Source: Pseudomonadota bacterium (GTDB lineage: Bacteria; Pseudomonadota; Gammaproteobacteria; Steroidobacterales; JBCBZW01). From it: 64,000 nucleotides of DNA. The notes beneath the pieces were generated by a model. The model was not told the DNA's origin, did no database searches, and worked only from the letters and a program-made list of their open reading frames with translations. Where the stretch lies: the NCBI GenBank assembly GCA_039193195.1, contig JBCCWS010000016.1:1-64000 (forward strand), given 5' to 3'. Position 1 is the stretch's first letter. Each line of letters starts with the position of its first letter. A program made the translations under genes and the position numbers. This document shows, in pieces, positions 1-64,000 of the stretch.

Positions 1-126
1 GACCCCAACACTCGGAAAACGCCGGCCTCAACCCTGAGAACGCCTCACAGGCACTCGCTCAGCTGCGGTCAACGCCCTACGATCTCATCTCAGGGGCTCA
101 ACGCCACACCTCATGAATAAAGCAGG

Positions 127-291
127 CTAGTGTCCTGAGTTGGAAGTTCGTTGATGAATTCACACGCGAGTTTTTGTGCCTGAGCGCGGCGCGAGGACGA
201 GCGTGGCAGGTCCCACGGGAGGAGGAGCAACGTGTTCAGGGGCGAAAAGGTGCCGCGAATTCATCAACGAACTTCTAACTCAGGACACTAG
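127..291. mobile_element. MITE with IS630-type ends
   Basis: A 165-bp element is bounded by inverted repeats at 127-161 and 257-291 that match at 34 of 35 positions. Each end is a CTAG, consistent with the TA target duplication of IS630/Tc1-mariner elements. There is no coding capacity between the arms. The first 24 bases of the arm match the left end of the decayed IS630 copy at 30986-31009 with one or two differences, so this is a non-autonomous element probably mobilised by that transposase family. Its right end overlaps the stop codon of the adjacent leftward gene. Confidence 0.88.
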
Positions 292-2087
292 GCACTTTGA
301 TCGACCGCACCCTTGCAGCTAGCGTTCGCGTAGCGCGCCCTGCGCGCATGAATGCCTGCCGTGATGCGGGGATCGTCCACCCCTTGCAGGAACATCTCGT
401 CGATCGTCTCGTTCAGGCGCCGCAGGCCCTCACCGCATTCGCCGAGCTCGATCAACACCGCCCCGTACACGCTATTGGCTCTGTAGCGCAGCCAGTCCGG
501 GGCATCCCCGCGCTGCTCCAGTACGGCCATGGCCTGGCGCACCTGCGCATGAGCCGCTTCGGGCTGGCGCGCGCTGATCAGCGCATCCGATAAGTTGAGT
601 CTGAGGGTACTCAGACCGAGCACATTGCTCGCGTCCTTCGCTCGCACGTGTTCGATCACCTCGGCATAGAGCGCCGCCGCCGCGGCTGAATCCCCTGCGC
701 TCTCCAGCGATCCGGCTAACTCCACCCGGGCGTGAATAAGCTGCGAATTCGCATCTGGGTAGTGCTGCTCGAGTAGGCTCACGATCCGCGCGTACACACG
801 ACTGGCAGCGTCGTGGTCGCCGCGCTTCGAGAGCAGCAAGGCGCGTTGGGTGAGCACGGGCGCCAGGCGCCGATCTCCCTCGCCGTACAGGCGTTGCGCG
901 CTGGCGAGCAGGGAGGCGAGCAGCGCCTCGGCTCGCACGTATTCGCCACGGGCGGTAGCGACCCGGGCCGTCGCGGTTTGCAAGGAGAGCACAAATGCCT
1001 CATCGCGCGCGGATTCGCTCGTCGCCAGACTCAGTGACTGCTCGTACAACGCTGCCGCTCGGCTGAGGTCGTTGCCGAACTCCATCAAGCCACCGTGGAT
1101 ACTCAGGATTTCCGCCCGCTGCCGATCGTCGATACGCCTGTTGCGAAGCCACTGCGCAGCCTCGATGAGCATAGCTCGCGAATCGTTGATGCCCTGGCCG
1201 ACCATGCTGGTCACCCGCGCCAGTCCCGTGAGCGCTTGCGCCATCGTCAGCGGATCCGGTGTTGGAAGCGATGCTCGCTGTAAGCTCAAGCTCTGTTCGA
1301 ACGCGCCGCCAGCCCCCTCCCAATCTCGCAGGCACATCAGTGCTTCCCCGATCGCGAAGAGCTGGCGACTCTTCACATGCGGCGCCAAGCTGGGGTCGTC
1401 CCACACCTCCTGGCGCCGCCGCGCGAGCGCTGACACGCCCCCGTCGGGCTCCTCTGCAGTCGCGCGAAGGGCCTCCATGAAGATGGACGCTGACCGGTCG
1501 TCGGTGGTGTCGCGCGTCGCTAGCTCGCGACGATCACCCTGCAGAGCTTGACCGATCGCCAGCAGAGCCAGCACGCAGGTCAAGGCCGCCCTCATCACAG
1601 GCGCGCCGCGCCACCCGGACAAACGCCATCCATGCGGCCTCGGCACGGTCGCCGCCCCGGGCACATCGCTAGCCGCCACACCGACGGCGGTGATGATGGA
1701 CGCCACGGCGTCGGCACCTTCTATCGGCTCGAGAAGCGGCGGCTGCATGAGGCAGTAGCCTTGGCCGCGAACGGTTCGAATGTAGCTAGGGTGCTTGCTC
1801 GAACAGCCCAGGGCGCGGCGAATGCTGCCGATGTGGTGGGAGAGCGCAGCGCGATCGCGATGCCCCTCCTGCGCCAGGCAGAGAATCTCGTGCATCCGTG
1901 CTCGCGACACCACCTGTCCGAAGTGTTCGGCTAGCTCGACGAGCGCCGCGATTTGACGCTTCGAAAGTTCGGTGTGCGTGCCATCGGCGGCTACTACGCG
2001 TAGGAGGGCCGGTTCTATCCAGCACTCACCAATAGCGAACGAATGATGTGCGAGTGCATCGCGCGCCGACCGCTGCTGCCTTACCAT
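288..2087 (-). CDS. CadC-like winged-helix regulator with membrane segment and TPR domain
   Basis: This 599-residue protein has an OmpR/PhoB-type DNA-binding domain at its N-terminus (about residues 15-115, with the family-typical IRTVRGQGYCL ending). A single membrane-spanning stretch follows around residues 163-180 (MRAALTCVLALLAIGQAL). The remaining ~400 residues form alanine-rich helical repeats that look like tetratricopeptide repeats. This is the CadC/ToxR-like arrangement: DNA binding in the cytoplasm and a sensing domain across the membrane. The ATG at 2087 has a GGAG about 10 bases upstream. It is divergent from the methyltransferase at 2243, a possible target. The last codon is followed by a TAG supplied by the CTAG end of the MITE, so the original C-terminus may have been longer. 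The ligand is unknown. Confidence 0.85.
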   Translation of the reverse strand: MVRQQRSARDALAHHSFAIGECWIEPALLRVVAADGTHTELSKRQIAALVELAEHFGQVVSRARMHEILCLAQEGHRDRAALSHHIGSIRRALGCSSKHPSYIRTVRGQGYCLMQPPLLEPIEGADAVASIITAVGVAASDVPGAATVPRPHGWRLSGWRGAPVMRAALTCVLALLAIGQALQGDRRELATRDTTDDRSASIFMEALRATAEEPDGGVSALARRRQEVWDDPSLAPHVKSRQLFAIGEALMCLRDWEGAGGAFEQSLSLQRASLPTPDPLTMAQALTGLARVTSMVGQGINDSRAMLIEAAQWLRNRRIDDRQRAEILSIHGGLMEFGNDLSRAAALYEQSLSLATSESARDEAFVLSLQTATARVATARGEYVRAEALLASLLASAQRLYGEGDRRLAPVLTQRALLLSKRGDHDAASRVYARIVSLLEQHYPDANSQLIHARVELAGSLESAGDSAAAAALYAEVIEHVRAKDASNVLGLSTLRLNLSDALISARQPEAAHAQVRQAMAVLEQRGDAPDWLRYRANSVYGAVLIELGECGEGLRRLNETIDEMFLQGVDDPRITAGIHARRARYANASCKGAVDQSA

Positions 2088-2242
2088 GCCTTAGCTCCAG
2101 TGCGTCTCAATCGACGATACCGCACAACTCAACGTGCGCTCAAAGTATCTAAGCCTCTTGCTAGGCATCGGTTGAGCTGAAGTTGAGAAGTTGCTGAAAA
2201 GGGTGGAGTGCATATTGCTGAGGGCCTTCCGCCAGCTCTAGC

Positions 2243-3454
2243 GTGTGGAGGGTTGTCGCCTTGCAACCGGAAGTTGTGCGCTTGGATACCAGTCCCCTGC
2301 AGCTGGCCACGCCAGCATGGTCAGCGCCGTCACCATCCTGTGCAACCCCTGACGAGGCGGTGGCGGCCCTGCACCAGTACGTCGCCAACGGCGACACCGC
2401 AAAAGCGCTCGCCGTGGCTGATCAGGCGGTGCGCACATGGCCGGCCCACGTTCCCCTGTTGCTCGCGGCGGCAAACCTCGCGAAACGCGTGGGGCGCAGC
2501 GTCGCGGCCTACCACCTGTTGCAAGCCGCGGAGCGCTCGGGCAGCGCGCAGGCGGCGACGGAACGTCGCATCCTCGTCAACCAGTGCGCCCCGCACTGGC
2601 ACTTTCGAATGATGAACGACGAGGTCCGCAACCAGGCCTACGATCGCGCCCTGCTCCACTACGTCAACGACGACTCGATCGTGCTCGACATCGGCTGTGG
2701 CGCAGGGCTGCTGTCGATGATGGCGGCCCGAGCCGGTGCTCGCCACGTTTACGCTTGCGAAGTGTCCGAACTGATGGCCGACCAGGCCCGGGCCATCATG
2801 CGCAACAATGGCTTCGCCGAGCGCATCACCGTGATCAATCGCCTGTCGAACCACCTGAAGGTCGGACGAGAGCTGCCAGAGAAGGCTGACATCGTCGTGG
2901 CCGAAGTGTTCGATACGGGGCTTCTCGGCGAGAACGCCCTGCGCACCTTCGACCACGCGCGGGAGCACCTGCTCAAACCCGACGGTCGCATCCTGCCACT
3001 GAGCGCATCGGTGCAAGCGGTGCTGCTGGAGAGTGAGCTGCTGCGCAAGGAGGCCGTGACCACGCGTTGCTGCGGATTCGACGTCACCTCCCTCAACGCA
3101 CTTGCGCCACCCTACGTACAGGCCCGCCTAAGCGCATTCCCACATCACGTGCTCAGCGAACCACTCACGGTGGGGCACTATGGATTCCAGCGTTCGATCG
3201 ACGCCAACGACTCCCGCCTCGTCGAGTTCGAGGCCACGCGCGCAGGCACCTGCCATGGCGTCGCCTTCTGGTTCACGCTGGATTTCGGCCAGGGGATCAC
3301 GATGTCCACGGGGCCGGAGAACCGGTGGAACTGCTGGATGCAGGCGGTATCCGCGTTCGAGTCACCGGTCAGAGTACAGGCGGCGGAACGAGTGCGGGTA
3401 CGCTACGCCGAACTGAGCAATCAGCTCCTGCAGTTTTCACCCGCATCGTCTTGA
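2243..3454 (+). CDS. PRMT7-like protein arginine N-methyltransferase
   Basis: A 403-residue SAM-dependent methyltransferase. Residues 40-110 are helical and TPR-like. Motif I is VLDIGCGAGLLS (about 147-158), followed by the acidic ribose-binding E173. The segment VAEVFDTGLLGE carries two glutamates nine residues apart (E221 and E230), the PRMT double-E loop in its PRMT7/9 form. The motif NCWMQAV near the C-terminus resembles the PRMT THW loop. These features point to methylation of protein arginine rather than a small molecule. The start is a GTG at 2243; another in-frame GTG at 2276 is possible. Bacterial PRMTs are uncommon and the substrate cannot be inferred. The gene is divergent from the CadC-like regulator. 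Confidence 0.75.
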   Translation: MWRVVALQPEVVRLDTSPLQLATPAWSAPSPSCATPDEAVAALHQYVANGDTAKALAVADQAVRTWPAHVPLLLAAANLAKRVGRSVAAYHLLQAAERSGSAQAATERRILVNQCAPHWHFRMMNDEVRNQAYDRALLHYVNDDSIVLDIGCGAGLLSMMAARAGARHVYACEVSELMADQARAIMRNNGFAERITVINRLSNHLKVGRELPEKADIVVAEVFDTGLLGENALRTFDHAREHLLKPDGRILPLSASVQAVLLESELLRKEAVTTRCCGFDVTSLNALAPPYVQARLSAFPHHVLSEPLTVGHYGFQRSIDANDSRLVEFEATRAGTCHGVAFWFTLDFGQGITMSTGPENRWNCWMQAVSAFESPVRVQAAERVRVRYAELSNQLLQFSPASS

Positions 3455-3503
3455 GCCGCGAAGGGCACTTCTCCGCGTGCTGAGGATAGGCTCGGCGAGT
3501 GAC

Positions 3504-5063
3504 TTAGCGTAGCGCCGGCAAGCAAGCAGCCAGCGCCTCGATACGGAGCAACGCACCCTCGCGCACGAGTTCGCCCACCGCGCCGATATCACCCGCAAGG
3601 TACCTATCCTCTTCCAGCCGAGCGGAACGGCTGCGCACGCAAGCCACCACCTCGCGCAGGGAATCGCTGGTGAGCACGGGGGCACGGAACTCTACCCCTT
3701 GGGCCCCTAGCATTAGTTCCACAGCGATGATATTCGCTAGGTTTTCGTTCATGCGCTGCAGGCGGCGTGCCGCATGGCAGGCCATGGACACATGATCTTC
3801 CTGATTTGCGCTGGTCGGTGTCGAGTCGACGCCGCAGGGGTTCGCCAAATGGCGGTTCTCCGCCATCAGCGCGGCGCAAGTCACCTCGGCGATCATGAAC
3901 CCTGAGTTCAGGCCCGGCGCGGGCGTGAGGAATGCGGGCAGTCCAAAGCTCTGCGCGGGATCTACGGTGATTGCGATCCGGCGCTCCGTGATCGCCCCGA
4001 TCTCGGCGATCGCGAGCGCGACCTGATCGGCCGCCAGTGCCACCGGCTCCGCGTGGAAGTTACCGCCAGAAATGATGCGATCTTCCTCGACCACTACGAT
4101 CGGGTTGTCGGTGACCGCGTTCGCCTCGACTTCCAGGGTCTGCGCCACCTGGCGCAGCTGATCCATCGCCGCCCCCATTACCTGCGGCTGGCACCGAATG
4201 CTGTAGGGGTCCTGCACGCGGTCGTCTTCTTCGCGGTGCGACTCGCGAATGGCCGACCCGGCGAGCAGAGCACGCAGGCACTGCGCCGCATCGGCCTGTC
4301 CCCGCAGGCCGCGCAGGGCTTGGATCGTCGGGTGAAACGGGGACGTGGAGGCCATCAGCGCGTCCGTGACCAGGGCTCCGGAGATCAACGCCGTCTGCGC
4401 CAGATGCCATGCATCGAACAGTCCTGCCAGCGCCAGAGCCGTGGATACTTGGGTGCCGTTAATCAGCCCAAGGCCCTCCTTAGGCCCGAGGACCAGGGGC
4501 GAGAGGCCCACGGACGCCAGGGCCGCGGCGCCCGCCATGCGCTCGCCGTCCACCCACGCCTCTCCCTCGCCGATCATCACCGCCGCCAGGTGCGCCAACG
4601 GCGCCAGATCGCCAGACGCCCCCACTGAGCCCTGAGCGGGGATCACCGGCAGAAGATCTCGACGCAGGAAGGCCTCCAGCATCTCGAGCATTGCCCAGCG
4701 CACACCCGAGGCGCCGCGGCCGAGAGAGATGAGCTTGAGCGCGACGATCAGGCGCACCACGGGCGCTGACATCGCCTCGCCGACGCCGCAGCAGTGGGAC
4801 AGCACCAGGTTTCGCTGCAGCTCGGCGGTCTGCTCCGCGGGAATACGCACGCTGGCCAGCTTGCCGAAGCCGGTGTTGACGCCGTACACGGGCGTGCTGG
4901 CCGTAGCGGCGCGCTGCACGATCTCGTGCGCGGCCTCGACGGCGGGGCGGGCACGCTGATCGAGGCCTCGCACGACCGCAGGCTCGCGGTAGATACGCTC
5001 CATCTGGGGCAGGGTCGTCTCGCCCGGCTTCAGCACGATCGCGTTGAGTGCGGTGGAAGACAT
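3504..5063 (-). CDS. hutH: histidine ammonia-lyase
   Basis: Histidine ammonia-lyase, 519 residues, the usual length. It removes ammonia from L-histidine to give urocanate, the first step of histidine degradation. The segment [14 protein letters not shown] (about 145-158) contains the Ala-Ser-Gly triplet (149-151) that cyclises to the MIO electrophile. The N-terminal VYGVNTGFG and the [11 protein letters not shown] and NFHAEP motifs are typical of the family. It follows hutF by 14 bases on the same strand, so the two are almost certainly one operon. The promoter would lie in the hutF-hutI divergent region, which carries a HutC-type operator. Confidence 0.97.
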
Positions 5064-5077
5064 CGGCGCGTTCTACC

Positions 5078-6466
5078 TTACGTCGTTGCAAGCTCGGCCA
5101 TCACCGAGCGAAAGCGATCGGCAATTGGCTCCTCATCAGCATGGCGACCAGCGCTTACGACCTGGCGACCACCTACCCAAACGTCCATCACGAGCGAGTC
5201 ATTGCCCGAAAACAACCAGCGATCCAGCCAGAGATCGCCGCGAGCGCCGGCCAGTCGCGGATGATCCCCGTCCAGGGCGACGAAATCGCCACGCATCCCA
5301 GGCGCGATCGCGCCGGCCAGGCGACCGCACGCCGCGCTGCCATCGCGTGCCGCCTGGCCGTACAGCGCCGCGCCCGTACTGCTGCCCTCCTGCGCCATCA
5401 CATTGCGCGCCTGCAGGCGCAGGCGTTGCCCGTACTCGAGCCAACGCAGCTCCTCCACGGGATCGACGCAGATGTTGCTGTCCGAGCCGATGCCCCAGCG
5501 GCCGCCGGCCCCCTGGTAGGTGGGCGCGTCGAACATCCCGTCACCGAGGTTGGCCTCAGTCGTGGGGCACAGGCCCACGCGCGCGCCGGCGGCCGCCAGC
5601 GCTTCGCTCTCGGACTTGATCATGTGGGTGGCGTGGATCAGGCACCACTGCCGATCGACGGGATACCGCTCTAGCAACCACTGCACGGGCCGTTCGCCGC
5701 ACCAATCCACACACGCGCGAACCTCGGCCTGCTGCTCGGCAATGTGCACGTGCACGGGCCCATCACCGAGCGCTTGGCGCGCCTCCAGCATACGGGTCAG
5801 CAGTGCGGGAGACACCGCCCGTAGGGAATGTGGCGCTAGCCCAAAGTGGGCGTCGGCATCGTGGATCAGCGCCCGGCGAGTCTGTTCGACCAGCACCAGG
5901 TAGTCGTCCAAGCTGTTGACAAAGCGCGCTTGCGCGCCGCTTGTCGGGGCTTCGGCGAACCCGCCGTAGCAATAGAGCACCGGTAGGGCGCAGAAGGCGA
6001 TGCCGGCGGCGCGGGCCGCGCGATAGCAGCGCAGCGTCATCTCCGCGCGTTGGGCGTAGGGCTGACCGTCGCCAGCGTGGTGCACGTATTGAAACTCCGC
6101 CACGCACGTGTAGCCGGCCTTCAGCATCTCCACGTAGAGCTGGGCAGCGATCGCTTCCAGCTGCGGCGGGGTCAGGCGCCCGAGGTAGCGGTACATCGCC
6201 TCACGCCAGGTCCAGAAGCTGTCCTCTGCGGCGCGGTCCCCTTGCGCGCGCTCGGCCATGCCGGCCATGGCGCGCTGATGGGCGTGGGAGTGGAGGTTGG
6301 CGATGCCGGGCAACAGCACGTCCACCGACCAGGTGGCCTGGGCCTCGCCCGGGGCTTGCCCGGTGGTCACCTCGGTGATCGCGCCGGCATCGTCGAGCCT
6401 CACCGACACGGCGCAAGCCCAACCGTCGGGTAGGAGTGCTTCGCCCGCCCAGATCGTCTTCGCCAC
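5078..6466 (-). CDS. hutF: formimidoylglutamate deiminase
   Basis: An amidohydrolase-superfamily enzyme that converts N-formimidoyl-L-glutamate to N-formyl-L-glutamate and ammonia. It shows the metal-binding NLHSHAHQRAMAG segment, the SFWTWREAMYR stretch typical of HutF, later histidines in FGLAPHSLRAVSP and HVHIAEQ, and the GIGSDSNICVDPVEELR segment. The GTG at 6466 is preferred (462 residues, close to family length) because AAGGG lies just upstream. Longer frames to 6574 would run through the operator and into hutI. It is the first gene of the leftward hutF-hutH unit. HutF implies the five-step hut pathway finishing with HutG, which is not in this window. Confidence 0.93.
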   Translation of the reverse strand: MAKTIWAGEALLPDGWACAVSVRLDDAGAITEVTTGQAPGEAQATWSVDVLLPGIANLHSHAHQRAMAGMAERAQGDRAAEDSFWTWREAMYRYLGRLTPPQLEAIAAQLYVEMLKAGYTCVAEFQYVHHAGDGQPYAQRAEMTLRCYRAARAAGIAFCALPVLYCYGGFAEAPTSGAQARFVNSLDDYLVLVEQTRRALIHDADAHFGLAPHSLRAVSPALLTRMLEARQALGDGPVHVHIAEQQAEVRACVDWCGERPVQWLLERYPVDRQWCLIHATHMIKSESEALAAAGARVGLCPTTEANLGDGMFDAPTYQGAGGRWGIGSDSNICVDPVEELRWLEYGQRLRLQARNVMAQEGSSTGAALYGQAARDGSAACGRLAGAIAPGMRGDFVALDGDHPRLAGARGDLWLDRWLFSGNDSLVMDVWVGGRQVVSAGRHADEEPIADRFRSVMAELATT

Positions 6467-6517
6467 GATGCCCTTCAACGTACGTTGCCCAGATTGCGAG
6501 ATGAGCGTACAGTAAGT

Positions 6518-6533
6518 TGTATATACATGTACA
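6518..6533. promoter_or_regulatory. HutC-type operator
   Basis: The perfect palindrome TGTATATACA (6518-6527) is followed at once by the palindrome TGTACA (6528-6533). It sits between the divergent hutF and hutI starts. HutC, a GntR/HutC-family repressor released by urocanate, is known to bind sites of the form TGTATATACA, and hutC is encoded 1.2 kb away. The site ends 12 bases before the hutI ATG, so occupancy should block both directions. Binding itself is inferred. Confidence 0.72.
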
Positions 6534-6545
6534 GCCCACGTGCGG

Positions 6546-7766
6546 ATGCCCACTCTGTTACTCACAAACGCCACCTTGGCGTGCTTAGATACAGCCGATG
6601 GCTACGGCCTCGCCGCGCGTGGGGCACTGCTGATCGAGGATGAGCGGATTGCCTGGGTAGGCGCCTCAGACGGCGCCCCATCTGCGGATGAGATCCTCGA
6701 CTGCGAGGGGCGCCTGCTCAGCCCCGGACTGATCGACTGCCACACACATCTGGTGTACGCCGGCGATCGCACGCGCGAGTTCGAAATGCGCCTCGAGGGC
6801 GCGAGTTACGAGGCGATCGCCCGCGCTGGCGGCGGCATCGCCTCCACCGTGGCCGCTACCCGTGCAGCGAGCACCGATGAGCTCATCGCCCAGTCCCTAC
6901 CGCGCCTAAGGGCACTGATAGGCGAAGGCGTGACCACCGTCGAGATCAAGTCGGGCTACGGCCTCGATCGGGAAACCGAGCTACGCATACTGGAGGTGGC
7001 GGGACGCCTCGGCGAGCGCGCCGGCGTGCGCGTGCAGCGCACCCTACTCGCCGCCCACGCTGTGCCCCAGGAGTACCGCGGTCACCCGGACGCCTACATC
7101 GACTGGGTCGCGGGCGACCTGTTGCCCGAGGTCTTGGCTGCAGGACTTGCCGACGCCGTCGATATCTTCATCGAAGGCATCGGGTTCAACACAGAGCAAG
7201 CCGAACGCCTCTTCAACGCCGCCGCCCACCTCGGCGTAGCGGTCAAGGCGCACGCCGAGCAGCTGAGTGACCAGGGCGGTGCGCGGCTTGCCGCAAGGTA
7301 TCAGGCGCTGTCTGTCGATCACCTCGAGTACCTAACGGAAGAGGACGTCGCTACACTCGGCCCTGGGGGCCCCGTCGCCGTACTTCTGCCCGGCGCCTTC
7401 CTCACCCTTGGCGAAACCCGTCGCCCCCCGATCGACGCCCTGCGTCGCCACGGCGTGCCCATGGCCGTGGCGACCGATGCCAACCCAGGCTCGTCACCGA
7501 TCTTCTCCCTGCTCGACGCCATGCACCTCGCCTGCGCTCTGTTCCGCATCACCCCCGCAGAGGCCCTGCGCGGGGTGACGGTCAACGCCGCCAAAGCGCT
7601 TGGGCTAGAGCAGGAGGTCGGCGTGCTGTGCGCTGGTCACCGCGCCGACCTCGTCCTGTGGCAGGTGACTGATCCCGCTGCCCTCAGCTACGGGCTTGGG
7701 ATGAATCCCGTCGACGGCATCGTGCAGAGCGGGCGGTGGCGTCAGCGGCCGCGGAAGGCCGCGTAA
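6546..7766 (+). CDS. hutI: imidazolonepropionase
   Basis: A metal-dependent amidohydrolase that opens 4-imidazolone-5-propanoate to N-formimidoyl-L-glutamate. The DCHTHLVYAGDR motif supplies the first metal histidines. VEIKSGYGLD, the KAHAEQLS segment, the SVDHLEY segment and ATDANPGSSP are all characteristic of HutI. The ATG at 6546 gives 406 residues, the usual length; a GTG two codons upstream (6540) is an alternative. No good ribosome-binding site is visible because the operator lies immediately upstream. It heads the rightward hutI-hutC-hutU unit, with three bases separating its stop from hutC. Confidence 0.96.
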   Translation: MPTLLLTNATLACLDTADGYGLAARGALLIEDERIAWVGASDGAPSADEILDCEGRLLSPGLIDCHTHLVYAGDRTREFEMRLEGASYEAIARAGGGIASTVAATRAASTDELIAQSLPRLRALIGEGVTTVEIKSGYGLDRETELRILEVAGRLGERAGVRVQRTLLAAHAVPQEYRGHPDAYIDWVAGDLLPEVLAAGLADAVDIFIEGIGFNTEQAERLFNAAAHLGVAVKAHAEQLSDQGGARLAARYQALSVDHLEYLTEEDVATLGPGGPVAVLLPGAFLTLGETRRPPIDALRRHGVPMAVATDANPGSSPIFSLLDAMHLACALFRITPAEALRGVTVNAAKALGLEQEVGVLCAGHRADLVLWQVTDPAALSYGLGMNPVDGIVQSGRWRQRPRKAA

Positions 7767-7769
7767 GCC

Positions 7770-8552
7770 ATGCATCCCGCGCAAGATCTCCTCCGCGCCG
7801 TCGACAAGAACGCGCCCGCCCCGATCTACCGACAGATCAAAGTGGCGATCGAGGACAAGATCCGCAACGGCGCGTGGCGCGCCGGTGGCAAGCTGCCGTC
7901 GGAGAACGAACTCGTGCTGCACTTGGGCGTTAGCCGCATGACCGTCAATCGGGCCCTGCGCGAACTTGCCCTGGAGGGGTTGGTCACCCGCGTACACGGC
8001 GTCGGGTCCTTCGTCGCGGACGTGCCCCGCCACGCCAGCCTGATCGAACTGCGCGACATTGCCCATGAAAGCGCGGACCGAGGCCACGCTCACAGCACGC
8101 GCGTCGTGGCATTGGGTGAGCGGATCGCCTCGGCAGAAGTCGCCCAGCAACTCGAACTCAGCGCCGACGCCTCGCCTGAGTTGCACTATCTGGAGGCCGT
8201 GCACTTTCAAGATGGGTTGCCCATTCAGCACGAGGCGCGCTACGTAAACCCAGCCCTCGCCCCGGGGATGCTGGAGCAGGACTTCACGCGGATCACCAGC
8301 ACCGCCTGGCTGCTGGCCGGTGGCCAGCCCGATGAGATGGAGCACGTGGTAAGCGCCACCCAAGGCACGCCTGCCCTGCGTGAGGCTCTCGGTCTCGCCC
8401 CCGAACACGCGCTGCTTCAGCTTTCCCGTCGTACCTGGCGCGCGGGGCAGGTGGTGACTTGGGTCACCCTCACCTACCCCGGCGATCGCTACCAGCTCGC
8501 CGCTCGCTACGCGACCAATACCTTCCGCAAGATCGAGGAGTCTCCCCAATGA
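7770..8552 (+). CDS. hutC: histidine-utilisation repressor, GntR/HutC family
   Basis: This 260-residue regulator has an N-terminal winged helix (about residues 15-80: [46 protein letters not shown], then the wing [10 protein letters not shown]). A C-terminal UTRA ligand-binding domain follows, with [21 protein letters not shown] near the end. In known systems HutC represses hut genes until urocanate binds. The gene lies between hutI and hutU and its TGA overlaps the hutU ATG as ATGA, so the repressor is co-expressed with its targets. The likely operator is at 6518-6533. Confidence 0.95.
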
Positions 8553-10246
8553 GCACCGGTGCCCATCCCTCAAGCAGTGCCCAACACCCGGCCCGCGTGG
8601 TGCGCGCTCCCCGCGGCAGCGAACTGACCTGCCGAAGCTGGCTCACGGAAGCGCCCTATCGCATGCTGCAGAACAATCTGGACCCACAAGTGGCGGAGAA
8701 CCCGGACGAGCTCATCGTCTACGGCGGTATCGGGCGGGCGGCGCGCAACTGGGAGAGCTTCGATCACATCCTCGAGTGCCTGCGCAATCTCGCGGATGAC
8801 GAGAGCCTATTGATTCAATCAGGTAAACCGGTCGGGGTCTTCCGTACGCATGCGGACGCCCCACGGGTGCTCATCGCCAACTCCAACCTGGTGCCCCAAT
8901 GGGCGAACTGGGAGCACTTCCAGGAGCTCGATCGCAAGGGCCTCGCCATGTACGGGCAGATGACCGCTGGCTCCTGGATCTACATCGGCAGCCAGGGCAT
9001 CGTGCAGGGCACCTATGAGACCTTCGTCGAGGCCGGTCGCCAGCACTTCGGCGGCGACACGCGAGGGCGTTGGATCCTCACCTGCGGCTTGGGCGGTATG
9101 GGCGGCGCGCAGCCCCTCGCCGCCACCATGGCCGGCTATAGCATGCTGTGCATCGAGTGCGATGAATCCCGTATCGACTTCCGCCTGCGCACGGGCTACC
9201 TGGACCGCCGCGCCGGCTCCGTCGACGAGGCCCTCCAGCTGATCGACCAAGCTCGCGCCAGGGGTGAGCCCGTCTCCGTGGGCCTCGCCGGCAACGGCGC
9301 CGAGCTCTTGCCGGAGCTGGTCGATCGCGGCGTGAAGCCGGACCTGGTGACCGATCAGACCTCGGCCCACGACCCCGTGAACGGCTACTTGCCCGCGGGG
9401 TGGAGCATGGCCCAGTGGCAACAGATGCGTCGCGAGCAGCCGGAGACCGTCGCTCGCGAGGCGCGTCGCTCGATGGCCGTGCACGTGCGCGCCCTCCTCG
9501 CCTTCCACGACCAAGGCATCCATACCGTTGACTATGGCAACAACATTCGCCAACAGGCCTTCGACGAGGGCGTGCACAGCGCCTTCGACTTCCCGGGCTT
9601 CGTCCCCGCCTACATCCGCCCCCTGTTCTGTCGGGGTGTCGGGCCGTTCCGCTGGGTGGCCCTATCCGGTGATCCCGAGGACATCTACCGCACGGATGAG
9701 AAGGTGAAGGAGCTGATCCCCGACGATCCGCACCTCCATCGCTGGCTGGACATGGCCCGCAAGCGCATCCAGTTCCAGGGCCTACCGGCGCGCATCTGCT
9801 GGGTAGGCCTCGGCGATCGCGATCGCCTCGGCCTCGCCTTCAACGAGATGGTACGCAAGGGCGAGCTCAAGGCGCCGGTGGTGATCGGCCGCGACCACCT
9901 GGACTCGGGGTCCGTGGCAAGCCCGAACCGTGAGACCGAGGCCATGCTCGACGGCTCCGACGCCGTGTCCGACTGGCCCCTACTCAACCTGATGCTCAGC
10001 ACCGCCAGCGGCGCCACCTGGGTGTCCCTGCACCACGGCGGCGGCGTCGGCATGGGCTACTCGCAACACGCGGGCCTGGTCATCTGCTGCGATGGTACGG
10101 AGGCCGCGGACGAGCGCCTGCGCCGCGTACTGTGGAACGATCCTGCCTCGGGTGTGATGCGTCACGCCGATGCGGGCTACGACATTGCCAAACGTTGCGC
10201 ACGCGAGCACGACTTGAAATTGGGCGCGATCGACCTGACGTCCTGA
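8549..10246 (+). CDS. hutU: urocanate hydratase
   Basis: Urocanate hydratase (urocanase) converts urocanate to 4-imidazolone-5-propanoate using tightly bound NAD. The 565-residue product from the ATG at 8549 matches family length. Recognisable segments are [37 protein letters not shown], the glycine-rich [22 protein letters not shown] and [18 protein letters not shown]. The start overlaps the hutC stop (ATGA), showing translational coupling. A longer frame starting at 8459 inside hutC lacks family similarity. Confidence 0.97.
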
Positions 10247-10371
10247 GTACCAGGCGGCGGCCGAGGGTCCGCCGACATCCCTGCTCGCAACTGCGTGGCG
10301 AGAGGGAGACTGATTGGCGCCAAGCGCGACTTGCGCTTGGGCCACTTCGAGACGAACGAGAGGTAAGCCCA

Positions 10372-10638
10372 GTGGCCGGTGGATGGGCGCGAGATGGCGC
10401 CGAGCAAGAACAGATCGACGCCACCGTCAACGACGCGATCAAGCGCGCGCGCAGTGAGCTCAGCCACGGCGTGAGCGCCACCCATTGCGAAGACTGCGGT
10501 GATGCCATCCCCGAACGTCGCCGGGAGGCCATCCGTGGCGTACGGCGTTGCGTGCGCTGCCAGGAAGAAGAGGACCAGCGCCGCGGCGCTACGAGCGGCT
10601 ACAACCGCCGCGGCAGCAAGGACAGTCAGCTGCGGTAA
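10372..10638 (+). CDS. ybiI: DksA/TraR-family C4 zinc-finger protein, YbiI type
   Basis: An 88-residue protein closely resembling E. coli YbiI in length and pattern: GW near the start, an IxxxxxDAIxRAR helix, and the near-invariant C-terminus SGYNRRGSKDSQLR. Four cysteines (C39, C42, C60, C63) form the TraR/DksA-type zinc finger, with REAIRGVRRCVRC between the pairs. It lacks the long coiled coil of DksA itself, so its effect on RNA polymerase is uncertain. The GTG at 10372 is chosen because GAGAGGT lies eight bases upstream and the length then matches YbiI. A short hairpin (stem 10320-10327 with 10333-10340) lies upstream, with no T-run. Confidence 0.9.
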   Translation: MAGGWARDGAEQEQIDATVNDAIKRARSELSHGVSATHCEDCGDAIPERRREAIRGVRRCVRCQEEEDQRRGATSGYNRRGSKDSQLR

Positions 10639-10659
10639 TCAGCCACCCGCTGCCCACGG

Positions 10660-11271
10660 CTAGTGCGCGCAGCGGAATCCTCGCTCGCCAATCTTGTCGC
10701 TACCGAACGTCGCCACGTAGTTCCATTGCGCCTGGCGGCAGATCGCCTCGCCCGGCACCTGACGGACGGCACCGCGACGAGTGGCAGGACGCGTGTCCTG
10801 AGCGGCGTTCTGCGCCCACTCCCACGTGCCTTCTATCGTCTCTAGCTCCGCGCGCTCGGCGTGTCGACAGCTCATCTGCCATTCGATCACACGTGGAAGG
10901 CGCATGCCCACGTCACCGCAGATGGCCTCTGCCTCGCGCCATCCACTTGGCGCAAAGGCCTCTCGAGCGATGACCCACCCGGGATCGCCGGGCTCACAGT
11001 TGCCCCCTCGCGTGTGGTCGTCCGCATCGTGCACGTCGAACGCGACGCTGCCGCGAACGAGACACACCTCGGTAAAGTTCAGCGGAAAACTTCGCCTCGG
11101 AATGACATTGCGATAGCCCCCGATGGTGGCGGCGGCCAGGTGAATCTCCTGCGGGGCAGAAGCGGTAGCTGGCAGATCGCCAGCCGAAGCGATGCTAATG
11201 GTCGCAAGCGCGAGCCACCAGCGCGCACGCCGGCCATGCCGACGTCCTCCATCGAGGGGGATTTGCAGCAT
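10660..11271 (-). CDS. secreted protein with a reduced FGE/sulfatase-modifying-factor-like fold
   Basis: A 203-residue protein whose N-terminus has arginines followed by a hydrophobic stretch (WWLALATISIASAG), probably a signal peptide. The mature part carries the landmarks of the formylglycine-generating-enzyme-like (SUMF1) fold: MRLPRVIEWQMSCR, GTWEWAQN and a terminal GERGFRC. It is much shorter than catalytic members, and the FGE active-site cysteine pair is not obvious, so catalysis is not claimed; a binding or structural role is as likely. The ATG at 11271 is preferred over 11307 because AAGGAG lies seven bases upstream. It is convergent with the ybiI homologue. Confidence 0.6.
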   Translation of the reverse strand: MLQIPLDGGRRHGRRARWWLALATISIASAGDLPATASAPQEIHLAAATIGGYRNVIPRRSFPLNFTEVCLVRGSVAFDVHDADDHTRGGNCEPGDPGWVIAREAFAPSGWREAEAICGDVGMRLPRVIEWQMSCRHAERAELETIEGTWEWAQNAAQDTRPATRRGAVRQVPGEAICRQAQWNYVATFGSDKIGERGFRCAH

Positions 11272-11541
11272 TGTTGTTCTCCTTGGGGCACCCCGTTGCA
11301 CTGTCACAAAAGTGTAATATTTGTAGCCCCGTTGCCGTTCCCTGTCAAGGGACCGCGCCGAATTAGCTGTAAAATTAGGGTTTTCCAGGAGTCACCGAGT
11401 GAAGTCCATAGGTCTATCGACAGCGTCACAATTCCCACATGTGAGCACCCGATCCCTCGACGACTGCCGAAGCGCTTGCACTTGCTGCAACCGCACCCTA
11501 CTTATGCATGACCTCTTCAGCCCCCTCAGGAGCCCCCTGCG

Positions 11542-12414
11542 ATGAGCGACACCAAGCCCTACACCCCTGCCGCCGTCTGGACCTGGGATCAACCGAGCGG
11601 CGGCCAATTCGCCAACATCAATCGCCCTGTCGCCGGCGCCACGCACGAGAAGGCGCTGCCGACCGGCGAGCATCCGCTGCAGCTGTACTCCCTGGCCACA
11701 CCGAACGGCGTCAAGGTCACCGTGATGCTCGAGGAACTGCTGGCGCGGGGTCATGCAGGCGCCGAGTACGATGCCTGGTTGATCCGCATCACCGAGGGCG
11801 ATCAGTTCTCGAGCGGCTTTGTGGAGGTCAACCCGAACTCGAAGATCCCCGCTCTTCTCGATCGCAGCACGGACGCGCCCACCCGCGTGTTCGAATCGGG
11901 CGCGATTTTGCTTTACCTAGCCCAAAAATTTGGTGAGTTCCTCCCCAACGAGGCGGCGCCCCGCGCGGAGACCATGAACTGGCTGTTCTGGCAGATGGGC
12001 AGCGCGCCGATGCTCGGCGGCGGCTTCGGGCACTTCTACAGCTATGCGCCCGAGAAGTTCGAGTACCCTATCGATCGCTTCGCCATGGAGGTGAAACGGC
12101 AGCTCGATGTGCTCGACCGCTGCCTTGCGCAACGCGAGTACGTTGCGGGTGGTGAGTACACGATCGCCGACATGGCGATCTGGCCCTGGTACGGCGCGCT
12201 CGCGCGCGGATTGCTCTACGACGCCGCGGAGTTTCTGCAGGTGCAGGACTACACTCACGTGCAGCGCTGGGCTGAGCAGATCGCCGCACGACCGGCTGCC
12301 CAACGAGGGCGTATGGTGAACCGTACGTGGGGTGAGCCGAGCTCGCAGCTGCACGAGCGCCACGCCGCCTCGGATTTCGAGCAGCGCACGCAGGACAAGC
12401 TGGAGGGCGCCTAG
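11542..12414 (+). CDS. yghU: YghU-type glutathione S-transferase / disulfide-bond oxidoreductase
   Basis: A 290-residue glutathione transferase of the Nu/YghU class. The long N-terminal extension (YTPAAVWTWDQPSGGQFANINRPVAGATHEK) is typical of YghU. A thioredoxin-like domain follows (LQLYSLATPNGVKVTVMLEE, PNSKIPALLD, FESGAILLYLA), then the helical domain ending in YTIADMAIWPWY and the ARPAAQRGR motif. E. coli YghU binds two glutathiones and reduces disulfides. The ATG at 11542 has an AGGAG upstream. The gene is followed at 258 bases by a second glutathione transferase on the same strand. Confidence 0.95.
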   Translation: MSDTKPYTPAAVWTWDQPSGGQFANINRPVAGATHEKALPTGEHPLQLYSLATPNGVKVTVMLEELLARGHAGAEYDAWLIRITEGDQFSSGFVEVNPNSKIPALLDRSTDAPTRVFESGAILLYLAQKFGEFLPNEAAPRAETMNWLFWQMGSAPMLGGGFGHFYSYAPEKFEYPIDRFAMEVKRQLDVLDRCLAQREYVAGGEYTIADMAIWPWYGALARGLLYDAAEFLQVQDYTHVQRWAEQIAARPAAQRGRMVNRTWGEPSSQLHERHAASDFEQRTQDKLEGA

Positions 12415-12672
12415 TCGCTCGACACCCGGCGAGGCTCGGACAGGACGCCCATGCGATTGATGACCTGCTGGAGGTCGAACTCGCGGCGTGGCCACTGGAG
12501 GTTGTCGACCGGGCGTCGCCCTTTGTGAGGGTCCTCCCGCCATGGCGCCGTGCCTCGCTACCGGACAGGACACTAGCTCACCGGATTGGACGCTAGCACG
12601 AAACGCCGCCGCAGCATGCGTCTTCCACCCACATCCGCCACACTGCGCTCGGCACGGTCGAGGGAGCGAATC

Positions 12673-13650
12673 ATGGGGCTGCTAGTCGATGGAAAGTGGG
12701 TGGACCAGTGGTACGACACCAAGGCCTCGGGCGGCCGCTTCCAACGCGCTGAATCTGCCTTTCGCCACTGGGTGACCGCCGACGGCTCTCCCGGGCCCAC
12801 CGGCGACGGTGGCTTCCCTGCGGCCAGCGGCCGCTATCATCTTTACGTCTCCTACGCCTGCCCCTGGGCCCATCGCACCCTGCTCTACCGCGCCCTCAAG
12901 GGACTCACGGCGCACATCGATGTATCGGTAGTACACTGGGTGATGCGCGAGAACGGCTGGACCTTCGCTGAGGACGACGAGGGCATCGTGGGCGACCGCC
13001 TCTTCGCCAGCCCCTTCCTGCGCGACGTGTACTTGCGCGCGCAGCCGTCGATGACCGGTCGGGTGACCGTGCCGATCCTCTGGGACACGCTCGGCAACAC
13101 CCTCGTCTCGAACGAGTCCGCCGACATCATTCGCATGTTCGGGCGCGCCTTCGACGGCGTAGGTGCCAACGAGCGTAACTTCTACCCGCCAGCGCATCGC
13201 GAGGAGATCGATGCCCTGAACGCGCAGATCTACGCCACGGTCAACAACGGTGTTTACCGCGCCGGCTTTGCCACCACGCAGAGCGCCTACGAGGAAGCCG
13301 TCGGCCCGCTCTTCGACACCCTCGATGCGCTGGAAGGCCGCTTGCGGCAGCAGCGCTACCTGCTGGGGGCCGAGATCACGGAGGCTGATCTGCGCCTGCT
13401 GCCCACGCTCCTACGCTTCGATCTGGTCTACCACGGCCACTTCAAATGCAACCTGCGCCGGCTGGTGGACTACCCGAGTCTGTGGGCCTACACGCGCGAC
13501 CTCTACCAAACACCAGGGGTTGCCGGGACCTGCAACTTCGACCACGCCAAACGCCATTACTACGAGAGCCACGCCTCGGTAAACCCGACGGGCATCGTGC
13601 CCATGGGCCCCCTGGTCGACTTCCAGGCGCCTCACGGCCGCGATGGGTGA
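12673..13650 (+). CDS. Xi-class glutathione transferase (glutathionyl-hydroquinone reductase)
   Basis: A 325-residue protein of the YqjG/EcmA Xi class. These enzymes use a catalytic cysteine to remove glutathione from glutathionyl-hydroquinones. The active-site motif is YACPWAHRTLLYRALKGL (cysteine in CPWAHR). The segments DIIRMF, YPPAHREEIDALN, VNNGVYRAGFA and the C-terminal FDHAKRHYYESHASVNPTGIVP are diagnostic. The ATG at 12673 follows GAGGGAG, and the protein then begins MGLLVDGKW as in relatives; an upstream in-frame start at 12586 adds residues without family support. Its 3' end overlaps the Bcr/CflA gene by 8 bases. Confidence 0.93.
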   Translation: MGLLVDGKWVDQWYDTKASGGRFQRAESAFRHWVTADGSPGPTGDGGFPAASGRYHLYVSYACPWAHRTLLYRALKGLTAHIDVSVVHWVMRENGWTFAEDDEGIVGDRLFASPFLRDVYLRAQPSMTGRVTVPILWDTLGNTLVSNESADIIRMFGRAFDGVGANERNFYPPAHREEIDALNAQIYATVNNGVYRAGFATTQSAYEEAVGPLFDTLDALEGRLRQQRYLLGAEITEADLRLLPTLLRFDLVYHGHFKCNLRRLVDYPSLWAYTRDLYQTPGVAGTCNFDHAKRHYYESHASVNPTGIVPMGPLVDFQAPHGRDG

Positions 13651-14881
13651 GCCCGCCAACGCAGAGCACACAGGTTCCCAACCTCCCGGGCGCATAATGG
13701 CCCTGGGGATGCTGATCGCCACCTCGGCCCTGTCGATCGACATCCTACTGCCCGCGATTCCCGCCCTTGCGGAGCACTTTCAGATCAGCGAGCACGCCTC
13801 GCAGTACGCTGTCACCGCGTACTTGGCCGGCTTCGCCCTCGGCCAACTGCCGATGGGACTGCTCGCCGACCGCTACGGACGCCGCCCCGTGATCACCGCC
13901 GGCATCGGCGTGTTCATCATGACCGGTCTCATCGGCGCGCTGGCGAGTTCGGCTGGCGTACTCTTCGCAGCCCGCTTCGTGCAGGGTATCGCTGGCGCCG
14001 TGGGCCCCGTGGTGGCGCGCGCCATCGCTCGCGATATCGGAGGTGAGGACCACGGGGCGCGCCTGCTGGCCACGCTCGTCACCATCCTTGGGCTCGCTCC
14101 TCTGCTAGCGCCGTTGATCGGCGGCGCCATGACCGAGTGGGCAGGCTGGCGTACGACCCTCCTCGCTATTCCCTGCTACGGCTTAGCGACTCTGCTCGCG
14201 ATCTGGCGTCTGGTCCCGGAGAGCCTTCCCCCGAGCGAGCGCCAGCGGCAGCTGGGCGCCGCCCAAGTGCTCGAGAGCCTGCGCGCCCTCGGCGCTCACC
14301 CCGCCGCCCTCGTGGCCGTCGCCCTGGCGTGCGCCCCCTACGGCGGATACTTGGCGATGATCACCAGCGCCTCGACGGTGTTAATCGGTGACTATCACCT
14401 CTCGCCCGCGACCTTCGGCGCCATCTTCGCCACCGGTGCGGCGGCCTACACGGCGGGAGCGGCCACCTCACGCCAGCTCATGACCAACCGATCATCCCGC
14501 TGGGTGCTCTGGCTCGCCATCAACGTCTTCGTCGTCAGCGCCTTGCTGATGGCGATCATCCTGATCGCGGGGCCCGTGCCGCTTTGGGCCTTGTGGGGGA
14601 CAGTCGCGGTCTTCATCTTCGCCGTGAGCCTAATCACGCCGATCGCCACGGGCTTGGCGCTGGCGCCACTCCCGGGATCCGCCGGGTTCACGGCGGCGAT
14701 CATCGGCACCGGAAGCATGGCGGCGGGCACGCTGGGCTCCCTGCTCACGGCCACGTTCTACGCGCCATACGGCGTCAGCATGCTGGGCGTCATGATCGGC
14801 AGCTCAGCGGTGACGGTGCTGACCTACACACTCGGCCGATCCGCCTTGGGGTACGCGCGAGAGCAGGAGCAGACTCGCTAG
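13643..14881 (+). CDS. Bcr/CflA-family multidrug efflux transporter (MFS)
   Basis: A 412-residue major-facilitator protein with about 12 membrane segments. The first helix has the DHA1/Bcr signature SIDILLPAIPALAEHF, and the loop 2-3 motif is GLLADRYGRRPVI. ARAIARDIGGEDHGARLLATL and the helix 5 region LAPLIGGAMTEWAGWR are typical of Bcr/CflA drug exporters. The ATG at 13643 overlaps the preceding transferase; a second ATG at 13697, just before the first helix, is also possible. Its TAG stop is nested with the stop of the convergent gene in a single CTAG (14878-14881). The drug specificity cannot be read. Confidence 0.9.
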   Translation: MGEPANAEHTGSQPPGRIMALGMLIATSALSIDILLPAIPALAEHFQISEHASQYAVTAYLAGFALGQLPMGLLADRYGRRPVITAGIGVFIMTGLIGALASSAGVLFAARFVQGIAGAVGPVVARAIARDIGGEDHGARLLATLVTILGLAPLLAPLIGGAMTEWAGWRTTLLAIPCYGLATLLAIWRLVPESLPPSERQRQLGAAQVLESLRALGAHPAALVAVALACAPYGGYLAMITSASTVLIGDYHLSPATFGAIFATGAAAYTAGAATSRQLMTNRSSRWVLWLAINVFVVSALLMAIILIAGPVPLWALWGTVAVFIFAVSLITPIATGLALAPLPGSAGFTAAIIGTGSMAAGTLGSLLTATFYAPYGVSMLGVMIGSSAVTVLTYTLGRSALGYAREQEQTR

Positions 14882-16470
14882 GCGGCCGCCGCAGCCTCGG
14901 CGCCACGACCCGCCCTCTCGCGCCACCATAGGGCACCGGCCAGAAGCGCGAACGCGACTAGGAAGGGTCCGCGAGGCACAGGCCCCGCGGCGCGTGGGAC
15001 GTTCTCGCTCGAGGCCAATGCGATTTGGGCACTCGCGTCCTGCGCGCGTTGGGCCGCCACGCCGCGCCAGGGCGTGGACCGCGCCACGTAGAGCGAACGA
15101 CGCTCGGCCCCATGGGCGACCGTCTGCCACCCCGCCTCCCGGGGCCAATAGAACCCGCACGCCCGGGCGAGGTCGTCCTGCTGCAAAGCGACGGCCACCG
15201 CGCCGCCTTGCGCCCCCGCCGAGACGGTAAGCGGTGCCGCTGGTGCTCCCCGCACGCACAGCATTGCCCGTTCGTCCACCACGGCGATCGCAGGCAGTTC
15301 CAGCGTCGCCCCCGCCCGCGGTCGCGCGACCGCCCGCAGGAGCGAACGCCAGAAGCGCGCGTGCACCTCGGGATGCCCCGCCGTCACCCATCGATGGGTG
15401 CCGGTGACGACCAGCCAGCCAACGCGCCCCTGGCCTTGATCGCGAACGCTCGCGAGGGGCTCCCCGGCATCGTCGGCTAGCAGTACGTGCACGTTCGGAT
15501 CGGCGAGCAACCTCCGTCCGGTCGGTGCCAAGGTGGACAGCGGCTCGTCGCTGAGGTGCTTGATGAGCACCTCGTCCTCGAGCCAACGCGAGCCCAGCGC
15601 TGGCAATACGAGCGATTCTGAGCGCCAATTGGTTTCATTGACTGCGTCGTCGCCCAACATCACCAGTCCCAGCCCGGCCTCCACAGCCTGGGCGATACGC
15701 TGGCGCTGGGCATCGGACTGCGATGACCACGCCGTCGCGTCGATCAGCAGCACATCCGCATCGTCGTAGGCCAGTGGCTCCTCACGATTTACGTACACGC
15801 TCGAAAACCGCTCTTGCGCGATGCGTACGCGCTGGGAGAGCTGCGCGCCGCTGCGCGACGCCCAGTGCCGCAGGCCCTGCAGCTCGAAGGTCGGCGAGGA
15901 GGCTTCGATCAGTATCCGCAGGGGCGAAGGGGCCCGCACGGTCACTGGGATCGGTCCTGCATCGAGGGATACGCCTTGCGCATCCTCCAAGCGGAGCCTC
16001 GCCACGTAGCGCCCAGTCGCCCGCGGGGTCAGCTTCAGGACGAAGCTCGGCGCATCTGCCGTGACCACCGCCCGCGCCGCCTCGGCACCGAAGGGGTCCT
16101 CCAGCACCACCTGCGCTCGGGCCGACACGGCCACTCGTCCGCTCACCAGCAGGGCCTCCCCGAGGGCGATCCGCCTCGGCCAGTGGAGCGCCACGACCTG
16201 ATCGTCGAGCTCAGTCGGGTCGAAGACCACGGACGTCAGGCGCAGATCCCGCCAGCGTTCCGGTGATAGGCCAGGCGCGGCGATCTGCACCGCTGCCCGC
16301 GATCCCCGCGCCGCCAGGTGGGCGCTCACCGCCTGCACCCCCTCACTGGCGCTCTCCCCGACGATCGACGGCGCCCCCGCGCCAGGCCTAGAGGTTGGCC
16401 AAACGGCGAGCAGCAAGGCGACGGTGGCCGCGATTGCCAGCCCTCGCTCGGCCCCTGATGCTCGGGTCAC
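14878..16470 (-). CDS. membrane-anchored protein of the MoxR/BatA operon, function unknown
   Basis: A 530-residue protein with a hydrophobic N-terminal segment (GLAIAATVALLLAVW) and a C-terminal membrane helix (PFLVAFALLAGALWW) followed by arginines. The part between is probably periplasmic. It contains beta-rich domains and a region DVLLIDATAW ... AGLGLVMLGDDA that resembles the glutamine-amidotransferase-like fold often found in large BatA-type proteins. The start is a GTG at 16470 overlapping the stop of the preceding gene (GTGA). It is the last gene of the operon. No specific family is recognised; a role alongside the BatA-like protein is inferred from position. Confidence 0.7.
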   Translation of the reverse strand: MTRASGAERGLAIAATVALLLAVWPTSRPGAGAPSIVGESASEGVQAVSAHLAARGSRAAVQIAAPGLSPERWRDLRLTSVVFDPTELDDQVVALHWPRRIALGEALLVSGRVAVSARAQVVLEDPFGAEAARAVVTADAPSFVLKLTPRATGRYVARLRLEDAQGVSLDAGPIPVTVRAPSPLRILIEASSPTFELQGLRHWASRSGAQLSQRVRIAQERFSSVYVNREEPLAYDDADVLLIDATAWSSQSDAQRQRIAQAVEAGLGLVMLGDDAVNETNWRSESLVLPALGSRWLEDEVLIKHLSDEPLSTLAPTGRRLLADPNVHVLLADDAGEPLASVRDQGQGRVGWLVVTGTHRWVTAGHPEVHARFWRSLLRAVARPRAGATLELPAIAVVDERAMLCVRGAPAAPLTVSAGAQGGAVAVALQQDDLARACGFYWPREAGWQTVAHGAERRSLYVARSTPWRGVAAQRAQDASAQIALASSENVPRAAGPVPRGPFLVAFALLAGALWWRERAGRGAEAAAAA

Positions 16471-18650
16471 CGGCGCGCTCCGGTGCGGGGACGCGCGTAG
16501 GCCCGAGCGACCGGGCCGCGCGGCGCCTCCCGGGCCTGTGCCGGCGGCAGGGGCGCCGGCACGAGGCGCAACAGCCCCTGCGCGAGTTGCGCCGCGCAGT
16601 CTTGGCAACGCGGGGACGCGCGAAGGGACTCGAGAGCACCTATCGCACTCAGTAGCTCGGACCGCCCTTCCTCCTGCGCTTGCAACAGCTCGCCTACCGT
16701 GTCCAGCAGTTCGGTCGGCAGGGTGACGGCATCCCCGGCGATCACTTGCGCAAGGTTCGCTAGCGCCCGCTGCGCGAGCACCTGGTCCTGTGGCGTCGCG
16801 GCAAAGCGCCGCTGCGTCGACACTGTGAGGTCAGCCAACTCGCCGCTGAAGCGTCGCCCCTCGTCCGGTGGCGTGGTGCGAAAGCCAACGCGCCGCAGGT
16901 AAATGCGTGAGCGCTGCTGCACGCGCTTGATCAGGTCCAGGGCCTCGTACTCGAAGGGCAATGCCGCGTCGGGCGTCGCGAGGCGCAGGTGCAGCTCTGC
17001 ATCCCACATCTGCGCCAGGGCCGCCTTCAGAAGATCACGGGTCTGCGGGTCGAAGAGCGTCGCTTGCTCCGCCGTATCGTGGGTGTGGCCAAACTGCTGC
17101 AACACCGTATCCAAACGCCCAAAGGTCGGCGCATCCACCGGACCGAAACCTCCGATGTCGGCACTGTGGTCGTGGCCGTCGCCCGGATAGTGCAGCGGTG
17201 GATCGTCCTCGTCCGGCATGACCCCGGGACCGATGTCGGTCACCGCTTCCTCGCCAAGGAACGTACCGTAGCGCAAGCGCAGCGCCTTCTGGTCGACGGC
17301 GATCGCCTGCGCTCGGCCCGCGAAGGCCTCGGCGCTGAGCTGCGCAGCGTCCGCCACCAGCGCCTGCGTATCGATGATGATCTGACGCTGACTGCGAAAA
17401 TACTCAGGCATCACGCGCATCGCCATCACCCCCACCTCGTCTTGCTCAGCGTAGCGTTCAGCAGGCCAGCGCACGATCCAAGTCCGGCTGGTGGCGAGGT
17501 TAGGCTCGGGCGCTCGATTGTCGCTCGCTTCGAGGTGCACGTAGAGCTCATCGCCAGGCTCCATGGCCAAGCTGCGCAGATCGAAGCGGTGGCGATAGCG
17601 GCGCTCTCGGTCCGTGCCGCCGGCGAGGGCCTCCAGAGGTATCCGTTGCTCGCGAAAGCGCACGTTCTCGCCGCCGCCACTGGCGAGCGTGAGGCGAGCG
17701 ACCACCTGCTCGAGGCCGTAGTCGTCGGACACCGCGACGTCGAGGGCGACGGTCGGTTGCGGATCGATTCCGTCGAGCTCGGTGACCGTGCGCGAAGGCA
17801 ATGAGAACGTGAACTGTGGAGGGCGATCGGGCCTGATTCGCAGCAGCCTGAAGCGATCGTCGCGCGCCCAGGGCACGTCCGTCGCTACCCGGTAGACGCT
17901 CGCCTCGGCGGCGCGAGGTGCACTGCGCCAGCGGCCCTGTTCGGCGGGCCACAGTGGGAGGCGCTCGCCGTCGTCGAACAGCAGATCCACACCGTCGACG
18001 GCGCCCTCGGTCCGTATCTCCCAGATGAGCTGCGACCCTTGGGGCACGGTTACCTCACGGGAGTCTTCGGTAAACGCCTCCAGCTGGGTGTAGGCCGGCG
18101 GCGTCACCTCCACGCTTACCCCGGTAAGTGACGGCGACGCCGCGAGCACACTGGCGGGGCTGCCGGCAGGCATGGGCCTCGCCAGCGGCAGCGCCAGGAG
18201 CACTGCGCCCAGCGCTCCTAGCCCGGCCAACCACGGCGGGGCGCGATGCCGGGGGGCGGGAATCGCGGCGACCAGGGTCGCCTCGTCGAGCGCTTGCAAC
18301 CGCTCAGCGATACGCGCGCGCTGCAGCGCGCTGAGTCCATGAGCGTCGGCACGCAGCACAAGCGCTGCACTGTCCTCGAGGCTGGGCACCGATCGATCCA
18401 ACCAGCGTACCATCTCGGCACGTCCCACCAGGCGCCGCTGCACCACCGTGGCGTCCCGCCAAAAGAACCAACAGACGCCAAGGGCAAGGCCGAGCCCTAC
18501 GCTGGCGCCACTGGCGGCGACGGCCGCCGCCCACAGCGCGGCAGCCCCTGCCAGCGCCGCGGCTTCCGCCTGGTGTGCGCGCCGCTGGCGCCGGCGCACC
18601 AAGGCCAATCCCTGATCCAATCTTTCGCGGGCGCCTAAGAGTGCTGTCAT
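16467..18650 (-). CDS. DUF4175-like membrane protein
   Basis: A 727-residue protein. Two hydrophobic segments lie near the N-terminus (AALWAAAVAASGASVGLGLALGVCWFF, then LAGLGALGAVLLALPLARP). The following Ig-like region (SVEVTPPAYTQLEAFTEDSREVTVPQGSQLIWEI) matches the typical start of DUF4175/BatA-associated proteins. A charged helical part with YFRSQRQIIIDTQALVAD and a C-terminal coiled region follow. The ATG at 18650 overlaps the previous TGA as ATGA; an earlier in-frame start at 18851 would overlap that gene by 200 bases. It is probably part of a membrane complex energised by the MoxR ATPase in the same operon. Confidence 0.7.
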   Translation of the reverse strand: MTALLGARERLDQGLALVRRRQRRAHQAEAAALAGAAALWAAAVAASGASVGLGLALGVCWFFWRDATVVQRRLVGRAEMVRWLDRSVPSLEDSAALVLRADAHGLSALQRARIAERLQALDEATLVAAIPAPRHRAPPWLAGLGALGAVLLALPLARPMPAGSPASVLAASPSLTGVSVEVTPPAYTQLEAFTEDSREVTVPQGSQLIWEIRTEGAVDGVDLLFDDGERLPLWPAEQGRWRSAPRAAEASVYRVATDVPWARDDRFRLLRIRPDRPPQFTFSLPSRTVTELDGIDPQPTVALDVAVSDDYGLEQVVARLTLASGGGENVRFREQRIPLEALAGGTDRERRYRHRFDLRSLAMEPGDELYVHLEASDNRAPEPNLATSRTWIVRWPAERYAEQDEVGVMAMRVMPEYFRSQRQIIIDTQALVADAAQLSAEAFAGRAQAIAVDQKALRLRYGTFLGEEAVTDIGPGVMPDEDDPPLHYPGDGHDHSADIGGFGPVDAPTFGRLDTVLQQFGHTHDTAEQATLFDPQTRDLLKAALAQMWDAELHLRLATPDAALPFEYEALDLIKRVQQRSRIYLRRVGFRTTPPDEGRRFSGELADLTVSTQRRFAATPQDQVLAQRALANLAQVIAGDAVTLPTELLDTVGELLQAQEEGRSELLSAIGALESLRASPRCQDCAAQLAQGLLRLVPAPLPPAQAREAPRGPVARAYARPRTGARR

Positions 18651-19912
18651 GCGCTTGCCCCGGCCGTCGCTGAGCGCCATTGCAGGACGCGGTCGACAGC
18701 CCACAACAGCAGCGCGGCGGCGAGCAGATACGCCGCCAGTGGATGGCGCAAGGGGATAGGCGCGACGCTGACATCGCGCGCGGGCAGCGCCTGCCCTTCC
18801 GTCACGTCCAGCCCGCCGGGGAGGGGGGCGCGCCAGCGCGCTTCCAACCATTGCAAGAGCAGGGTCGGAAAGCTCCCGTGACCCAGAAGCCCGTCCCGAT
18901 CGTCCTTCAGGGCTCCCAGCAATCGCAGCTGGCGCGGCGAGGGTCCGCGCACGAGCACCGCCTCGCCCGTGAGGGCTCGCCAGGCGGGCACTTCCACGAT
19001 ACTGGGACGTCGCACGAGATCGAAGCGTCGGCCATCTTCGCCGTCCAGGGGCAAAGCGACCGCCGCCATCGTGTCACCGGGCGTGTCGCTCAACACCGTG
19101 GCACCGCCTGCCAGCAGATCTGCGACAGAGGCCGGCAAGCCCTCGCCGGATCCCAGCCACACGACCCAATCGGCGACATAGGCGGGCGGCAGGTCTTGCA
19201 GAGCGTAAACTCTCACCTCGTCGTCCACCCGCGCCCCGCCCGCAGCCCACGCCTCCACGGCAGCCGCGATTCGGGCCGCGATCGTCGGACGACCGTCGTG
19301 TACCACGGCAACGGATCGCGCCGGGGTGGCGGGCCCCGCCCTCCCCCCCTCGGCACTGGGCAGCGCCACCCATTCGACCGCACGCGCAAGGCTGGGACGC
19401 CGCCACCCCAGGCGATGGGCTTGCGTGCAGGCGAGCACCACCAGGGGCCCTGGGGCCAGGACGCCGTCGGCCGCAGAAAGCAGATCGTACAGCGGCACGT
19501 CATCGTCTGGAGGCGAGTCATCCCACGGGGGAAACTCCGCGGCCAGCCAACGAATCGCTAAGGTGTGAGCAGTCGCCCGCGCCCTCAACTCGGCCACCGC
19601 CTCACGCACGGCGGTGGGCTCTGCCCGAGGGTCCACCAGCACGTGGGTTTGCACCGGTGGTGAGGCAACGGTCCACTCCGGTCGCGCCAGCGCCAACGCC
19701 AGGGCACCGACCAGCGCGCAGCGCAGCGCCATGCGCCAGGGATCGCGCAGCAGCAGACGCGACCAGCGGGGGCGTTGCCGGGAGCGCAGCCAACGCAGGG
19801 ACCCCACCGGTACCACCTGGTAGTCGCCTTGGGCCAGCAGATGCACTAGGACGGGCACGGCTAGCAGGCCAAGCAAGGCGAGCGCCGCGGGATTGGCGAA
19901 GCTTAGCCCCAT
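18647..19912 (-). CDS. BatA-like membrane protein with aerotolerance-regulator N-terminal domain
   Basis: A 421-residue protein opening with LSFANPAALALLGLLAVPVLVHLLA and the following RWL ... RWSRLLLRDPWRMALRCALVGALALALARP. This is the two-helix BatA N-terminal domain (PF07584 type). A long soluble, probably periplasmic, region follows, and a final helix (LAAYLLAAALLLWAVDRVLQW). No intact MIDAS motif (DxSxS) is visible. In known Bat systems such proteins work with MoxR and DUF58 partners, as here: the DUF58 gene ends 15 bases upstream and the DUF4175-like gene overlaps downstream. Confidence 0.8.
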   Translation of the reverse strand: MGLSFANPAALALLGLLAVPVLVHLLAQGDYQVVPVGSLRWLRSRQRPRWSRLLLRDPWRMALRCALVGALALALARPEWTVASPPVQTHVLVDPRAEPTAVREAVAELRARATAHTLAIRWLAAEFPPWDDSPPDDDVPLYDLLSAADGVLAPGPLVVLACTQAHRLGWRRPSLARAVEWVALPSAEGGRAGPATPARSVAVVHDGRPTIAARIAAAVEAWAAGGARVDDEVRVYALQDLPPAYVADWVVWLGSGEGLPASVADLLAGGATVLSDTPGDTMAAVALPLDGEDGRRFDLVRRPSIVEVPAWRALTGEAVLVRGPSPRQLRLLGALKDDRDGLLGHGSFPTLLLQWLEARWRAPLPGGLDVTEGQALPARDVSVAPIPLRHPLAAYLLAAALLLWAVDRVLQWRSATAGASA

Positions 19913-19927
19913 CCTCGCCGGTGCCGA

Positions 19928-20833
19928 TCAGGAGGCCGCTCGCACCCGGCGCGGGTCGAGACACCGTGCCAGGAACGGTTCCATGGGCGCTTCGATCGTG
20001 GTGCTGAGCAAGACCACGTCGCGAGCGGCGAGCGAACGGCGCTGGGCGACGAATTCCTGCTCGCGCAGCGCCTGGTACACCTCGCGATGGGCGCTGGCGT
20101 CGACCAGCTGGGTCTCACCTGTCTCGCGGTCTTGGAACATCATCCGGCCGCGCCAGGGAAACTCGCGCTCAGCCTGCGTGAGCAGCTGGACCACCAACAC
20201 GTCCTTGCCCGCTGCAGCGAGCTTGCCGGCGAGGGCCGTGATTTCCCCGCCGTCCTCGAACAGATCGGTGATCAGTATCGCCAACCCGGGCGAACGCAAG
20301 GGTTCCCACAGGCTTCTCAGCGTGTGCTCTCCCGGCCAGCGGCCTTGCGCCTGCAAGCGATCCAAGGCCACGGTGTACCGCTCGAAGTGGCGACGTCCAC
20401 GACGGCACGGCATATAGGCCAAACGCTCGGACGCGAGGCCAATGAGACCGAAGGCATCGCCCTGGCGCATGGCCAACCACCCCAGGCTCGCGGCAAGCGC
20501 TTTGGCGTAGCGCAGCTTGCTCCACTCGGCGAGTTGCTCGCTCTCCAACCCCATCGATCCTGACAGATCGATTAGGCACCAAAGCGTCAGCTGGCTCTCG
20601 CGCTGCGCCTCGCGCACGTAGTAACGATCGGAGCGGGCGAAGAGCTTCCAATCGATGCGCGAGGGATCGTCGCCCGGTTCGTAGGCACGATACTGGTTGA
20701 ATTCCAGCCCCGCCCCGCGCTGGCGACTCACGTGAATCCCGCTCAACATGCCCTCGACGACGCGACGCGCCAGCAAGCGCAGGTCACGCAGCTGCGCCAG
20801 GGAGCGGGGATCGATGAGATTCTCAGCCGCCAT
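19928..20833 (-). CDS. DUF58 domain protein (MoxR partner)
   Basis: A 301-residue soluble protein with the diagnostic DUF58 core: GLEFNQYRAYEPGDDPSRIDWKLFARSDRYYVREAQRES (about residues 42-80). A von Willebrand A-like segment follows, with LIDLSGSMG as its metal-binding DxSxS motif. DUF58 proteins are regular neighbours of MoxR AAA+ ATPases and are thought to help assemble or activate membrane or periplasmic partners. Only one base separates the moxR stop from this ATG, so translation is coupled. Confidence 0.9.
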   Translation of the reverse strand: MAAENLIDPRSLAQLRDLRLLARRVVEGMLSGIHVSRQRGAGLEFNQYRAYEPGDDPSRIDWKLFARSDRYYVREAQRESQLTLWCLIDLSGSMGLESEQLAEWSKLRYAKALAASLGWLAMRQGDAFGLIGLASERLAYMPCRRGRRHFERYTVALDRLQAQGRWPGEHTLRSLWEPLRSPGLAILITDLFEDGGEITALAGKLAAAGKDVLVVQLLTQAEREFPWRGRMMFQDRETGETQLVDASAHREVYQALREQEFVAQRRSLAARDVVLLSTTIEAPMEPFLARCLDPRRVRAAS

Positions 20834-20834
20834 C

Positions 20835-21848
20835 CTAGAGGGTCGGTGCGGCGGGCGCGGGCAGGGCCTCGAGCAGGGTGGCGACCACGTCGGTGACGTC
20901 CTTGCCCTCTGCCTCCGCGTGGAAGTTGAGCAACACGCGATGGCGCAACACGGGCAACACCATGGCCTGCACGTCCTCCAAAGTAGCGCCGTAGCGCCCG
21001 CACAGTAGGGCCCGCGCCTTGGCCGCGAGCGCCAGGGCCTGACCGGCCCGTGGTCCAGCCCCCCACTTGATCCATTCGTTGACGGCGGCGACGGACGAGT
21101 GTTGGGGGCGCGTCGCCCGCGTGAGGGTCACGATGTACTGGAGCAACGCATCGCTCAGGTTCACCTCTCGCACGAGCCCCTGGAGCCTGATCACGACCTC
21201 CCGCTCGAGCACCGCGCTGACCGATGCGTCGCTGCCGTCCGTGGTGCGCGCGATGATCTCGCGCTCCTCGGTCTCGCTGGGATAGTCGATGTGAACGTTC
21301 AGCAGGAATCGGTCCAGCTGGGCTTCGGGCAAGGCGTAAGTGCCCGCCTGCTCGATCGGGTTTTGGGTGGCCATGACGAAGAAAGGCGCTTCCAGCACGT
21401 GACTCTCGCCCGCGTAGCTCACGGACCGCTCCTGCATGGCCTCGAGCAACGCCGCCTGGGTTTTCGGCGGCGTGCGGTTGATCTCATCCGCGAGCAGCAG
21501 ATGCGTGAACACGGGCCCGCGCTGGAACGTGAACACGCGCCCACCGGTCGTATGGTCTTCCTCGAGGATCTGCGTACCGATCACATCTGAGGGCATCAAG
21601 TCCGGCGTGAATTGGATGCGCCGGAAGTCAAGCGAGAGCGACTGGGCGAGGGTCTTCACTAGCAGCGTCTTGGCGAGCCCTGGCACGCCCTCGAGCAGGC
21701 AGTGACCGGCGGCCAGCAGCGTCACCAGGAGCTGTTCAACCACCGCCTCCTGGCCCACGACCACCCTCGCCACGTTCTCGCGCACGCCTTGCAGCTGGGC
21801 GAGGAGCGTATCGATCTGTTCCGCGCTCAGGCTCCTCGGATCACTCAT
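20835..21848 (-). CDS. MoxR-family AAA+ ATPase
   Basis: A 337-residue AAA+ ATPase of the MoxR type. Walker A is GVPGLAKT (about 54-61), Walker B is LLLADEINR, and the family motif PPKTQAALLEAMQERSV follows. Sensor 1 is FFVMATQNPIEQ, with GTYALPEAQLDRF next. The C-terminal lid has RVLLNFHAEAEG-like spacing. MoxR proteins act as chaperone-like motors for VWA and membrane partners, and all expected partners (DUF58, BatA-like, DUF4175-like) follow in the same operon. The ATG at 21848 starts 10 bases after the DUF4159 gene ends. Confidence 0.95.
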   Translation of the reverse strand: MSDPRSLSAEQIDTLLAQLQGVRENVARVVVGQEAVVEQLLVTLLAAGHCLLEGVPGLAKTLLVKTLAQSLSLDFRRIQFTPDLMPSDVIGTQILEEDHTTGGRVFTFQRGPVFTHLLLADEINRTPPKTQAALLEAMQERSVSYAGESHVLEAPFFVMATQNPIEQAGTYALPEAQLDRFLLNVHIDYPSETEEREIIARTTDGSDASVSAVLEREVVIRLQGLVREVNLSDALLQYIVTLTRATRPQHSSVAAVNEWIKWGAGPRAGQALALAAKARALLCGRYGATLEDVQAMVLPVLRHRVLLNFHAEAEGKDVTDVVATLLEALPAPAAPTL

Positions 21849-21857
21849 CGGCCAGGC

Positions 21858-22610
21858 TCAGCGCATCAGGGCGTACATGGCGATGTTCACGGCGAAGCGT
21901 GTGTTGTCTTCCGCCAGCCAACGCTTGTTGCGATAGTCGTAGTCCCATTCGCAGCCGTAGTCCTTGTTGCTGTAGAGCACCCCGACTCGACCGTCGATCT
22001 CGATCGCCTTGAGGTAGTCGTGTACCAGGTCATCGCCCCACCCGTTGAGCTCGAAGGTGGTGGTCGGCGGGCCGTCCTCGAAGGTGAAGAAGCTTCGGTA
22101 GAGGTCGTGATCGTTGGGCAGCTTGGTGAGCGCATCATCACCGAACAGACGTGCCATTTGCGCTTCGAAGCTGCGCGCGAAGAGGCCGTCGATGTCGTGA
22201 TTGCAATCGTCGACGAAGACGAAGCCGCCGTTGTGCACGTACTGCTCGAAGTGGTGCGCCTCGTCGGTGCTGAACTCGACCAGGCGATGCCCCGCCAGGT
22301 AGCAAAATGGCGCCGCCAGCATCTCCGGGTCCGCGAGGGGCAGCACGTGCTCGTCGGGATCCACCCGCACGCTGGTGTACTCGATCATGGAGTTCAGGAA
22401 GTTCGCGGGCATGCGCTGGTCGACGTCCCAGTCGCCGGACTCGTACATGAGTCGGGTGAGGGAGAAATCGTAGGCGCGGCGTGCGAAGGCGCAGGCCGCG
22501 GGCACGGCGCTCGCACCGAGTCCGCAGAGCGCTTCGAGCAGCTGGCGTCGCGTCATGCGGTGGCCACGGCGCGGGGGCGCCCGTTCTCGCGCCCGCGCCG
22601 CCCGCCTCAT
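21858..22610 (-). CDS. DUF4159 domain protein with Tat-like N-terminus
   Basis: A 250-residue protein. The N-terminus has MTRRQLLEALCGLGASAVPAACAFA, a twin-arginine followed by a weakly hydrophobic stretch, suggesting export by Tat. The mature part (FSLTRLMYESGDWDVDQRMPANFLNSMIEYTSVRV, then a glutamine-amidotransferase-like segment GGFVFVDDCNHD) is the DUF4159 pattern, commonly encoded beside MoxR/BatA genes. The ATG at 22610 overlaps the tldE-like stop (ATGA); an internal ATG at 22556, directly before TRRQ, is also plausible and gives 232 residues. Function is unknown. Confidence 0.78.
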   Translation of the reverse strand: MRRAARARERAPPRRGHRMTRRQLLEALCGLGASAVPAACAFARRAYDFSLTRLMYESGDWDVDQRMPANFLNSMIEYTSVRVDPDEHVLPLADPEMLAAPFCYLAGHRLVEFSTDEAHHFEQYVHNGGFVFVDDCNHDIDGLFARSFEAQMARLFGDDALTKLPNDHDLYRSFFTFEDGPPTTTFELNGWGDDLVHDYLKAIEIDGRVGVLYSNKDYGCEWDYDYRNKRWLAEDNTRFAVNIAMYALMR

Positions 22611-23968
22611 ACGGCGTCCGAGAGGGAGGAGAAGGTGAACTCGCGAATCTTCATCGGCGGCATCATCACCGGCGTCGTGCTGATGCCGAAGCCGCCAAAG
22701 ATGTTGCCGCCCCCCATCGTGACCCGCTCCGGCCGCCCCAGCTCTTCGAGGTTGTTGAGCATGATCACAGGGCTCTCGTTGAAACGGAAGTTCTTCACGG
22801 GATAGCGGATCTTGCCGTTCTCGATGTAGAAAGTGCCATCACGCGTGAGGCCCGTGTACAGCTGAGATTGGGGATCGACCGAACGAATGTACCAGGTGCG
22901 GGTGACGAGCACGCCGCGCTCCGTGTCTTCGATCATCTCGGCGAGGGACTTGTCCCCGCCGGTCATGATGCCGTTAGTAGGGTTGGGGACCGACGGGTAG
23001 TCGTGCTCCCGCGCCCAGTAGCGCGAGCACACTACGTTCTTGACCACGCCGTCCTCGATCCACTGCACCGGCTCTACGGGACGACCGTCCCCGGACCAGG
23101 TCCCCGCGGGGGCGCCGCCGTAGCTCGGATCGGAGTAGAGGTTCACGCGCTCGTCGAAGAGCTTCTGGCCGATCTTGGTCTTGCCCTCACCGGCGGAGAG
23201 AAAGCTGCGCCCCTCATCGGCGAGGCGCGCATCAAAGGCCCCGATCATGTTGCCGATCAGGCCTACGCTCGCGGCCGGCTCGAGAATCACCGTGTACTTG
23301 CCCGGCTCCAACGCCTTGGCGCCCCGCGAGCGGACCGCCTTGTCGAGGGCCACCTCGGACGCGCCGGCCGCGTCCAGCCGCGCGATATCGTTGGCATCGC
23401 GCGTGGCCCATCCCGAGCCCTGCCCGTCATCCGTGCGCATGGTCACGGTGAAGTTGGCGTTGGTGGCGCTGTGGTAAGCGAAGAGCCCCTTGTGGTTCAT
23501 CATCGCCTGGAAGAAAGCGGTGTCGTTGAGAAAACCCGCTGCGGTGGCCTTCTGCTTCACCGCGGGATTGATGCTGCTGGCCGCGGCCTCGGCACGAACC
23601 GCCGGCTTGATGTTCGCCGTGCGCTCGACGAACGCATCGCTCTTCTTGAACTTGCTCGGCCCCTCGACGCTCACCCACTCAGGATTCTCCGGGGCGAGGC
23701 GTGCCAGCTCCTCGGAGCGGCGCACGGCCTTCTCCAGAGACGCGTCGTCGAACTCGTTAATCGTAGCGCTGCCAAGCTGCTTGCCGTAGCTCGATTGCAC
23801 CACCAGCTGCACGTCGTCGACGATGCCCGAGGTGGTGACCTTGTTCAGCGCGTAACGGATGTTCCCGGCGACGCCACCGGAGAGATTGGCTTCGCATTCC
23901 TCAGCCTGGGAGAGCGTCATCACCCGCTCGAGGATCGCCCGCGCTTCGCCTTCGCTAATGATTGCCAT
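22607..23968 (-). CDS. TldE/PmbA-like metalloprotease subunit
   Basis: A 453-residue TldE/PmbA-family protein. In the characterised TldD-TldE protease TldE is the non-catalytic partner. Family features are EAEECEANLSGG and VGLIGNMIGAFDARLADEGRSFLS in the middle, and NPTNGIMTGGDKSLAEMIEDTERGVLVTRTWYIRSVDPQ followed by DGTFYIENGKIRYPVKNFRFNES at the C-terminus. No signal peptide is visible. It lies 39 bases after the TldD-like gene and overlaps the DUF4159 gene, so it belongs to the same operon. Confidence 0.9.
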   Translation of the reverse strand: MAIISEGEARAILERVMTLSQAEECEANLSGGVAGNIRYALNKVTTSGIVDDVQLVVQSSYGKQLGSATINEFDDASLEKAVRRSEELARLAPENPEWVSVEGPSKFKKSDAFVERTANIKPAVRAEAAASSINPAVKQKATAAGFLNDTAFFQAMMNHKGLFAYHSATNANFTVTMRTDDGQGSGWATRDANDIARLDAAGASEVALDKAVRSRGAKALEPGKYTVILEPAASVGLIGNMIGAFDARLADEGRSFLSAGEGKTKIGQKLFDERVNLYSDPSYGGAPAGTWSGDGRPVEPVQWIEDGVVKNVVCSRYWAREHDYPSVPNPTNGIMTGGDKSLAEMIEDTERGVLVTRTWYIRSVDPQSQLYTGLTRDGTFYIENGKIRYPVKNFRFNESPVIMLNNLEELGRPERVTMGGGNIFGGFGISTTPVMMPPMKIREFTFSSLSDAV

Positions 23969-24007
23969 GTCCTTGTCGTCCTCTCGAATCTGTTGCGACG
24001 GGGCGCG

Positions 24008-25636
24008 TTAGCCGAGCTTGCGCGCGGTGTTGATGACGTTGACACCGTCGAAGCGGGCCGTGGAGCTACCGTGGGAGACGGCGCTGACCTGCGAGGGTTG
24101 CCCCTTGCCGTCGAAAAAGGATCCGCCGAGGCGATAGTCCGACTCGTCGCACAGAGCCGAACACGAGTTCCAGAACTCCTGCGTGTTCGACTGGTAGGCC
24201 ACGTCCTCCACCTGGCCAGCGATCTCACCGTCCTTGATCTCGTAGAAGAGCTGGCCGCCGAACTGGAAGTTGTAGCGCTGCTGGTCGATCGAGTAGGAGC
24301 CGTTGCCGACAATGTAGATGCCGCGCTCCACGTCCTTGATCATGTCGCCCGCGCTGTACTTCTTCTCACCCGGCTCCAGGGAGACGTTGGGCATGCGCTG
24401 AAACTGTACCGAGGACCAGCTGTCGGCGTAGCAGCAGCCGTGCGAGCTCTTCTCGCCAATGATGTGGGCCTGATCGCGAATCGCCTGGTAGTTGACCAGC
24501 ACGCCGTCGCGCACCAGATCCCATCCACGCGTCTTCACGCCCTCGTCGTCGTAGGCGACCGCGCCGAGCGAGCCTGGCTGGGTCTTGTCCGCGACGAGGT
24601 TCACCAGCTTCGAGCCGTAGTTGAACTTCTTCGTCTCCCACTTATCGAGGGTGGCGAAGCTGGTGCCGGCGTAGTTCGCCTCGTAGCCGAGCACGCGATC
24701 GAGCTCCAGTGGGTGACCGACCGATTCGTGGATCGTGAGCCACATGTGCGTGGGGTCGAGCACGAGGTCGTACTTGCCGGGCTTCACGGAGGGCGCCTTG
24801 AGCTTGGCCTGCACTTCCTTCGCGGCGTTGCTCGCATCCTCGATCATGTCGTAGGAGCGGTTGTAGGTGGTGGTGACCACGCGCGTCTTGTCCTCGTCGC
24901 GCCCGTCGAGGTACTCCCAGCCCATGCCGACGGGGGTCGACAGGCTGTTGCGCGTGCGGAACTTGCCGGTCTCACGATCGACGCCGGTGGCGAAGAAGGG
25001 CGCCCACAGGCGATGCACGTCCTGGTCGACGAAGGAGCCGTCGGTGGAGGCGAAGTACTTGCGCTCGTTGACCAGGAAGACGATGGAGTTGATGAAGCTG
25101 GCACCGTTACTCAAGGCAGCGTCGTTCACCTCCATGAGCATATCGACCTTCTCCTTGATCGGCACCTCCATGGCGTTTTTCACAATCGGCGTGCGCCACT
25201 TGACCTCACCGGCACCCTTGACCGGTGCTAGCTGCACAGGCTCGGTCTGGTACTTGGCGTTAGCCTTCGCGATCGCCACCGCGCGCGTAGCCGCTTCGGC
25301 GACGGCGCCGGGACTGAGCTGGTTGGTGGCTGCGAAGCCCCAGGTGCCGTTGGCGATAACACGAACGCCCACGCCGACGGATTCCGTGTTCACGATGTTG
25401 TCGACCTGACGCTCGCGCGTGACGACGAACTGCTGTCGGTAGCGACCGATGCGAGCGTCGGCGTACGTGGCGCCGCCCTTTCTCGCGGCCGTGAGGGCAG
25501 CTTCGGCGAGCGCAGCGGCGCTGACGATCTCGTTGTTCGAGGTCAACTCCTCCGCCTCGACGGCCCGACCGCGCACCGGCAACATCATCGTCGCCACGCC
25601 CGCGCCGGACACCTTCAAGAAGTCCCGCCTCTCCAT
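24008..25636 (-). CDS. TldD-like metalloprotease with Tat signal
   Basis: A 542-residue TldD-family protein starting MERRDFLKVSGAGVATMMLP, a canonical Tat signal (RRxFLK). The catalytic zinc motif is HESVGHPLELDR (HExxxH), followed by the family segment YDDEGVKTRGWDLVRDGVLVNYQ and, near the end, FNYGSKLV-type and SYSIDQQRYNFQFGGQLFYEIKDGEIAG motifs. Classical TldD is cytoplasmic; the signal here predicts an exported version. The ATG at 25636 follows AGGAGAT directly, giving a clear ribosome-binding site; a longer in-frame start at 25750 has no support. It is the first gene of the leftward operon. Confidence 0.9.
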   Translation of the reverse strand: MERRDFLKVSGAGVATMMLPVRGRAVEAEELTSNNEIVSAAALAEAALTAARKGGATYADARIGRYRQQFVVTRERQVDNIVNTESVGVGVRVIANGTWGFAATNQLSPGAVAEAATRAVAIAKANAKYQTEPVQLAPVKGAGEVKWRTPIVKNAMEVPIKEKVDMLMEVNDAALSNGASFINSIVFLVNERKYFASTDGSFVDQDVHRLWAPFFATGVDRETGKFRTRNSLSTPVGMGWEYLDGRDEDKTRVVTTTYNRSYDMIEDASNAAKEVQAKLKAPSVKPGKYDLVLDPTHMWLTIHESVGHPLELDRVLGYEANYAGTSFATLDKWETKKFNYGSKLVNLVADKTQPGSLGAVAYDDEGVKTRGWDLVRDGVLVNYQAIRDQAHIIGEKSSHGCCYADSWSSVQFQRMPNVSLEPGEKKYSAGDMIKDVERGIYIVGNGSYSIDQQRYNFQFGGQLFYEIKDGEIAGQVEDVAYQSNTQEFWNSCSALCDESDYRLGGSFFDGKGQPSQVSAVSHGSSTARFDGVNVINTARKLG

Positions 25637-25895
25637 ATCTCCTCCCGGTTCGATGACGTCCGTCTCATGCGGCGCCGTTCGTGAATAGCGCTCGCGCCAC
25701 CGCCGCCCCGCAGACCCGGCGCGGCGACGATCCGCGTAAGCTGCGAGCACTGTTGCTGATCTTGCCCGCGCTTGCCAGTGCTGGCGCAGTGGGTGCGACA
25801 GGCTTCCCGACCTCTCGCCCCGATGACTCGCTCTTCCATGATGCCGCGCTGGCCGGATTGGACGCGCCGCCCCCGCCGGCGCACTCGCAGAGGGT

Positions 25896-27173
25896 ATGGT
25901 GGGGACGATGCTTCAGGTCGATCGAGTGTTCCTGCGCCTGCTTGGCGTGCCGCTGCAGCGCCGCTTGCTGCCAGCCCTTGCCGCCCTGCTGTTGAGCGTG
26001 GGTCTGGCCGACCCGATGATCGACTGGTCACTGCTGCGCGCCCAACTGCGCGCACAGTCGGCCCTGGCGTCCACGGTGCAGATTGGCGTGCTCAGCGCGC
26101 TCTGGTCCGTTACCGTCGCGGCGGCACTCGCTCCGGCCTGGAGCGGAGCGAGCGCTCCGTACCTCATGCGCCAACCGATCAGCAGCGTGCGCTGGGTGCG
26201 CTACCTGCTGCCGTCACTGGCCCTGGCATTGTTCCCAATCGGCGCTCTCTGGTGGCTGATGCCGCTCACCACGATGCCGTCACTGCTCGCCTTGTTGTGC
26301 GCGTGCGCCGCGATGATGGTCAGCGGGTCGGCGTGGCGTGTCTACTCGGCCGGCATCGGCTTGCTCGCCTTCCTGCTCAGCGCCGTAAGCACTTACTGCA
26401 CCTTGACGTCGATGCCAGCGAACACCGCCCTCGCTCTCACCTCACCCGCCTTACTGCCCCTCGCCTGCAAGGGCCTGCAAGCGCAGCGGGGCCGCGAGCG
26501 CGCCGCCAAGGACCCAGATCACCGCCACCTGCGTGACGCCACGCCGTGGCGCACGGTTCTGCGACGCGACCTACTCTGTCTCGTACGCCGCGCCCCGGGG
26601 GCGCTACGCCAACTGCTCCTGTTCACGATACTCGCGAGCGGGTTCCTGGTCGCGCTGCGTCTCAACGGCGGGCTTTCCGGTCGCGCCCTCTTCCGCGCTG
26701 CTTGCGTGCTGCAGATGTTGGCCCTGCTACCGCTCTACAGTCTGCTGGTGAGTCTGCAGAGGCACCTCGGCGGTGAGCTGTACCGCCGGCACTGGCCCCT
26801 GTGCGCGGCGCAACGCGGTGCCAGCCTATTCGCGCTCGGGATCATCGCCTGCGCCCCGAGCAGTGCAGGGCTGAGCTTCGCGGGCCATACCCTGGGATTC
26901 ACTTCGCTATCGGTTTTGTTGATATTCACGGCGACGCAAGTCCTCGTCCTAATCGTTCTATTCACTCATGCCACTCCCCGCGCGGAGACAGCGCACGGGT
27001 GGAGCCTGTGGCTCTGGCTGGTGCACACAATCGTGGCGTGCGTGCTGTCACCGGTCGCCTATGGCGCACTAGCATCCGTGCTGATGCTCGGCCTCTGGCA
27101 CCTCACGCAGCGAGGACTCCGCAGAGTGGCCGAACACAGCGCACAAGGCCGCCTGCGAGCGGTGACCCAATGA
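25896..27173 (+). CDS. ABC transporter permease-like membrane protein
   Basis: A 425-residue polytopic membrane protein with about ten hydrophobic segments (for example LLPALAALLLSVGLA, VQIGVLSALWSVTVAAALAPAW, LLPSLALALFPIGALWWL and LLIFTATQVLVLIVLF). No family motif is recognised. Its stop overlaps the ATG of the ABC ATPase (ATGA at 27170), so it is probably the membrane half of a small exporter. The start may be ATG 25896 or ATG 25908. It is divergent from the tldD-led operon, with 259 bases between the starts. Confidence 0.68.
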   Translation: MVGTMLQVDRVFLRLLGVPLQRRLLPALAALLLSVGLADPMIDWSLLRAQLRAQSALASTVQIGVLSALWSVTVAAALAPAWSGASAPYLMRQPISSVRWVRYLLPSLALALFPIGALWWLMPLTTMPSLLALLCACAAMMVSGSAWRVYSAGIGLLAFLLSAVSTYCTLTSMPANTALALTSPALLPLACKGLQAQRGRERAAKDPDHRHLRDATPWRTVLRRDLLCLVRRAPGALRQLLLFTILASGFLVALRLNGGLSGRALFRAACVLQMLALLPLYSLLVSLQRHLGGELYRRHWPLCAAQRGASLFALGIIACAPSSAGLSFAGHTLGFTSLSVLLIFTATQVLVLIVLFTHATPRAETAHGWSLWLWLVHTIVACVLSPVAYGALASVLMLGLWHLTQRGLRRVAEHSAQGRLRAVTQ

Positions 27174-27781
27174 ACACGCCACGCCTCCAGGTCCGTCAGC
27201 TCACGGTTCGTTTCGGCAGATCGTTTACGATGGGGCCGCTGGACCTGGAGGCGGATCGCGGCATCATCCACCTCGTCGGCCCCAACGGCAGCGGCAAGAC
27301 CACCGCCCTGCGCGCGATCTGCGGGGAACTCCTGCCTGCCTCCGGTCAGGTGCTCATCGACGGCGAGAACGTACACCGCGTACCGCCTGCACGGAAACGC
27401 ATCGCTCTAGCACCCTCGGCACCGGAGCTTCCCCCGTTCCTGACGGTGAGCGAGGCATGGCAGTTCACCTGCTCTCTGCGCGGTGCACCCGCGTGGGATG
27501 GTGGCAAGTACTGCGACGCCCTGGCCCTGCCACCACTCCTGCCCCTGGCGCACGCCAGCGCCGGGCAGCGACGCAAGGCCGAGCTGGTCTGCGCCCTGGC
27601 CGGTGATCCGTCGGTGCTGCTGTTGGACGAGACCTTCGCCCATCTGGACGGGGACGCCGTGCGCTGGCTGGCGACCCATCTCACCGACTCGGCGCAGGAG
27701 CGTTTGGTGCTGCTCACGCATCACGGGGAACCGCCCGTGCCCGTGGCGCGAGAGGTCGAGCTGATCAGATCCCGGCCGTGA
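27170..27781 (+). CDS. ABC transporter ATP-binding protein
   Basis: A compact 203-residue ABC ATPase. Walker A is GPNGSGKTTALRAICGELLPASG, the signature loop is a shortened SAGQRRKAEL in place of LSGGQ, Walker B is SVLLLDETFAHLD, and the switch histidine is in LLTHHGE. The short length between Walker A and the signature is typical of CcmA/heme-exporter-like and other small exporters. The ATG overlaps the permease stop. A longer frame from 26801 overlaps the permease and is not used. Confidence 0.85.
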   Translation: MNTPRLQVRQLTVRFGRSFTMGPLDLEADRGIIHLVGPNGSGKTTALRAICGELLPASGQVLIDGENVHRVPPARKRIALAPSAPELPPFLTVSEAWQFTCSLRGAPAWDGGKYCDALALPPLLPLAHASAGQRRKAELVCALAGDPSVLLLDETFAHLDGDAVRWLATHLTDSAQERLVLLTHHGEPPVPVAREVELIRSRP

Positions 27782-27789
27782 TACAGCCG

Positions 27790-27930
27790 TAGCCGAAGAG
27801 GCGAAACAGGAGCATCTGATCCCTTGGATCAGCACGGATACGCCCTCTCGCGGCGAGGCTCCGACCGCCATCTCCTTGTGCCACACCCACTCCTGCAGGC
27901 TCTCACAGACGTGCCACCTGACCTTGATGA
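27790..27930 (-). pseudogene. WecG/TagA glycosyltransferase C-terminal fragment
   Basis: Read leftward, this stretch resembles the C-terminus of the intact WecG/TagA-type gene at 35800-36606. The shared words, in shifting frames, are EWVW, then AV..SPRE or AVEPRK, then LIQG. At DNA level the blocks GGAGCCTCGC and GCTGATCCAAGG occur in the same order in both. There are frame changes, stops and no start, so it is a decayed fragment. It begins a few bases after the ABC ATPase stop. Confidence 0.55.
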
Positions 27931-28330
27931 AGCTGCGTCGACACCTTGCGGCGCGGGGGGTCGATGCACTCGCGCATCGACGGGGTGATTGAGGGGTGGC
28001 GGCAGCAGCTCAGCGCTGTTGCCGATGAGCCGGCGACCGCGCAAGGCGACGCTCACCTCAGCGCGCAGGCCGTAGAGCAACGGCGGATCGCTGGCCGGAT
28101 CGGTGCCCCGGCATCGCCCAGGAGTGTGCATATCCTGCACCCGTCCGTCCTCACCGACGCTGATGCAGGGCATCCACTCGAACGGTTCGGGGCTGGCGCG
28201 AGGATTGCCGCCCTCCTCGCCCGCGACACTGCCGTAGGCGCTCTGCGTCCACTGCTCGAACCACGTGCTGGCACCGGGCAGCACCTCCTGGCGCGCCGCC
28301 GGCCAATGCCGCTACCACGCGACTACACCC
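27931..28330 (-). pseudogene. possible decayed coding region, unidentified
   Basis: A leftward frame beginning with GTG at 28284 reads as plausible protein for about 110 codons (WFEQWTQSAYGSVAGEE, FEWMPCISVGEDGRV, LLYGLRAEVSVALRGRRL). It then passes into the WecG/TagA-like debris in another frame. No family is recognised and no good ribosome-binding site is present. It may be a remnant of a gene once next to the WecG/TagA copy. It could also be chance coding potential of GC-rich DNA. Confidence 0.25.
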
Positions 28331-28933
28331 CGACTAAACCGCAGCGCACGATTAGCGGTAACGCACGGCGCAGCCGCGCGCTATCCAGCGGTCCAGTGCG
28401 CGAGAAGCGGGTCGCCACCCCGAGCTCCGGATCCGCGATACGATCCCCGGCAACAGCGTTCGCCACGCCCGGCGAGCTGCGTCGTACAGACGAGCACCAA
28501 CGATGTGCGCGCCATCGGAAGGCTGCCGCCGACACGGATCCTACGCACCGGTCACACCACTTCGTTCATCTGCTCACCCACGCGCGACCCGTACCTCCTC
28601 CCTAGATGCACCTTTGCGGTGTCGAGCGACTTGGTGCCTGGCAACGATTGCTGCGTTTACCATCTTCATTATCGCTGCGATGCAAACCATCGTCCGCTGG
28701 CCCTCGACTAGCGCTTGTCCAAGTGCTGGCCATGCCGACCGTTAGTCATCCTGGTGGCGCTACCCAATTGCTGCACTAGCGTTACTGGGTGAGCTGAAAC
28801 GCGCAAGCATTCAGCGATATGTCCCCTACGTGCGCATAGGCGTATAGTGGCGGAGCCCGATGTGCTATCGGCATGGGCGAAGATGCCAACAACCAATGTT
28901 CCGTCCCCCAGGGACTGAAGGGGAACACTCTCA
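28331..28933. other. intergenic leader with small hairpin
   Basis: No supportable gene lies in these 600 bases. Just before the secreted-protein gene is a nested hairpin: GTTCC (28898-28902) pairs with GGAAC (28922-28926), and inside it GTCCC (28903-28907) pairs with GGGAC (28911-28915). It overlaps the AAGGGGAAC ribosome-binding region, so it could affect translation of the gene at 28934. No known riboswitch pattern was recognised. Confidence 0.35.
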
Positions 28934-30910
28934 ATGACAATTAAACTACGCAATGCAATCGGCAGTGCGCTCGCAATCGGTCTGCTCTCGGCAGGCGCGC
29001 AAGCGGGTGATGCCGTTTACGGAACCGCCAATAAGTCAGACCACACCAACCTGACCGCCACCGAGCTGATGCGCCTGCTTCCGGCAGACGCCAGGCGAGG
29101 GGGCACAAGTGAGATCCCGAACCGTCTCAACAATCGTCTGGAACGTCGTGCACCCATCGATCTCGAGCGCGATCCGCTCGTAGACGCTGGCGTTAACGAC
29201 CTCTCATCACCCACCGCAGGTGTCGACTTCCTCGGCCCAACAAGCGACGACAACTCGGAGCAGCTCGGCTTCCGCGTTCAGCCGCCTGACACCAACGGCG
29301 ACACCGGCCTCGAAAACGTGGTGCTGTACATCAACCTCGTTTGGCAGGCCTACGACAAGATGGGTAACCCCGTCAGTCCCGCCATGCCCGGCAACACCTT
29401 CTGGGCAGGCTTCGGTGGTCCCTGTGAGTTCAACAACAACGGCGACCCCGTCGTGCTGTACGACGAAGAGGCCGGCCGCTGGGTGTTCAACCAGTTCTCA
29501 CCCAACGAAGGCATTCAGTGCTTCGCGATCTCCGACGGCGAAGATCCCTTGGGCCCGTACACTCGGTACGAGTTCGAAGTCTCGCCGAACGAGTTCAATG
29601 ACTATCCGAAGTCTGGCATCTGGCGTACCGCGGATGGCTCTCAGAGCGCCTACACGTACACGGGTCGCCAGTTCGGCCTGCCGAACTTCAACGCCCTCGG
29701 CATCGACGCCGTGCTGTTCGATCGTGACGCCATGCTGGCTGGCGATCCGGGCGCTGGCTTCCTCCGCGTCGCTCGCGTGCCCGGTGGCTTCCAGACCTAC
29801 GACGGCCTGATGCCTGGCCATATGGACAACGACGCGGCACCGGCCGGTGCCTGCCCACTGTTCGCCGTGGCCGAAGCGCCGACGCGCTATCGTTTCTACG
29901 AGTACTGCGCCGACTTCGCCAACGACTCCGGCTCGTTCCGCGAGCTGCCGTCAGTCGCCACCGACCCGTTCGATGACAACCTCGGTGACGTGCCCCTGCC
30001 GGGCGGTGATAACGTCGACACGCTGGCGTTCTTCACCTACTTCTCTGCCAACGCTCGCAACCTCGACGCGGGCGGTCACACGATGGCCCTCGGCCACTCG
30101 GTGGACGTCGGCTCGGACCGCGCGGGTATCCGCTGGGCGACCTTCGATATCAACGACTACGATGCCATTAGCATCAGCGAGACCGGCACCTTCGCCCCGA
30201 ATGATGGCCGCGAACGCTGGATGGGCTCGGTGACCATCGATGACGCCGGCAACCTCGGCCTCGGCTACACCGTGGCTGGCGGCGGCACCCTGCCGGACGT
30301 GGCCTACACCGGTCGCGAGGTCGGCGATCCCCCGGGTCAGCTGCAGGATGAAGTGATTTGTGAGCCCGGTTCGGGCGCCCAGACCGGCGGTGGCGGCCGT
30401 TGGGGTGACTACTCCAGCACCACCATCGACCCCGCCGATGGCTGCACCTTCTGGACCTTCCAGGAATACGTGGTGCAGACCGGCAGCTTCGAGTGGGATA
30501 CGCGCGCCTGCTCGTTCTCCTTCGACAGCTGCACGGGCGGTGGCGGCGGTGACGACCGTCAGTACTGCATCACCTTCGACAACTTCTGCGACTCCATCAG
30601 CGTGGTCAACGGCGTTGGTCAGTGGGACTACACCTGCGACGGTGTGACCCTGGCAGAAGGCGAGCAGCGCTCCCTGACCCAGGCTGCCGAGGCGTTCATC
30701 TGCACGGGCGAGAGCTGCCCGTTCGGTCCCGGCGCGGCGGAGGACTGGTCCTTCGTCTTCCGCGGTGGACTGACCGGCGGCTTCAACCTGTTCAACCTGA
30801 CCCAGGGCATCCAGTTCCAGGACAACTCGCCCTACACCGTGTTCCCGGGCCAGACCTGCCCGTTCGGTGCTCGTAACAGCAAGCCCAGCATCCTTGAGCA
30901 GGGCCAGTAA
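28934..30910 (+). CDS. large secreted protein, family not recognised
   Basis: A 658-residue protein with a clear signal peptide (IGSALAIGLLSAGAQA, cleavage near residue 24-25). The mature protein is acidic and rich in Asp, Gly, Asn and aromatic residues, with many short motifs such as PPDTNGD and VLYDEEAGRWVFNQFS that suggest a beta-propeller-like exported fold. A run CTGGGGGDDRQYC near residue 535 looks like a linker to a small C-terminal domain with several cysteines. The ATG at 28934 is preceded by AAGGGGAAC. It is monocistronic, with a hairpin leader upstream and a strong terminator downstream. The composition fits an extracellular or surface protein; the function is unknown. Confidence 0.75.
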   Translation: MTIKLRNAIGSALAIGLLSAGAQAGDAVYGTANKSDHTNLTATELMRLLPADARRGGTSEIPNRLNNRLERRAPIDLERDPLVDAGVNDLSSPTAGVDFLGPTSDDNSEQLGFRVQPPDTNGDTGLENVVLYINLVWQAYDKMGNPVSPAMPGNTFWAGFGGPCEFNNNGDPVVLYDEEAGRWVFNQFSPNEGIQCFAISDGEDPLGPYTRYEFEVSPNEFNDYPKSGIWRTADGSQSAYTYTGRQFGLPNFNALGIDAVLFDRDAMLAGDPGAGFLRVARVPGGFQTYDGLMPGHMDNDAAPAGACPLFAVAEAPTRYRFYEYCADFANDSGSFRELPSVATDPFDDNLGDVPLPGGDNVDTLAFFTYFSANARNLDAGGHTMALGHSVDVGSDRAGIRWATFDINDYDAISISETGTFAPNDGRERWMGSVTIDDAGNLGLGYTVAGGGTLPDVAYTGREVGDPPGQLQDEVICEPGSGAQTGGGGRWGDYSSTTIDPADGCTFWTFQEYVVQTGSFEWDTRACSFSFDSCTGGGGGDDRQYCITFDNFCDSISVVNGVGQWDYTCDGVTLAEGEQRSLTQAAEAFICTGESCPFGPGAAEDWSFVFRGGLTGGFNLFNLTQGIQFQDNSPYTVFPGQTCPFGARNSKPSILEQGQ

Positions 30911-30940
30911 CGCGTAGGCCTTCGGGTCTTACGTACTAAG

Positions 30941-30972
30941 AGGGCCCCGGTGGAAACACCGGGGCCCTTTTC
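30941..30972 (+). terminator. rho-independent terminator
   Basis: A perfect 12-bp stem (30941-30952 with 30957-30968) closes a GAAA tetraloop and is followed by a short T-run. It lies 31 bases after the stop of the 658-residue secreted protein gene and directly before the IS630 remnant. Confidence 0.93.
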
Positions 30973-30985
30973 TGTTGCCGACCCG

Positions 30986-31903
30986 CTAGTGTGCTGAGTT
31001 AGAAGTTCGCACATTATGTGGGTTCTGTTGCCTAGCGTGACGCCGTGCCCCCAAGTAGGTCTCAGCATGGGAAAAGGCCGACCAGCGGCGCCTGTCATTC
31101 TCAGTGGTGCTGAGCGGTCTAAGCTGACAGCATGGACTGGTCGCCGGAAGACCGCTCAGGCGCTTGCATTGCGCGCCAAGAACATCCTGGATTGTGCCAA
31201 GGGATTGGATAATGGGACCGTCGCGACGAGTCACAAAGTGACTCAACAAACGGTGTCGAAGTGGCGATGCCGCTTCGCTCGGTTTGGGCTGGATGGACTG
31301 ACCGACGCGCCTCGCGCGGGCGCGCCTCGCTCGATCGACGACGCTACCGTTGAAACAGTCATCGCGCGCACACTCGAGACCAAGCCGAAGGACGCTACGC
31401 ATTGGAGCACCCGGTCGATGGCCAAGGAACTGGGCTTGTCGCAGACGGCAGTCGCTCGAATCTGACGCGCCTTCGCACTGCAGCCGCATCGACAGGAGAC
31501 CTTCAAGCTTTCGACGGACCTGATGTTCGTGGACAACGTGCGCGATATCGTTGGCCTTTACATGAATCCGCCGAATCGCGCGGTAGTCTTATGTGTCGAT
31601 GAGAAAAGCCAGATTCAGGCGTTGGATCGCACCCAGCCTGTATTGCCACTCTCGCCTGGTGGGCCAGCGCGGCGCACCCACGACTACAAGCGTCATGGCA
31701 CGACCTCATTGTTCGCAGCTTTCGACGTCGCGACGGGCAAAGTGATTGGCGAAGTACATCGCCGTCATCGCAGCCAGGAGTCCATCAAGTTCCTACGTAC
31801 CATCGACAGTAGCGTTCCAGAGGAACTTGACGTTCACGTTGTCCTGGACAACTACGGCACACACAAGACGAAGAGCGTACGCAACTGGTGGGCCGCTTGG
31901 TAA
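30986..31903 (+). mobile_element. decayed IS630-family element, left end intact, right end lost
   Basis: The left terminal repeat begins at CTAG (30986) and its first 24 bases match the MITE arms at 127-161 and 257-291 except for one or two bases. The transposase gene follows but has an internal stop and loses its 3' end. No matching right repeat is found before the next gene. The insertion sits 14 bases beyond the terminator of the secreted-protein gene. The copy cannot move by itself. Confidence 0.88.
31067..31903 (+). pseudogene. IS630-family transposase, interrupted and truncated
   Basis: From the ATG at 31067 the protein has the IS630 N-terminal helix-turn-helix region (VTQQTVSKWRCRFARFGLDGLTD, then KDATHWSTRSMAKELGLSQTAVARI). 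It then meets TGA at 31463 where relatives have a tryptophan codon (TGG). The same frame continues without other defects: [16 protein letters not shown], then [15 protein letters not shown] with the first catalytic Asp and [10 protein letters not shown] with the second. The reading stops at 31903, before the segment that would carry the catalytic Glu. Thus one nonsense change and one 3' truncation; both inactivate it. Confidence 0.92.
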
Positions 31904-31918
31904 ATAAGGTAACGCTCA

Positions 31919-32015
31919 GTCTGCGCAGGGGCAGCGTCAGCAAGGCGCGTCGCGCAGCCAATGGCATCGCCATTGGCAAGCGATGCAACGCCGCGGACGC
32001 TGCCCCTGGGCAGAC
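31919..32015. repeat. long imperfect palindrome next to IS truncation point
   Basis: Arms of 20 bases (31919-31938 and 31996-32015) match at 19 positions as an inverted repeat around AGGGGCAGCGTC. Inside lies a second hairpin, CCAATGGC-ATC-GCCATTGG. The structure starts about 15 bases after the transposase frame ends. It could be the end of another small element whose insertion removed the IS right end, or a REP-like palindrome. There is a TTTTTT at 32035-32040, but it is too far from the stem for an ordinary terminator. Confidence 0.6.
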
Positions 32016-32114
32016 CCGAAGGGCGAGTAGCACCTTTTTTGCCAAGCGGCTCACTAGGTCATCGGGAGAGCGCCCGAACGAGACGCGTCCGACACCGCCG
32101 CGGTGATCAGCTAC

Positions 32115-33029
32115 CTATAGGCTAGGTGAGGCACGACCGGCACGCAGTAACACGATCTCGATAGACTCGATCGCTGCGCGCACGACCTTAGGCGCGTTCG
32201 AAGCCAAAAACGGGACCATGGCTTGCACATCCTCGGCGGCGCCGTGGTCGGCCATCGCCACTAACACGGCCGTGGCCAGCTGAGGGCCGTGGGTCTCCAG
32301 GGCAAAGTCGGGTTCTAGCGCGGCGATCACCTGACGGCAGGCTTCGCGCAGCCAGCGCTGGGAGCGATCGGGGAAGGCGACGGCCGCCTCTAGCAGAAAC
32401 GCACGCAGCTCTTGAACCACCTCCGGATTGCTCACCACCTCAGCGACGCGCTCGGCCTGTGGTGGCAGCACGCTCGCGTGGAGATCCCGTCGCAACAGCA
32501 GTTCCACCACCACCAGCGACTGGGTGCGTGGATCCGGACGCACCATCTGCCGGGTCAGCGCTTCCAGCACATCGCGAGGATCGGGCTGCGCCTCGCCACT
32601 CGCGGACTCGAACAGAAAGCGCGTCTCAGGCGTGTCCTCGAATAGGGCACTCGTGCCGAGTCCCCGCAGGCGAATCATCCTTGGACCCTCCGGGTCCTCG
32701 TACTTCGATTCGCGGAACTGAGGGTCGCTAGTGAAGTACGAGAAGGCGATTATGTAGGACTGCCCCTCGCGGACCTCGGCGAAGGTCTCCTCGTCCTCTA
32801 TGCGCAGGATCACGCTCGCCGCGACGTCACCTGCGTAGGCCACCTGGCGCTCCAGGCGCACCTTGTTCGGCGCGATCTTCTCTACCACCCGGCCAGCCAT
32901 CACCTGGTTGTAGGGGTTGGTGGTGAATTCCGTCAGGGGCGGCTGCACGGGGCGCGCTGCATAGGCGTGCGGGAGCGAGACGAGGCCGAGGATAGCGATA
33001 AGGGCGGCGATGGGAATGAGTCGAGTCAC
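32115..33029 (-). CDS. secreted HEAT-repeat-like protein
   Basis: A 304-residue protein with a signal peptide (LIPIAALIAILGLVSLPHAYA). An N-terminal beta-rich part follows (GRVVEKIAPNKVRLERQVAYAGDVAASVILRIEDEETFAEVREGQSYIIAFSYF), and the C-terminal half is helical and HEAT-like (VLEALTRQMVRPDP, AVLVAMADHGAAEDVQAMVPFLASNAPKVVRAAIESIEIVLL). The start is a GTG at 33029 with GGAGAAG upstream; a longer frame from 33368 begins with low-complexity arginine-rich sequence. No family function is recognised. Confidence 0.72.
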   Translation of the reverse strand: MTRLIPIAALIAILGLVSLPHAYAARPVQPPLTEFTTNPYNQVMAGRVVEKIAPNKVRLERQVAYAGDVAASVILRIEDEETFAEVREGQSYIIAFSYFTSDPQFRESKYEDPEGPRMIRLRGLGTSALFEDTPETRFLFESASGEAQPDPRDVLEALTRQMVRPDPRTQSLVVVELLLRRDLHASVLPPQAERVAEVVSNPEVVQELRAFLLEAAVAFPDRSQRWLREACRQVIAALEPDFALETHGPQLATAVLVAMADHGAAEDVQAMVPFLASNAPKVVRAAIESIEIVLLRAGRASPSL

Positions 33030-33154
33030 TGCGTTCTTCTCCGAGATTATTCGTTGGGCAGCAGCTGCCGTCGGGGGCCGCATCATAGCGAGATGCGCCG
33101 CCGCCAGCATGAGGCGCTGCACCGATGCCGAGCCCTGGCGATGCGACGGCGGCC

Positions 33155-33775
33155 TCAGCGGAGTTGGTCGATGAATGCCTCCACGGCGTCGAGCGCCGAG
33201 GCTAGGTTGGCCTGCTGGGTTGTACCGCTGGCTTTGCGCGGCTTGAGGTCGTGATCGCCATCGCAGCACCAGTGCAGGCGGATGGCCGACGACAGGGCAT
33301 AGCCCTCTACCTCCGCTCGCTTGCCCAGGGGATCGCGCTCGCCCTGGACGATTAGCGTGGGCGTGCACAAGGCCTCGAGGTGTTCGGTGCGCAGGCGCTC
33401 CGGCTTGCCCGCGGGGTGAAAGGGGTAGCCAAGGCAGATGAGACCGGCTACGCCGAGCTCATCCGCCAACAAGCTCGCCATCCGCCCGCCCATGGACTTG
33501 CCTCCGATGATCAGCCTCGATGCACGTCCCGCGGCGGCGGCGACGGCCTCCCGCCACGCCTCCAGGAGGCAGGCCTGCGGGTTTGGGGGGCGGCGCCGGC
33601 CGTCCTCTCGGCGAGCCGACATGTACGGGAACTCGAAGCGCAAGCACCGATGGTCCCGCTCACCAAGGCACACCGCCACGGTATTCATGAATGGGCTATC
33701 CATGGGTGCCCCCGCACCGTGTGCCAGCACCACCGTCCATTCAGCCTCACGTGGGCCGTCACTCAGCAATTCCAT
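33155..33775 (-). CDS. alpha/beta hydrolase of the KANL3/Tex30 type
   Basis: A 206-residue hydrolase. VVLAHGAGAPMDSPFM opens the domain, and the nucleophile elbow is GGKSMGGRMAS (serine in KSMGG). A conserved LICLGYPFHPAGKPE follows, then the acid region IVQGERDPLG, and the catalytic histidine lies in DGDHDLKPRK. This order is that of the KANL3/Tex30 family of short dienelactone-hydrolase-like proteins. The substrate is unknown. It stands alone between two secreted-protein genes. Confidence 0.85.
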   Translation of the reverse strand: MELLSDGPREAEWTVVLAHGAGAPMDSPFMNTVAVCLGERDHRCLRFEFPYMSARREDGRRRPPNPQACLLEAWREAVAAAAGRASRLIIGGKSMGGRMASLLADELGVAGLICLGYPFHPAGKPERLRTEHLEALCTPTLIVQGERDPLGKRAEVEGYALSSAIRLHWCCDGDHDLKPRKASGTTQQANLASALDAVEAFIDQLR

Positions 33776-33986
33776 TGAACCATTGTGCCCCCTCCGCGCT
33801 ACCTACAGACAGTAGCGATTGGCCTGCGGGCACGTCGAGCTGGCGCCGCATCGCGCCTGAGGCGAAAGCGATTGCCACGCCGGACGGAGCTTTTTGCCGT
33901 CGCGATGGTCTACCTAAGGAGCCTGCAGCGTCGGGCAGGTCGGTTGGGCGAACGGCTGTTCGCTCCGAAACGAAAGGAACAAAACG

Positions 33987-34388
33987 ATGCGGATATCAAC
34001 TAGTTTCGCAACCGCCATTACCCTGGCGACGGCGCTCGGCGTCTCGATCACGGCAAGCGCCGTCGACACGGCGACCGAAGAGGTCGTCTCAAGCGCTACC
34101 TTCGACACCACAGGCGATGAGCTGCAGTGTCTCACCCTGCGCACGATCCGTGATATCCAGTATCCGGGCGACGACAAGCTCGTGTTCGAGATGCGCGGTG
34201 GAGCACGCTACCTAAATGAACTTAGCGGTGTGTGCAACGGTCTGCAAAAGGAGCGGCGTTTTGACGCCAACGGCGCCAACGTCGGTCGCCTGTGCAAAGG
34301 CCAGGTGATCACCGTCACAGATCAGCTAGGTATCGTCCGCGGCTCCTGCGGCCTGGGCGAATTCCAGGAGCTCGTGTCGAGCCGCTGA
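33987..34388 (+). CDS. small secreted protein, DUF6491-like
   Basis: A 133-residue protein with a signal peptide (FATAITLATALGVSITASA). The mature region has the pattern CLTLRTIRDIQYPGDDKLVFEMRGGARYLNEL ... CNGLQKERRF ... LCKGQVITVTD ... GSCGLGEF. This resembles a group of small periplasmic proteins (DUF6491-like) with three to four conserved cysteines, probably in disulfides. The ATG at 33987 is preceded by GAAAGGAAC. Function unknown. Confidence 0.78.
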   Translation: MRISTSFATAITLATALGVSITASAVDTATEEVVSSATFDTTGDELQCLTLRTIRDIQYPGDDKLVFEMRGGARYLNELSGVCNGLQKERRFDANGANVGRLCKGQVITVTDQLGIVRGSCGLGEFQELVSSR

Positions 34389-34427
34389 GCGCCCCTCAAG
34401 TATCCCCTGTCCCCCCTGGCGAAAGAA

Positions 34428-34456
34428 GGCGGGCGCGTCTCTCCGACGCGCCCGCC
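34428..34456. terminator. bidirectional-type hairpin between convergent genes
   Basis: A 12-bp GC-rich stem (34428-34439 with 34445-34456) and five-base loop lie between the ends of two convergent genes. On the minus strand the stem is followed by a pyrimidine run (TTCTTT), so it fits best as terminator of the leftward gene ending at 34506. On the plus strand no T-run follows. Confidence 0.6.
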
Positions 34457-34505
34457 CCGAGCGGGCTCTCACCCACATGATGGGGGTATCACTCGCAGCC
34501 GATGA

Positions 34506-35237
34506 TCACTCGCCGACGCGGGTCTCGATCACCGCCTGCACCGCGTCACCATTGCGGGTCAGCACTGCGCGGGCGCCCACCAGAGGACTCGCCGGATCAG
34601 CGAAGCTGTAAACGCTGTCTGCACCGGACTCCCCCGCCCCGAATACGGCAAACTGAACGTCGGCACACAGGTTGTCGCCGGCGAAGTAGCCGAGGTTGGG
34701 ATCGGAGCAATACGGATCGAGGAAGTTCGCCACCTGCGCGTAGGCGTCACCGCGCTCAACATCACCGTGGGTACGCACGATCAGGTGCACCTCCGCATCG
34801 GGGTTGTCCAGGGCGCGGCTGAGGCCCATCGGATCGATCAGGCTCGGGCCCGCCAAGTTGAGGGCGACACCGGCTTCACTCTTGTACAGGGTAGCCACCA
34901 AGCGCACGTTGCCGCGCGGGCTGGTCACCGCACCCGTGCCGTGAACGACGGCCAGGCCTGCCTCCAGGTTGGGGCTGATCAGGGCCGGATCGGGACTGCC
35001 GTTGGCCAGCGAGTCCAGGTACGCCTGACCGAACACATCCACGCTGCCGCACTGCTCGAGGCCGCCGGCGTTGAAGGTGCACGCGTCGGGGTTGTTGAAG
35101 ATCACCCACCACATGGTGAGGGCCTGGGGCGTCTGCGTCGGCACGGGCACGGCGGCGTCGGCCATGAAGGGCACGAACAGAGCCACGGACGAGGCGAAGG
35201 CGGCGGCAGTGAGAGAGATGAGCTTGTTGGCACGCAT
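34506..35237 (-). CDS. secreted protein, function unknown
   Basis: A 243-residue exported protein with signal peptide (LISLTAAAFASSVALFVPFMADA). The mature part starts PVPTQTPQALTMWWVIFNNPDACT and contains VDVFGQAYLDS, GAVTSPRGNVRLVATLYKS and AEVHLIVRTHGDV. It has four cysteines (CTF, CGS, CSD, CAD), which could form two disulfides. No family is recognised. The ATG at 35237 is preceded by GGAGTAC, and the gene appears to be monocistronic. Confidence 0.72.
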   Translation of the reverse strand: MRANKLISLTAAAFASSVALFVPFMADAAVPVPTQTPQALTMWWVIFNNPDACTFNAGGLEQCGSVDVFGQAYLDSLANGSPDPALISPNLEAGLAVVHGTGAVTSPRGNVRLVATLYKSEAGVALNLAGPSLIDPMGLSRALDNPDAEVHLIVRTHGDVERGDAYAQVANFLDPYCSDPNLGYFAGDNLCADVQFAVFGAGESGADSVYSFADPASPLVGARAVLTRNGDAVQAVIETRVGE

Positions 35238-35406
35238 GATGTACTCCTATCGACTAGCGTGTTGACGGTTGATTCAGCGAAGCTCGTCGCTTCGTGAGGC
35301 CAGTCTCCACGCCAGCCGCTGGGCACACTTGACCACGGCATGATCATCCCCTGACGGTTTCCTGACCGCCGGATCTAGGATTTTAAAACAATGAGTTAGC
35401 GTGAGC

Positions 35407-35726
35407 TTAGGCGATGAACCTGCCGTTGCTGAAGTCCTCGACGACCTCCATCAGCCCCTCCCGCGAGTTCATGACGAAGGGCCCGGAGCGCGCCACGGGC
35501 TCATTCAAGGCTTGGCCGCCCTCGACAAGACACCTCGCGTCCGCTCGTGCACTCAATCGGAGAGTCTCGCCGAGGCTCAGCAGCCCAATTTCGCCCCGCG
35601 CGAGCGAGGCGCAGGCACCGCCGCCGTGTCACTCGAGGTGACCCTCTAAGGGATAGACCGTGTGCTGCGCAGGAACAGGAGCGGATCCACATGATCGAGC
35701 TCAGGGGCGCCGAACACCCGCATCAT
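35407..35726 (-). pseudogene. pirin-family relic with internal deletion
   Basis: Read leftward from ATG 35726, the frame gives a pirin-like N-terminal segment (VFGAPELDHVDPLLFL) that soon ends in a stop. In another frame, ending at the TAA at 35409-35407, a clear pirin C-terminus follows: GEIGLLSLGETLRLSA, then EGGQALNEPVARSGPFVMNS and EDFSNGRF. The whole cupin middle of the usual ~280-residue protein is missing. It is therefore the two ends of a pirin gene (metal-binding cupin, sometimes quercetinase) joined by deletion, and nonfunctional. Confidence 0.82.
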
Positions 35727-35799
35727 CCGCACCCCAGCGCCGTCCGACGCGGGATGGCCACGCAGCTTGTGGGCGAGTCCCGCGGACCCGGCGCAACGC

Positions 35800-36606
35800 T
35801 CACCTCCGCGCTCCTTTGCCCTCAGCGCCTCCTTCCCGCGGGTAGCGACGCAGCCCGGTCAACTCCAAGGCGAGATGAAAGAGAAACTGTGGTCCTTGGA
35901 TCAGCGTGCGCCGCCAGAGCTTGCGAGGCTCCACGGCCAAACGCCAAACCCACTCCAGCCCCAAGCGTCTCACCCAGGCAGGTGCCCGGGACACGCGACC
36001 GCTGGCAAAACCGAAGGCCGCCCCCACGCCCATCGCCACCGGCACCCGCAAGCGCTCACGGTGTTCGGCGATCCATCGCTCCTGCTTTGGGCAGCCCAAC
36101 CCCACCCACAGCACGTCTGCCCCGCTGGCGTTGATCGCTTCGATCATGGCTTGGGTCTCCTCAGCGGCCAGGGGGCGAAACGGTGGGGAGCAGGTGCCGG
36201 CGACCACGTGCCCTGGGTACTGGTGCTTCAGGTTGTCCTCGAGCGCGTCGAGGGTCTCCTGCGTATCACCGAAGAAGTAGCTTCGGTAGCCGCGCTTATC
36301 CGCAGTGGCGAGGAAGGCGCGCAGCACATCCGGCCCTGGCACGCGCTCGGGGATAGGTTCGCCGCGCAGGCGAGAGACGACTACTGGAGCAATGCCATCG
36401 GCGCAGGAGATGTCGGCGCCGTTTATGACCCGGCGGAAGCCCGCATCGCGATGCCCCTCCCAAATCCCATGGAAGCCCGTGGCGACCACGTACCGCGCGC
36501 CCTCATGGCACTCGCGCTCGGTGATCCAACGCTCCATCTCATCGACCGTTTGCTGCAGTGTCAGTCGGTCGATCCCCGAACCAAGCACGTAAGCGCGCTC
36601 TGCCAT
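35800..36606 (-). CDS. WecG/TagA/CpsF-family glycosyltransferase
   Basis: A 268-residue member of the WecG/TagA/CpsF (GT26) family, which transfers N-acetylmannosamine-type sugars onto lipid-linked carriers. Key segments are YVVATGFHGIWEGHRD, ISCADGIAPVVVSRLRGEPIPERVPGPDV, YFFGDTQETLDALEDNL, and VLWVGLGCPKQERWIAEHR with VPVAMGVGAAFGFASG. These give the conserved acidic and glycine motifs of the family. The C-terminal LGLEWVWRLAVEPRKLWRR is the part also seen as a fragment at 27.8 kb. It fits O-antigen or capsule synthesis, but no polysaccharide operon is adjacent. Confidence 0.93.
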   Translation of the reverse strand: MAERAYVLGSGIDRLTLQQTVDEMERWITERECHEGARYVVATGFHGIWEGHRDAGFRRVINGADISCADGIAPVVVSRLRGEPIPERVPGPDVLRAFLATADKRGYRSYFFGDTQETLDALEDNLKHQYPGHVVAGTCSPPFRPLAAEETQAMIEAINASGADVLWVGLGCPKQERWIAEHRERLRVPVAMGVGAAFGFASGRVSRAPAWVRRLGLEWVWRLAVEPRKLWRRTLIQGPQFLFHLALELTGLRRYPREGGAEGKGARR

Positions 36607-36645
36607 TCTCTATCCTGTCCTCGTAAAGTTGATCGACCTGCCGCC

Positions 36646-37650
36646 CTAGCGCGCGGTGGCGCCCGCACGGCTCCACTGCAGGCGGAAAATGACGTCCGGG
36701 TGACTGGACACCAGCACATCCTCGCTGAAGCCGAAGCGTACGGTATGACGGGGTGTAAGGGTCAGCGCAACACCCACGTGCAGGACGCCCGCCAGCCCCT
36801 CGAGGTCTGGCACGGTCGCCTCCACCACTGCGCTGCGCAGGTCCAAGCCGGCGCCGACGCTCACCCGCGGGCCGACGCGGAAGTCTACTGCGCCGCCGCC
36901 GAAGCCGACCCACGACTCGAGCTCGGCGCCGAGCACCTGGCCATCGCTTAGGCGGGCGATCCCGGTGTGCGCTTGCAGACGCAGGCGGTCAACGGCGAAG
37001 GGCGCCTGGCGATGCCAGTGGGCGGTGAGCGAGACATCCACGCTATCGCTGCCGGTGAGGCGTTCGGGATCTCCCGTGGGCAGCTCGCCGCGTAGGCTCA
37101 GCCAGGTCTCCCCTCGACCGTCCTCGCGCGCGCCCAGTCGGCGCGCCAGCATGAGGCCGATATCACCGATCCCCGACGCGTCCTCGTCGAGGCGGCCGAC
37201 GGCGATGCCCTGGCGTGCATACTCCACGCTGAGCTGACCGCGCGGCACGTCGTCGCGTATACCATCGGGCAGGCCGAAGGCGCTGTGCCAGGTGTCGATG
37301 ACAGCATCGAGCACGCCGCCTCCCCAGCTGATCCACGGCACCTGCGCACCCACGCGCCAGTCCTCGTTCAGGGCCCATAGGCCGACCAGCTGCAGCTGCG
37401 TGCTCTCGCCGTCGAACAGGTAGGAATCCACCTCACTCGACTGGGTGGATGCATGGCTGGCGATGGCGAGGCAGGTACTGATACCCGGATCACTCGGATC
37501 GAGCGTATTAGGACCCGCTACGGCGACTAAGCTCGCGAAGGGCCCCATGGGCGTGCGACAGGTGAGGGCGCCCGCGCGAGCCAATGGCCCAACCATCAAC
37601 AACAGTGACAAAGCGACAATGGCCCCGCCTAAGCGAGCTAGCATGATCAT
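36646..37650 (-). CDS. DUF3187-like outer-membrane protein
   Basis: A 334-residue protein with a signal peptide (GAIVALSLLLMVGPLARA). The mature part is a run of alternating beta strands, including STQLQLVGLWALNEDWRVGAQVPWISWGGGVLDAVIDTWHSAFGLPDG and SGIGDIGLMLARRL. This is the pattern of DUF3187 proteins, thought to be outer-membrane beta barrels. It ends at FRLQWSRAGATAR. The ATG at 37650 precedes the hydrophobic core; another lies at 37644. It is upstream of the WecG/TagA-type gene on the same strand, 39 bases away. Confidence 0.8.
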   Translation of the reverse strand: MIMLARLGGAIVALSLLLMVGPLARAGALTCRTPMGPFASLVAVAGPNTLDPSDPGISTCLAIASHASTQSSEVDSYLFDGESTQLQLVGLWALNEDWRVGAQVPWISWGGGVLDAVIDTWHSAFGLPDGIRDDVPRGQLSVEYARQGIAVGRLDEDASGIGDIGLMLARRLGAREDGRGETWLSLRGELPTGDPERLTGSDSVDVSLTAHWHRQAPFAVDRLRLQAHTGIARLSDGQVLGAELESWVGFGGGAVDFRVGPRVSVGAGLDLRSAVVEATVPDLEGLAGVLHVGVALTLTPRHTVRFGFSEDVLVSSHPDVIFRLQWSRAGATAR

Positions 37651-37700
37651 CTGGGACTGTCGCTCACGCTGGCGGCATGCGTTAATCAAGGAGGAACACC

Positions 37701-37949
37701 ATGGGTATGCTTTCCTGGGCCCTGCTCGGGCTGATCGTCGGCGCATTGGCCAAGTTCTTGATGCCTGGGAAGGATCCCGGCGGCATCTTGGTGACCATCG
37801 GCATCGGCGTCGCCGGCGCCTTCGTGGGCGGCTACCTCGGCACCTTGCTCGGCGTCGGTGGCGTCGGCGGCTTCGACCTCATGAGCATCGCCATCGCCAC
37901 CGGCGGGGCGATGTTACTACTGTTTGCTTACCGTAACTTGAAGGGCTGA
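37701..37949 (+). CDS. GlsB/YeaQ/YmgE-family small membrane protein
   Basis: An 82-residue membrane protein with three hydrophobic helices. WALLGLIVGALAKFLMPGKDPGG is the signature of the GlsB/YeaQ/YmgE (transglycosylase-associated) family, and the glycine-rich helices GVAGAFVGGYLGTLLGVG and ATGGAMLLLFAYR complete it. The role of this family is unclear; members are often stress-induced. The ATG is preceded by a strong AAGGAGG. It is divergent from the DUF3187-like gene. Confidence 0.95.
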   Translation: MGMLSWALLGLIVGALAKFLMPGKDPGGILVTIGIGVAGAFVGGYLGTLLGVGGVGGFDLMSIAIATGGAMLLLFAYRNLKG

Positions 37950-38006
37950 GACTCCTCGACGCCAGCGGATGGTGCGGTCGCGGAGGGCCGCACCGATCCG
38001 TGCGCC

Positions 38007-39359
38007 CTAGCGCACCACGTGCCATTCGGTCTGCCGACCGGCTAGGTAGATCACCCGCTCGCCGTCGAAACAGGCGTCCTGCTCCAACTTGATCTGCACG
38101 AACTGCTCTCCCCAAGCCCCGATTGGACTCTTGATGTTGCCTTCGATTGCGTAGCAGGTGTTCTCATGCAGGGGCCAATCCCCGCGGATCGGCGTGCCGT
38201 CCTGATCGTCCCACATGCCGATCGTCGGTCCCGGCGCGTGGCCGAAGAAACCGATCGGGTGGGTATACACGCTGCAGATAATGCCCCCGCGATCGCAGGC
38301 GACGCGCGTCTGCGCCAGGATCTCGTTCCCCGTTCTTCCGCTGACGAAGGCATCCGTTAGCATGTCCTGCCAGCGATTTCCCGTCGCCAGAGCATTCACC
38401 AGTGCTGACGGTACGCCCTCCTCGCCTAAGCGAGGCACGTAGGCCATCTCCTGCGTGTCCGTGCACAGCTTGAGGTAGCACACGCCGACGTCGGTATGGA
38501 GCACGTCGCCGGCCTCGATCACACCGCCGCTACCACAAAAGGGCGACTCTGCCTCGCACGTCTGACCGGGCCGCTGGATGTTGACGTAGGGCATAAACCA
38601 AGGCGCGAGGTTGAGGTCTTCGAAGCGCTGGCGGATGTACCACGCAACATCGGCCGTTGTGGTGGCCCCGGGAGTAATGACTTCGGTCGAGAAGGCCTCC
38701 GCGATCACCATGCGCGCAAGGCTCACGGTGTGCGCGTAGGTCTCCAATTCCGATTGCGTTCGGGTCTCTGCCCAGCGCACCACCAGATCCTCGGCCGAGG
38801 TCAGCCGCGCAACGTACTCGGGCGGCAGCACGGCCACCAAACGCTCGTACAAGGCGTGGGAAAGGCCGTCGGCCACGGGCCAGTCGCGCGACATGTCGAT
38901 ACCGATACGCGCAGGATCGCGCTCGGCGATCAGCTCCCCTAGTGCTTGCCACTGGGCATCCAGATCCCCGCCTTCCCAAGCTGACTCGTAAGGCTCGCCC
39001 AGGGGGTAGCGATTCACCGTGAGGCGATCGACACCGTCCTCCGTCCGGTGGAAGATGATCATCGTGGTACGCCGGGCGGCGAAGGTCGGCTGCGGCACCA
39101 AGGAGAAGTAGATCGGATCCTCCGCATACTCCCGCGAGAGCACCAACCACATATCGAGGTTGGTTTGCGCCATGAGCTGCGGCAGCAGCGCGGTCAGGCG
39201 CTCGGCCAGGTGGCGGTTCTCGATCTCCGGCCGCGCACGGAAATCGAGGACGGCTCGCGGCCCGTCTACGACGCGGCCCTGAGAGGCGTCCGTGGCGACG
39301 GCCAGGCCGCCCGCGAGCAAGAGCATTGGCAGCAAGATCAGCTGCGGTAAGCGACCCAT
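38007..39359 (-). CDS. secreted M24-family Xaa-Pro-type metallopeptidase
   Basis: A 450-residue protein with an N-terminal signal (LILLPMLLLAGGLAVA), so probably periplasmic. The C-terminal pita-bread domain shows the M24 metal ligands in order: DVLHTDVG, a second Asp in LCTDTQEM, His in YTHPIGFFGH, Glu in NTCYAIEGN and Glu in QIKLEQD. Its N-terminal domain resembles the aminopeptidase P/creatinase fold. The ATG at 39359 is preceded by GAGAGGAA, better than the one at 39392. It lies 32 bases downstream of the RarD gene. Substrate is probably a proline-containing peptide. Confidence 0.88.
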   Translation of the reverse strand: MGRLPQLILLPMLLLAGGLAVATDASQGRVVDGPRAVLDFRARPEIENRHLAERLTALLPQLMAQTNLDMWLVLSREYAEDPIYFSLVPQPTFAARRTTMIIFHRTEDGVDRLTVNRYPLGEPYESAWEGGDLDAQWQALGELIAERDPARIGIDMSRDWPVADGLSHALYERLVAVLPPEYVARLTSAEDLVVRWAETRTQSELETYAHTVSLARMVIAEAFSTEVITPGATTTADVAWYIRQRFEDLNLAPWFMPYVNIQRPGQTCEAESPFCGSGGVIEAGDVLHTDVGVCYLKLCTDTQEMAYVPRLGEEGVPSALVNALATGNRWQDMLTDAFVSGRTGNEILAQTRVACDRGGIICSVYTHPIGFFGHAPGPTIGMWDDQDGTPIRGDWPLHENTCYAIEGNIKSPIGAWGEQFVQIKLEQDACFDGERVIYLAGRQTEWHVVR

Positions 39360-39391
39360 GGCAATTCCTCTCAATTCCATTTCCTGGATCA

Positions 39392-40339
39392 TTATCGCGA
39401 AGAGAGCGCCGCCTGCGGACGGCGTTGCCAGGCGTCAAAGGCAAACAGGCAGACGGCGGACCAAATGCACGCGAAGCAGATCGTGAACGGCAACGTAAGC
39501 GACTCGCCGTAGAGCAAGCCCATCAGAAACTGAAGGGTGGGCGCCAGGAACTGCACAAAGCCAAGGGTGGCCAGGGGCAGGCGGCGCGCCGCCAGGGCGA
39601 AGAGCAGCAGCGGCAATACCGTGATAGGACCTGCCAGCAGCAGCAATAGGACCATTCCCGGTGCCTCGGGGGTCAAGGAGGCGGTACCGGCAGCCACCAG
39701 ACTCGCCAAATAGATGCCCGCCACCGGCAACAGCACAAGCGTCTCTACGAAGAGCCCCGGCATGGCGCCCACCGGGATGGCTTTTCTAATCACGCCGTAG
39801 ACCGTGAAGGTCAGCGCTAGGGTGATGGAGATCAGAGGGAAGCCACGGCCTACGGTAGCAAGCACCAGCACCCCCACGGTCGCCAGTCCCACGGAGATCA
39901 CCTGTGTGCGATTCAACCGCTCCCCGAAGAACAGAACCCCAGCCAGCACCGACACGAGTGGATTGATGTAGTAGCCAAGGCTGGCCTGGAAGATATTGCC
40001 GCTCAGCACCGCGCGAATGTAGACGAGCCAGTTGATCGCGATGAAGGCAGCGGAGGTGGCCAGTAGCGCTAGCGTTCGTGGGTGGCGTAGGGCGTCCCAG
40101 ACGGCCTGGCGTTGGCCTCGGAGGCTAATGATCAACACACCGAAGGGGACTGCCCAAACAATGCGATGGGCGAGGATCTCGAGCGCGTCGACCTTGGCTA
40201 CGAGCTTGAAGTAAACCGGCAAGATACCCCACATGAGGTACGCGCAGAGGGCGGCGGCAAGCCCCTCGCGCCCGCGGTCCCCCGAGGCAGCGGCGTCAGG
40301 GCGCGCTGGGGAGGACGTTGGCGGGTGGGCGGCGCTCAT
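39392..40339 (-). CDS. rarD: RarD-type EamA transporter
   Basis: A 315-residue protein with ten membrane segments of the EamA/DMT fold. The N-terminal LCAYLMWGILPVYFKLVAKVDALEILAHRIVWAVPF is the RarD signature, and the central INWLVYIRAVLSGNIFQASLGYYINPLVSVLAGVLFFGERL is equally typical. It was named for a chloramphenicol-sensitive phenotype, but its natural substrate is uncertain. The gene is upstream of the M24 peptidase by 32 bases. Confidence 0.92.
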   Translation of the reverse strand: MSAAHPPTSSPARPDAAASGDRGREGLAAALCAYLMWGILPVYFKLVAKVDALEILAHRIVWAVPFGVLIISLRGQRQAVWDALRHPRTLALLATSAAFIAINWLVYIRAVLSGNIFQASLGYYINPLVSVLAGVLFFGERLNRTQVISVGLATVGVLVLATVGRGFPLISITLALTFTVYGVIRKAIPVGAMPGLFVETLVLLPVAGIYLASLVAAGTASLTPEAPGMVLLLLLAGPITVLPLLLFALAARRLPLATLGFVQFLAPTLQFLMGLLYGESLTLPFTICFACIWSAVCLFAFDAWQRRPQAALSSR

Positions 40340-40399
40340 GACGCGGCATGGTACGCGCCCTGCGCCCGGTGTCGAGCACCGGTTGTCTCGCTTCGCGAC

Positions 40400-41287
40400 T
40401 CACGCAACCCGCGTACCGGTCGCAGCGGCGCAGAGCGGTGCCGCACTGTCCAAAAAATCGGCCAGTACGCGAGCGTAGTTCTGCGTGTGCTCCACCTGTA
40501 CGCTATGGCTGCCGCGCTCGAACACGTGCAGCTGTGCGTGCGAGAGCTGCCGCGCCGTCTCGCGCGCCAGCGTCAGTGGCACCAGCTCATCCAGGGCGCC
40601 GGCCATCACGAGCGTGGGCGTGCGAACGGTGCGCAAGCGCTCCATCACATCGTAGCCGTCGATGGCGCGCAGGGAGCGCGCCAGGTCTGTGCAGCGGCGC
40701 CGAAGATGCACGCGCACAGCCGGCCAGGTAGTGCACGCGAGAACATCGTTGAACCAGCGAGGGCGCTGCGGATAGCTCTGGTGAACGACGGCGCGAGCAA
40801 AGGCCAAGTACTCACCTCGATCGAGTTGCGCCATCCACCGTCGAGCCTCCTCCTGCTTGGCCGGATCGCCGCGAGCCGCGCACTGCTGAAGCACCAAGCG
40901 GCGCACCAGGTGCGGATGATCGAGAGCGAACTGCATTGCGACACACCCGCCGAAGGAGGCGCCAGCGATATCGATGCGCCCCTCAACCACCCCTTCTTGC
41001 TCGATTATCCAGCCCACTGCCTGCGCGTAGTCCGCCGCCATCTGCTCCATGGCCCAACCCTCGGGGATGGGTCGTCGCCTGCTGAGCAGGTAGACCGTGC
41101 GCGACGCGGCCCACGGACCGAACAACCTCTGTCGGCGCTTGATCAATTCCTTGGGTGAGAAGGTGGCGTCGATCAGCCCGGGAAAATAGACCAGGGTCGG
41201 CGCTGCCGCCCCCTGTAGGCGCAAGTACTCCAGCCCCGATGGGGTCATCCCGAGCGTACTTGGTGGCACGGACTTCCCTCGCTTCAT
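40400..41287 (-). CDS. alpha/beta hydrolase
   Basis: A 295-residue alpha/beta-hydrolase. The oxyanion region is LVYFPGLIDATFSPKEL, the nucleophile elbow GASFGGCVAMQFALDHP (Ser in GASFGG), the acid LVMAGALDELVP and the histidine FERGSHSVQVEHT. There is no signal peptide, so it is cytoplasmic. The start chosen is ATG 41287 because the upstream codons to 41365 run into the rep promoter region; the ribosome-binding site is weak. Substrate unknown. Confidence 0.8.
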   Translation of the reverse strand: MKRGKSVPPSTLGMTPSGLEYLRLQGAAAPTLVYFPGLIDATFSPKELIKRRQRLFGPWAASRTVYLLSRRRPIPEGWAMEQMAADYAQAVGWIIEQEGVVEGRIDIAGASFGGCVAMQFALDHPHLVRRLVLQQCAARGDPAKQEEARRWMAQLDRGEYLAFARAVVHQSYPQRPRWFNDVLACTTWPAVRVHLRRRCTDLARSLRAIDGYDVMERLRTVRTPTLVMAGALDELVPLTLARETARQLSHAQLHVFERGSHSVQVEHTQNYARVLADFLDSAAPLCAAATGTRVA

Positions 41288-41376
41288 GGGTGGTTCTTTA
41301 CTGCATCGTTGGATCGGACGCAAGGCGTCGTCGGCGCAGTGAAATCCGATTCGGCTGCTGTACAATCTCGGCCCCT

Positions 41377-43404
41377 ATGGCCTCCCCCCTCTCTGATCTC
41401 AACCCCATCCAACAGCGTGCCGCGCGCCACACGCGGGGGCCCTTGCTAGTACTGGCCGGCGCTGGATCGGGCAAGACCCGTGTCATTACACGCAAGATCG
41501 CCTGGCTGATTCTGAATGACGGCCTGGCCCCTGAGCAGGTCACCGCGGTGACCTTCACCAACAAGGCCGCGCGGGAGATGCAGGAGCGGGCTGGTGCCCT
41601 CCTCGGCCCCCGGGTGGCCGGCGCCGTGCGCATCAGCACCTTCCACAAGCTAGGTCTCAACATCCTGCGCCGAGAGTGCTCCCGCCTGGGCTACCGCCCA
41701 GGTTTCAGCATCTTCGACGCGGAAGACTCGGCCACCGTGGTGCGCGAACTGGTTCGGCGGGCCGGCGGAGATCCGAAGAAAAACGCCGCCCCAATGCAGT
41801 GGCGCATCTCTGCCTGGAAGAACGACCTGGTCCGCCCAGAGCAGGCCGTGGCGAGTGCCGAGGAGGGTCTCGACACTGCTGCCGCCAAGCTCTTCGCCGA
41901 CTACGAGCGCAGCCTCAAGGCTTACAACGCCTTCGATTTCGACGACCTGATCGGCCTGCCCGTACGACTGTTCAGCGAAGACGCCGGCGCTCTCGCCGCC
42001 TGGCGCGAACGCATCCGATACCTCCTGGTGGACGAGTACCAGGACACCAACCTCGCCCAGTACCGGATGATGCAACAGCTGGTCGGCGAGGCGGCGCGCT
42101 TCACGGTGGTCGGCGATGACGATCAGTCGATCTACGCCTGGCGCGGTGCGCGTCCCGAGAACCTGCAGCAACTCGCTGAGGACTTTCCTGCTCTAGAAGT
42201 TGTCAAGCTCGAGCAGAACTACCGCTCATCTCGGCGCATTCTCGGGGCGGCCAACCAACTAATCGCTAACAACCCGCACCTGTTCGAGAAGCGACTCTGG
42301 AGTGACCACGGCCTGGGCGAGCGGATACGCATTTTGGCTACCAACGACGGCGACGACGAAGCCCTGCGCGTGGTTGCCGAGCTGGTGACCCATCAGGTCA
42401 AGATGCGCTCGCGCTACAGCGACTACGCCATACTCTACCGTTCCAACCATCAGGCTCGCGCCTTCGAGAAAGGCTTACGCCATCATCAGGTGCCCTACAA
42501 GGTCTCCGGGGGCACCTCCTTCTTCGAACGCTCCGAGGTACGCGATGTGGTGGCGTACCTCAAGCTGCTGGTCAACCCCGACGATGATGCCGCCTTCCTG
42601 CGCGTGGTTAATGTTCCCCGTCGCGAGATCGGCGCGACCACGATCGAGCAGCTTACGGCGCTGGCTACGCAGGAGCGCGTCTCTCTTTTCAGCGGCGCGG
42701 AGCTGCCCGGCCTAGATCAAAGCCTGCGCCCGCGCCAAGCCGCCTCCGTGGGCGAGTTCGTGAAGCTCCTGCGTGAGAAGGCGCGCGTGGCCGATGCCGA
42801 TCCCGTGCTCGCGGCACGTGAACTGGTGGACGAGGTGCGCTACGAACACTGGCTGCGCGAGACCACGGATGATCCGGTGCGTGCGAACCGCCGTCTGGAG
42901 AACGTGGCCGAGCTGGTCGGCTCGATAGAACGTATCGCCAACAAGCACGCGGGCGAGGACGGCGAGGGCTGGAGCCTCGCCGAGATCTTGGCCCACATGA
43001 GCCTCCTCGATATGCTCGACAACCGCGACGAGGACGACGGCAACCAAGTCACACTGACCACTCTGCACGCGGCCAAGGGCCTCGAGTTCCCCTTCGTGTT
43101 TTTGGTCGGCATGGAAGAAGGCATTCTGCCTCACCAGAACTCCATCGACGCAGGCACGATCGAGGAGGAGCGCCGCCTCGCGTATGTCGGTCTCACTCGC
43201 GCCCAACGCGAACTGATGATCAGCTACACGCGAGCGCGACGGCGCTTCGGTGAGACGGTCCTTACCGAACCAAGCCGTTTTTTGGAGGAACTGCCGATCG
43301 ATGAGCTCGATTGGGAAGGGCGCTCGGAGAAGCCCCCGGAGGAGGTGCGCCAGCAGCGCGGCGAGGACGCCCTAGCCGCTATACGGGCCCTCCTCGACCG
43401 ATGA
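41377..43404 (+). CDS. rep: ATP-dependent DNA helicase Rep
   Basis: A 675-residue superfamily 1A helicase, matching E. coli Rep in length and order. Walker A is LAGAGSGKTRVITRK, motif Ia VTFTNKAAREMQER, motif II LLVDEYQDTN, motif III VVGDDDQSIYAWRGA, and motif IV KLEQNYRSSRRIL. Later motifs are TLHAAKGLEFPFVFLVGMEEGILPH and RLAYVGLTRAQRELMISY. The N-terminal LNPIQQRAA is typical of Rep. The ATG at 41377 follows TACAAT (41361-41366), a likely -10 box, by ten bases, so the leader would be very short. Upstream in-frame starts to 41155 would overlap the hydrolase. Confidence 0.95.
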   Translation: MASPLSDLNPIQQRAARHTRGPLLVLAGAGSGKTRVITRKIAWLILNDGLAPEQVTAVTFTNKAAREMQERAGALLGPRVAGAVRISTFHKLGLNILRRECSRLGYRPGFSIFDAEDSATVVRELVRRAGGDPKKNAAPMQWRISAWKNDLVRPEQAVASAEEGLDTAAAKLFADYERSLKAYNAFDFDDLIGLPVRLFSEDAGALAAWRERIRYLLVDEYQDTNLAQYRMMQQLVGEAARFTVVGDDDQSIYAWRGARPENLQQLAEDFPALEVVKLEQNYRSSRRILGAANQLIANNPHLFEKRLWSDHGLGERIRILATNDGDDEALRVVAELVTHQVKMRSRYSDYAILYRSNHQARAFEKGLRHHQVPYKVSGGTSFFERSEVRDVVAYLKLLVNPDDDAAFLRVVNVPRREIGATTIEQLTALATQERVSLFSGAELPGLDQSLRPRQAASVGEFVKLLREKARVADADPVLAARELVDEVRYEHWLRETTDDPVRANRRLENVAELVGSIERIANKHAGEDGEGWSLAEILAHMSLLDMLDNRDEDDGNQVTLTTLHAAKGLEFPFVFLVGMEEGILPHQNSIDAGTIEEERRLAYVGLTRAQRELMISYTRARRRFGETVLTEPSRFLEELPIDELDWEGRSEKPPEEVRQQRGEDALAAIRALLDR

Positions 43405-43408
43405 CCAG

Positions 43409-45277
<1,869 letters not shown>

Positions 45278-45322
45278 GTCATCGCCACTCGCCAGACCGT
45301 CCTGACACCTGCTGTCCTCCGG

Positions 45323-47059
45323 CTATCGGCAGGCCTCTGGCACCGCGCGCAGCGGCTCTCCCACGGCGTAGCTCAGCACTTGCGAACGCTCAAAGTGATC
45401 GCCGCCATCGGTCACCCCGCTAATCGTCAGCGCCACGTTGTAGATGCCAGGTTCGGCCAGCGGCAAGCTCAGGTGCGATACGCCCTGCGCCGAAAAGGTG
45501 CCGACGGCTACGGCCGGACCTGCAGTCGAAATGCGCTTGACGCGGGCTTGCGTGCGCAGCGCGTGCCCGTCGCTAGCCACGGCCACCTTCAGGTCGCCTG
45601 GCACGGCCAGCGTACTCGCGGCGGGCGAGACGACCGCCACCGAGAGCGGACTGGCGACGTTGATCAATACTGCGTAGGCATCCTCAGCTGTGGCTGTGAA
45701 GCGCAGCAGCCAATCCCCAGCACTGCGGCGCAAGTCGCGGCGCTCCGCCCGAGCCCCGCTAACGTAGCTACCCGCGAAGAGCTCGCTCTGCGACGGCGCA
45801 GGGGCGCTCAGAGTATGCACGCGGCCACTTGGGGCCACTAGCTCTACGCGCGTATCGGCACGCGCCGTAAGTACGCGCACATCCAAACCAGTTACCCCCG
45901 CTTCTAAGGGAAAGTTTACGGTAGTCATACCCGCCCCGAGCGCACCGCCACGCAGGATGTTGCCCGCCGCTACCGAGCGCTGGCCTTGCGCTACCGCCGC
46001 CGGTGTCGACGCTAGCGGTGCCTGCAGCCGATTCGCGTTGAACTGTCCCGCGTAAGGCTCGATGGAGTCAAACACGGGTACGTAGCAGTCATCCGGTTCC
46101 CAAAACCAGAAGAAATCGAAGAACCCGTTGCCCCGTTTGATCTTGTCATGATCCACCTCGAAGTCCGGACTGCTCACATCCCACACCAGCCGGTGGCTGC
46201 CCGAGACACTACCCGACGCGTCGCGCGACAAGGGGTGGCGCGCGTGCTCCAGGCACACCACGCCGTCGTTCTCACCCCCAGGACACTGGGTGAACAGGTA
46301 CAGGCCACCGAACTCCAGAGCGCTCAAGAAGGGCCCCCAACCGGTTCCGCCCGCCGTGTAGTAGTGCATCCTATTGTTGACGGGATTCGCGTCGAGGAAG
46401 CCGCGCACGAGCCCCATGCACGCGGTCTGCATGAACTTCGTACCCGCATCATTGAAGCCGATCAATTCCGATAGCCACTCGAGCCAATCGGTCTGCGCCA
46501 GGTCGGCTAGAGGGGATCCGTAGTGGGCACCGCCCAGGGTAACCACGCTGTCGATAGGAGCGCCAAAGAGCGCGGCGAAGTTGGCGTCCGGGCCACCCTT
46601 GCTGTGGGCGATGATGTTGACCACATCCACCCCCCAGTAGCCAATAATTTCGCTGATCTGCTGGCGTAGCAGAACGCCGTTAGTGATCGAGGTCTCCGCC
46701 TCCGCACCCACGTCGTAGAGATCGACGAAGAATGTCTTGTACCCTGCCGCGTATGCGGTGTCGTACATGTCGTTGCGACCGTAGTACAGGGTCTCACCGA
46801 ACCAACCCTCACCCGTGCCGTTCAGACCGTGCACGAACACGAGCACCGGACGATCGGCATCCAAACCCGCCGGAGTGGCGCCCTCGTAGATCGCCCGCGG
46901 CAATCCGGTAGCTAGCACCTGCGGCGCCGGCGCGACCGGCGGCGGAACGAAGTCGTCCTCATCGATGCAGACGACGGGATCAGTGGCGAAGGCCGTTTGG
47001 ACCACGCTGAGCAGGAGACTTAGGGCGATGAGCGAGGGTGTATGGCGCAGGTGCAGCAT
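45323..47059 (-). CDS. secreted triacylglycerol-lipase-like protein
   Basis: A 578-residue exported protein with signal peptide (LIALSLLLSVVQTAFA). The lipase domain has VLVFVHGLNGTGEGWFGE (oxyanion HG), the nucleophile elbow IIAHSKGGPDANF and then GGAHYGSPLADL, where the AHSKGG replaces the more usual GHSxGG. Two-thirds along begins a beta-rich C-terminal region (GVTGLDVRVLTARADTRVELVAPSGRVH), similar to pre-peptidase or carbohydrate-binding-like domains. The ATG at 47059 has GGAAGG upstream. Substrate unproven: lipase, esterase or depolymerase are all possible. Confidence 0.8.
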   Translation of the reverse strand: MLHLRHTPSLIALSLLLSVVQTAFATDPVVCIDEDDFVPPPVAPAPQVLATGLPRAIYEGATPAGLDADRPVLVFVHGLNGTGEGWFGETLYYGRNDMYDTAYAAGYKTFFVDLYDVGAEAETSITNGVLLRQQISEIIGYWGVDVVNIIAHSKGGPDANFAALFGAPIDSVVTLGGAHYGSPLADLAQTDWLEWLSELIGFNDAGTKFMQTACMGLVRGFLDANPVNNRMHYYTAGGTGWGPFLSALEFGGLYLFTQCPGGENDGVVCLEHARHPLSRDASGSVSGSHRLVWDVSSPDFEVDHDKIKRGNGFFDFFWFWEPDDCYVPVFDSIEPYAGQFNANRLQAPLASTPAAVAQGQRSVAAGNILRGGALGAGMTTVNFPLEAGVTGLDVRVLTARADTRVELVAPSGRVHTLSAPAPSQSELFAGSYVSGARAERRDLRRSAGDWLLRFTATAEDAYAVLINVASPLSVAVVSPAASTLAVPGDLKVAVASDGHALRTQARVKRISTAGPAVAVGTFSAQGVSHLSLPLAEPGIYNVALTISGVTDGGDHFERSQVLSYAVGEPLRAVPEACR

Positions 47060-47213
47060 GGATGATCCTTCCCCAAGGACAGGCCGACGTGCGCGCAGCG
47101 ACAGAAATCGCCCCGTCGCATCGGCAACGATACAGCGATTGCTAGCCTATAACGAATGATTGAAAGGCGGGAGGGCCGCGCGTCAGTTGCTAGTGCAACG
47201 CACCGCGGGAGTG

Positions 47214-47849
47214 TCAGTACGGTTGCACGTCGATAAGCGTGTACCAGGACGGCGGGGCGGACGCGTCGATCAGAGGTGCGATCGCTGCGAGCGCAGCATC
47301 TTCGGCGTAGAGGGTGTCGGCGAAGGCAGCGCTTGTCAGTCCGTAAAAGTCACGCCCGCCCACCGCCAACCCCACCTTGTAGCGATCGATAGTCGACAGG
47401 ACGGCCGCCACTTGCTCGTACGCGTAGGCGATGGCCGCAGACTCCTCGGGGTCGACGCGCGCGAACAGTGCCGCGCTCAGAGCCGTCTCGTAGGCTGCGC
47501 GAGTCACCGGCGGAGTGCCGAAGCCGCGATACTTCGGCAACGAACTGGGCACATCACTCGGCCCATCTTGCGCCGCCGCATCACGCGCCGCATCACGCGC
47601 CGCCACGATCGTGGGGAGCAACTCGATGTGGTACGCACGACTCTGCTCGATGCGCGAGAAATTCTCCCTGAGCTCGGCTCGCATCACTTGCTGACTGCGC
47701 GCTACAAACTCCGCCAGCTCATGATCTTCGCGGCGCTCATCCAGCCATAGCCCCAGCAGGATGCCGAGCACGATCAGCGCGACTTCGGCGATCAAGACTG
47801 GTAGCTGACGTGCGCGAGGTGCCTCTCCTGCCGTCTCGCCTCGGGGCAT
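47214..47849 (-). CDS. single-pass membrane protein, function unknown
   Basis: A 211-residue protein with an N-terminal membrane helix (LIAEVALIVLGILLGLWLDER) and a mainly helical outer domain (FVARSQQVMRAELRENFSRIEQ, then ARDAARDAAAQ). The anchor followed by WLDERRE and a charged coiled region resembles small DUF6090-like proteins, but this is not certain. GGAGGAG lies before the ATG at 47849. A short near-repeat encodes AARDAARDAA. It stands upstream of the lipase-like gene in the same direction, 154 bases away. Confidence 0.7.
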   Translation of the reverse strand: MPRGETAGEAPRARQLPVLIAEVALIVLGILLGLWLDERREDHELAEFVARSQQVMRAELRENFSRIEQSRAYHIELLPTIVAARDAARDAAAQDGPSDVPSSLPKYRGFGTPPVTRAAYETALSAALFARVDPEESAAIAYAYEQVAAVLSTIDRYKVGLAVGGRDFYGLTSAAFADTLYAEDAALAAIAPLIDASAPPSWYTLIDVQPY

Positions 47850-47885
47850 CTGGGCCGTTCTCCTCCACCTGACCAGCAGGCAGAC

Positions 47886-48215
47886 TCACACGGCTGGTGC
47901 GGCCTTGTCGAGCGCCGCACTCGACTCACGAGCGGCGCACGAATAGAGGTAGGCAGGCAGCGCGCAGGACAAGCCTATCGCCAGATTGACCACGACGAAG
48001 GGCGCCGGGTGAGCTTCGCGACGCGAGAGCATGAACGCCCAAAAAGTGATCGAACTCAGGATGAGATCTGCGCTGAGCCCGCTCACCGCGCCGTTTGCGA
48101 ACCATGCGGCGACGAAACCGCCCAATGCCACCCCATCCGACTTCATGAACTCGATGAACCCCAAGTAGGGTACGATCGCCCCAACCACTGCAAGCAGCAG
48201 ATACACTCGTTTCAT
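47886..48215 (-). CDS. DUF2834-family membrane protein
   Basis: A 109-residue protein with three membrane helices (YLLLAVVGAIVPYLGFIEF, LILSSITFWAFML, FVVVNLAIGLSCALPAYLY). The pattern PYLGFIEF ... NGAVSGLSADLILSSITFW is typical of DUF2834. The ATG at 48215 has a strong AAGGAG. It is divergent from the XRE regulator at 48327, which may control it. Function unknown. Confidence 0.85.
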   Translation of the reverse strand: MKRVYLLLAVVGAIVPYLGFIEFMKSDGVALGGFVAAWFANGAVSGLSADLILSSITFWAFMLSRREAHPAPFVVVNLAIGLSCALPAYLYSCAARESSAALDKAAPAV

Positions 48216-48326
48216 GGCGCTCTCCTTGACGCGTTGCGCAAATGGCACACGCTACCGGGGGCGCGAGGCCAGGCCAATAACCTCCCAGGTAATGCCCCGT
48301 AGCGCTGCCAGCACTAGGAGACGCTG

Positions 48327-49154
48327 ATGGCAGCCCCCCGCGCACGCCCAGAACCCACCATCGACTTCGGCGCCCTCCTGCGCGACTGGCGTCGACACCG
48401 ACAGCTAAGCCAACTGGGCCTGTCGAGCGCTTCGGGCATCTCCCAACGGCATATCAGCTTCCTGGAGAACGGCCGAGCGCGACCGAGTCAGGGCATGGTG
48501 GTGGCCCTAGCCGATGCGCTCGACGTGCCCCTGCGCGAGCGCAATGCGCTGCTCCTGAGCGCCGGCTTCTCGGCGAACTACGCAACTCAAGCGCTGCAAG
48601 GCGCTCAGCTCGCCGTGTTTCGCCAGGCGATCGATGCTCTTTTAAGTCAACAGGAGCCCTACCCCGCCATCGTCCTCGATGGACGCTGGAATCTGGTTCA
48701 GCTGAACGCGGGAGCCGAGCGGTTCTTCGCCCAATTCGTCGATCTGTCCGGCCTCCAAGTGCCAGCTGCCAGCGAATTCCAACTCGTGCACTTGTGCCTG
48801 CGCGATGACGGCCTGCGGCCGGCGTTGAGCAACTGGGAGGAGGTCGTGCACGCGTTTTTGCAACGTGCGCGGCGTGCCCTACTCGTCAACCCTAGGGATC
48901 GGGCGCTGGGCGCACTGGTAGAGGAAATCCTCCATCATCCCGCCGCACCCGAGCGCTGGCACACACCCGACTGGGAGGGGGAATCGGCACCGGCGATTAC
49001 GCTGCGCCTCGAGCACGACGGCGGTCGTTTCGAACTGCTCACGATGCACGCACACTTCGCGGGCTCCCAGCAGGTATCGCTCGAAGAACTCACCGTGGAG
49101 CTATTTTTCCCCGCTGATGCCACGACCGCCGCCTGGTTCGCAGGAGCCGAGTAA
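48327..49154 (+). CDS. XRE-family regulator with MmyB-like ligand-binding domain
   Basis: A 275-residue transcription factor. The N-terminal Cro/XRE helix-turn-helix spans about residues 14-70 (LLRDWRRHRQLSQLGLSSASGISQRHISFLENGRARPS). The remainder is an MmyB-like PAS-type domain (YPAIVLDGRWNLVQLNAGAERFFAQF, later FELLTMHAHFAGSQQVSLEELTVELFFPAD). Such regulators commonly bind fatty-acid-like ligands. AGGAGAC lies eight bases before the ATG. Divergence from the DUF2834 gene and closeness to the redox operon suggest possible targets. Confidence 0.92.
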   Translation: MAAPRARPEPTIDFGALLRDWRRHRQLSQLGLSSASGISQRHISFLENGRARPSQGMVVALADALDVPLRERNALLLSAGFSANYATQALQGAQLAVFRQAIDALLSQQEPYPAIVLDGRWNLVQLNAGAERFFAQFVDLSGLQVPAASEFQLVHLCLRDDGLRPALSNWEEVVHAFLQRARRALLVNPRDRALGALVEEILHHPAAPERWHTPDWEGESAPAITLRLEHDGGRFELLTMHAHFAGSQQVSLEELTVELFFPADATTAAWFAGAE

Positions 49155-49619
49155 ACGCCTGCGCTCACCTAGCAGCTACATTCGCTCATACCTATTAGCC
49201 CCACGGACGCTTCAGGCGTCATCGAATGGCCAGTATCGTGTGGAGTTGTAACCGCTAGTCCTCGCTGGAATACTGACAATACGTGACCCACAAGGGGGTA
49301 TGGGGAGCGATGACTGAGGTGTCCGCCTACGCCGCGACGGCCAGTGAGACGGCAACCATCACTACACTAGCAGCAGGCGTGCTGCGCCGGGCCGCTTTGA
49401 CTCGGACGGCTATTCGAAGGCGCGTTTGCCATCACGCTCGGAGCACCGCGACGTGGCGGCGGTCAAAGGTTGCCCCTCGCCGTGGGGGCGCTCATCGTCG
49501 CGAACGCCACCGATCCGCCCATCACCGCCCCCACCTCGAATACCCTAGGCGTGCTCGTCTCGAAGCGAAACTTGCCCAGCGCTTCCTGAGCCCTGTTTCA
49601 ACCACCTCAGGAGACTAGC
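49155..49619. other. intergenic region before the redox operon
   Basis: A 465-base gap without a supportable gene. It should hold the promoter of the operon beginning at 49620, but no confident -35/-10 pair was identified. An unstarted frame (49401-49589) has coding-like codon use (FEGAFAITLGAP, VGALIVANATD), so this may be a gene relic. CAGGAG precedes the GTG at 49620. Confidence 0.4.
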
Positions 49620-51592
49620 GTGGCCCTTTCCTGGACTCGTGTCGCCGCCCCCAATGAACTGCCCAATGGGCGCGCGAAGACCGTCACCGTGGGAACGCGC
49701 TCGATGGCACTGGTCCACTTCGACAATCAGTACGCTGCAATGGACAATCGCTGCCCGCACCAGGGCGGCCCCCTCGGCGAGGGATCGATCGAACGCGGGG
49801 TGGGCGGCGAGTGCTGGCTTCGATGCCCCTGGCACGGTTGGGACTTCCACCCCCTCACGGGACAGCCGCCCGGCGGCCACGAGGACAGCGGGCAAGAGAT
49901 GTTCAGCGTGGAGATCCGCGAGGACGGCGTCTACGTTGGCGTCGACATCGAGCCCCCCCACACTCGCACGGTCACAGACGTGATGGCCGAAACGATGGTC
50001 AACTGGGGCGTCAAGCGCGTTTTCGGCATGGTCGGCCACTCCAACCTAGGACTCGCCGATGCCCTACGGCGCCGCGAGGTGGCCGAGGAGCTCTCCTACG
50101 TCGGCATCCGCCAGAAGGCGCCGCATCCTTCGCCTGCTCGGGTTATGCGAAGCTCTGCGGCAAGCCGGCCGCCTGCCTGACCATCGCTGGCCCCGGGGCA
50201 ACCAATCTGATGACTGGCCTGTGGGACGCCAAAGTGGACCGGGCGCCGGTGTTGGCTCTGACGGGGCAGGTCCAGGTGCAAGTATTTGGGCCCGGCGCCT
50301 TCCAGGAAATCGATCTAGCGACCGCCTTCGCCCCCGTGGCGCGCTTCAGTCAGGCCGTCCTACACAGCTCCAATCACGCCGAACTCATGTCCCTCGCCTG
50401 CAAGAACGCCATCGTGGAGCGGGACGTCGCCCACCTCATCTTCCCAGATGACGTGCAAACCCAAGCCGCTGGCGAGGGCACGCCGGCGGGATCTCCGCAA
50501 GGGCGATTGGGTGATCTTGCGATCGCACCTGCCCCCGGAGCTCTCGATCAGGCAGTGCAGCTGATCAGCCGCGCCGAGCGGCCAATGATCGTGGTCGGCT
50601 ACGGGGCACGCGATTGCATGGCGCCCATTGTGCGCCTTGCCGAGCGGCTGCAGGCACCGGTGGTCACCACCTTCAAGGGCAAGGGTCAGATCCCTGATTC
50701 GCACCCGAACGCCGCCGGCGTCCTCGGCCGCTCGGGCACCCCCATCGCGAGCTGGTTCATGAACGAATGTGACCTGATCGTTGCCTTAGGCTCGTCCTTC
50801 TCCAATCACACGGGCATCGAAGCTAAGAAGCCGATCATTCAAGTCGACTTCGAAGCGATGCAACTAGGTAAGTTCCACCCGGTGGAGGTGCCCGTGCTCG
50901 GCGAGATTGCACGCACGACGGAGCTAATCCTGGAGGCCCTACCAAACACACTGGCGGCCCAAGACCAGCGTCCCGAGCTGGCTCAGCGCTGGGCCGCGTG
51001 GCGGGAGGAAAAGAATGCGCGCGCCCTGGATGACAACTGCCACGGCGTCAACTCTGCGGCTATCTTCACCGCCCTCACCCGCCTCGCGCCGAAGGATGCG
51101 GTGATCGCCGTAGACGTAGGCAACAACACCTACTCTTTCGGGCGCTACTTCGAGTGCGCCGGCCAGTCTGTGCTCATGTCCGGCTACCTGGGCTCCATCG
51201 GCTTTAGCCTACCGGCCGCAATCGGTGCCTGGTGTGCCACCCAGGATTTCGCTGAGCACCGCGGCCGCAAGGTGATCTCCGTCTCCGGCGACGGCGGCTT
51301 TGGCCAATACCTGGCCGAGTTCACCACGGCAGTCAGGTACGGCATGAACATCACCCACATCCTGCTCAATAACGGCGAACTCGGGAAGATCTCCAAGGAG
51401 CAGCGCGCTGGGGAGTGGGAAGTGTGGCAAACCACCCTACACAATCCCAGCTTCGCAGCCTACGCAGAGCTTTGCGGTGGGCTTGGCCTCGAGGTCCATG
51501 CCCTGGCGGATCTAGACGCCGCCATGAGCAAGGCGCTCACGCACGAGGGGCCAGCGCTGCTGGAAGTCCTGACCGACGCAGAGCTTGTGTAG
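49620..51592 (+). pseudogene. Rieske-thiamine-diphosphate enzyme fusion, frameshifted
   Basis: The intended product is about 657 residues. The N-terminal Rieske [2Fe-2S] domain (residues 1-110) has CPH at 45-47 and CPWH at 69-72. After it starts a thiamine-diphosphate enzyme of the acetolactate-synthase/pyruvate-oxidase fold: TVTDVMAETMVNWGVKRVFGMVGHSNLGLADALR, then IAGPGATNLMTGLWDAK, a middle domain (MIVVGYGARD) and the diphosphate-binding VSVSGDGGFGQYLAEFTT ... LLNNGE. At 50113 one base is missing: reading changes exactly where relatives have a His-Glu pair (GVRHEGAA), and the protein resumes in the other frame with GAASFACSGYAK. The lost Glu is the catalytic one. The frame is otherwise intact for 1.4 kb, so a very recent mutation or a sequencing error is likely. 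GTG start with CAGGAG upstream. Confidence 0.8.
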
Positions 51593-51601
51593 GCCACGCT
51601 G

Positions 51602-51832
51602 ATGGAGCTCCTCGTGCGCACCGCGCTTCTCGGCCTCGCCATCTACGCGCTCCTCGGCTGCCTGTTCGCGCTCTGGTTCGTCAGCTTGGGCCACCGCCGC
51701 TTGGATGCCGCAGCCATGAGTCTCTGGGGACGCGTCATGATCTTCCCCGCAAGCGCAGCGCTCTGGCCCTTGTTGCTGGTGCGAGCGATCACCGTACAAG
51801 TACCCTTAAACGCCAGCGATCCCAGCCCATGA
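51602..51832 (+). CDS. small membrane protein of the redox operon (A)
   Basis: A 76-residue protein with two hydrophobic helices (LLVRTALLGLAIYALLGCLFALWFVSLG and GRVMIFPASAALWPLLLVRAI). The IFPASAALWPLLLxR stretch looks conserved in form, but no family was recognised. It begins nine bases after the Rieske-thiamine-diphosphate gene and its stop overlaps the next start (ATGA). Position suggests an accessory subunit of the haem-b/Rieske membrane protein two genes down. Confidence 0.7.
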   Translation: MELLVRTALLGLAIYALLGCLFALWFVSLGHRRLDAAAMSLWGRVMIFPASAALWPLLLVRAITVQVPLNASDPSP

Positions 51833-51993
51833 TGCAAGCTCACCGCCACTGGCACCTCTTCCTGTGGATGCTCCTTGGCCCCACTATGCTCGTGATCGTG
51901 TGGTTGGCAGTCACCCTGCGACCGCCCGCCGCGATCAATGACTCCCTTCCACAGGCCCTCACGCCCCCCGCTGCGCAGGCCATCGATGAGTGA
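51829..51993 (+). CDS. small membrane protein of the redox operon (B)
   Basis: A 54-residue protein with one membrane helix (LFLWMLLGPTMLVIVWLAV) preceded by a histidine-rich end (MMQAHRHWH) and followed by a proline-rich tail. The ATG at 51829 overlaps the stop of the previous gene, and its own end overlaps the next gene by eight bases. No family recognised; tight coupling supports a real gene. The N-terminal histidines could bind metal or haem, which is inference. Confidence 0.62.
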   Translation: MMQAHRHWHLFLWMLLGPTMLVIVWLAVTLRPPAAINDSLPQALTPPAAQAIDE

Positions 51994-53062
51994 GGGTTAC
52001 GGCGCCGTTGGATGGAACGCCTTTAAGCGTCGCTACGACCTGTGGATAGTCGGCGGCACCCTCACCTATCTCATCACCTTCGTGGTGGTCACGGTCCTCA
52101 CGCGGCCCAACGACCAGCCGATGGCAGAGCTGCAGCTGTTGATCCGCGCCTTCGGCAGCCTGTCGTTTCTCATGCTGACCCTGATCCTATGTATCGGCCC
52201 CCTCGCCCGATTCAGCACACGCTTCAAGCCTATGCTCTACAACCGCCGGCACTTGGGCGTGAGCACCTTTTTCATCGCCCTCATCCACGGCGTGTTGGTA
52301 CTGATCTGGTACCACGGGTTCGGTGTGATCGATCCGATCACATCCCTATTCATCTCGAACCCTCGCTACGACTCGATCGCGGGCTTCCCCTTCGAAAGCC
52401 TCGGCGCCCTGGCGCTTTCCATCTTGTTCCTGATGGCAGCCACCTCCCATGACTTCTGGAACGCCAACCTTGGCCCCGCCCTGTGGAAGGCTCTGCATAT
52501 GGGCGTCTACCTCGCCTATGCGGCGCTGGTCGGACATGTCGCGCTAGGCGTGATCCAGTTTGAGAAGAATCCCCTCTACGCGGTCGCCCTCGGCGCTTCC
52601 GTGGCCTTGGTCACAGCACTTCACCTGGCTAGCGCCTTCGCCAGCACTCAGAGCAGACGCACACCCGCCGCGGACGGTTGGCTCGATGCGGGACCCGCCC
52701 TGGGAATTCCAGATACGCGAGCGGTAATCCTGACACCGTCGAAGGGCGAACGTATCGCTGTGTTCCGTGACGGCCAGCGGATAATGGCCGTGTCCAATGT
52801 GTGCCGCCACCAGGGTGGCCCCCTCGGCGAGGGCCGGATTGTCGAAGGCTGTGTGACCTGCCCTTGGCACGGCTTTCAGTACGACCCGGCGAACGGGCGT
52901 TCACCGCCACCGTTCAACGAACGCATCGCAACCTACCAAACACGCTTGGTCGACGAACGCGTCTGGGTAAATCCCAAGGGCTGCCCCCCCGGCACGCGGG
53001 TACCCCCGTCTGTCCTGCCGGCATCAGCGGCAGATAGCCCCACTGCGGAGCCCGCGCCTTGA
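51986..53062 (+). CDS. ferric-reductase-like haem-b membrane domain fused to Rieske protein
   Basis: A 358-residue protein. Residues 15-220 hold about six membrane helices of the ferric-reductase/cytochrome-b type, with histidine pairs H89/H101 and H171/H184 placed to bind haem b. Residues 245-320 form a Rieske [2Fe-2S] domain with CRH (273-275) and CPWH (292-295), in the same GGPLGEG context as the Rieske domain of the first gene. A proline-rich tail follows. It should move electrons between a soluble donor and the other membrane face. The ATG at 51986 overlaps the preceding gene, and the stop overlaps the next start. The partners cannot be named. Confidence 0.85.
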   Translation: MSEGYGAVGWNAFKRRYDLWIVGGTLTYLITFVVVTVLTRPNDQPMAELQLLIRAFGSLSFLMLTLILCIGPLARFSTRFKPMLYNRRHLGVSTFFIALIHGVLVLIWYHGFGVIDPITSLFISNPRYDSIAGFPFESLGALALSILFLMAATSHDFWNANLGPALWKALHMGVYLAYAALVGHVALGVIQFEKNPLYAVALGASVALVTALHLASAFASTQSRRTPAADGWLDAGPALGIPDTRAVILTPSKGERIAVFRDGQRIMAVSNVCRHQGGPLGEGRIVEGCVTCPWHGFQYDPANGRSPPPFNERIATYQTRLVDERVWVNPKGCPPGTRVPPSVLPASAADSPTAEPAP

Positions 53063-53814
53063 GTGAGAAGGACTACTTCATCGGCTATTGCGCCGATACG
53101 CCTGCGCGGGACCGGCGCTTCATGCTGCGCCTCGGCCTGAGCCTCACGTTGAGTTGCGGCGCCCTAGGCGCAGGCTTGGCCGCTTTGCAGCGATCGCCGG
53201 GAAACGGGACCTGGGATCTCGAAGATCGTGACTGGCGCGGGGTCGTTCACGCAGATCCGTTCCCGATGCTTCGCACGCGGGACATCGACGGCATTGCGCG
53301 CAGCCTCTGGTTGGTGTGCCCGGGCAAGTGTGGCGTACGCACGATCATCGACGCCTACGCCGGGCAGGCCGTCACCCTACGCGGCAGCCTCCTCGCCCGC
53401 GACGGCTTCCACATGTTATCGGCCGCCCAGGGCTCTGACTGGATCGCACACTCCCCAACCGCCCCCGAGACTGCCCTGCGTCTGCCCGCTGCAGAGCCAC
53501 TTGAGCACGTGTCCCTGGTGGGGGAGATCCTGGACATGAAGTGTTTTGCGGGTGCCATGCGGCCCTCCACTGGCAAGCCACACAAGGCCTGCGCCGCGCT
53601 GTGCATTCGCGGCGGCATTCCGCCTGCGCTGTTCGCACGCGATCGCCAAGGCGCGTACCGCCCCCTGCTGTTGGTCGACGAGCACGGCGCGGCCCACCTC
53701 CCGGAGCCTCTACTGCCACTGGTGGCCGACTCAGTCAGAGTCGAGGGTCAGCTCTTACGCCGTGACGACACGCTGTTTCTCGCTTCACCTACCAATAACA
53801 TTCGTCGAACGTAG
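53059..53814 (+). CDS. membrane-anchored Cys/His-motif protein of the redox operon
   Basis: A 251-residue protein starting at TTG 53059, overlapping the previous stop (TTGA). An N-terminal membrane helix (MLRLGLSLTLSCGALGAGLAAL) is followed by two beta-rich, OB-like halves. The first has LVCPGKCGVRTIIDAYAGQAVTLRGSLLARD. The second starts SLVGEILDMKCFAGAMRPSTGKPHKACAALCIRGGIPP, with a C-x14-H-x2-C-x3-C spacing that looks like a metal, haem or cofactor site. A third similar strand set ends DSVRVEGQLLRRDDTLFL. No family name is known to me. It is the last gene of the operon and is likely on the periplasmic side. Confidence 0.72.
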   Translation: MSEKDYFIGYCADTPARDRRFMLRLGLSLTLSCGALGAGLAALQRSPGNGTWDLEDRDWRGVVHADPFPMLRTRDIDGIARSLWLVCPGKCGVRTIIDAYAGQAVTLRGSLLARDGFHMLSAAQGSDWIAHSPTAPETALRLPAAEPLEHVSLVGEILDMKCFAGAMRPSTGKPHKACAALCIRGGIPPALFARDRQGAYRPLLLVDEHGAAHLPEPLLPLVADSVRVEGQLLRRDDTLFLASPTNNIRRT

Positions 53815-54319
53815 ACACGTTCTCAGCGGGCTGATTGCCGCCCCTGGATTCGAGTGGCGCACCTGGCCAGGCGAGCATGGCCAGCGACGCGACGCCACCC
53901 CACCTCAGTCGGGCGCCTTGCGCATTCCCACCCCGCGCTCGTCGAAGCGTTGACCCGACCGCACTGGCGGGCCTCGAAAGCCGCAGAGCGCCCCCTACTC
54001 GACTTGAGTTGCGCGAATCCCGCGAAGGACTTGCAAAGCCCTGCAAGGGCACGCATTACCAAATTAACAACATTTTATACTTTTCAGCAACATAGATTCA
54101 TAGCCGCAACGAATTAGGCATAAAAGTCACAATTCGCTTGCATAACCACAAAGTAGCTCCATAGACTCCGAGCTCACTGGACTTTGTTGCGAAAAAACAG
54201 CGATTCTGCCATTCAATACATCGGTGCTGATAAATTATCGTTGCTTTTTTGCAACCATTTGTTCCAGCGTCTAACCACGTCATATCCCATCGCCTCGGTG
54301 GGAGCTGGAGGAGTCTGAG
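53815..54319. other. AT-rich regulatory gap before the TonB-dependent receptor
   Basis: No gene in 505 bases. From about 54050 the DNA is markedly AT-richer than the rest of the window. It contains the inverted repeat CTTGCA/TGCAAG near 54030 and a hairpin GTTGC-TTTTTT-GCAAC near 54240-54256. TGGAGGAG precedes the receptor ATG. This fits a regulated promoter, but no Fur-box-like 19-mer was recognised. Confidence 0.5.
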
Positions 54320-57286
54320 ATGCAACGACTGAACCTAACGAGAGCGGTGCGCTACAGCCTGTTTTCCGCGCGTCGCGCGGCCGTGCTGGCCGGCGCGGTA
54401 CTGGCGTCAGCCAGCGTGCTGGTCCCTGCGGCCGCTCAGGAGGCGCCCACAGAAGTAGAAGAGGTGGTGGTCACCGGATCGCGCCTCACCGATCCGAACC
54501 TGACCCAATCGAGCCCCGTCGCCACGGTCACCTCTGAGCAGGTGGAACTGCGCCAGGCCAATTTCGTCGAGGAGTTCATCCGCGAGATTCCGGGCGTGGT
54601 GCCCAGCATCGGTGCCCAGGTCAACAACGGCAACGGTGGCTCGACGTTCATCAACCTTCGCGGCCTAGGCTCGAACCGCAACATTACCCTGCTAAACGGC
54701 ACACGCGTGGTGCCGGCCGACCTGCAGGGCAGAACCAACCTCGACATCATCCCCATCGCCCTCGTCGAGCGAACGGATGTGCTCACCGGAGGCGCAGGCT
54801 CAACCTACGGTGCTGACGCCATCTCCGGCGTGGTGAATTTCATCACCCGCCAGAACTTCGAGGGCTTCGACCTTCGTGTGACCGGCGCTCGCACGGCGGA
54901 AGGCGACGGCGATACGCTGCGCATCGATCTGACCACAGGTGGCAACTTCGACGGCGGTCGCGGCAACGCCGTGTTCAGCGTTGGCTATACAGACCGTGAG
55001 GCGATCCTCCAGGGGGACCGAGACTTTGGCGTGGAGAATCTCTCCTCCGCCACCGGTGCGCCGGGCGGCTCGAGTACGACCGTCCCAACGGTGCTCACCT
55101 TTCCCGGGAGCGGAGGCACGGTGCAGGTGGCGCCGGATGGCGAGTCGGTGATTCCGTTCTACCAGCCTTTCAACTTCAATCCCTTCAACCTGTTCCAGCT
55201 GCCCCTAGAGCAATACCGTCTGTACGGCTCGGCCCGCTACGAACTCGACAGCGGCATCGAGATGTATACAGAAGCGTTCTACTCCCAGAGCACGAACCGA
55301 ACGCAGATCGCGCCCTCTGGCACCTTCCGCAACGTGTTCACGACGCCACTCTCCAACCCCTTCCTCCCGGCAGGGATTCGCAACCAGATCTGCGGCGCAG
55401 ACTCGGACGCCGCCACCGATGGGATCCAGCCGAACTTCTCTCAAGCGGAGTGTGACGCCGCCGCACTGGCAACAGACCCGGATGACCCGAACTATCGCAC
55501 GATCGATCTCGACTACGGGCGGCGCTTTGTAGAGCTCGGCACACGCGATAACGAGCGGCAGACCCGTGTCTGGCAGCTGAAGGCCGGGGCCCGCGGCGAT
55601 CTCGTCTCCAACCTCTCCTGGGACGCCTTCTTTGCCTACGGCGAGAGCGACCTGCGCGGCTCCCAGTCGGGCAACGGTACGCGCACTCGCCTGCAGCAAG
55701 CCTTACTCGCCACAGACCCCAACGCCTGCCTGGACCCATCCGGCGGTTGTGTGCCGATCGATCTGTTCGGCCCACTAGGCAGCATCACCAACCAAGTCGG
55801 CGCCTTCCTGGATGTGGGCAACACGGCAAACCAGTTCACCACCTTGCTCCAGGGTCAGGCGCTGGTGAGCGGTGATGTGAACACCTCCATGCCGTGGGCC
55901 GAGTCGCCGATCGGCTTCGCCGTTGGTGCGGAGTACCGCGACTACGAAGCGGGCTTTGCCAACGATCTGCTGACGCAGACCCCGGGTGAGGTGCTGGGCA
56001 ACGGTGCTGCCGCACCTAACGTGACCGGAAGCTACGATGTTCGCGAGGTCTTTACGGAGGTGAACGTGCCCCTGGTTCAGGGCGCTGCCTTCGCTGAGGA
56101 GGTCAGCCTGCAAGCGGGCGCCCGTCTCTCCAACTACAGCACCACCGGGGACGAGAGCACGTGGAAGGTCGGCGGTACCTGGAGCCCCGTGGGCGGCCTC
56201 CAGATCCGCGGTAACCTGCAGCGGGTGACGCGCGCGCCGAACATAAACGAGCTGTTCGCCCCCCAGGTCACGGGCCTCAACAACTTCGCCACGGACCCCT
56301 GCACGGGCAACGCGCCACTCGAGAACGAAGACCTACGCCAGATCTGCCTGGCCCAAGGCGCACCGCTAGGCACCATCGGCAGCATCATCGTCGACCCTGC
56401 CGGTCAGGTAAATGCGACCACCGGCGGCAACCCCAATCTCGACGCGGAGGATGCAGACACGTGGACCGTCGGCATGGTGTTGCAGCCGGACTTCGCACCC
56501 AATCTGGCGCTCACCTTGGACTACTACAACATCGAGGTGAGCGACGCGATCACCAACCCGAACCCGGGCGATGTGTTCGCCGCTTGCTTCGGGCCTGACT
56601 TCGAGGATGGGACCCTTGCGATCAGCGGCGCCTCAGCCTCGGATCCCGCCTGCACTGGCATCCGTCGCAACCCAGCCACGGGCAACCTGTTCGGTGATGT
56701 GTCGACAACCGCGGGATTGCCACTGGTGCTGAGTAACCAGGGTGCCCTCGCCACCAGCGGCATCGACGTGTCCGTGAACTGGCAGGGGGATCTCGGATTT
56801 GCCCGCGTCTCCAACAGCTTCAACGGTAACTGGACCCAAGAGTCCGTCTTCAATGCCAACGTCGACAATCCCGACTCTATCGACCGTGACTGCACGGGCT
56901 TCTACAGCATCAACTGCGCCTCGATCCAACCGGAGTTCAGCTTCTCCAACCGGGCGACACTGAGCTTCGACGGCATGGACCGTCCGGTGGACGTGTCTGT
57001 GTTCTGGCGCTGGATCGATGCCGTGGAAGCTGAGCCCGAAGTGGCGGACACCTTCTTGGAGGAGTTCCGAGAGATCGATGCGGAGAACTATATCGACCTC
57101 ACCGCACGCGTGCAGCTGACGCAGCGTCTGCAGCTGACCGGCGCTGTGCTGAACGTCTTCGACAACCTGCCGACTATCGTCGGCAACAACATCGGCACCA
57201 CCGCGTTCAACTCGGGCAACATCTACCCGAGCACCTACGACCCGCTGGGCCGGCGCTTCTCCATTACGGTGCGTCACACCTTCTAG
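54320..57286 (+). CDS. TonB-dependent outer-membrane receptor
   Basis: A 988-residue receptor with a signal peptide (AAVLAGAVLASASVLVPAAAQ). The TonB box region VEEVVVTGSRL starts the plug domain (to about residue 175: LNGTRVVPADLQGRTNLDIIPIALVERTDVLTGGAGSTYGADAISGVVNFIT). The remaining part is a 22-strand barrel, ending GRRFSITVRHTF with the terminal Phe. Loops include paired cysteines (CGADSD, CDAAA and CTGNAP, CLAQG). This layout is of the large receptor class seen in Alteromonadales and xanthomonads, often for oligosaccharides or siderophores; the substrate is unknown. Monocistronic, with its own terminator. Confidence 0.95.
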   Translation: MQRLNLTRAVRYSLFSARRAAVLAGAVLASASVLVPAAAQEAPTEVEEVVVTGSRLTDPNLTQSSPVATVTSEQVELRQANFVEEFIREIPGVVPSIGAQVNNGNGGSTFINLRGLGSNRNITLLNGTRVVPADLQGRTNLDIIPIALVERTDVLTGGAGSTYGADAISGVVNFITRQNFEGFDLRVTGARTAEGDGDTLRIDLTTGGNFDGGRGNAVFSVGYTDREAILQGDRDFGVENLSSATGAPGGSSTTVPTVLTFPGSGGTVQVAPDGESVIPFYQPFNFNPFNLFQLPLEQYRLYGSARYELDSGIEMYTEAFYSQSTNRTQIAPSGTFRNVFTTPLSNPFLPAGIRNQICGADSDAATDGIQPNFSQAECDAAALATDPDDPNYRTIDLDYGRRFVELGTRDNERQTRVWQLKAGARGDLVSNLSWDAFFAYGESDLRGSQSGNGTRTRLQQALLATDPNACLDPSGGCVPIDLFGPLGSITNQVGAFLDVGNTANQFTTLLQGQALVSGDVNTSMPWAESPIGFAVGAEYRDYEAGFANDLLTQTPGEVLGNGAAAPNVTGSYDVREVFTEVNVPLVQGAAFAEEVSLQAGARLSNYSTTGDESTWKVGGTWSPVGGLQIRGNLQRVTRAPNINELFAPQVTGLNNFATDPCTGNAPLENEDLRQICLAQGAPLGTIGSIIVDPAGQVNATTGGNPNLDAEDADTWTVGMVLQPDFAPNLALTLDYYNIEVSDAITNPNPGDVFAACFGPDFEDGTLAISGASASDPACTGIRRNPATGNLFGDVSTTAGLPLVLSNQGALATSGIDVSVNWQGDLGFARVSNSFNGNWTQESVFNANVDNPDSIDRDCTGFYSINCASIQPEFSFSNRATLSFDGMDRPVDVSVFWRWIDAVEAEPEVADTFLEEFREIDAENYIDLTARVQLTQRLQLTGAVLNVFDNLPTIVGNNIGTTAFNSGNIYPSTYDPLGRRFSITVRHTF

Positions 57287-57326
57287 GCCGCCTCTGGCGC
57301 TTGGCCAGCCCTTGCGGCAACTGCCT

Positions 57327-57360
57327 AGGGCCCGGGACCCTACCCGGGCCCTTCTCTTTA
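57327..57360 (+). terminator. rho-independent terminator
   Basis: A perfect 10-bp stem (57327-57336 with 57343-57352) with a six-base loop is followed by TCTCTTTA. It lies about 40 bases past the stop of the receptor gene. Confidence 0.85.
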
Positions 57361-57959
57361 TCGAACGCTGCCCTTCCTCCAGCGAACGTCTCCCACCTCA
57401 AGTGGGAGTATCCGGCCCCCGAGCGCACTTTCCCTTAATAGAAGAGGCTGGCAGACCGTCACCGCGGCCACGGTGCCGGCCAATTCGCGACAAGCGACCA
57501 GGGTTGCCCGCCGACCAGGCGAGTGCCCCGGAAACCTAACGACCCTCGCGAACACAGGCCTGCGCCTCCCGCACCCGGCGGCGGCCTGCCGCATGCGCAT
57601 ACCGTAGGTAAACGAACCGCGACCGAGCACGTTACGCAAAGACGGAATCAACAAACGGGTCGGACGACACGGAATGTTAAGTGAACTGGTCCACAGATCT
57701 TATGCAATGAGGCGCAAAGTCGCCGAGATACGCCCCAACCTTCTGATTTTCCGCGATTCACCTCTAGGCAACCCCCGTTCGAGGAGTTACCCTGTGCACC
57801 TTCCGGTGGGGGGTGCTATGCAGCAAGTCACTACGTCGGTGTCGGCACCGCGGCTGCGAACCTCCCCGGCGAGCCGGTCTGACTCCCTGGGCGCAGCCCA
57901 CCGCTCTGCCAGCTGCACACTGGCACAGCCCCGAATTTTGTTTGGATTGGAAATCTAAG
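57361..57959. other. gap before the polysaccharide genes
   Basis: No gene is supported in these 600 bases. Short frames here lack coding character and ribosome-binding sites. The region should contain the promoter for the dehydratase gene at 57960, but no pair of boxes was identified with confidence. Confidence 0.4.
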
Positions 57960-59957
57960 ATGCTGGACGATCGGCTCCTCGCGACGGCCACAACCAAGGC
58001 ACGTCGCCTGGCCCTAGGCATGCCGCGCTCCCTGAAGCGCACGCTATTAGGGCTGGTGGACATGTGCCTTGTGACCGCAGCCTTTCTGGCCGCCTGGTGG
58101 ATCGTCTACCGCGACACCGAGAACGCGGCGCTGCCCTGGGCCCTGCTCGTAGCCGTCGCCGGTACGACGCTGGTGTTCTGGGTACAGGGGCTGTATCGCT
58201 CGATAACCCGATTCGTTGACGCACGTCTCGCCGTTCGCATTTTGCGCTCACTCTTATATGTGGGCATCGCCGGAGCGCTGCTGGCGAGCGTCCTCGGCAT
58301 CGGCAAGCCGATCGAAGCCGCCGCTCTGGTCGCCGTCTTCACTGCCTTTACCGCCATCAGCTCCAGCGCGGTCCGGCTGGTTGTTCGCAGCTTCCTACTA
58401 CGCCCCCGCAGAGGCAGCGAACGCGTCTTGATTTACGGTGCTGGGCAGGCGGGAATCGCCCTCGGTACCAACTTGATGCGCCAGCGGTCCTTCTTCCCCG
58501 TGGGCTTCGTCGACGATGACCCGCGACTGCAAGGCAGCTTTATCAGCGGACTGCCCGTCGTGGCGCGCAACGACATCCTGCGCGTCATCCACCGTGAGGG
58601 CGTGCGACGCATTCTCCTCGCACTCCCCACAGCCACCCGCGACCGACGCCGAGAGATCCTAGGCTTCCTCGAAGATCTCCCCGTGCGCATCCAAACCATG
58701 CCAAACATCCACGACCTGATCTCGGGTCGCTCCCACCTGGCGGAGCTTCGCGACGTGTCGGTCGGTGACATCCTAGGCCGCGACCCTGTGGAGGCTGACC
58801 GGGACATAATGCGAGCGCACGTCCGCGGCAAGACGATCCTGCTGACCGGTGCTGGCGGCTCGATCGGCTCGGAGCTAGGGCGCCAGCTAGTCGTGCACGA
58901 GCCGAAGCGGATCCTTTTGTTCGAACAATCCGAACTGGCCCTGTACAACGCCGAACGCAGCCTGCGGAAGTTGGCAGACGGGATAGGTGCACAGACGGAA
59001 CTCGTTCCGCTCCTCGGTAGCGTGCAGGACGTTCAACGCGTCGACTCGGCGCTGACCACCTACACGGTTGACACGGTTTACCACGCCGCTGCTTACAAGC
59101 ATGTCCCGATCGTGGAGCGCAACATCTCAGAGGGGATCCGAAACAACGCACTCGGCACTCGCGTGGTCGCCGAAGCAGCACGCCGTCACGGCGTCGGCGT
59201 TTTCGTGCTCGTCTCGACAGATAAGGCGGTCGCGCCAACCAGCGTCATGGGCGCCACCAAGCGCTTCGCCGAACTCATCCTGCAGGGCATGCAGAAGCTC
59301 GAGGGCAAGACGAAGTTCTGCATTGTGCGTTTCGGCAACGTGCTGGAGTCCTCTGGGTCCGTCGTTCCCCTATTCCGCGAACAAATCCGATCCGGTGGAC
59401 CGGTGACCGTTACACACCCCGAGGTAACTCGGTATTTCATGACCATCCCTGAGGCCTCGCAGCTGATCATTCAAGCCGGAGCTATGGGGCGTGGCGGCGA
59501 CGTGTTCGTACTGGAGATGGGACGCCCCGTCCGTATCGCTGACCTAGCGACGCGCATGATCCGTCTCATGGGGCGCACGGTGAGGGATTCCAACAACCCA
59601 GAGGGTGAAGTCGAGATCCAGTACACGGGCCTACGCCCTGGCGAGAAGCTACACGAGGAGCTGCTCATCGGTACCGCCGTCGAACATACGGATCACCCGG
59701 AGATTATGCGAGCGATGGAACGGTCCTTGAGCTGGGAGCGGATCAGTGCGGTCATTGAAAAAATGCAAGAAGCGCTAAACGCCGAGACCCTTGACGAGGT
59801 TCAGAGCCTGCTCGCCTCGGTCGTCGACGGCTACGCGCCCGAAAAACTCGACGACTACCTCATGGGCACCGCTCACGCCTCGAAGCCCGACGGCGCCTCG
59901 ATCACCTACATGTCCGGAAGCTCGCAGCTACGGGTGGTAAACGCCCCGCCTGAATGA
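57960..59957 (+). CDS. PglF/CapD/WbpM-type UDP-sugar 4,6-dehydratase
   Basis: A 665-residue inner-membrane nucleotide-sugar dehydratase. Residues 30-145 contain four membrane helices, then a first Rossmann-like domain (RVLIYGAGQAGIALGTNLMRQ). The catalytic SDR domain follows, with NAD-binding LTGAGGSIGSELGRQL (about 295-310), NVLE-type FGNVLESSGSVVP and the variant catalytic segment VSTDKAVAPTSVMGATKRFAEL, where M-x3-K replaces Y-x3-K as in PglF. GLRPGEKLHEELL is near the end. It converts UDP-GlcNAc-type sugars to 4-keto-6-deoxy products. Next gene overlaps by 4 bases. Confidence 0.92.
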   Translation: MLDDRLLATATTKARRLALGMPRSLKRTLLGLVDMCLVTAAFLAAWWIVYRDTENAALPWALLVAVAGTTLVFWVQGLYRSITRFVDARLAVRILRSLLYVGIAGALLASVLGIGKPIEAAALVAVFTAFTAISSSAVRLVVRSFLLRPRRGSERVLIYGAGQAGIALGTNLMRQRSFFPVGFVDDDPRLQGSFISGLPVVARNDILRVIHREGVRRILLALPTATRDRRREILGFLEDLPVRIQTMPNIHDLISGRSHLAELRDVSVGDILGRDPVEADRDIMRAHVRGKTILLTGAGGSIGSELGRQLVVHEPKRILLFEQSELALYNAERSLRKLADGIGAQTELVPLLGSVQDVQRVDSALTTYTVDTVYHAAAYKHVPIVERNISEGIRNNALGTRVVAEAARRHGVGVFVLVSTDKAVAPTSVMGATKRFAELILQGMQKLEGKTKFCIVRFGNVLESSGSVVPLFREQIRSGGPVTVTHPEVTRYFMTIPEASQLIIQAGAMGRGGDVFVLEMGRPVRIADLATRMIRLMGRTVRDSNNPEGEVEIQYTGLRPGEKLHEELLIGTAVEHTDHPEIMRAMERSLSWERISAVIEKMQEALNAETLDEVQSLLASVVDGYAPEKLDDYLMGTAHASKPDGASITYMSGSSQLRVVNAPPE

Positions 59958-61504
59958 TCAAGCGGTTAGCTTCCTACGCCGATATCACCCGATACCCACG
60001 CCGGCGCGTGGGGCTCATCTCGGCAGTCTACGCAGCTTTTCTCCTGGCGCAGTCAGTGCTCCTTGGCGCCACGGCGGGTCCCCTTATAGCAGCCGGCGAT
60101 CTCACCCTACGCCACGATATCGAGCTGTTAGCCGACGCAGGTGTCATCACAGGCCCGATCAGCACCTGGCCTCTGGCCTGGGGCCCGATTCTTCAGGACG
60201 TCCGCTCCGCGAACACCTCCGGCTTGACCTTGAGCGCACTCCACGCGCTCGGTCGGGTGCGCGAACGCGCTCAGTGGGAGACTCGAAGCAACGAACTTCT
60301 GCTGTCCGCAAGGACCGCAGTCGCGGTCAACCCTACGCGAATCCGATCCTTCCAATACACCCCTCGCGGTGAAGGCGAGGTATCCCTGGCAGCGGCCGCC
60401 ACTTTCTCCTGGGCAGCACTCGACTTGAACCTCCAGTACGTGGGAGGCGACGGCGACAGCCAACGCGTTCGCTTCGATGACAGCTACGCAGCATTGGTGC
60501 TAGGAAACTGGTCGCTAGGCCTGAGCACGCAACAGCGGTGGTGGGGGCCGGCCTGGGACGGCAGCCTTATCCTATCGAACAGCGCTCGCCCCTTTCCTGC
60601 GATCACGATCGATAGGGTGTTTACGGACCCGTTCGATGTTCGCTGGCTGCGCTGGATCGGCCCCTGGGATCTGTCCGTGATGTTCGGACAACTAGAGTCA
60701 GACCGGGATGTCTCGAATCCGTTGTTCTTTGCCGCTCGCGCCACCTTTCGACCTCACCGAACCCTCGAGATCGGTATCTCCCGATCGGCGATGTGGTGCG
60801 GTGATGGCCGCCCTTGCAGCGCCGGCACCTTCGTCGATCTTCTGCTTGGACAGGACAACGTCGGCGATGAGGGCATCAATGAGGACAACGAACCCGGCAA
60901 TCAGCTCGGTGGATTCGACGTGCGCTGGACGCCACCCGTACTAGGTCGATCCGTTTCCCTGTACGGGCAGTTCATCGGCGAGGACGAAGCCGGTGGTCTG
61001 CCGAGTCAGTACCTCGGTCAGGTCGGCGCGGAGTGGTCCGGCACTGTGGCTGAACGCTGGTCCACACGTTTGTTCGGCGAGTACAGTCGCACCAGCTGCG
61101 ACTTCTTCGGGGCGAGTGACTTCTTTGCCAACGGCGGCTTCAACTGTGCCTATAACTCAGGCGTGTTCCCAACCGGCTATCGCTTCCGCGGGCGATCCAT
61201 TGGCCATGGTGCCGACAACGATGCCGATCTGATCACGGTCGGCGCGATCCTGGTCAATAAGGAACAGACACGTTGGCAGGCACACGTGCGCAGCGGCCAG
61301 CTCAACGCCAACGGCCCGCCGGATTCCCGAAATACACTGACCCCTACCCCCCAAGACCTACTGAGCGTAGATGTTTCCCACAGCCGCAGGTTTCGCTACG
61401 GTACCTTCGAGATCGGCGCCGGTATCGACTTTATCGACGATGAAGTAAGCGGTGAGACGACGCAAGAAGGGCGATTTTTCCTGCACTTCAGGACGGGATT
61501 CTAA
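59954..61504 (+). CDS. Wzi-family capsule-assembly outer-membrane protein
   Basis: A 516-residue outer-membrane barrel of the Wzi type, thought to hold exported polysaccharide on the cell surface. The N-terminal signal (VGLISAVYAAFLLAQSVLLGATAG) is followed by the Wzi start LRHDIELLADAGVITGPISTWPLAW. Key segments are LGLSTQQRWWGPAWDGSLILSNSARPFP, PFGR-like ITIDRVFTDPFD, and FDVRWTPPVLGRSVSLYGQFIGEDEAGGLPSQ. The C-terminus ends in Phe. The ATG at 59954 overlaps the dehydratase stop (ATGA), linking sugar synthesis and surface export. Confidence 0.9.
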   Translation: MIKRLASYADITRYPRRRVGLISAVYAAFLLAQSVLLGATAGPLIAAGDLTLRHDIELLADAGVITGPISTWPLAWGPILQDVRSANTSGLTLSALHALGRVRERAQWETRSNELLLSARTAVAVNPTRIRSFQYTPRGEGEVSLAAAATFSWAALDLNLQYVGGDGDSQRVRFDDSYAALVLGNWSLGLSTQQRWWGPAWDGSLILSNSARPFPAITIDRVFTDPFDVRWLRWIGPWDLSVMFGQLESDRDVSNPLFFAARATFRPHRTLEIGISRSAMWCGDGRPCSAGTFVDLLLGQDNVGDEGINEDNEPGNQLGGFDVRWTPPVLGRSVSLYGQFIGEDEAGGLPSQYLGQVGAEWSGTVAERWSTRLFGEYSRTSCDFFGASDFFANGGFNCAYNSGVFPTGYRFRGRSIGHGADNDADLITVGAILVNKEQTRWQAHVRSGQLNANGPPDSRNTLTPTPQDLLSVDVSHSRRFRYGTFEIGAGIDFIDDEVSGETTQEGRFFLHFRTGF

Positions 61505-61614
61505 GCGCGAGCGCCATCCTCGTGCGCAAAACAAGAATCGAATAGACTCTCCCGGAGGGCGGCACCTCGCTCGCCTTCCGCGCCAGCCGCTACGAGATAA
61601 TCCACGGTGAGGTC

Positions 61615-62829
61615 ATGCTGGATACCGCGCTAGCGCCATGGCCCTCATATACCGAGGAAGAAATCGACGCCGTTCGCCGCGTGCTGGCTTCTAACCGCGT
61701 TAACTACTGGACCGGCGAGGAGACCAGGCGCTTCGAGGAAGAGTTTGCCACCGCGATCGGCAGCGATCAGGCGATTGCCGTCGCCAACGGCACGCTGGCA
61801 CTAGACTTGGCACTCAGAGGCTTAGGCGTCGGGCCCGGTGACGAGGTCATCGTACCCGCGCGCAGCTTTATCGCCTCGGCGTCCTGCGTGGTTGCGGCGG
61901 GTGCTGACCCCGTGTTCGCCGATGTGGATCCGGACTCAGGAAACCTGTCGACTGGCACCATCCAGGCGGTGATCACACCACAGACCAAAGCGATCATCGC
62001 GGTGCATCTCGGCGGTTGGCCCTGCGAGATGGACGCCATCATGGCCCTCGCCCGCGAACGTGGACTTCTCGTGATCGAGGATTGCGCCCAGGCGCACGGC
62101 GCCAGACACAACGGCCGATCCGTCGGCACCATTGGCCACGTTGGGGCGTGGTCATTTTGTCAGGACAAGATCATCACGACCGGTGGTGAAGGCGGCATGG
62201 TGACCACGAACGATCCTGAACTGTGGTCTCGCATGTGGTCGTACAAGGAGCACGGCAAGAGCTGGCAGGCCGTGCACGAACGCAACCACCCGCCCGGCTA
62301 CCGCTGGCTGCACGAGTCCTTCGGCACCAACTGGCGAATGACGGAAATGCAGGCCGCGATCGGACGCATCCAGCTTCGCCGGTTACCGCTCTGGTCGGCG
62401 CGAAGGCGAGCCAACGCGCGCCAGCTGGACGCCACCTTCGAGCATTACGCTTACCCAGGTGGCCCGATCAAACCCCCCGTCCAACTGCGTTGCGATGCTT
62501 CAGCCACCGACGACAGCTGTTGCCTTCACGGTTACTACAAGTACTACGCCTACGTAAATCCTGATGGGCTAGGGGCTGGCTACGATCGGGACAAGATCAT
62601 CGCGGACATCGTCGATCAGGGAATTCCGTGTGATCAGGGAACGTGCGCGGAAGTCTACCGCGAGCGAGCCTTCGATAACACAGCCTGGCGACCCCGTGCT
62701 CGCCTCTGCAGCGCCCGCAAGTTGGGTGAAACGAGTCTGATGTTCTTAGTCCACCCAACGCTTAGCGATCAGGACATGCAGAGAACGTGTAAGGCGATAC
62801 GGCGCACGCTCACCAAGTGCATCACTTAG
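61615..62829 (+). CDS. DegT/DnrJ/EryC1-family sugar aminotransferase
   Basis: A 404-residue PLP-dependent aminotransferase acting on 4-keto or 3-keto nucleotide sugars. Family features are NYWTGEETRRFEEEFATAIG, the phosphate-binding VANGTLALDLALRGLGVGPGDEVIVPARSFIASA, the acid IEDCAQAHGA and the PLP lysine in AWSFCQDKIITTGGEGGMV. The NWRMTEMQAAIGRIQL segment also fits. It can act on the 4-keto sugar made by the PglF-type dehydratase two genes upstream, giving an amino sugar. The start ATG 61615 follows GGTGAGGTC. Confidence 0.92.
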   Translation: MLDTALAPWPSYTEEEIDAVRRVLASNRVNYWTGEETRRFEEEFATAIGSDQAIAVANGTLALDLALRGLGVGPGDEVIVPARSFIASASCVVAAGADPVFADVDPDSGNLSTGTIQAVITPQTKAIIAVHLGGWPCEMDAIMALARERGLLVIEDCAQAHGARHNGRSVGTIGHVGAWSFCQDKIITTGGEGGMVTTNDPELWSRMWSYKEHGKSWQAVHERNHPPGYRWLHESFGTNWRMTEMQAAIGRIQLRRLPLWSARRRANARQLDATFEHYAYPGGPIKPPVQLRCDASATDDSCCLHGYYKYYAYVNPDGLGAGYDRDKIIADIVDQGIPCDQGTCAEVYRERAFDNTAWRPRARLCSARKLGETSLMFLVHPTLSDQDMQRTCKAIRRTLTKCIT

Positions 62830-62961
62830 CTGACCTTCAGCCCGAGCCGATCCCATCGGGGAAACTACCTCCCCCTCGCACAACCGCGGTCGCCTCAGTA
62901 GTGGCGGCACCGTGTTGAGAGCTGTGCGACAATCATGCCGTCGTGAACTCAAGGGTGCCCC

Positions 62962-64000
62962 ATGCGCGAGTATCTGACTGGCTTCGGCAACGAGCACGCG
63001 AGCGAGGCGCTCGCCGGCACCCTGCCGCGGGGCCGCAATTCTCCCCAACGCGTTGCCTACGGGCTGTACGCCGAGAAGTTGAGCGGCACCGCATTTACCG
63101 CACCAAGGGCACGCAATGCGCGCACCTGGCTCTACCGCATCCGACCTTCCGTTGCGCACCTCGGCTTCAGGCCTTACGAGGGCGCGACCTCCTGGGAAAC
63201 GGCACCTCTGCACGGCGCAGCGCCCCCTGCAAACCCTTTGCGCTGGGATCCTCAGCCGCTTGCTGATGGCCCTGTCGACTTCGTCGACGGCATGTACACC
63301 ATCGCAGCGTGCGGAGACGCCCTCGCGCAGACGGGGGCGAGCATGCACGTCTACCGCGCCAACCAATCGATGACATCACGCTATTTCGCCAACGCCGACG
63401 GCGAGCTGCTCATCGTTCCCGAGCTAGGCCGGCTCACCCTTCACACCGAGTGTGGCGTGCTCTCGGTGGGGCCGCAGGAAATCGCCGTCATCCCGCGCGG
63501 CATGCGCTTCCGCGTCGCCCTGGAAGACCCTGTCGCGCGTGGCTATGTCTGTGAGAATCACGGCTCACTGTTTGAACTCCCAGAGCGCGGTCCCATCGGC
63601 TCGGATGGACTCGCGAACGAACGCGACTTCGAGTACCCCACGGCAGCCTATGAAGATCGTGAGGGCAAGTTCGAGCTCATCTGCCGACTCGCGGGCACGA
63701 TGCAGATCGCCCACCTGGAGCACTCACCGCTAGACGTGGTCGCCTGGCACGGAACGCTGGCGCCCTACCGATACGACCTTCGGCGCTTCAACGTGATCGG
63801 CTCAATCAGCTACGACCACCCCGACCCCTCGATCTTCACCGTACTTACGTCCCCCTCGGACACAGCGGGCACGGCCAACGTCGACTTCGTTGCCTTCGCG
63901 CCGCGCTGGTTGGTAATGACCGACACGTTCCGACCACCTTGGTACCATCGCAACGTCATGTCCGAGTTCATGGGGTTGATCACCGGCGAGTACGACGCGA
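62962..64000 (+). CDS. hmgA: homogentisate 1,2-dioxygenase (partial, runs off the window)
   Basis: The first 346 residues of homogentisate dioxygenase, a non-haem iron enzyme that opens homogentisate to maleylacetoacetate in tyrosine degradation. The start [26 protein letters not shown] is diagnostic. Then follow [71 protein letters not shown] and [25 protein letters not shown]. The last part has the iron-ligand region [16 protein letters not shown] (His and Glu). The ATG at 62962 matches known N-termini. About 90 further residues lie past the window. Confidence 0.97.

Follow-up and report, generated by a model that had tools for sequence, protein, structure and literature searches.

What does a compact run of genes for two Rieske proteins, a thiamine-diphosphate (ThDP) enzyme, and membrane proteins do in a gammaproteobacterium, and do these genes form one redox system? 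These genes lie in the window, the whole stretch of 64,000 nucleotides that was analysed here, and were compared with their relatives in other genomes.

Gene content of the locus

The original prediction of five tightly coupled genes was borne out, with a 9-nt gap after the first gene followed by three start/stop overlaps (51829-51832, 51986-51993, and 53059-53062). The expected domains were also recovered, including the Rieske and ThDP domains, a ferric-reductase domain (FRD) with a second Rieske domain, tiny membrane ORFs, and a Cys/His protein (CH), except that in the window the Rieske-ThDP fusion is split between two reading frames (Table 1).

Table 1. Features of the locus (positions in the window).
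Feature	Position	Strand	Remarks
Upstream regulator, HTH and MmyB-like ligand-binding domain	48327..49154	+	same strand as operon
Rieske [2Fe-2S] domain and start of TPP-enzyme N-domain	49620..50180	+	ligands C45, H47, C69, H72
Reading-frame break in Rieske-ThDP gene (approximate)	50112..50117	+	directly before codon of ThDP-activating Glu
Rest of pyruvate-oxidase-like ThDP enzyme (remaining TPP_enzyme_N, TPP_enzyme_M, TPP_enzyme_C)	50114..51592	+	frame of ORF 49811-51592
smA, small membrane protein, 76 aa	51602..51832	+	homologues clustered in 65 loci
smB, small membrane protein, 54 aa	51829..51993	+	family pattern H-R-x2-H...W
FRD-Rieske, six-helix MsrQ-like ferric-reductase domain and C-terminal Rieske, 358 aa	51986..53062	+	PF01794, PF00355
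CH protein, one N-terminal TM helix and two predicted OB folds, 251 aa, TTG start	53059..53814	+	

The Rieske-ThDP gene gave Pfam matches to PF00355, PF02776, PF00205, and PF02775. Its first frame encodes the Rieske domain plus ~46 residues at the start of the ThDP N-domain, departs from the homologous reading past ~50,112-50,117, and runs into a stop at 50180. In a sister genome of the same genus, the gene is a single intact frame of 657 codons (L008:2489-4462) that encodes three TPP-enzyme domains with the catalytic Glu, and it was unbroken in dozens of other loci. The dN/dS values on the two sides of the break (0.055 and 0.058) indicated strong purifying selection. Because the gene is intact in relatives and both halves are under such selection, the break in the window is either very recent or an assembly error. 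A programmed frameshift was rejected, since the sister gene needs none, and no second Rieske-ThDP copy was found in the window genome. The ThDP part scored best against pyruvate oxidase models (381.7 bits, below the curated equivalog cut-off of 742 bits) and aligned to PoxB, ending where the C-terminal segment of PoxB starts. The enzyme probably binds FAD.

FRD-Rieske matched PF01794 at 51 bits (cut-off 28), and its FRD aligned to E. coli MsrQ, including the RR-x-LG and haem-histidine positions, although it missed the NCBIfam MsrQ equivalog cut-off (36.6 vs 130 bits). Invariant histidines in the FRD were H89, H101, H155, H171, and H184, among which H101, H171, and H184 were invariant across 55 sequences. 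No FAD/NAD domain was matched by Pfam on this protein; its C-terminal Rieske domain (ligands C273, H275, C292, and H295) sits at that place. The ligand set C-x-H ... C-x2-H is present in both Rieske domains of the window and invariant in both family alignments. The Rieske domain of FRD-Rieske gave a structure model like those of dioxygenase ferredoxins, and the ring-hydroxylating catalytic domain of Rieske non-haem iron oxygenases had no Pfam match among the five products. The string HQGGPLGEG, shared by the two domains, had been taken to suggest that they descend from, or dock with, the same partner. As a sign of recent common origin it was not supported: the domains fell into separate groups of a tree, though one whose branches are long and whose support is moderate, and each of the two families has the string throughout. 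By our own reading of positive-inside residues, the Rieske domain of FRD-Rieske would lie in the cytosol and CH outside, a topology that fits a cytosolic Rieske domain adjoining membrane haem b.

CH had no relative by sequence in Pfam, NCBIfam, or PDB. Its second predicted OB fold contains the invariant residues C162, M167, H175, C178, and C182. The structure model (pLDDT 91.9) predicted two OB-like beta-barrels, and a Foldseek/VIA search with this model returned only generic OB folds (Z up to 7.2) and no clear homologue, an absence that is not proof. At the other end of the locus, the HTH/MmyB-like regulator was also found upstream in the sister species, and its link to the operon is a candidate only.

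Distribution and separability of the modules

Co-occurrence in distant taxa had been set beforehand as the test of a system. Of the 80 loci sampled, 77 had FRD-Rieske next to CH and the remaining three were cut off by contig ends, and relatives of the Rieske-ThDP fusion were found in Alpha-, Beta-, and Gammaproteobacteria, Halobacteria, and Actinomycetota. This recurrence across loci rejects a chance juxtaposition or a strain-specific set. The conserved core consists of the last four genes (smA, smB, FRD-Rieske, and CH). Core loci contained Rieske-ThDP in 29 of 80 cases and a second soluble fusion, GltRi, in 36 of 80; a Na+/H+ antiporter gene was also present in many. GltRi joins an N-terminal Rieske domain to a glutamate-synthase-like FMN domain (PF01645) in which the Cys motif for a [3Fe-4S] cluster is conserved. 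Among the well-flanked core loci (n=50), 18 contained both fusions, three Rieske-ThDP only, five GltRi only, and 24 neither. The two fusions thus co-occur within core loci (Fisher p=1.5e-6, n=50 well-flanked), with locus-level p-values inflated by kinship among the sampled loci, many of which are from Parvularculaceae. Across 378 genomes sampled from the phylum, CH was present in seven, and all five genomes with Rieske-ThDP also contained CH (p=3e-10). CH was patchy in the class, with one occurrence in 203 sampled genomes.

Rieske-ThDP was also found without the core nearby in haloarchaea, on a mycobacterial plasmid, and in two gammaproteobacteria. Because Rieske-ThDP is absent from about half of the core loci and also occurs without the core nearby, the set is two separable modules, and a direct electron path from the ThDP enzyme to the core is therefore not required. 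The proposal of one five-gene system was right in that the genes are conserved and carry redox parts, but they form two units, and a frequent member, GltRi, is missing from the window genome. The sister species harbors GltRi, whereas only homologues without a Rieske match were found elsewhere in the window genome. The idea that a remnant of GltRi survives between 53814 and the TonB gene was rejected, as the sole strong match in that interval is to the non-coding sequence upstream of TonB.

Co-location of the modules recurs in differing gene orders and strands. Both soluble fusions lie around the core in the sister genome. One further genome carries NhaP-GltRi-core-RiThDP-two-component system-TRAP transporter on a single strand, and another carries two-component system-TRAP-GltRi-core-RiThDP, also on a single strand; these orders fit organic-acid use. 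No single pathway recurred across the neighbourhoods that would indicate a shared substrate, and TRAP transporters were present in some loci only. An SDR occupies the place of the soluble fusion beside the core in Rhizobium. Plasmid islands house the haloarchaeal Rieske-ThDP genes; neighbours there include merA/dihydrolipoyl-dehydrogenase-like genes, joined in some cases by peroxiredoxin, pirin, or DsrE.

Proposed electron path and alternative readings

The reading tentatively favored here, which falls somewhat short of probable, is a two-module redox system in which soluble Rieske flavoenzymes feed a membrane Rieske-haem b conduit. The first module would be this conduit. It would combine a Rieske domain in the cytosol with the six-helix, MsrQ-like b-haem domain to which it is fused, two tiny membrane subunits, and a tandem OB-fold protein that is anchored in the membrane, faces the periplasm, and bears a Cys3-His-Met site; cofactors are presumably loaded at the conserved ligands. 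The second module would be made up of one flavoenzyme or two in the cytosol, with a Rieske domain at the N-terminus of each: the pyruvate-oxidase-like ThDP enzyme and, in many relatives, the glutamate-synthase-like FMN/[3Fe-4S] enzyme. These enzymes would most likely oxidise organic (2-oxo/amino) acids. Their flavins would reduce their own Rieske clusters in single-electron steps, and from there electrons may flow to the membrane Rieske domain, then haem b, and finally either the quinone pool or the OB protein in the periplasm. The Rieske domain would link the enzyme to the respiratory membrane in place of the membrane-binding C-terminus of PoxB. A broader and rather unlikely version is a "Rieske bus", so far undescribed. 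Several different flavoenzymes of the cytosol would each deliver electrons through a Rieske domain of their own to a shared membrane Rieske-haem b conduit and to a new family of periplasmic tandem OB-fold Cys/His redox proteins. The bus would be a distinct point at which electrons enter or leave respiration, and Na+/H+ antiport would offset the charge and protons that are moved.

The MsrQ-like FRD, together with a constant partner that has an invariant C-M-H-C-C set, could instead point to periplasmic repair or oxidant defence. The core would then send cytosolic or quinol electrons via haem b to CH, whose Cys/His/Met site would carry out reductive repair or metal/thiol chemistry, and the soluble Rieske enzymes would be optional suppliers or co-inherited. 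The absence of both soluble enzymes from 24 of 51 well-flanked core loci and the redox genes of the haloarchaeal islands agree with this, but the core is missing from those islands, an MsrP-type molybdopterin oxidoreductase had no Pfam or NCBIfam match among the five gene products, and the strong association of soluble enzymes with the core in Pseudomonadota is left unexplained. This alternative is considered rather unlikely.

Electrons might also run the other way, from quinol or the periplasm via haem b and Rieske, and power cytosolic reductions or syntheses (amination of the glutamate-synthase type, or non-oxidative ThDP chemistry). Glutamate synthases run their [3Fe-4S]/FMN chain reductively, the Cys motif is conserved in GltRi, and the usual role of Rieske ferredoxins is that of electron donors to enzymes. 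However, the models that fit the ThDP part best are those of oxidases or quinone-linked dehydrogenases, the TRAP/two-component context in two loci is catabolic, and glutamate synthesis driven by quinol would be expected to be uphill. Reverse flow is considered quite improbable. Equally hard to favor is the view that Rieske-ThDP and the core are independent, their proximity arising from shared regulation or horizontal transfer and no electron path being shared. Each unit does occur without the other, and distribution in the class is patchy; against this, the two are repeatedly co-located in different orders and strands, occur jointly across whole genomes, and both carry Rieske domains.

Relation to known systems

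A survey of the FRD superfamily (NOX/FRE/YedZ-STEAP) already depicts a bacterial FRD+Rieske architecture in a figure as one of several domain extensions (PMC3591440), and no operon, ThDP, or OB-fold partner for it was found in that survey. No published description of the system was found in the literature on Rieske proteins with ThDP, glutamate synthase, or ferric reductase, and the gene set is apparently undescribed so far. It represents a conserved membrane redox module that lacks annotation in many bacteria from marine and soil habitats and includes a protein family outside Pfam and NCBIfam, and its two fused iron-sulfur enzymes are shared with haloarchaea.

Compared with NADPH oxidases (NOX), the FRD carries a Rieske domain where they have a domain that binds FAD and NADPH. 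GltRi resembles the glutamate synthase FMN domain (GltB, archaeal-type, N-methylglutamate-synthase-like) in PF01645 and the [3Fe-4S] Cys motif, but has an N-terminal Rieske and no amidotransferase domain. The ThDP enzyme shares with PoxB/pyruvate oxidase the three TPP domains, the catalytic RHE Glu (in intact homologues), and an FAD-binding-like middle domain, whereas it has an N-terminal Rieske domain and lacks the C-terminal membrane-binding segment of PoxB. If the favored reading is correct, this would be a new coupling of 2-oxoacid or amino-acid oxidation to membrane b-haem. The core is similar to MsrPQ (YedYZ) in its MsrQ-like b-haem FRD, with RR-x-LG and haem histidines aligned, encoded beside a periplasm-facing partner. 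In contrast to MsrPQ, this partner is a tandem OB-fold Cys/His protein rather than a molybdoenzyme, the FRD protein carries a C-terminal Rieske domain, and two extra tiny membrane proteins are present. On the favored reading, the core would be a newly recognised relation of the MsrPQ type of electron delivery across the membrane.

Gene cluster and frame break in the window

The five-gene redox cluster of the original prediction was found in the window (Table). Its first gene encodes Rieske and ThDP-enzyme domains and its fourth ferric-reductase-like and Rieske domains (Pfam); no significant family match in Pfam or NCBIfam was found for either small protein or for the fifth product, the membrane-anchored Cys/His protein (CH). 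At three gene junctions start and stop codons overlap, an arrangement like that of translationally coupled operons.

Table. Features of the window and of the same-genus sister genome G001 (locus L008)
Feature	Sequence	Position	Remark
HutH-, HutF-, HutI-, HutU-like genes	window	3504-10246	probable histidine utilisation, by reading only
HTH regulator, MmyB-like ligand-binding domain	window	48327-49154	just upstream of cluster, same strand; also in sister species
Five-gene cluster	window	49620-53814	
ORF	window	49620-50180	Rieske domain, TPP N-domain model positions 1-46 (Pfam)
ORF	window	49811-51592	TPP N-domain model from position 48 on (Pfam)
Frame shift point	window	about 50,112-50,117	in Rieske-ThDP gene
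CH	window	53059-53814 (+)	251 aa
TonB-dependent-receptor-like gene	window	54320-57286	
Homogentisate-dioxygenase-like gene start	window	62962-64000	truncated at window end, by reading only
Rieske-ThDP gene	L008	2489-4462	uninterrupted
Rieske-GltS gene	L008	6723-8339	between CH and TonB receptor genes

The predicted fusion of a Rieske domain to the ThDP enzyme (Rieske-ThDP) is a single frame in G001 and relatives, but is frame-broken in the window. Most of the 29 loci carrying the gene encode an intact full-length protein. The dN/dS between the window and the sister species was 0.055 upstream of the break and 0.058 downstream; values were higher for the regulator, the core genes, and smA (0.07-0.18) but lower for the TonB gene (0.02). 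Because of these low values on both sides and the intact sister gene, the break is either very recent or a sequence or assembly error.

In the sister species, a fusion of Rieske and glutamate-synthase-like domains (Rieske-GltS) directly follows CH. This gene was not found in the window genome, and no recognisable remnant lies between CH and the TonB genes (53814-54320). The operon proteins are 75-92% identical to those of the sister species, and are thus far less conserved than the adjoining TonB-dependent-receptor-like protein (98%).

Distribution and association of the modules

A CH-family scan of GTDB species genomes gave 362 matching stretches, and the best 80 were examined. These 80 belonged mostly to Alphaproteobacteria (Parvularculaceae, Hyphomonadaceae, Rhodobacteraceae, and Rhizobiales), with Beta- and Gammaproteobacteria in the minority. 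CH adjoined the MsrQ-like b-haem protein with a C-terminal Rieske domain (FRD-Rieske) in 77 of the 80, the remaining three lying at contig ends, and the tiny membrane protein smA was clustered in 65 of 82 loci with CH. Among the same best 80 core loci, Rieske-ThDP was present in 29 and Rieske-GltS in 36. The 51 well-flanked loci (6.5 kb or more to either side) comprised 19 with both fusions, three with Rieske-ThDP alone, five with Rieske-GltS alone, and 24 with neither; the two fusions were associated (Fisher p = 1.5e-6 in a closely similar set of 50), a locus p-value made optimistic by kinship among the loci. A Na+/H+ exchanger (PF00999) occurred in 14/21 Rieske-ThDP loci vs. 1/29 others.

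An even phylum sample of 378 genomes contained full-length CH in seven and Rieske-ThDP in five, all five also with CH (p = 3e-10); four of nine full-length Rieske-GltS cases, Rieske part included, were accompanied by both. In the class sample, CH occurred in 1/203 genomes and Rieske-ThDP in three, two of them without CH and both near a Na+/H+-exchanger-like gene. Two core copies per genome, in differing gene contexts, were seen as L029 with L033, L036 with L047, and L048 with L071, of which at least L033 and L048 adjoin soluble Rieske fusions. A small protein reading like a YHS-domain protein lay near the core in six loci (L024, L061, L081, and a few others).

Beyond the phylum, Rieske-ThDP was identified in four haloarchaea and one Mycobacteroides strain, in each case on a plasmid (54-62% identity), and Rieske-GltS on three of the haloarchaeal plasmids. 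CH and FRD had no profile match in these regions, and FRD-Rieske profile matches were to Rieske domains only. One haloarchaeon and Mycobacteroides have an annotated cation:proton antiporter either beside Rieske-ThDP or within a few genes of it, and the haloarchaeal islands (L123-L126) variously contained merA-like, DsrE, peroxiredoxin, pirin, and TauE genes. The core of Rhizobium is preceded by an SDR gene; loci of this type (L006, L007, L077, L078, and L083) also lie near OpgC-like and TPR genes, a ThDP-enzyme gene lacking a Rieske match, and, in most, CoA-transferase genes. Given the plasmid fusions without the core and the Rhizobium SDR, the two soluble Rieske enzymes make up a separate linked pair with a wider range than the core, and the core has other partners.

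Protein features and proposed electron route

FRD-Rieske had invariant H89, H101, H155, H171, and H184, and Rieske ligands C273, H275, C292, and H295 (n = 55 sequences). In its model (pLDDT 89.5), a Rieske domain most resembling dioxygenase ferredoxins comes after six long membrane helices. E. coli MsrQ is alignable with FRD-Rieske through RR-x-LG, H101, H171, and H184. According to an FRD survey (PMC3591440), YedZ-type proteins have an arginine in place of the first canonical haem histidine; one of its figures already lists the FRD+Rieske architecture. CH had invariant C162, M167, H175, C178, and C182 (n = 62 sequences), and its confident model comprised a single TM helix plus two OB-like barrels, matching generic OB folds in the PDB (Z up to 7.2). 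By our reading of the positive-inside rule, the Rieske domain is predicted to lie in the cytosol and CH in the periplasm. The ThDP part was closest to pyruvate-oxidase models and retains the RHE Glu in intact homologues, but lacks the PoxB C-terminal segment. The HQGGPLGEG context common to both Rieske domains had been taken as a sign that they descend from, or dock with, the same partner; since the ThDP, FRD, and GltS fusions form three tree groups (81/95, 81/76, and 100/100, with long branches), it is no sign of a recent duplication inside the operon.

Tentatively, the most likely reading is organic-acid oxidation with delivery of electrons from Rieske centers to haem b, for which we infer the direction, the substrates, and the direct link between modules. 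The soluble Rieske enzymes would oxidise organic acids, and electrons would pass from their clusters through the membrane Rieske domain and haem b to an acceptor, either quinone or in the periplasm. Two genomes have a two-component system and a TRAP transporter contiguous with the complete set; this context, which is not general, suggests organic-acid use. Repair in the manner of MsrPQ, with the soluble enzymes as optional suppliers, is a possible but rather unlikely alternative. Reverse flow driving reductive chemistry appears improbable, and equally so modules without any electron link, set beside the adjacency and co-occurrence described here.

No description of the gene set was found in the searched literature, which took in only a minority of subscription journals and preprints. 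Apart from CH and the two tiny proteins, all domains fall in known families, and the core would act like an established type of system, the transmembrane FRD electron conduit. The logic of the proposed oxidative route is comparable to that of MsrPQ and PoxB.
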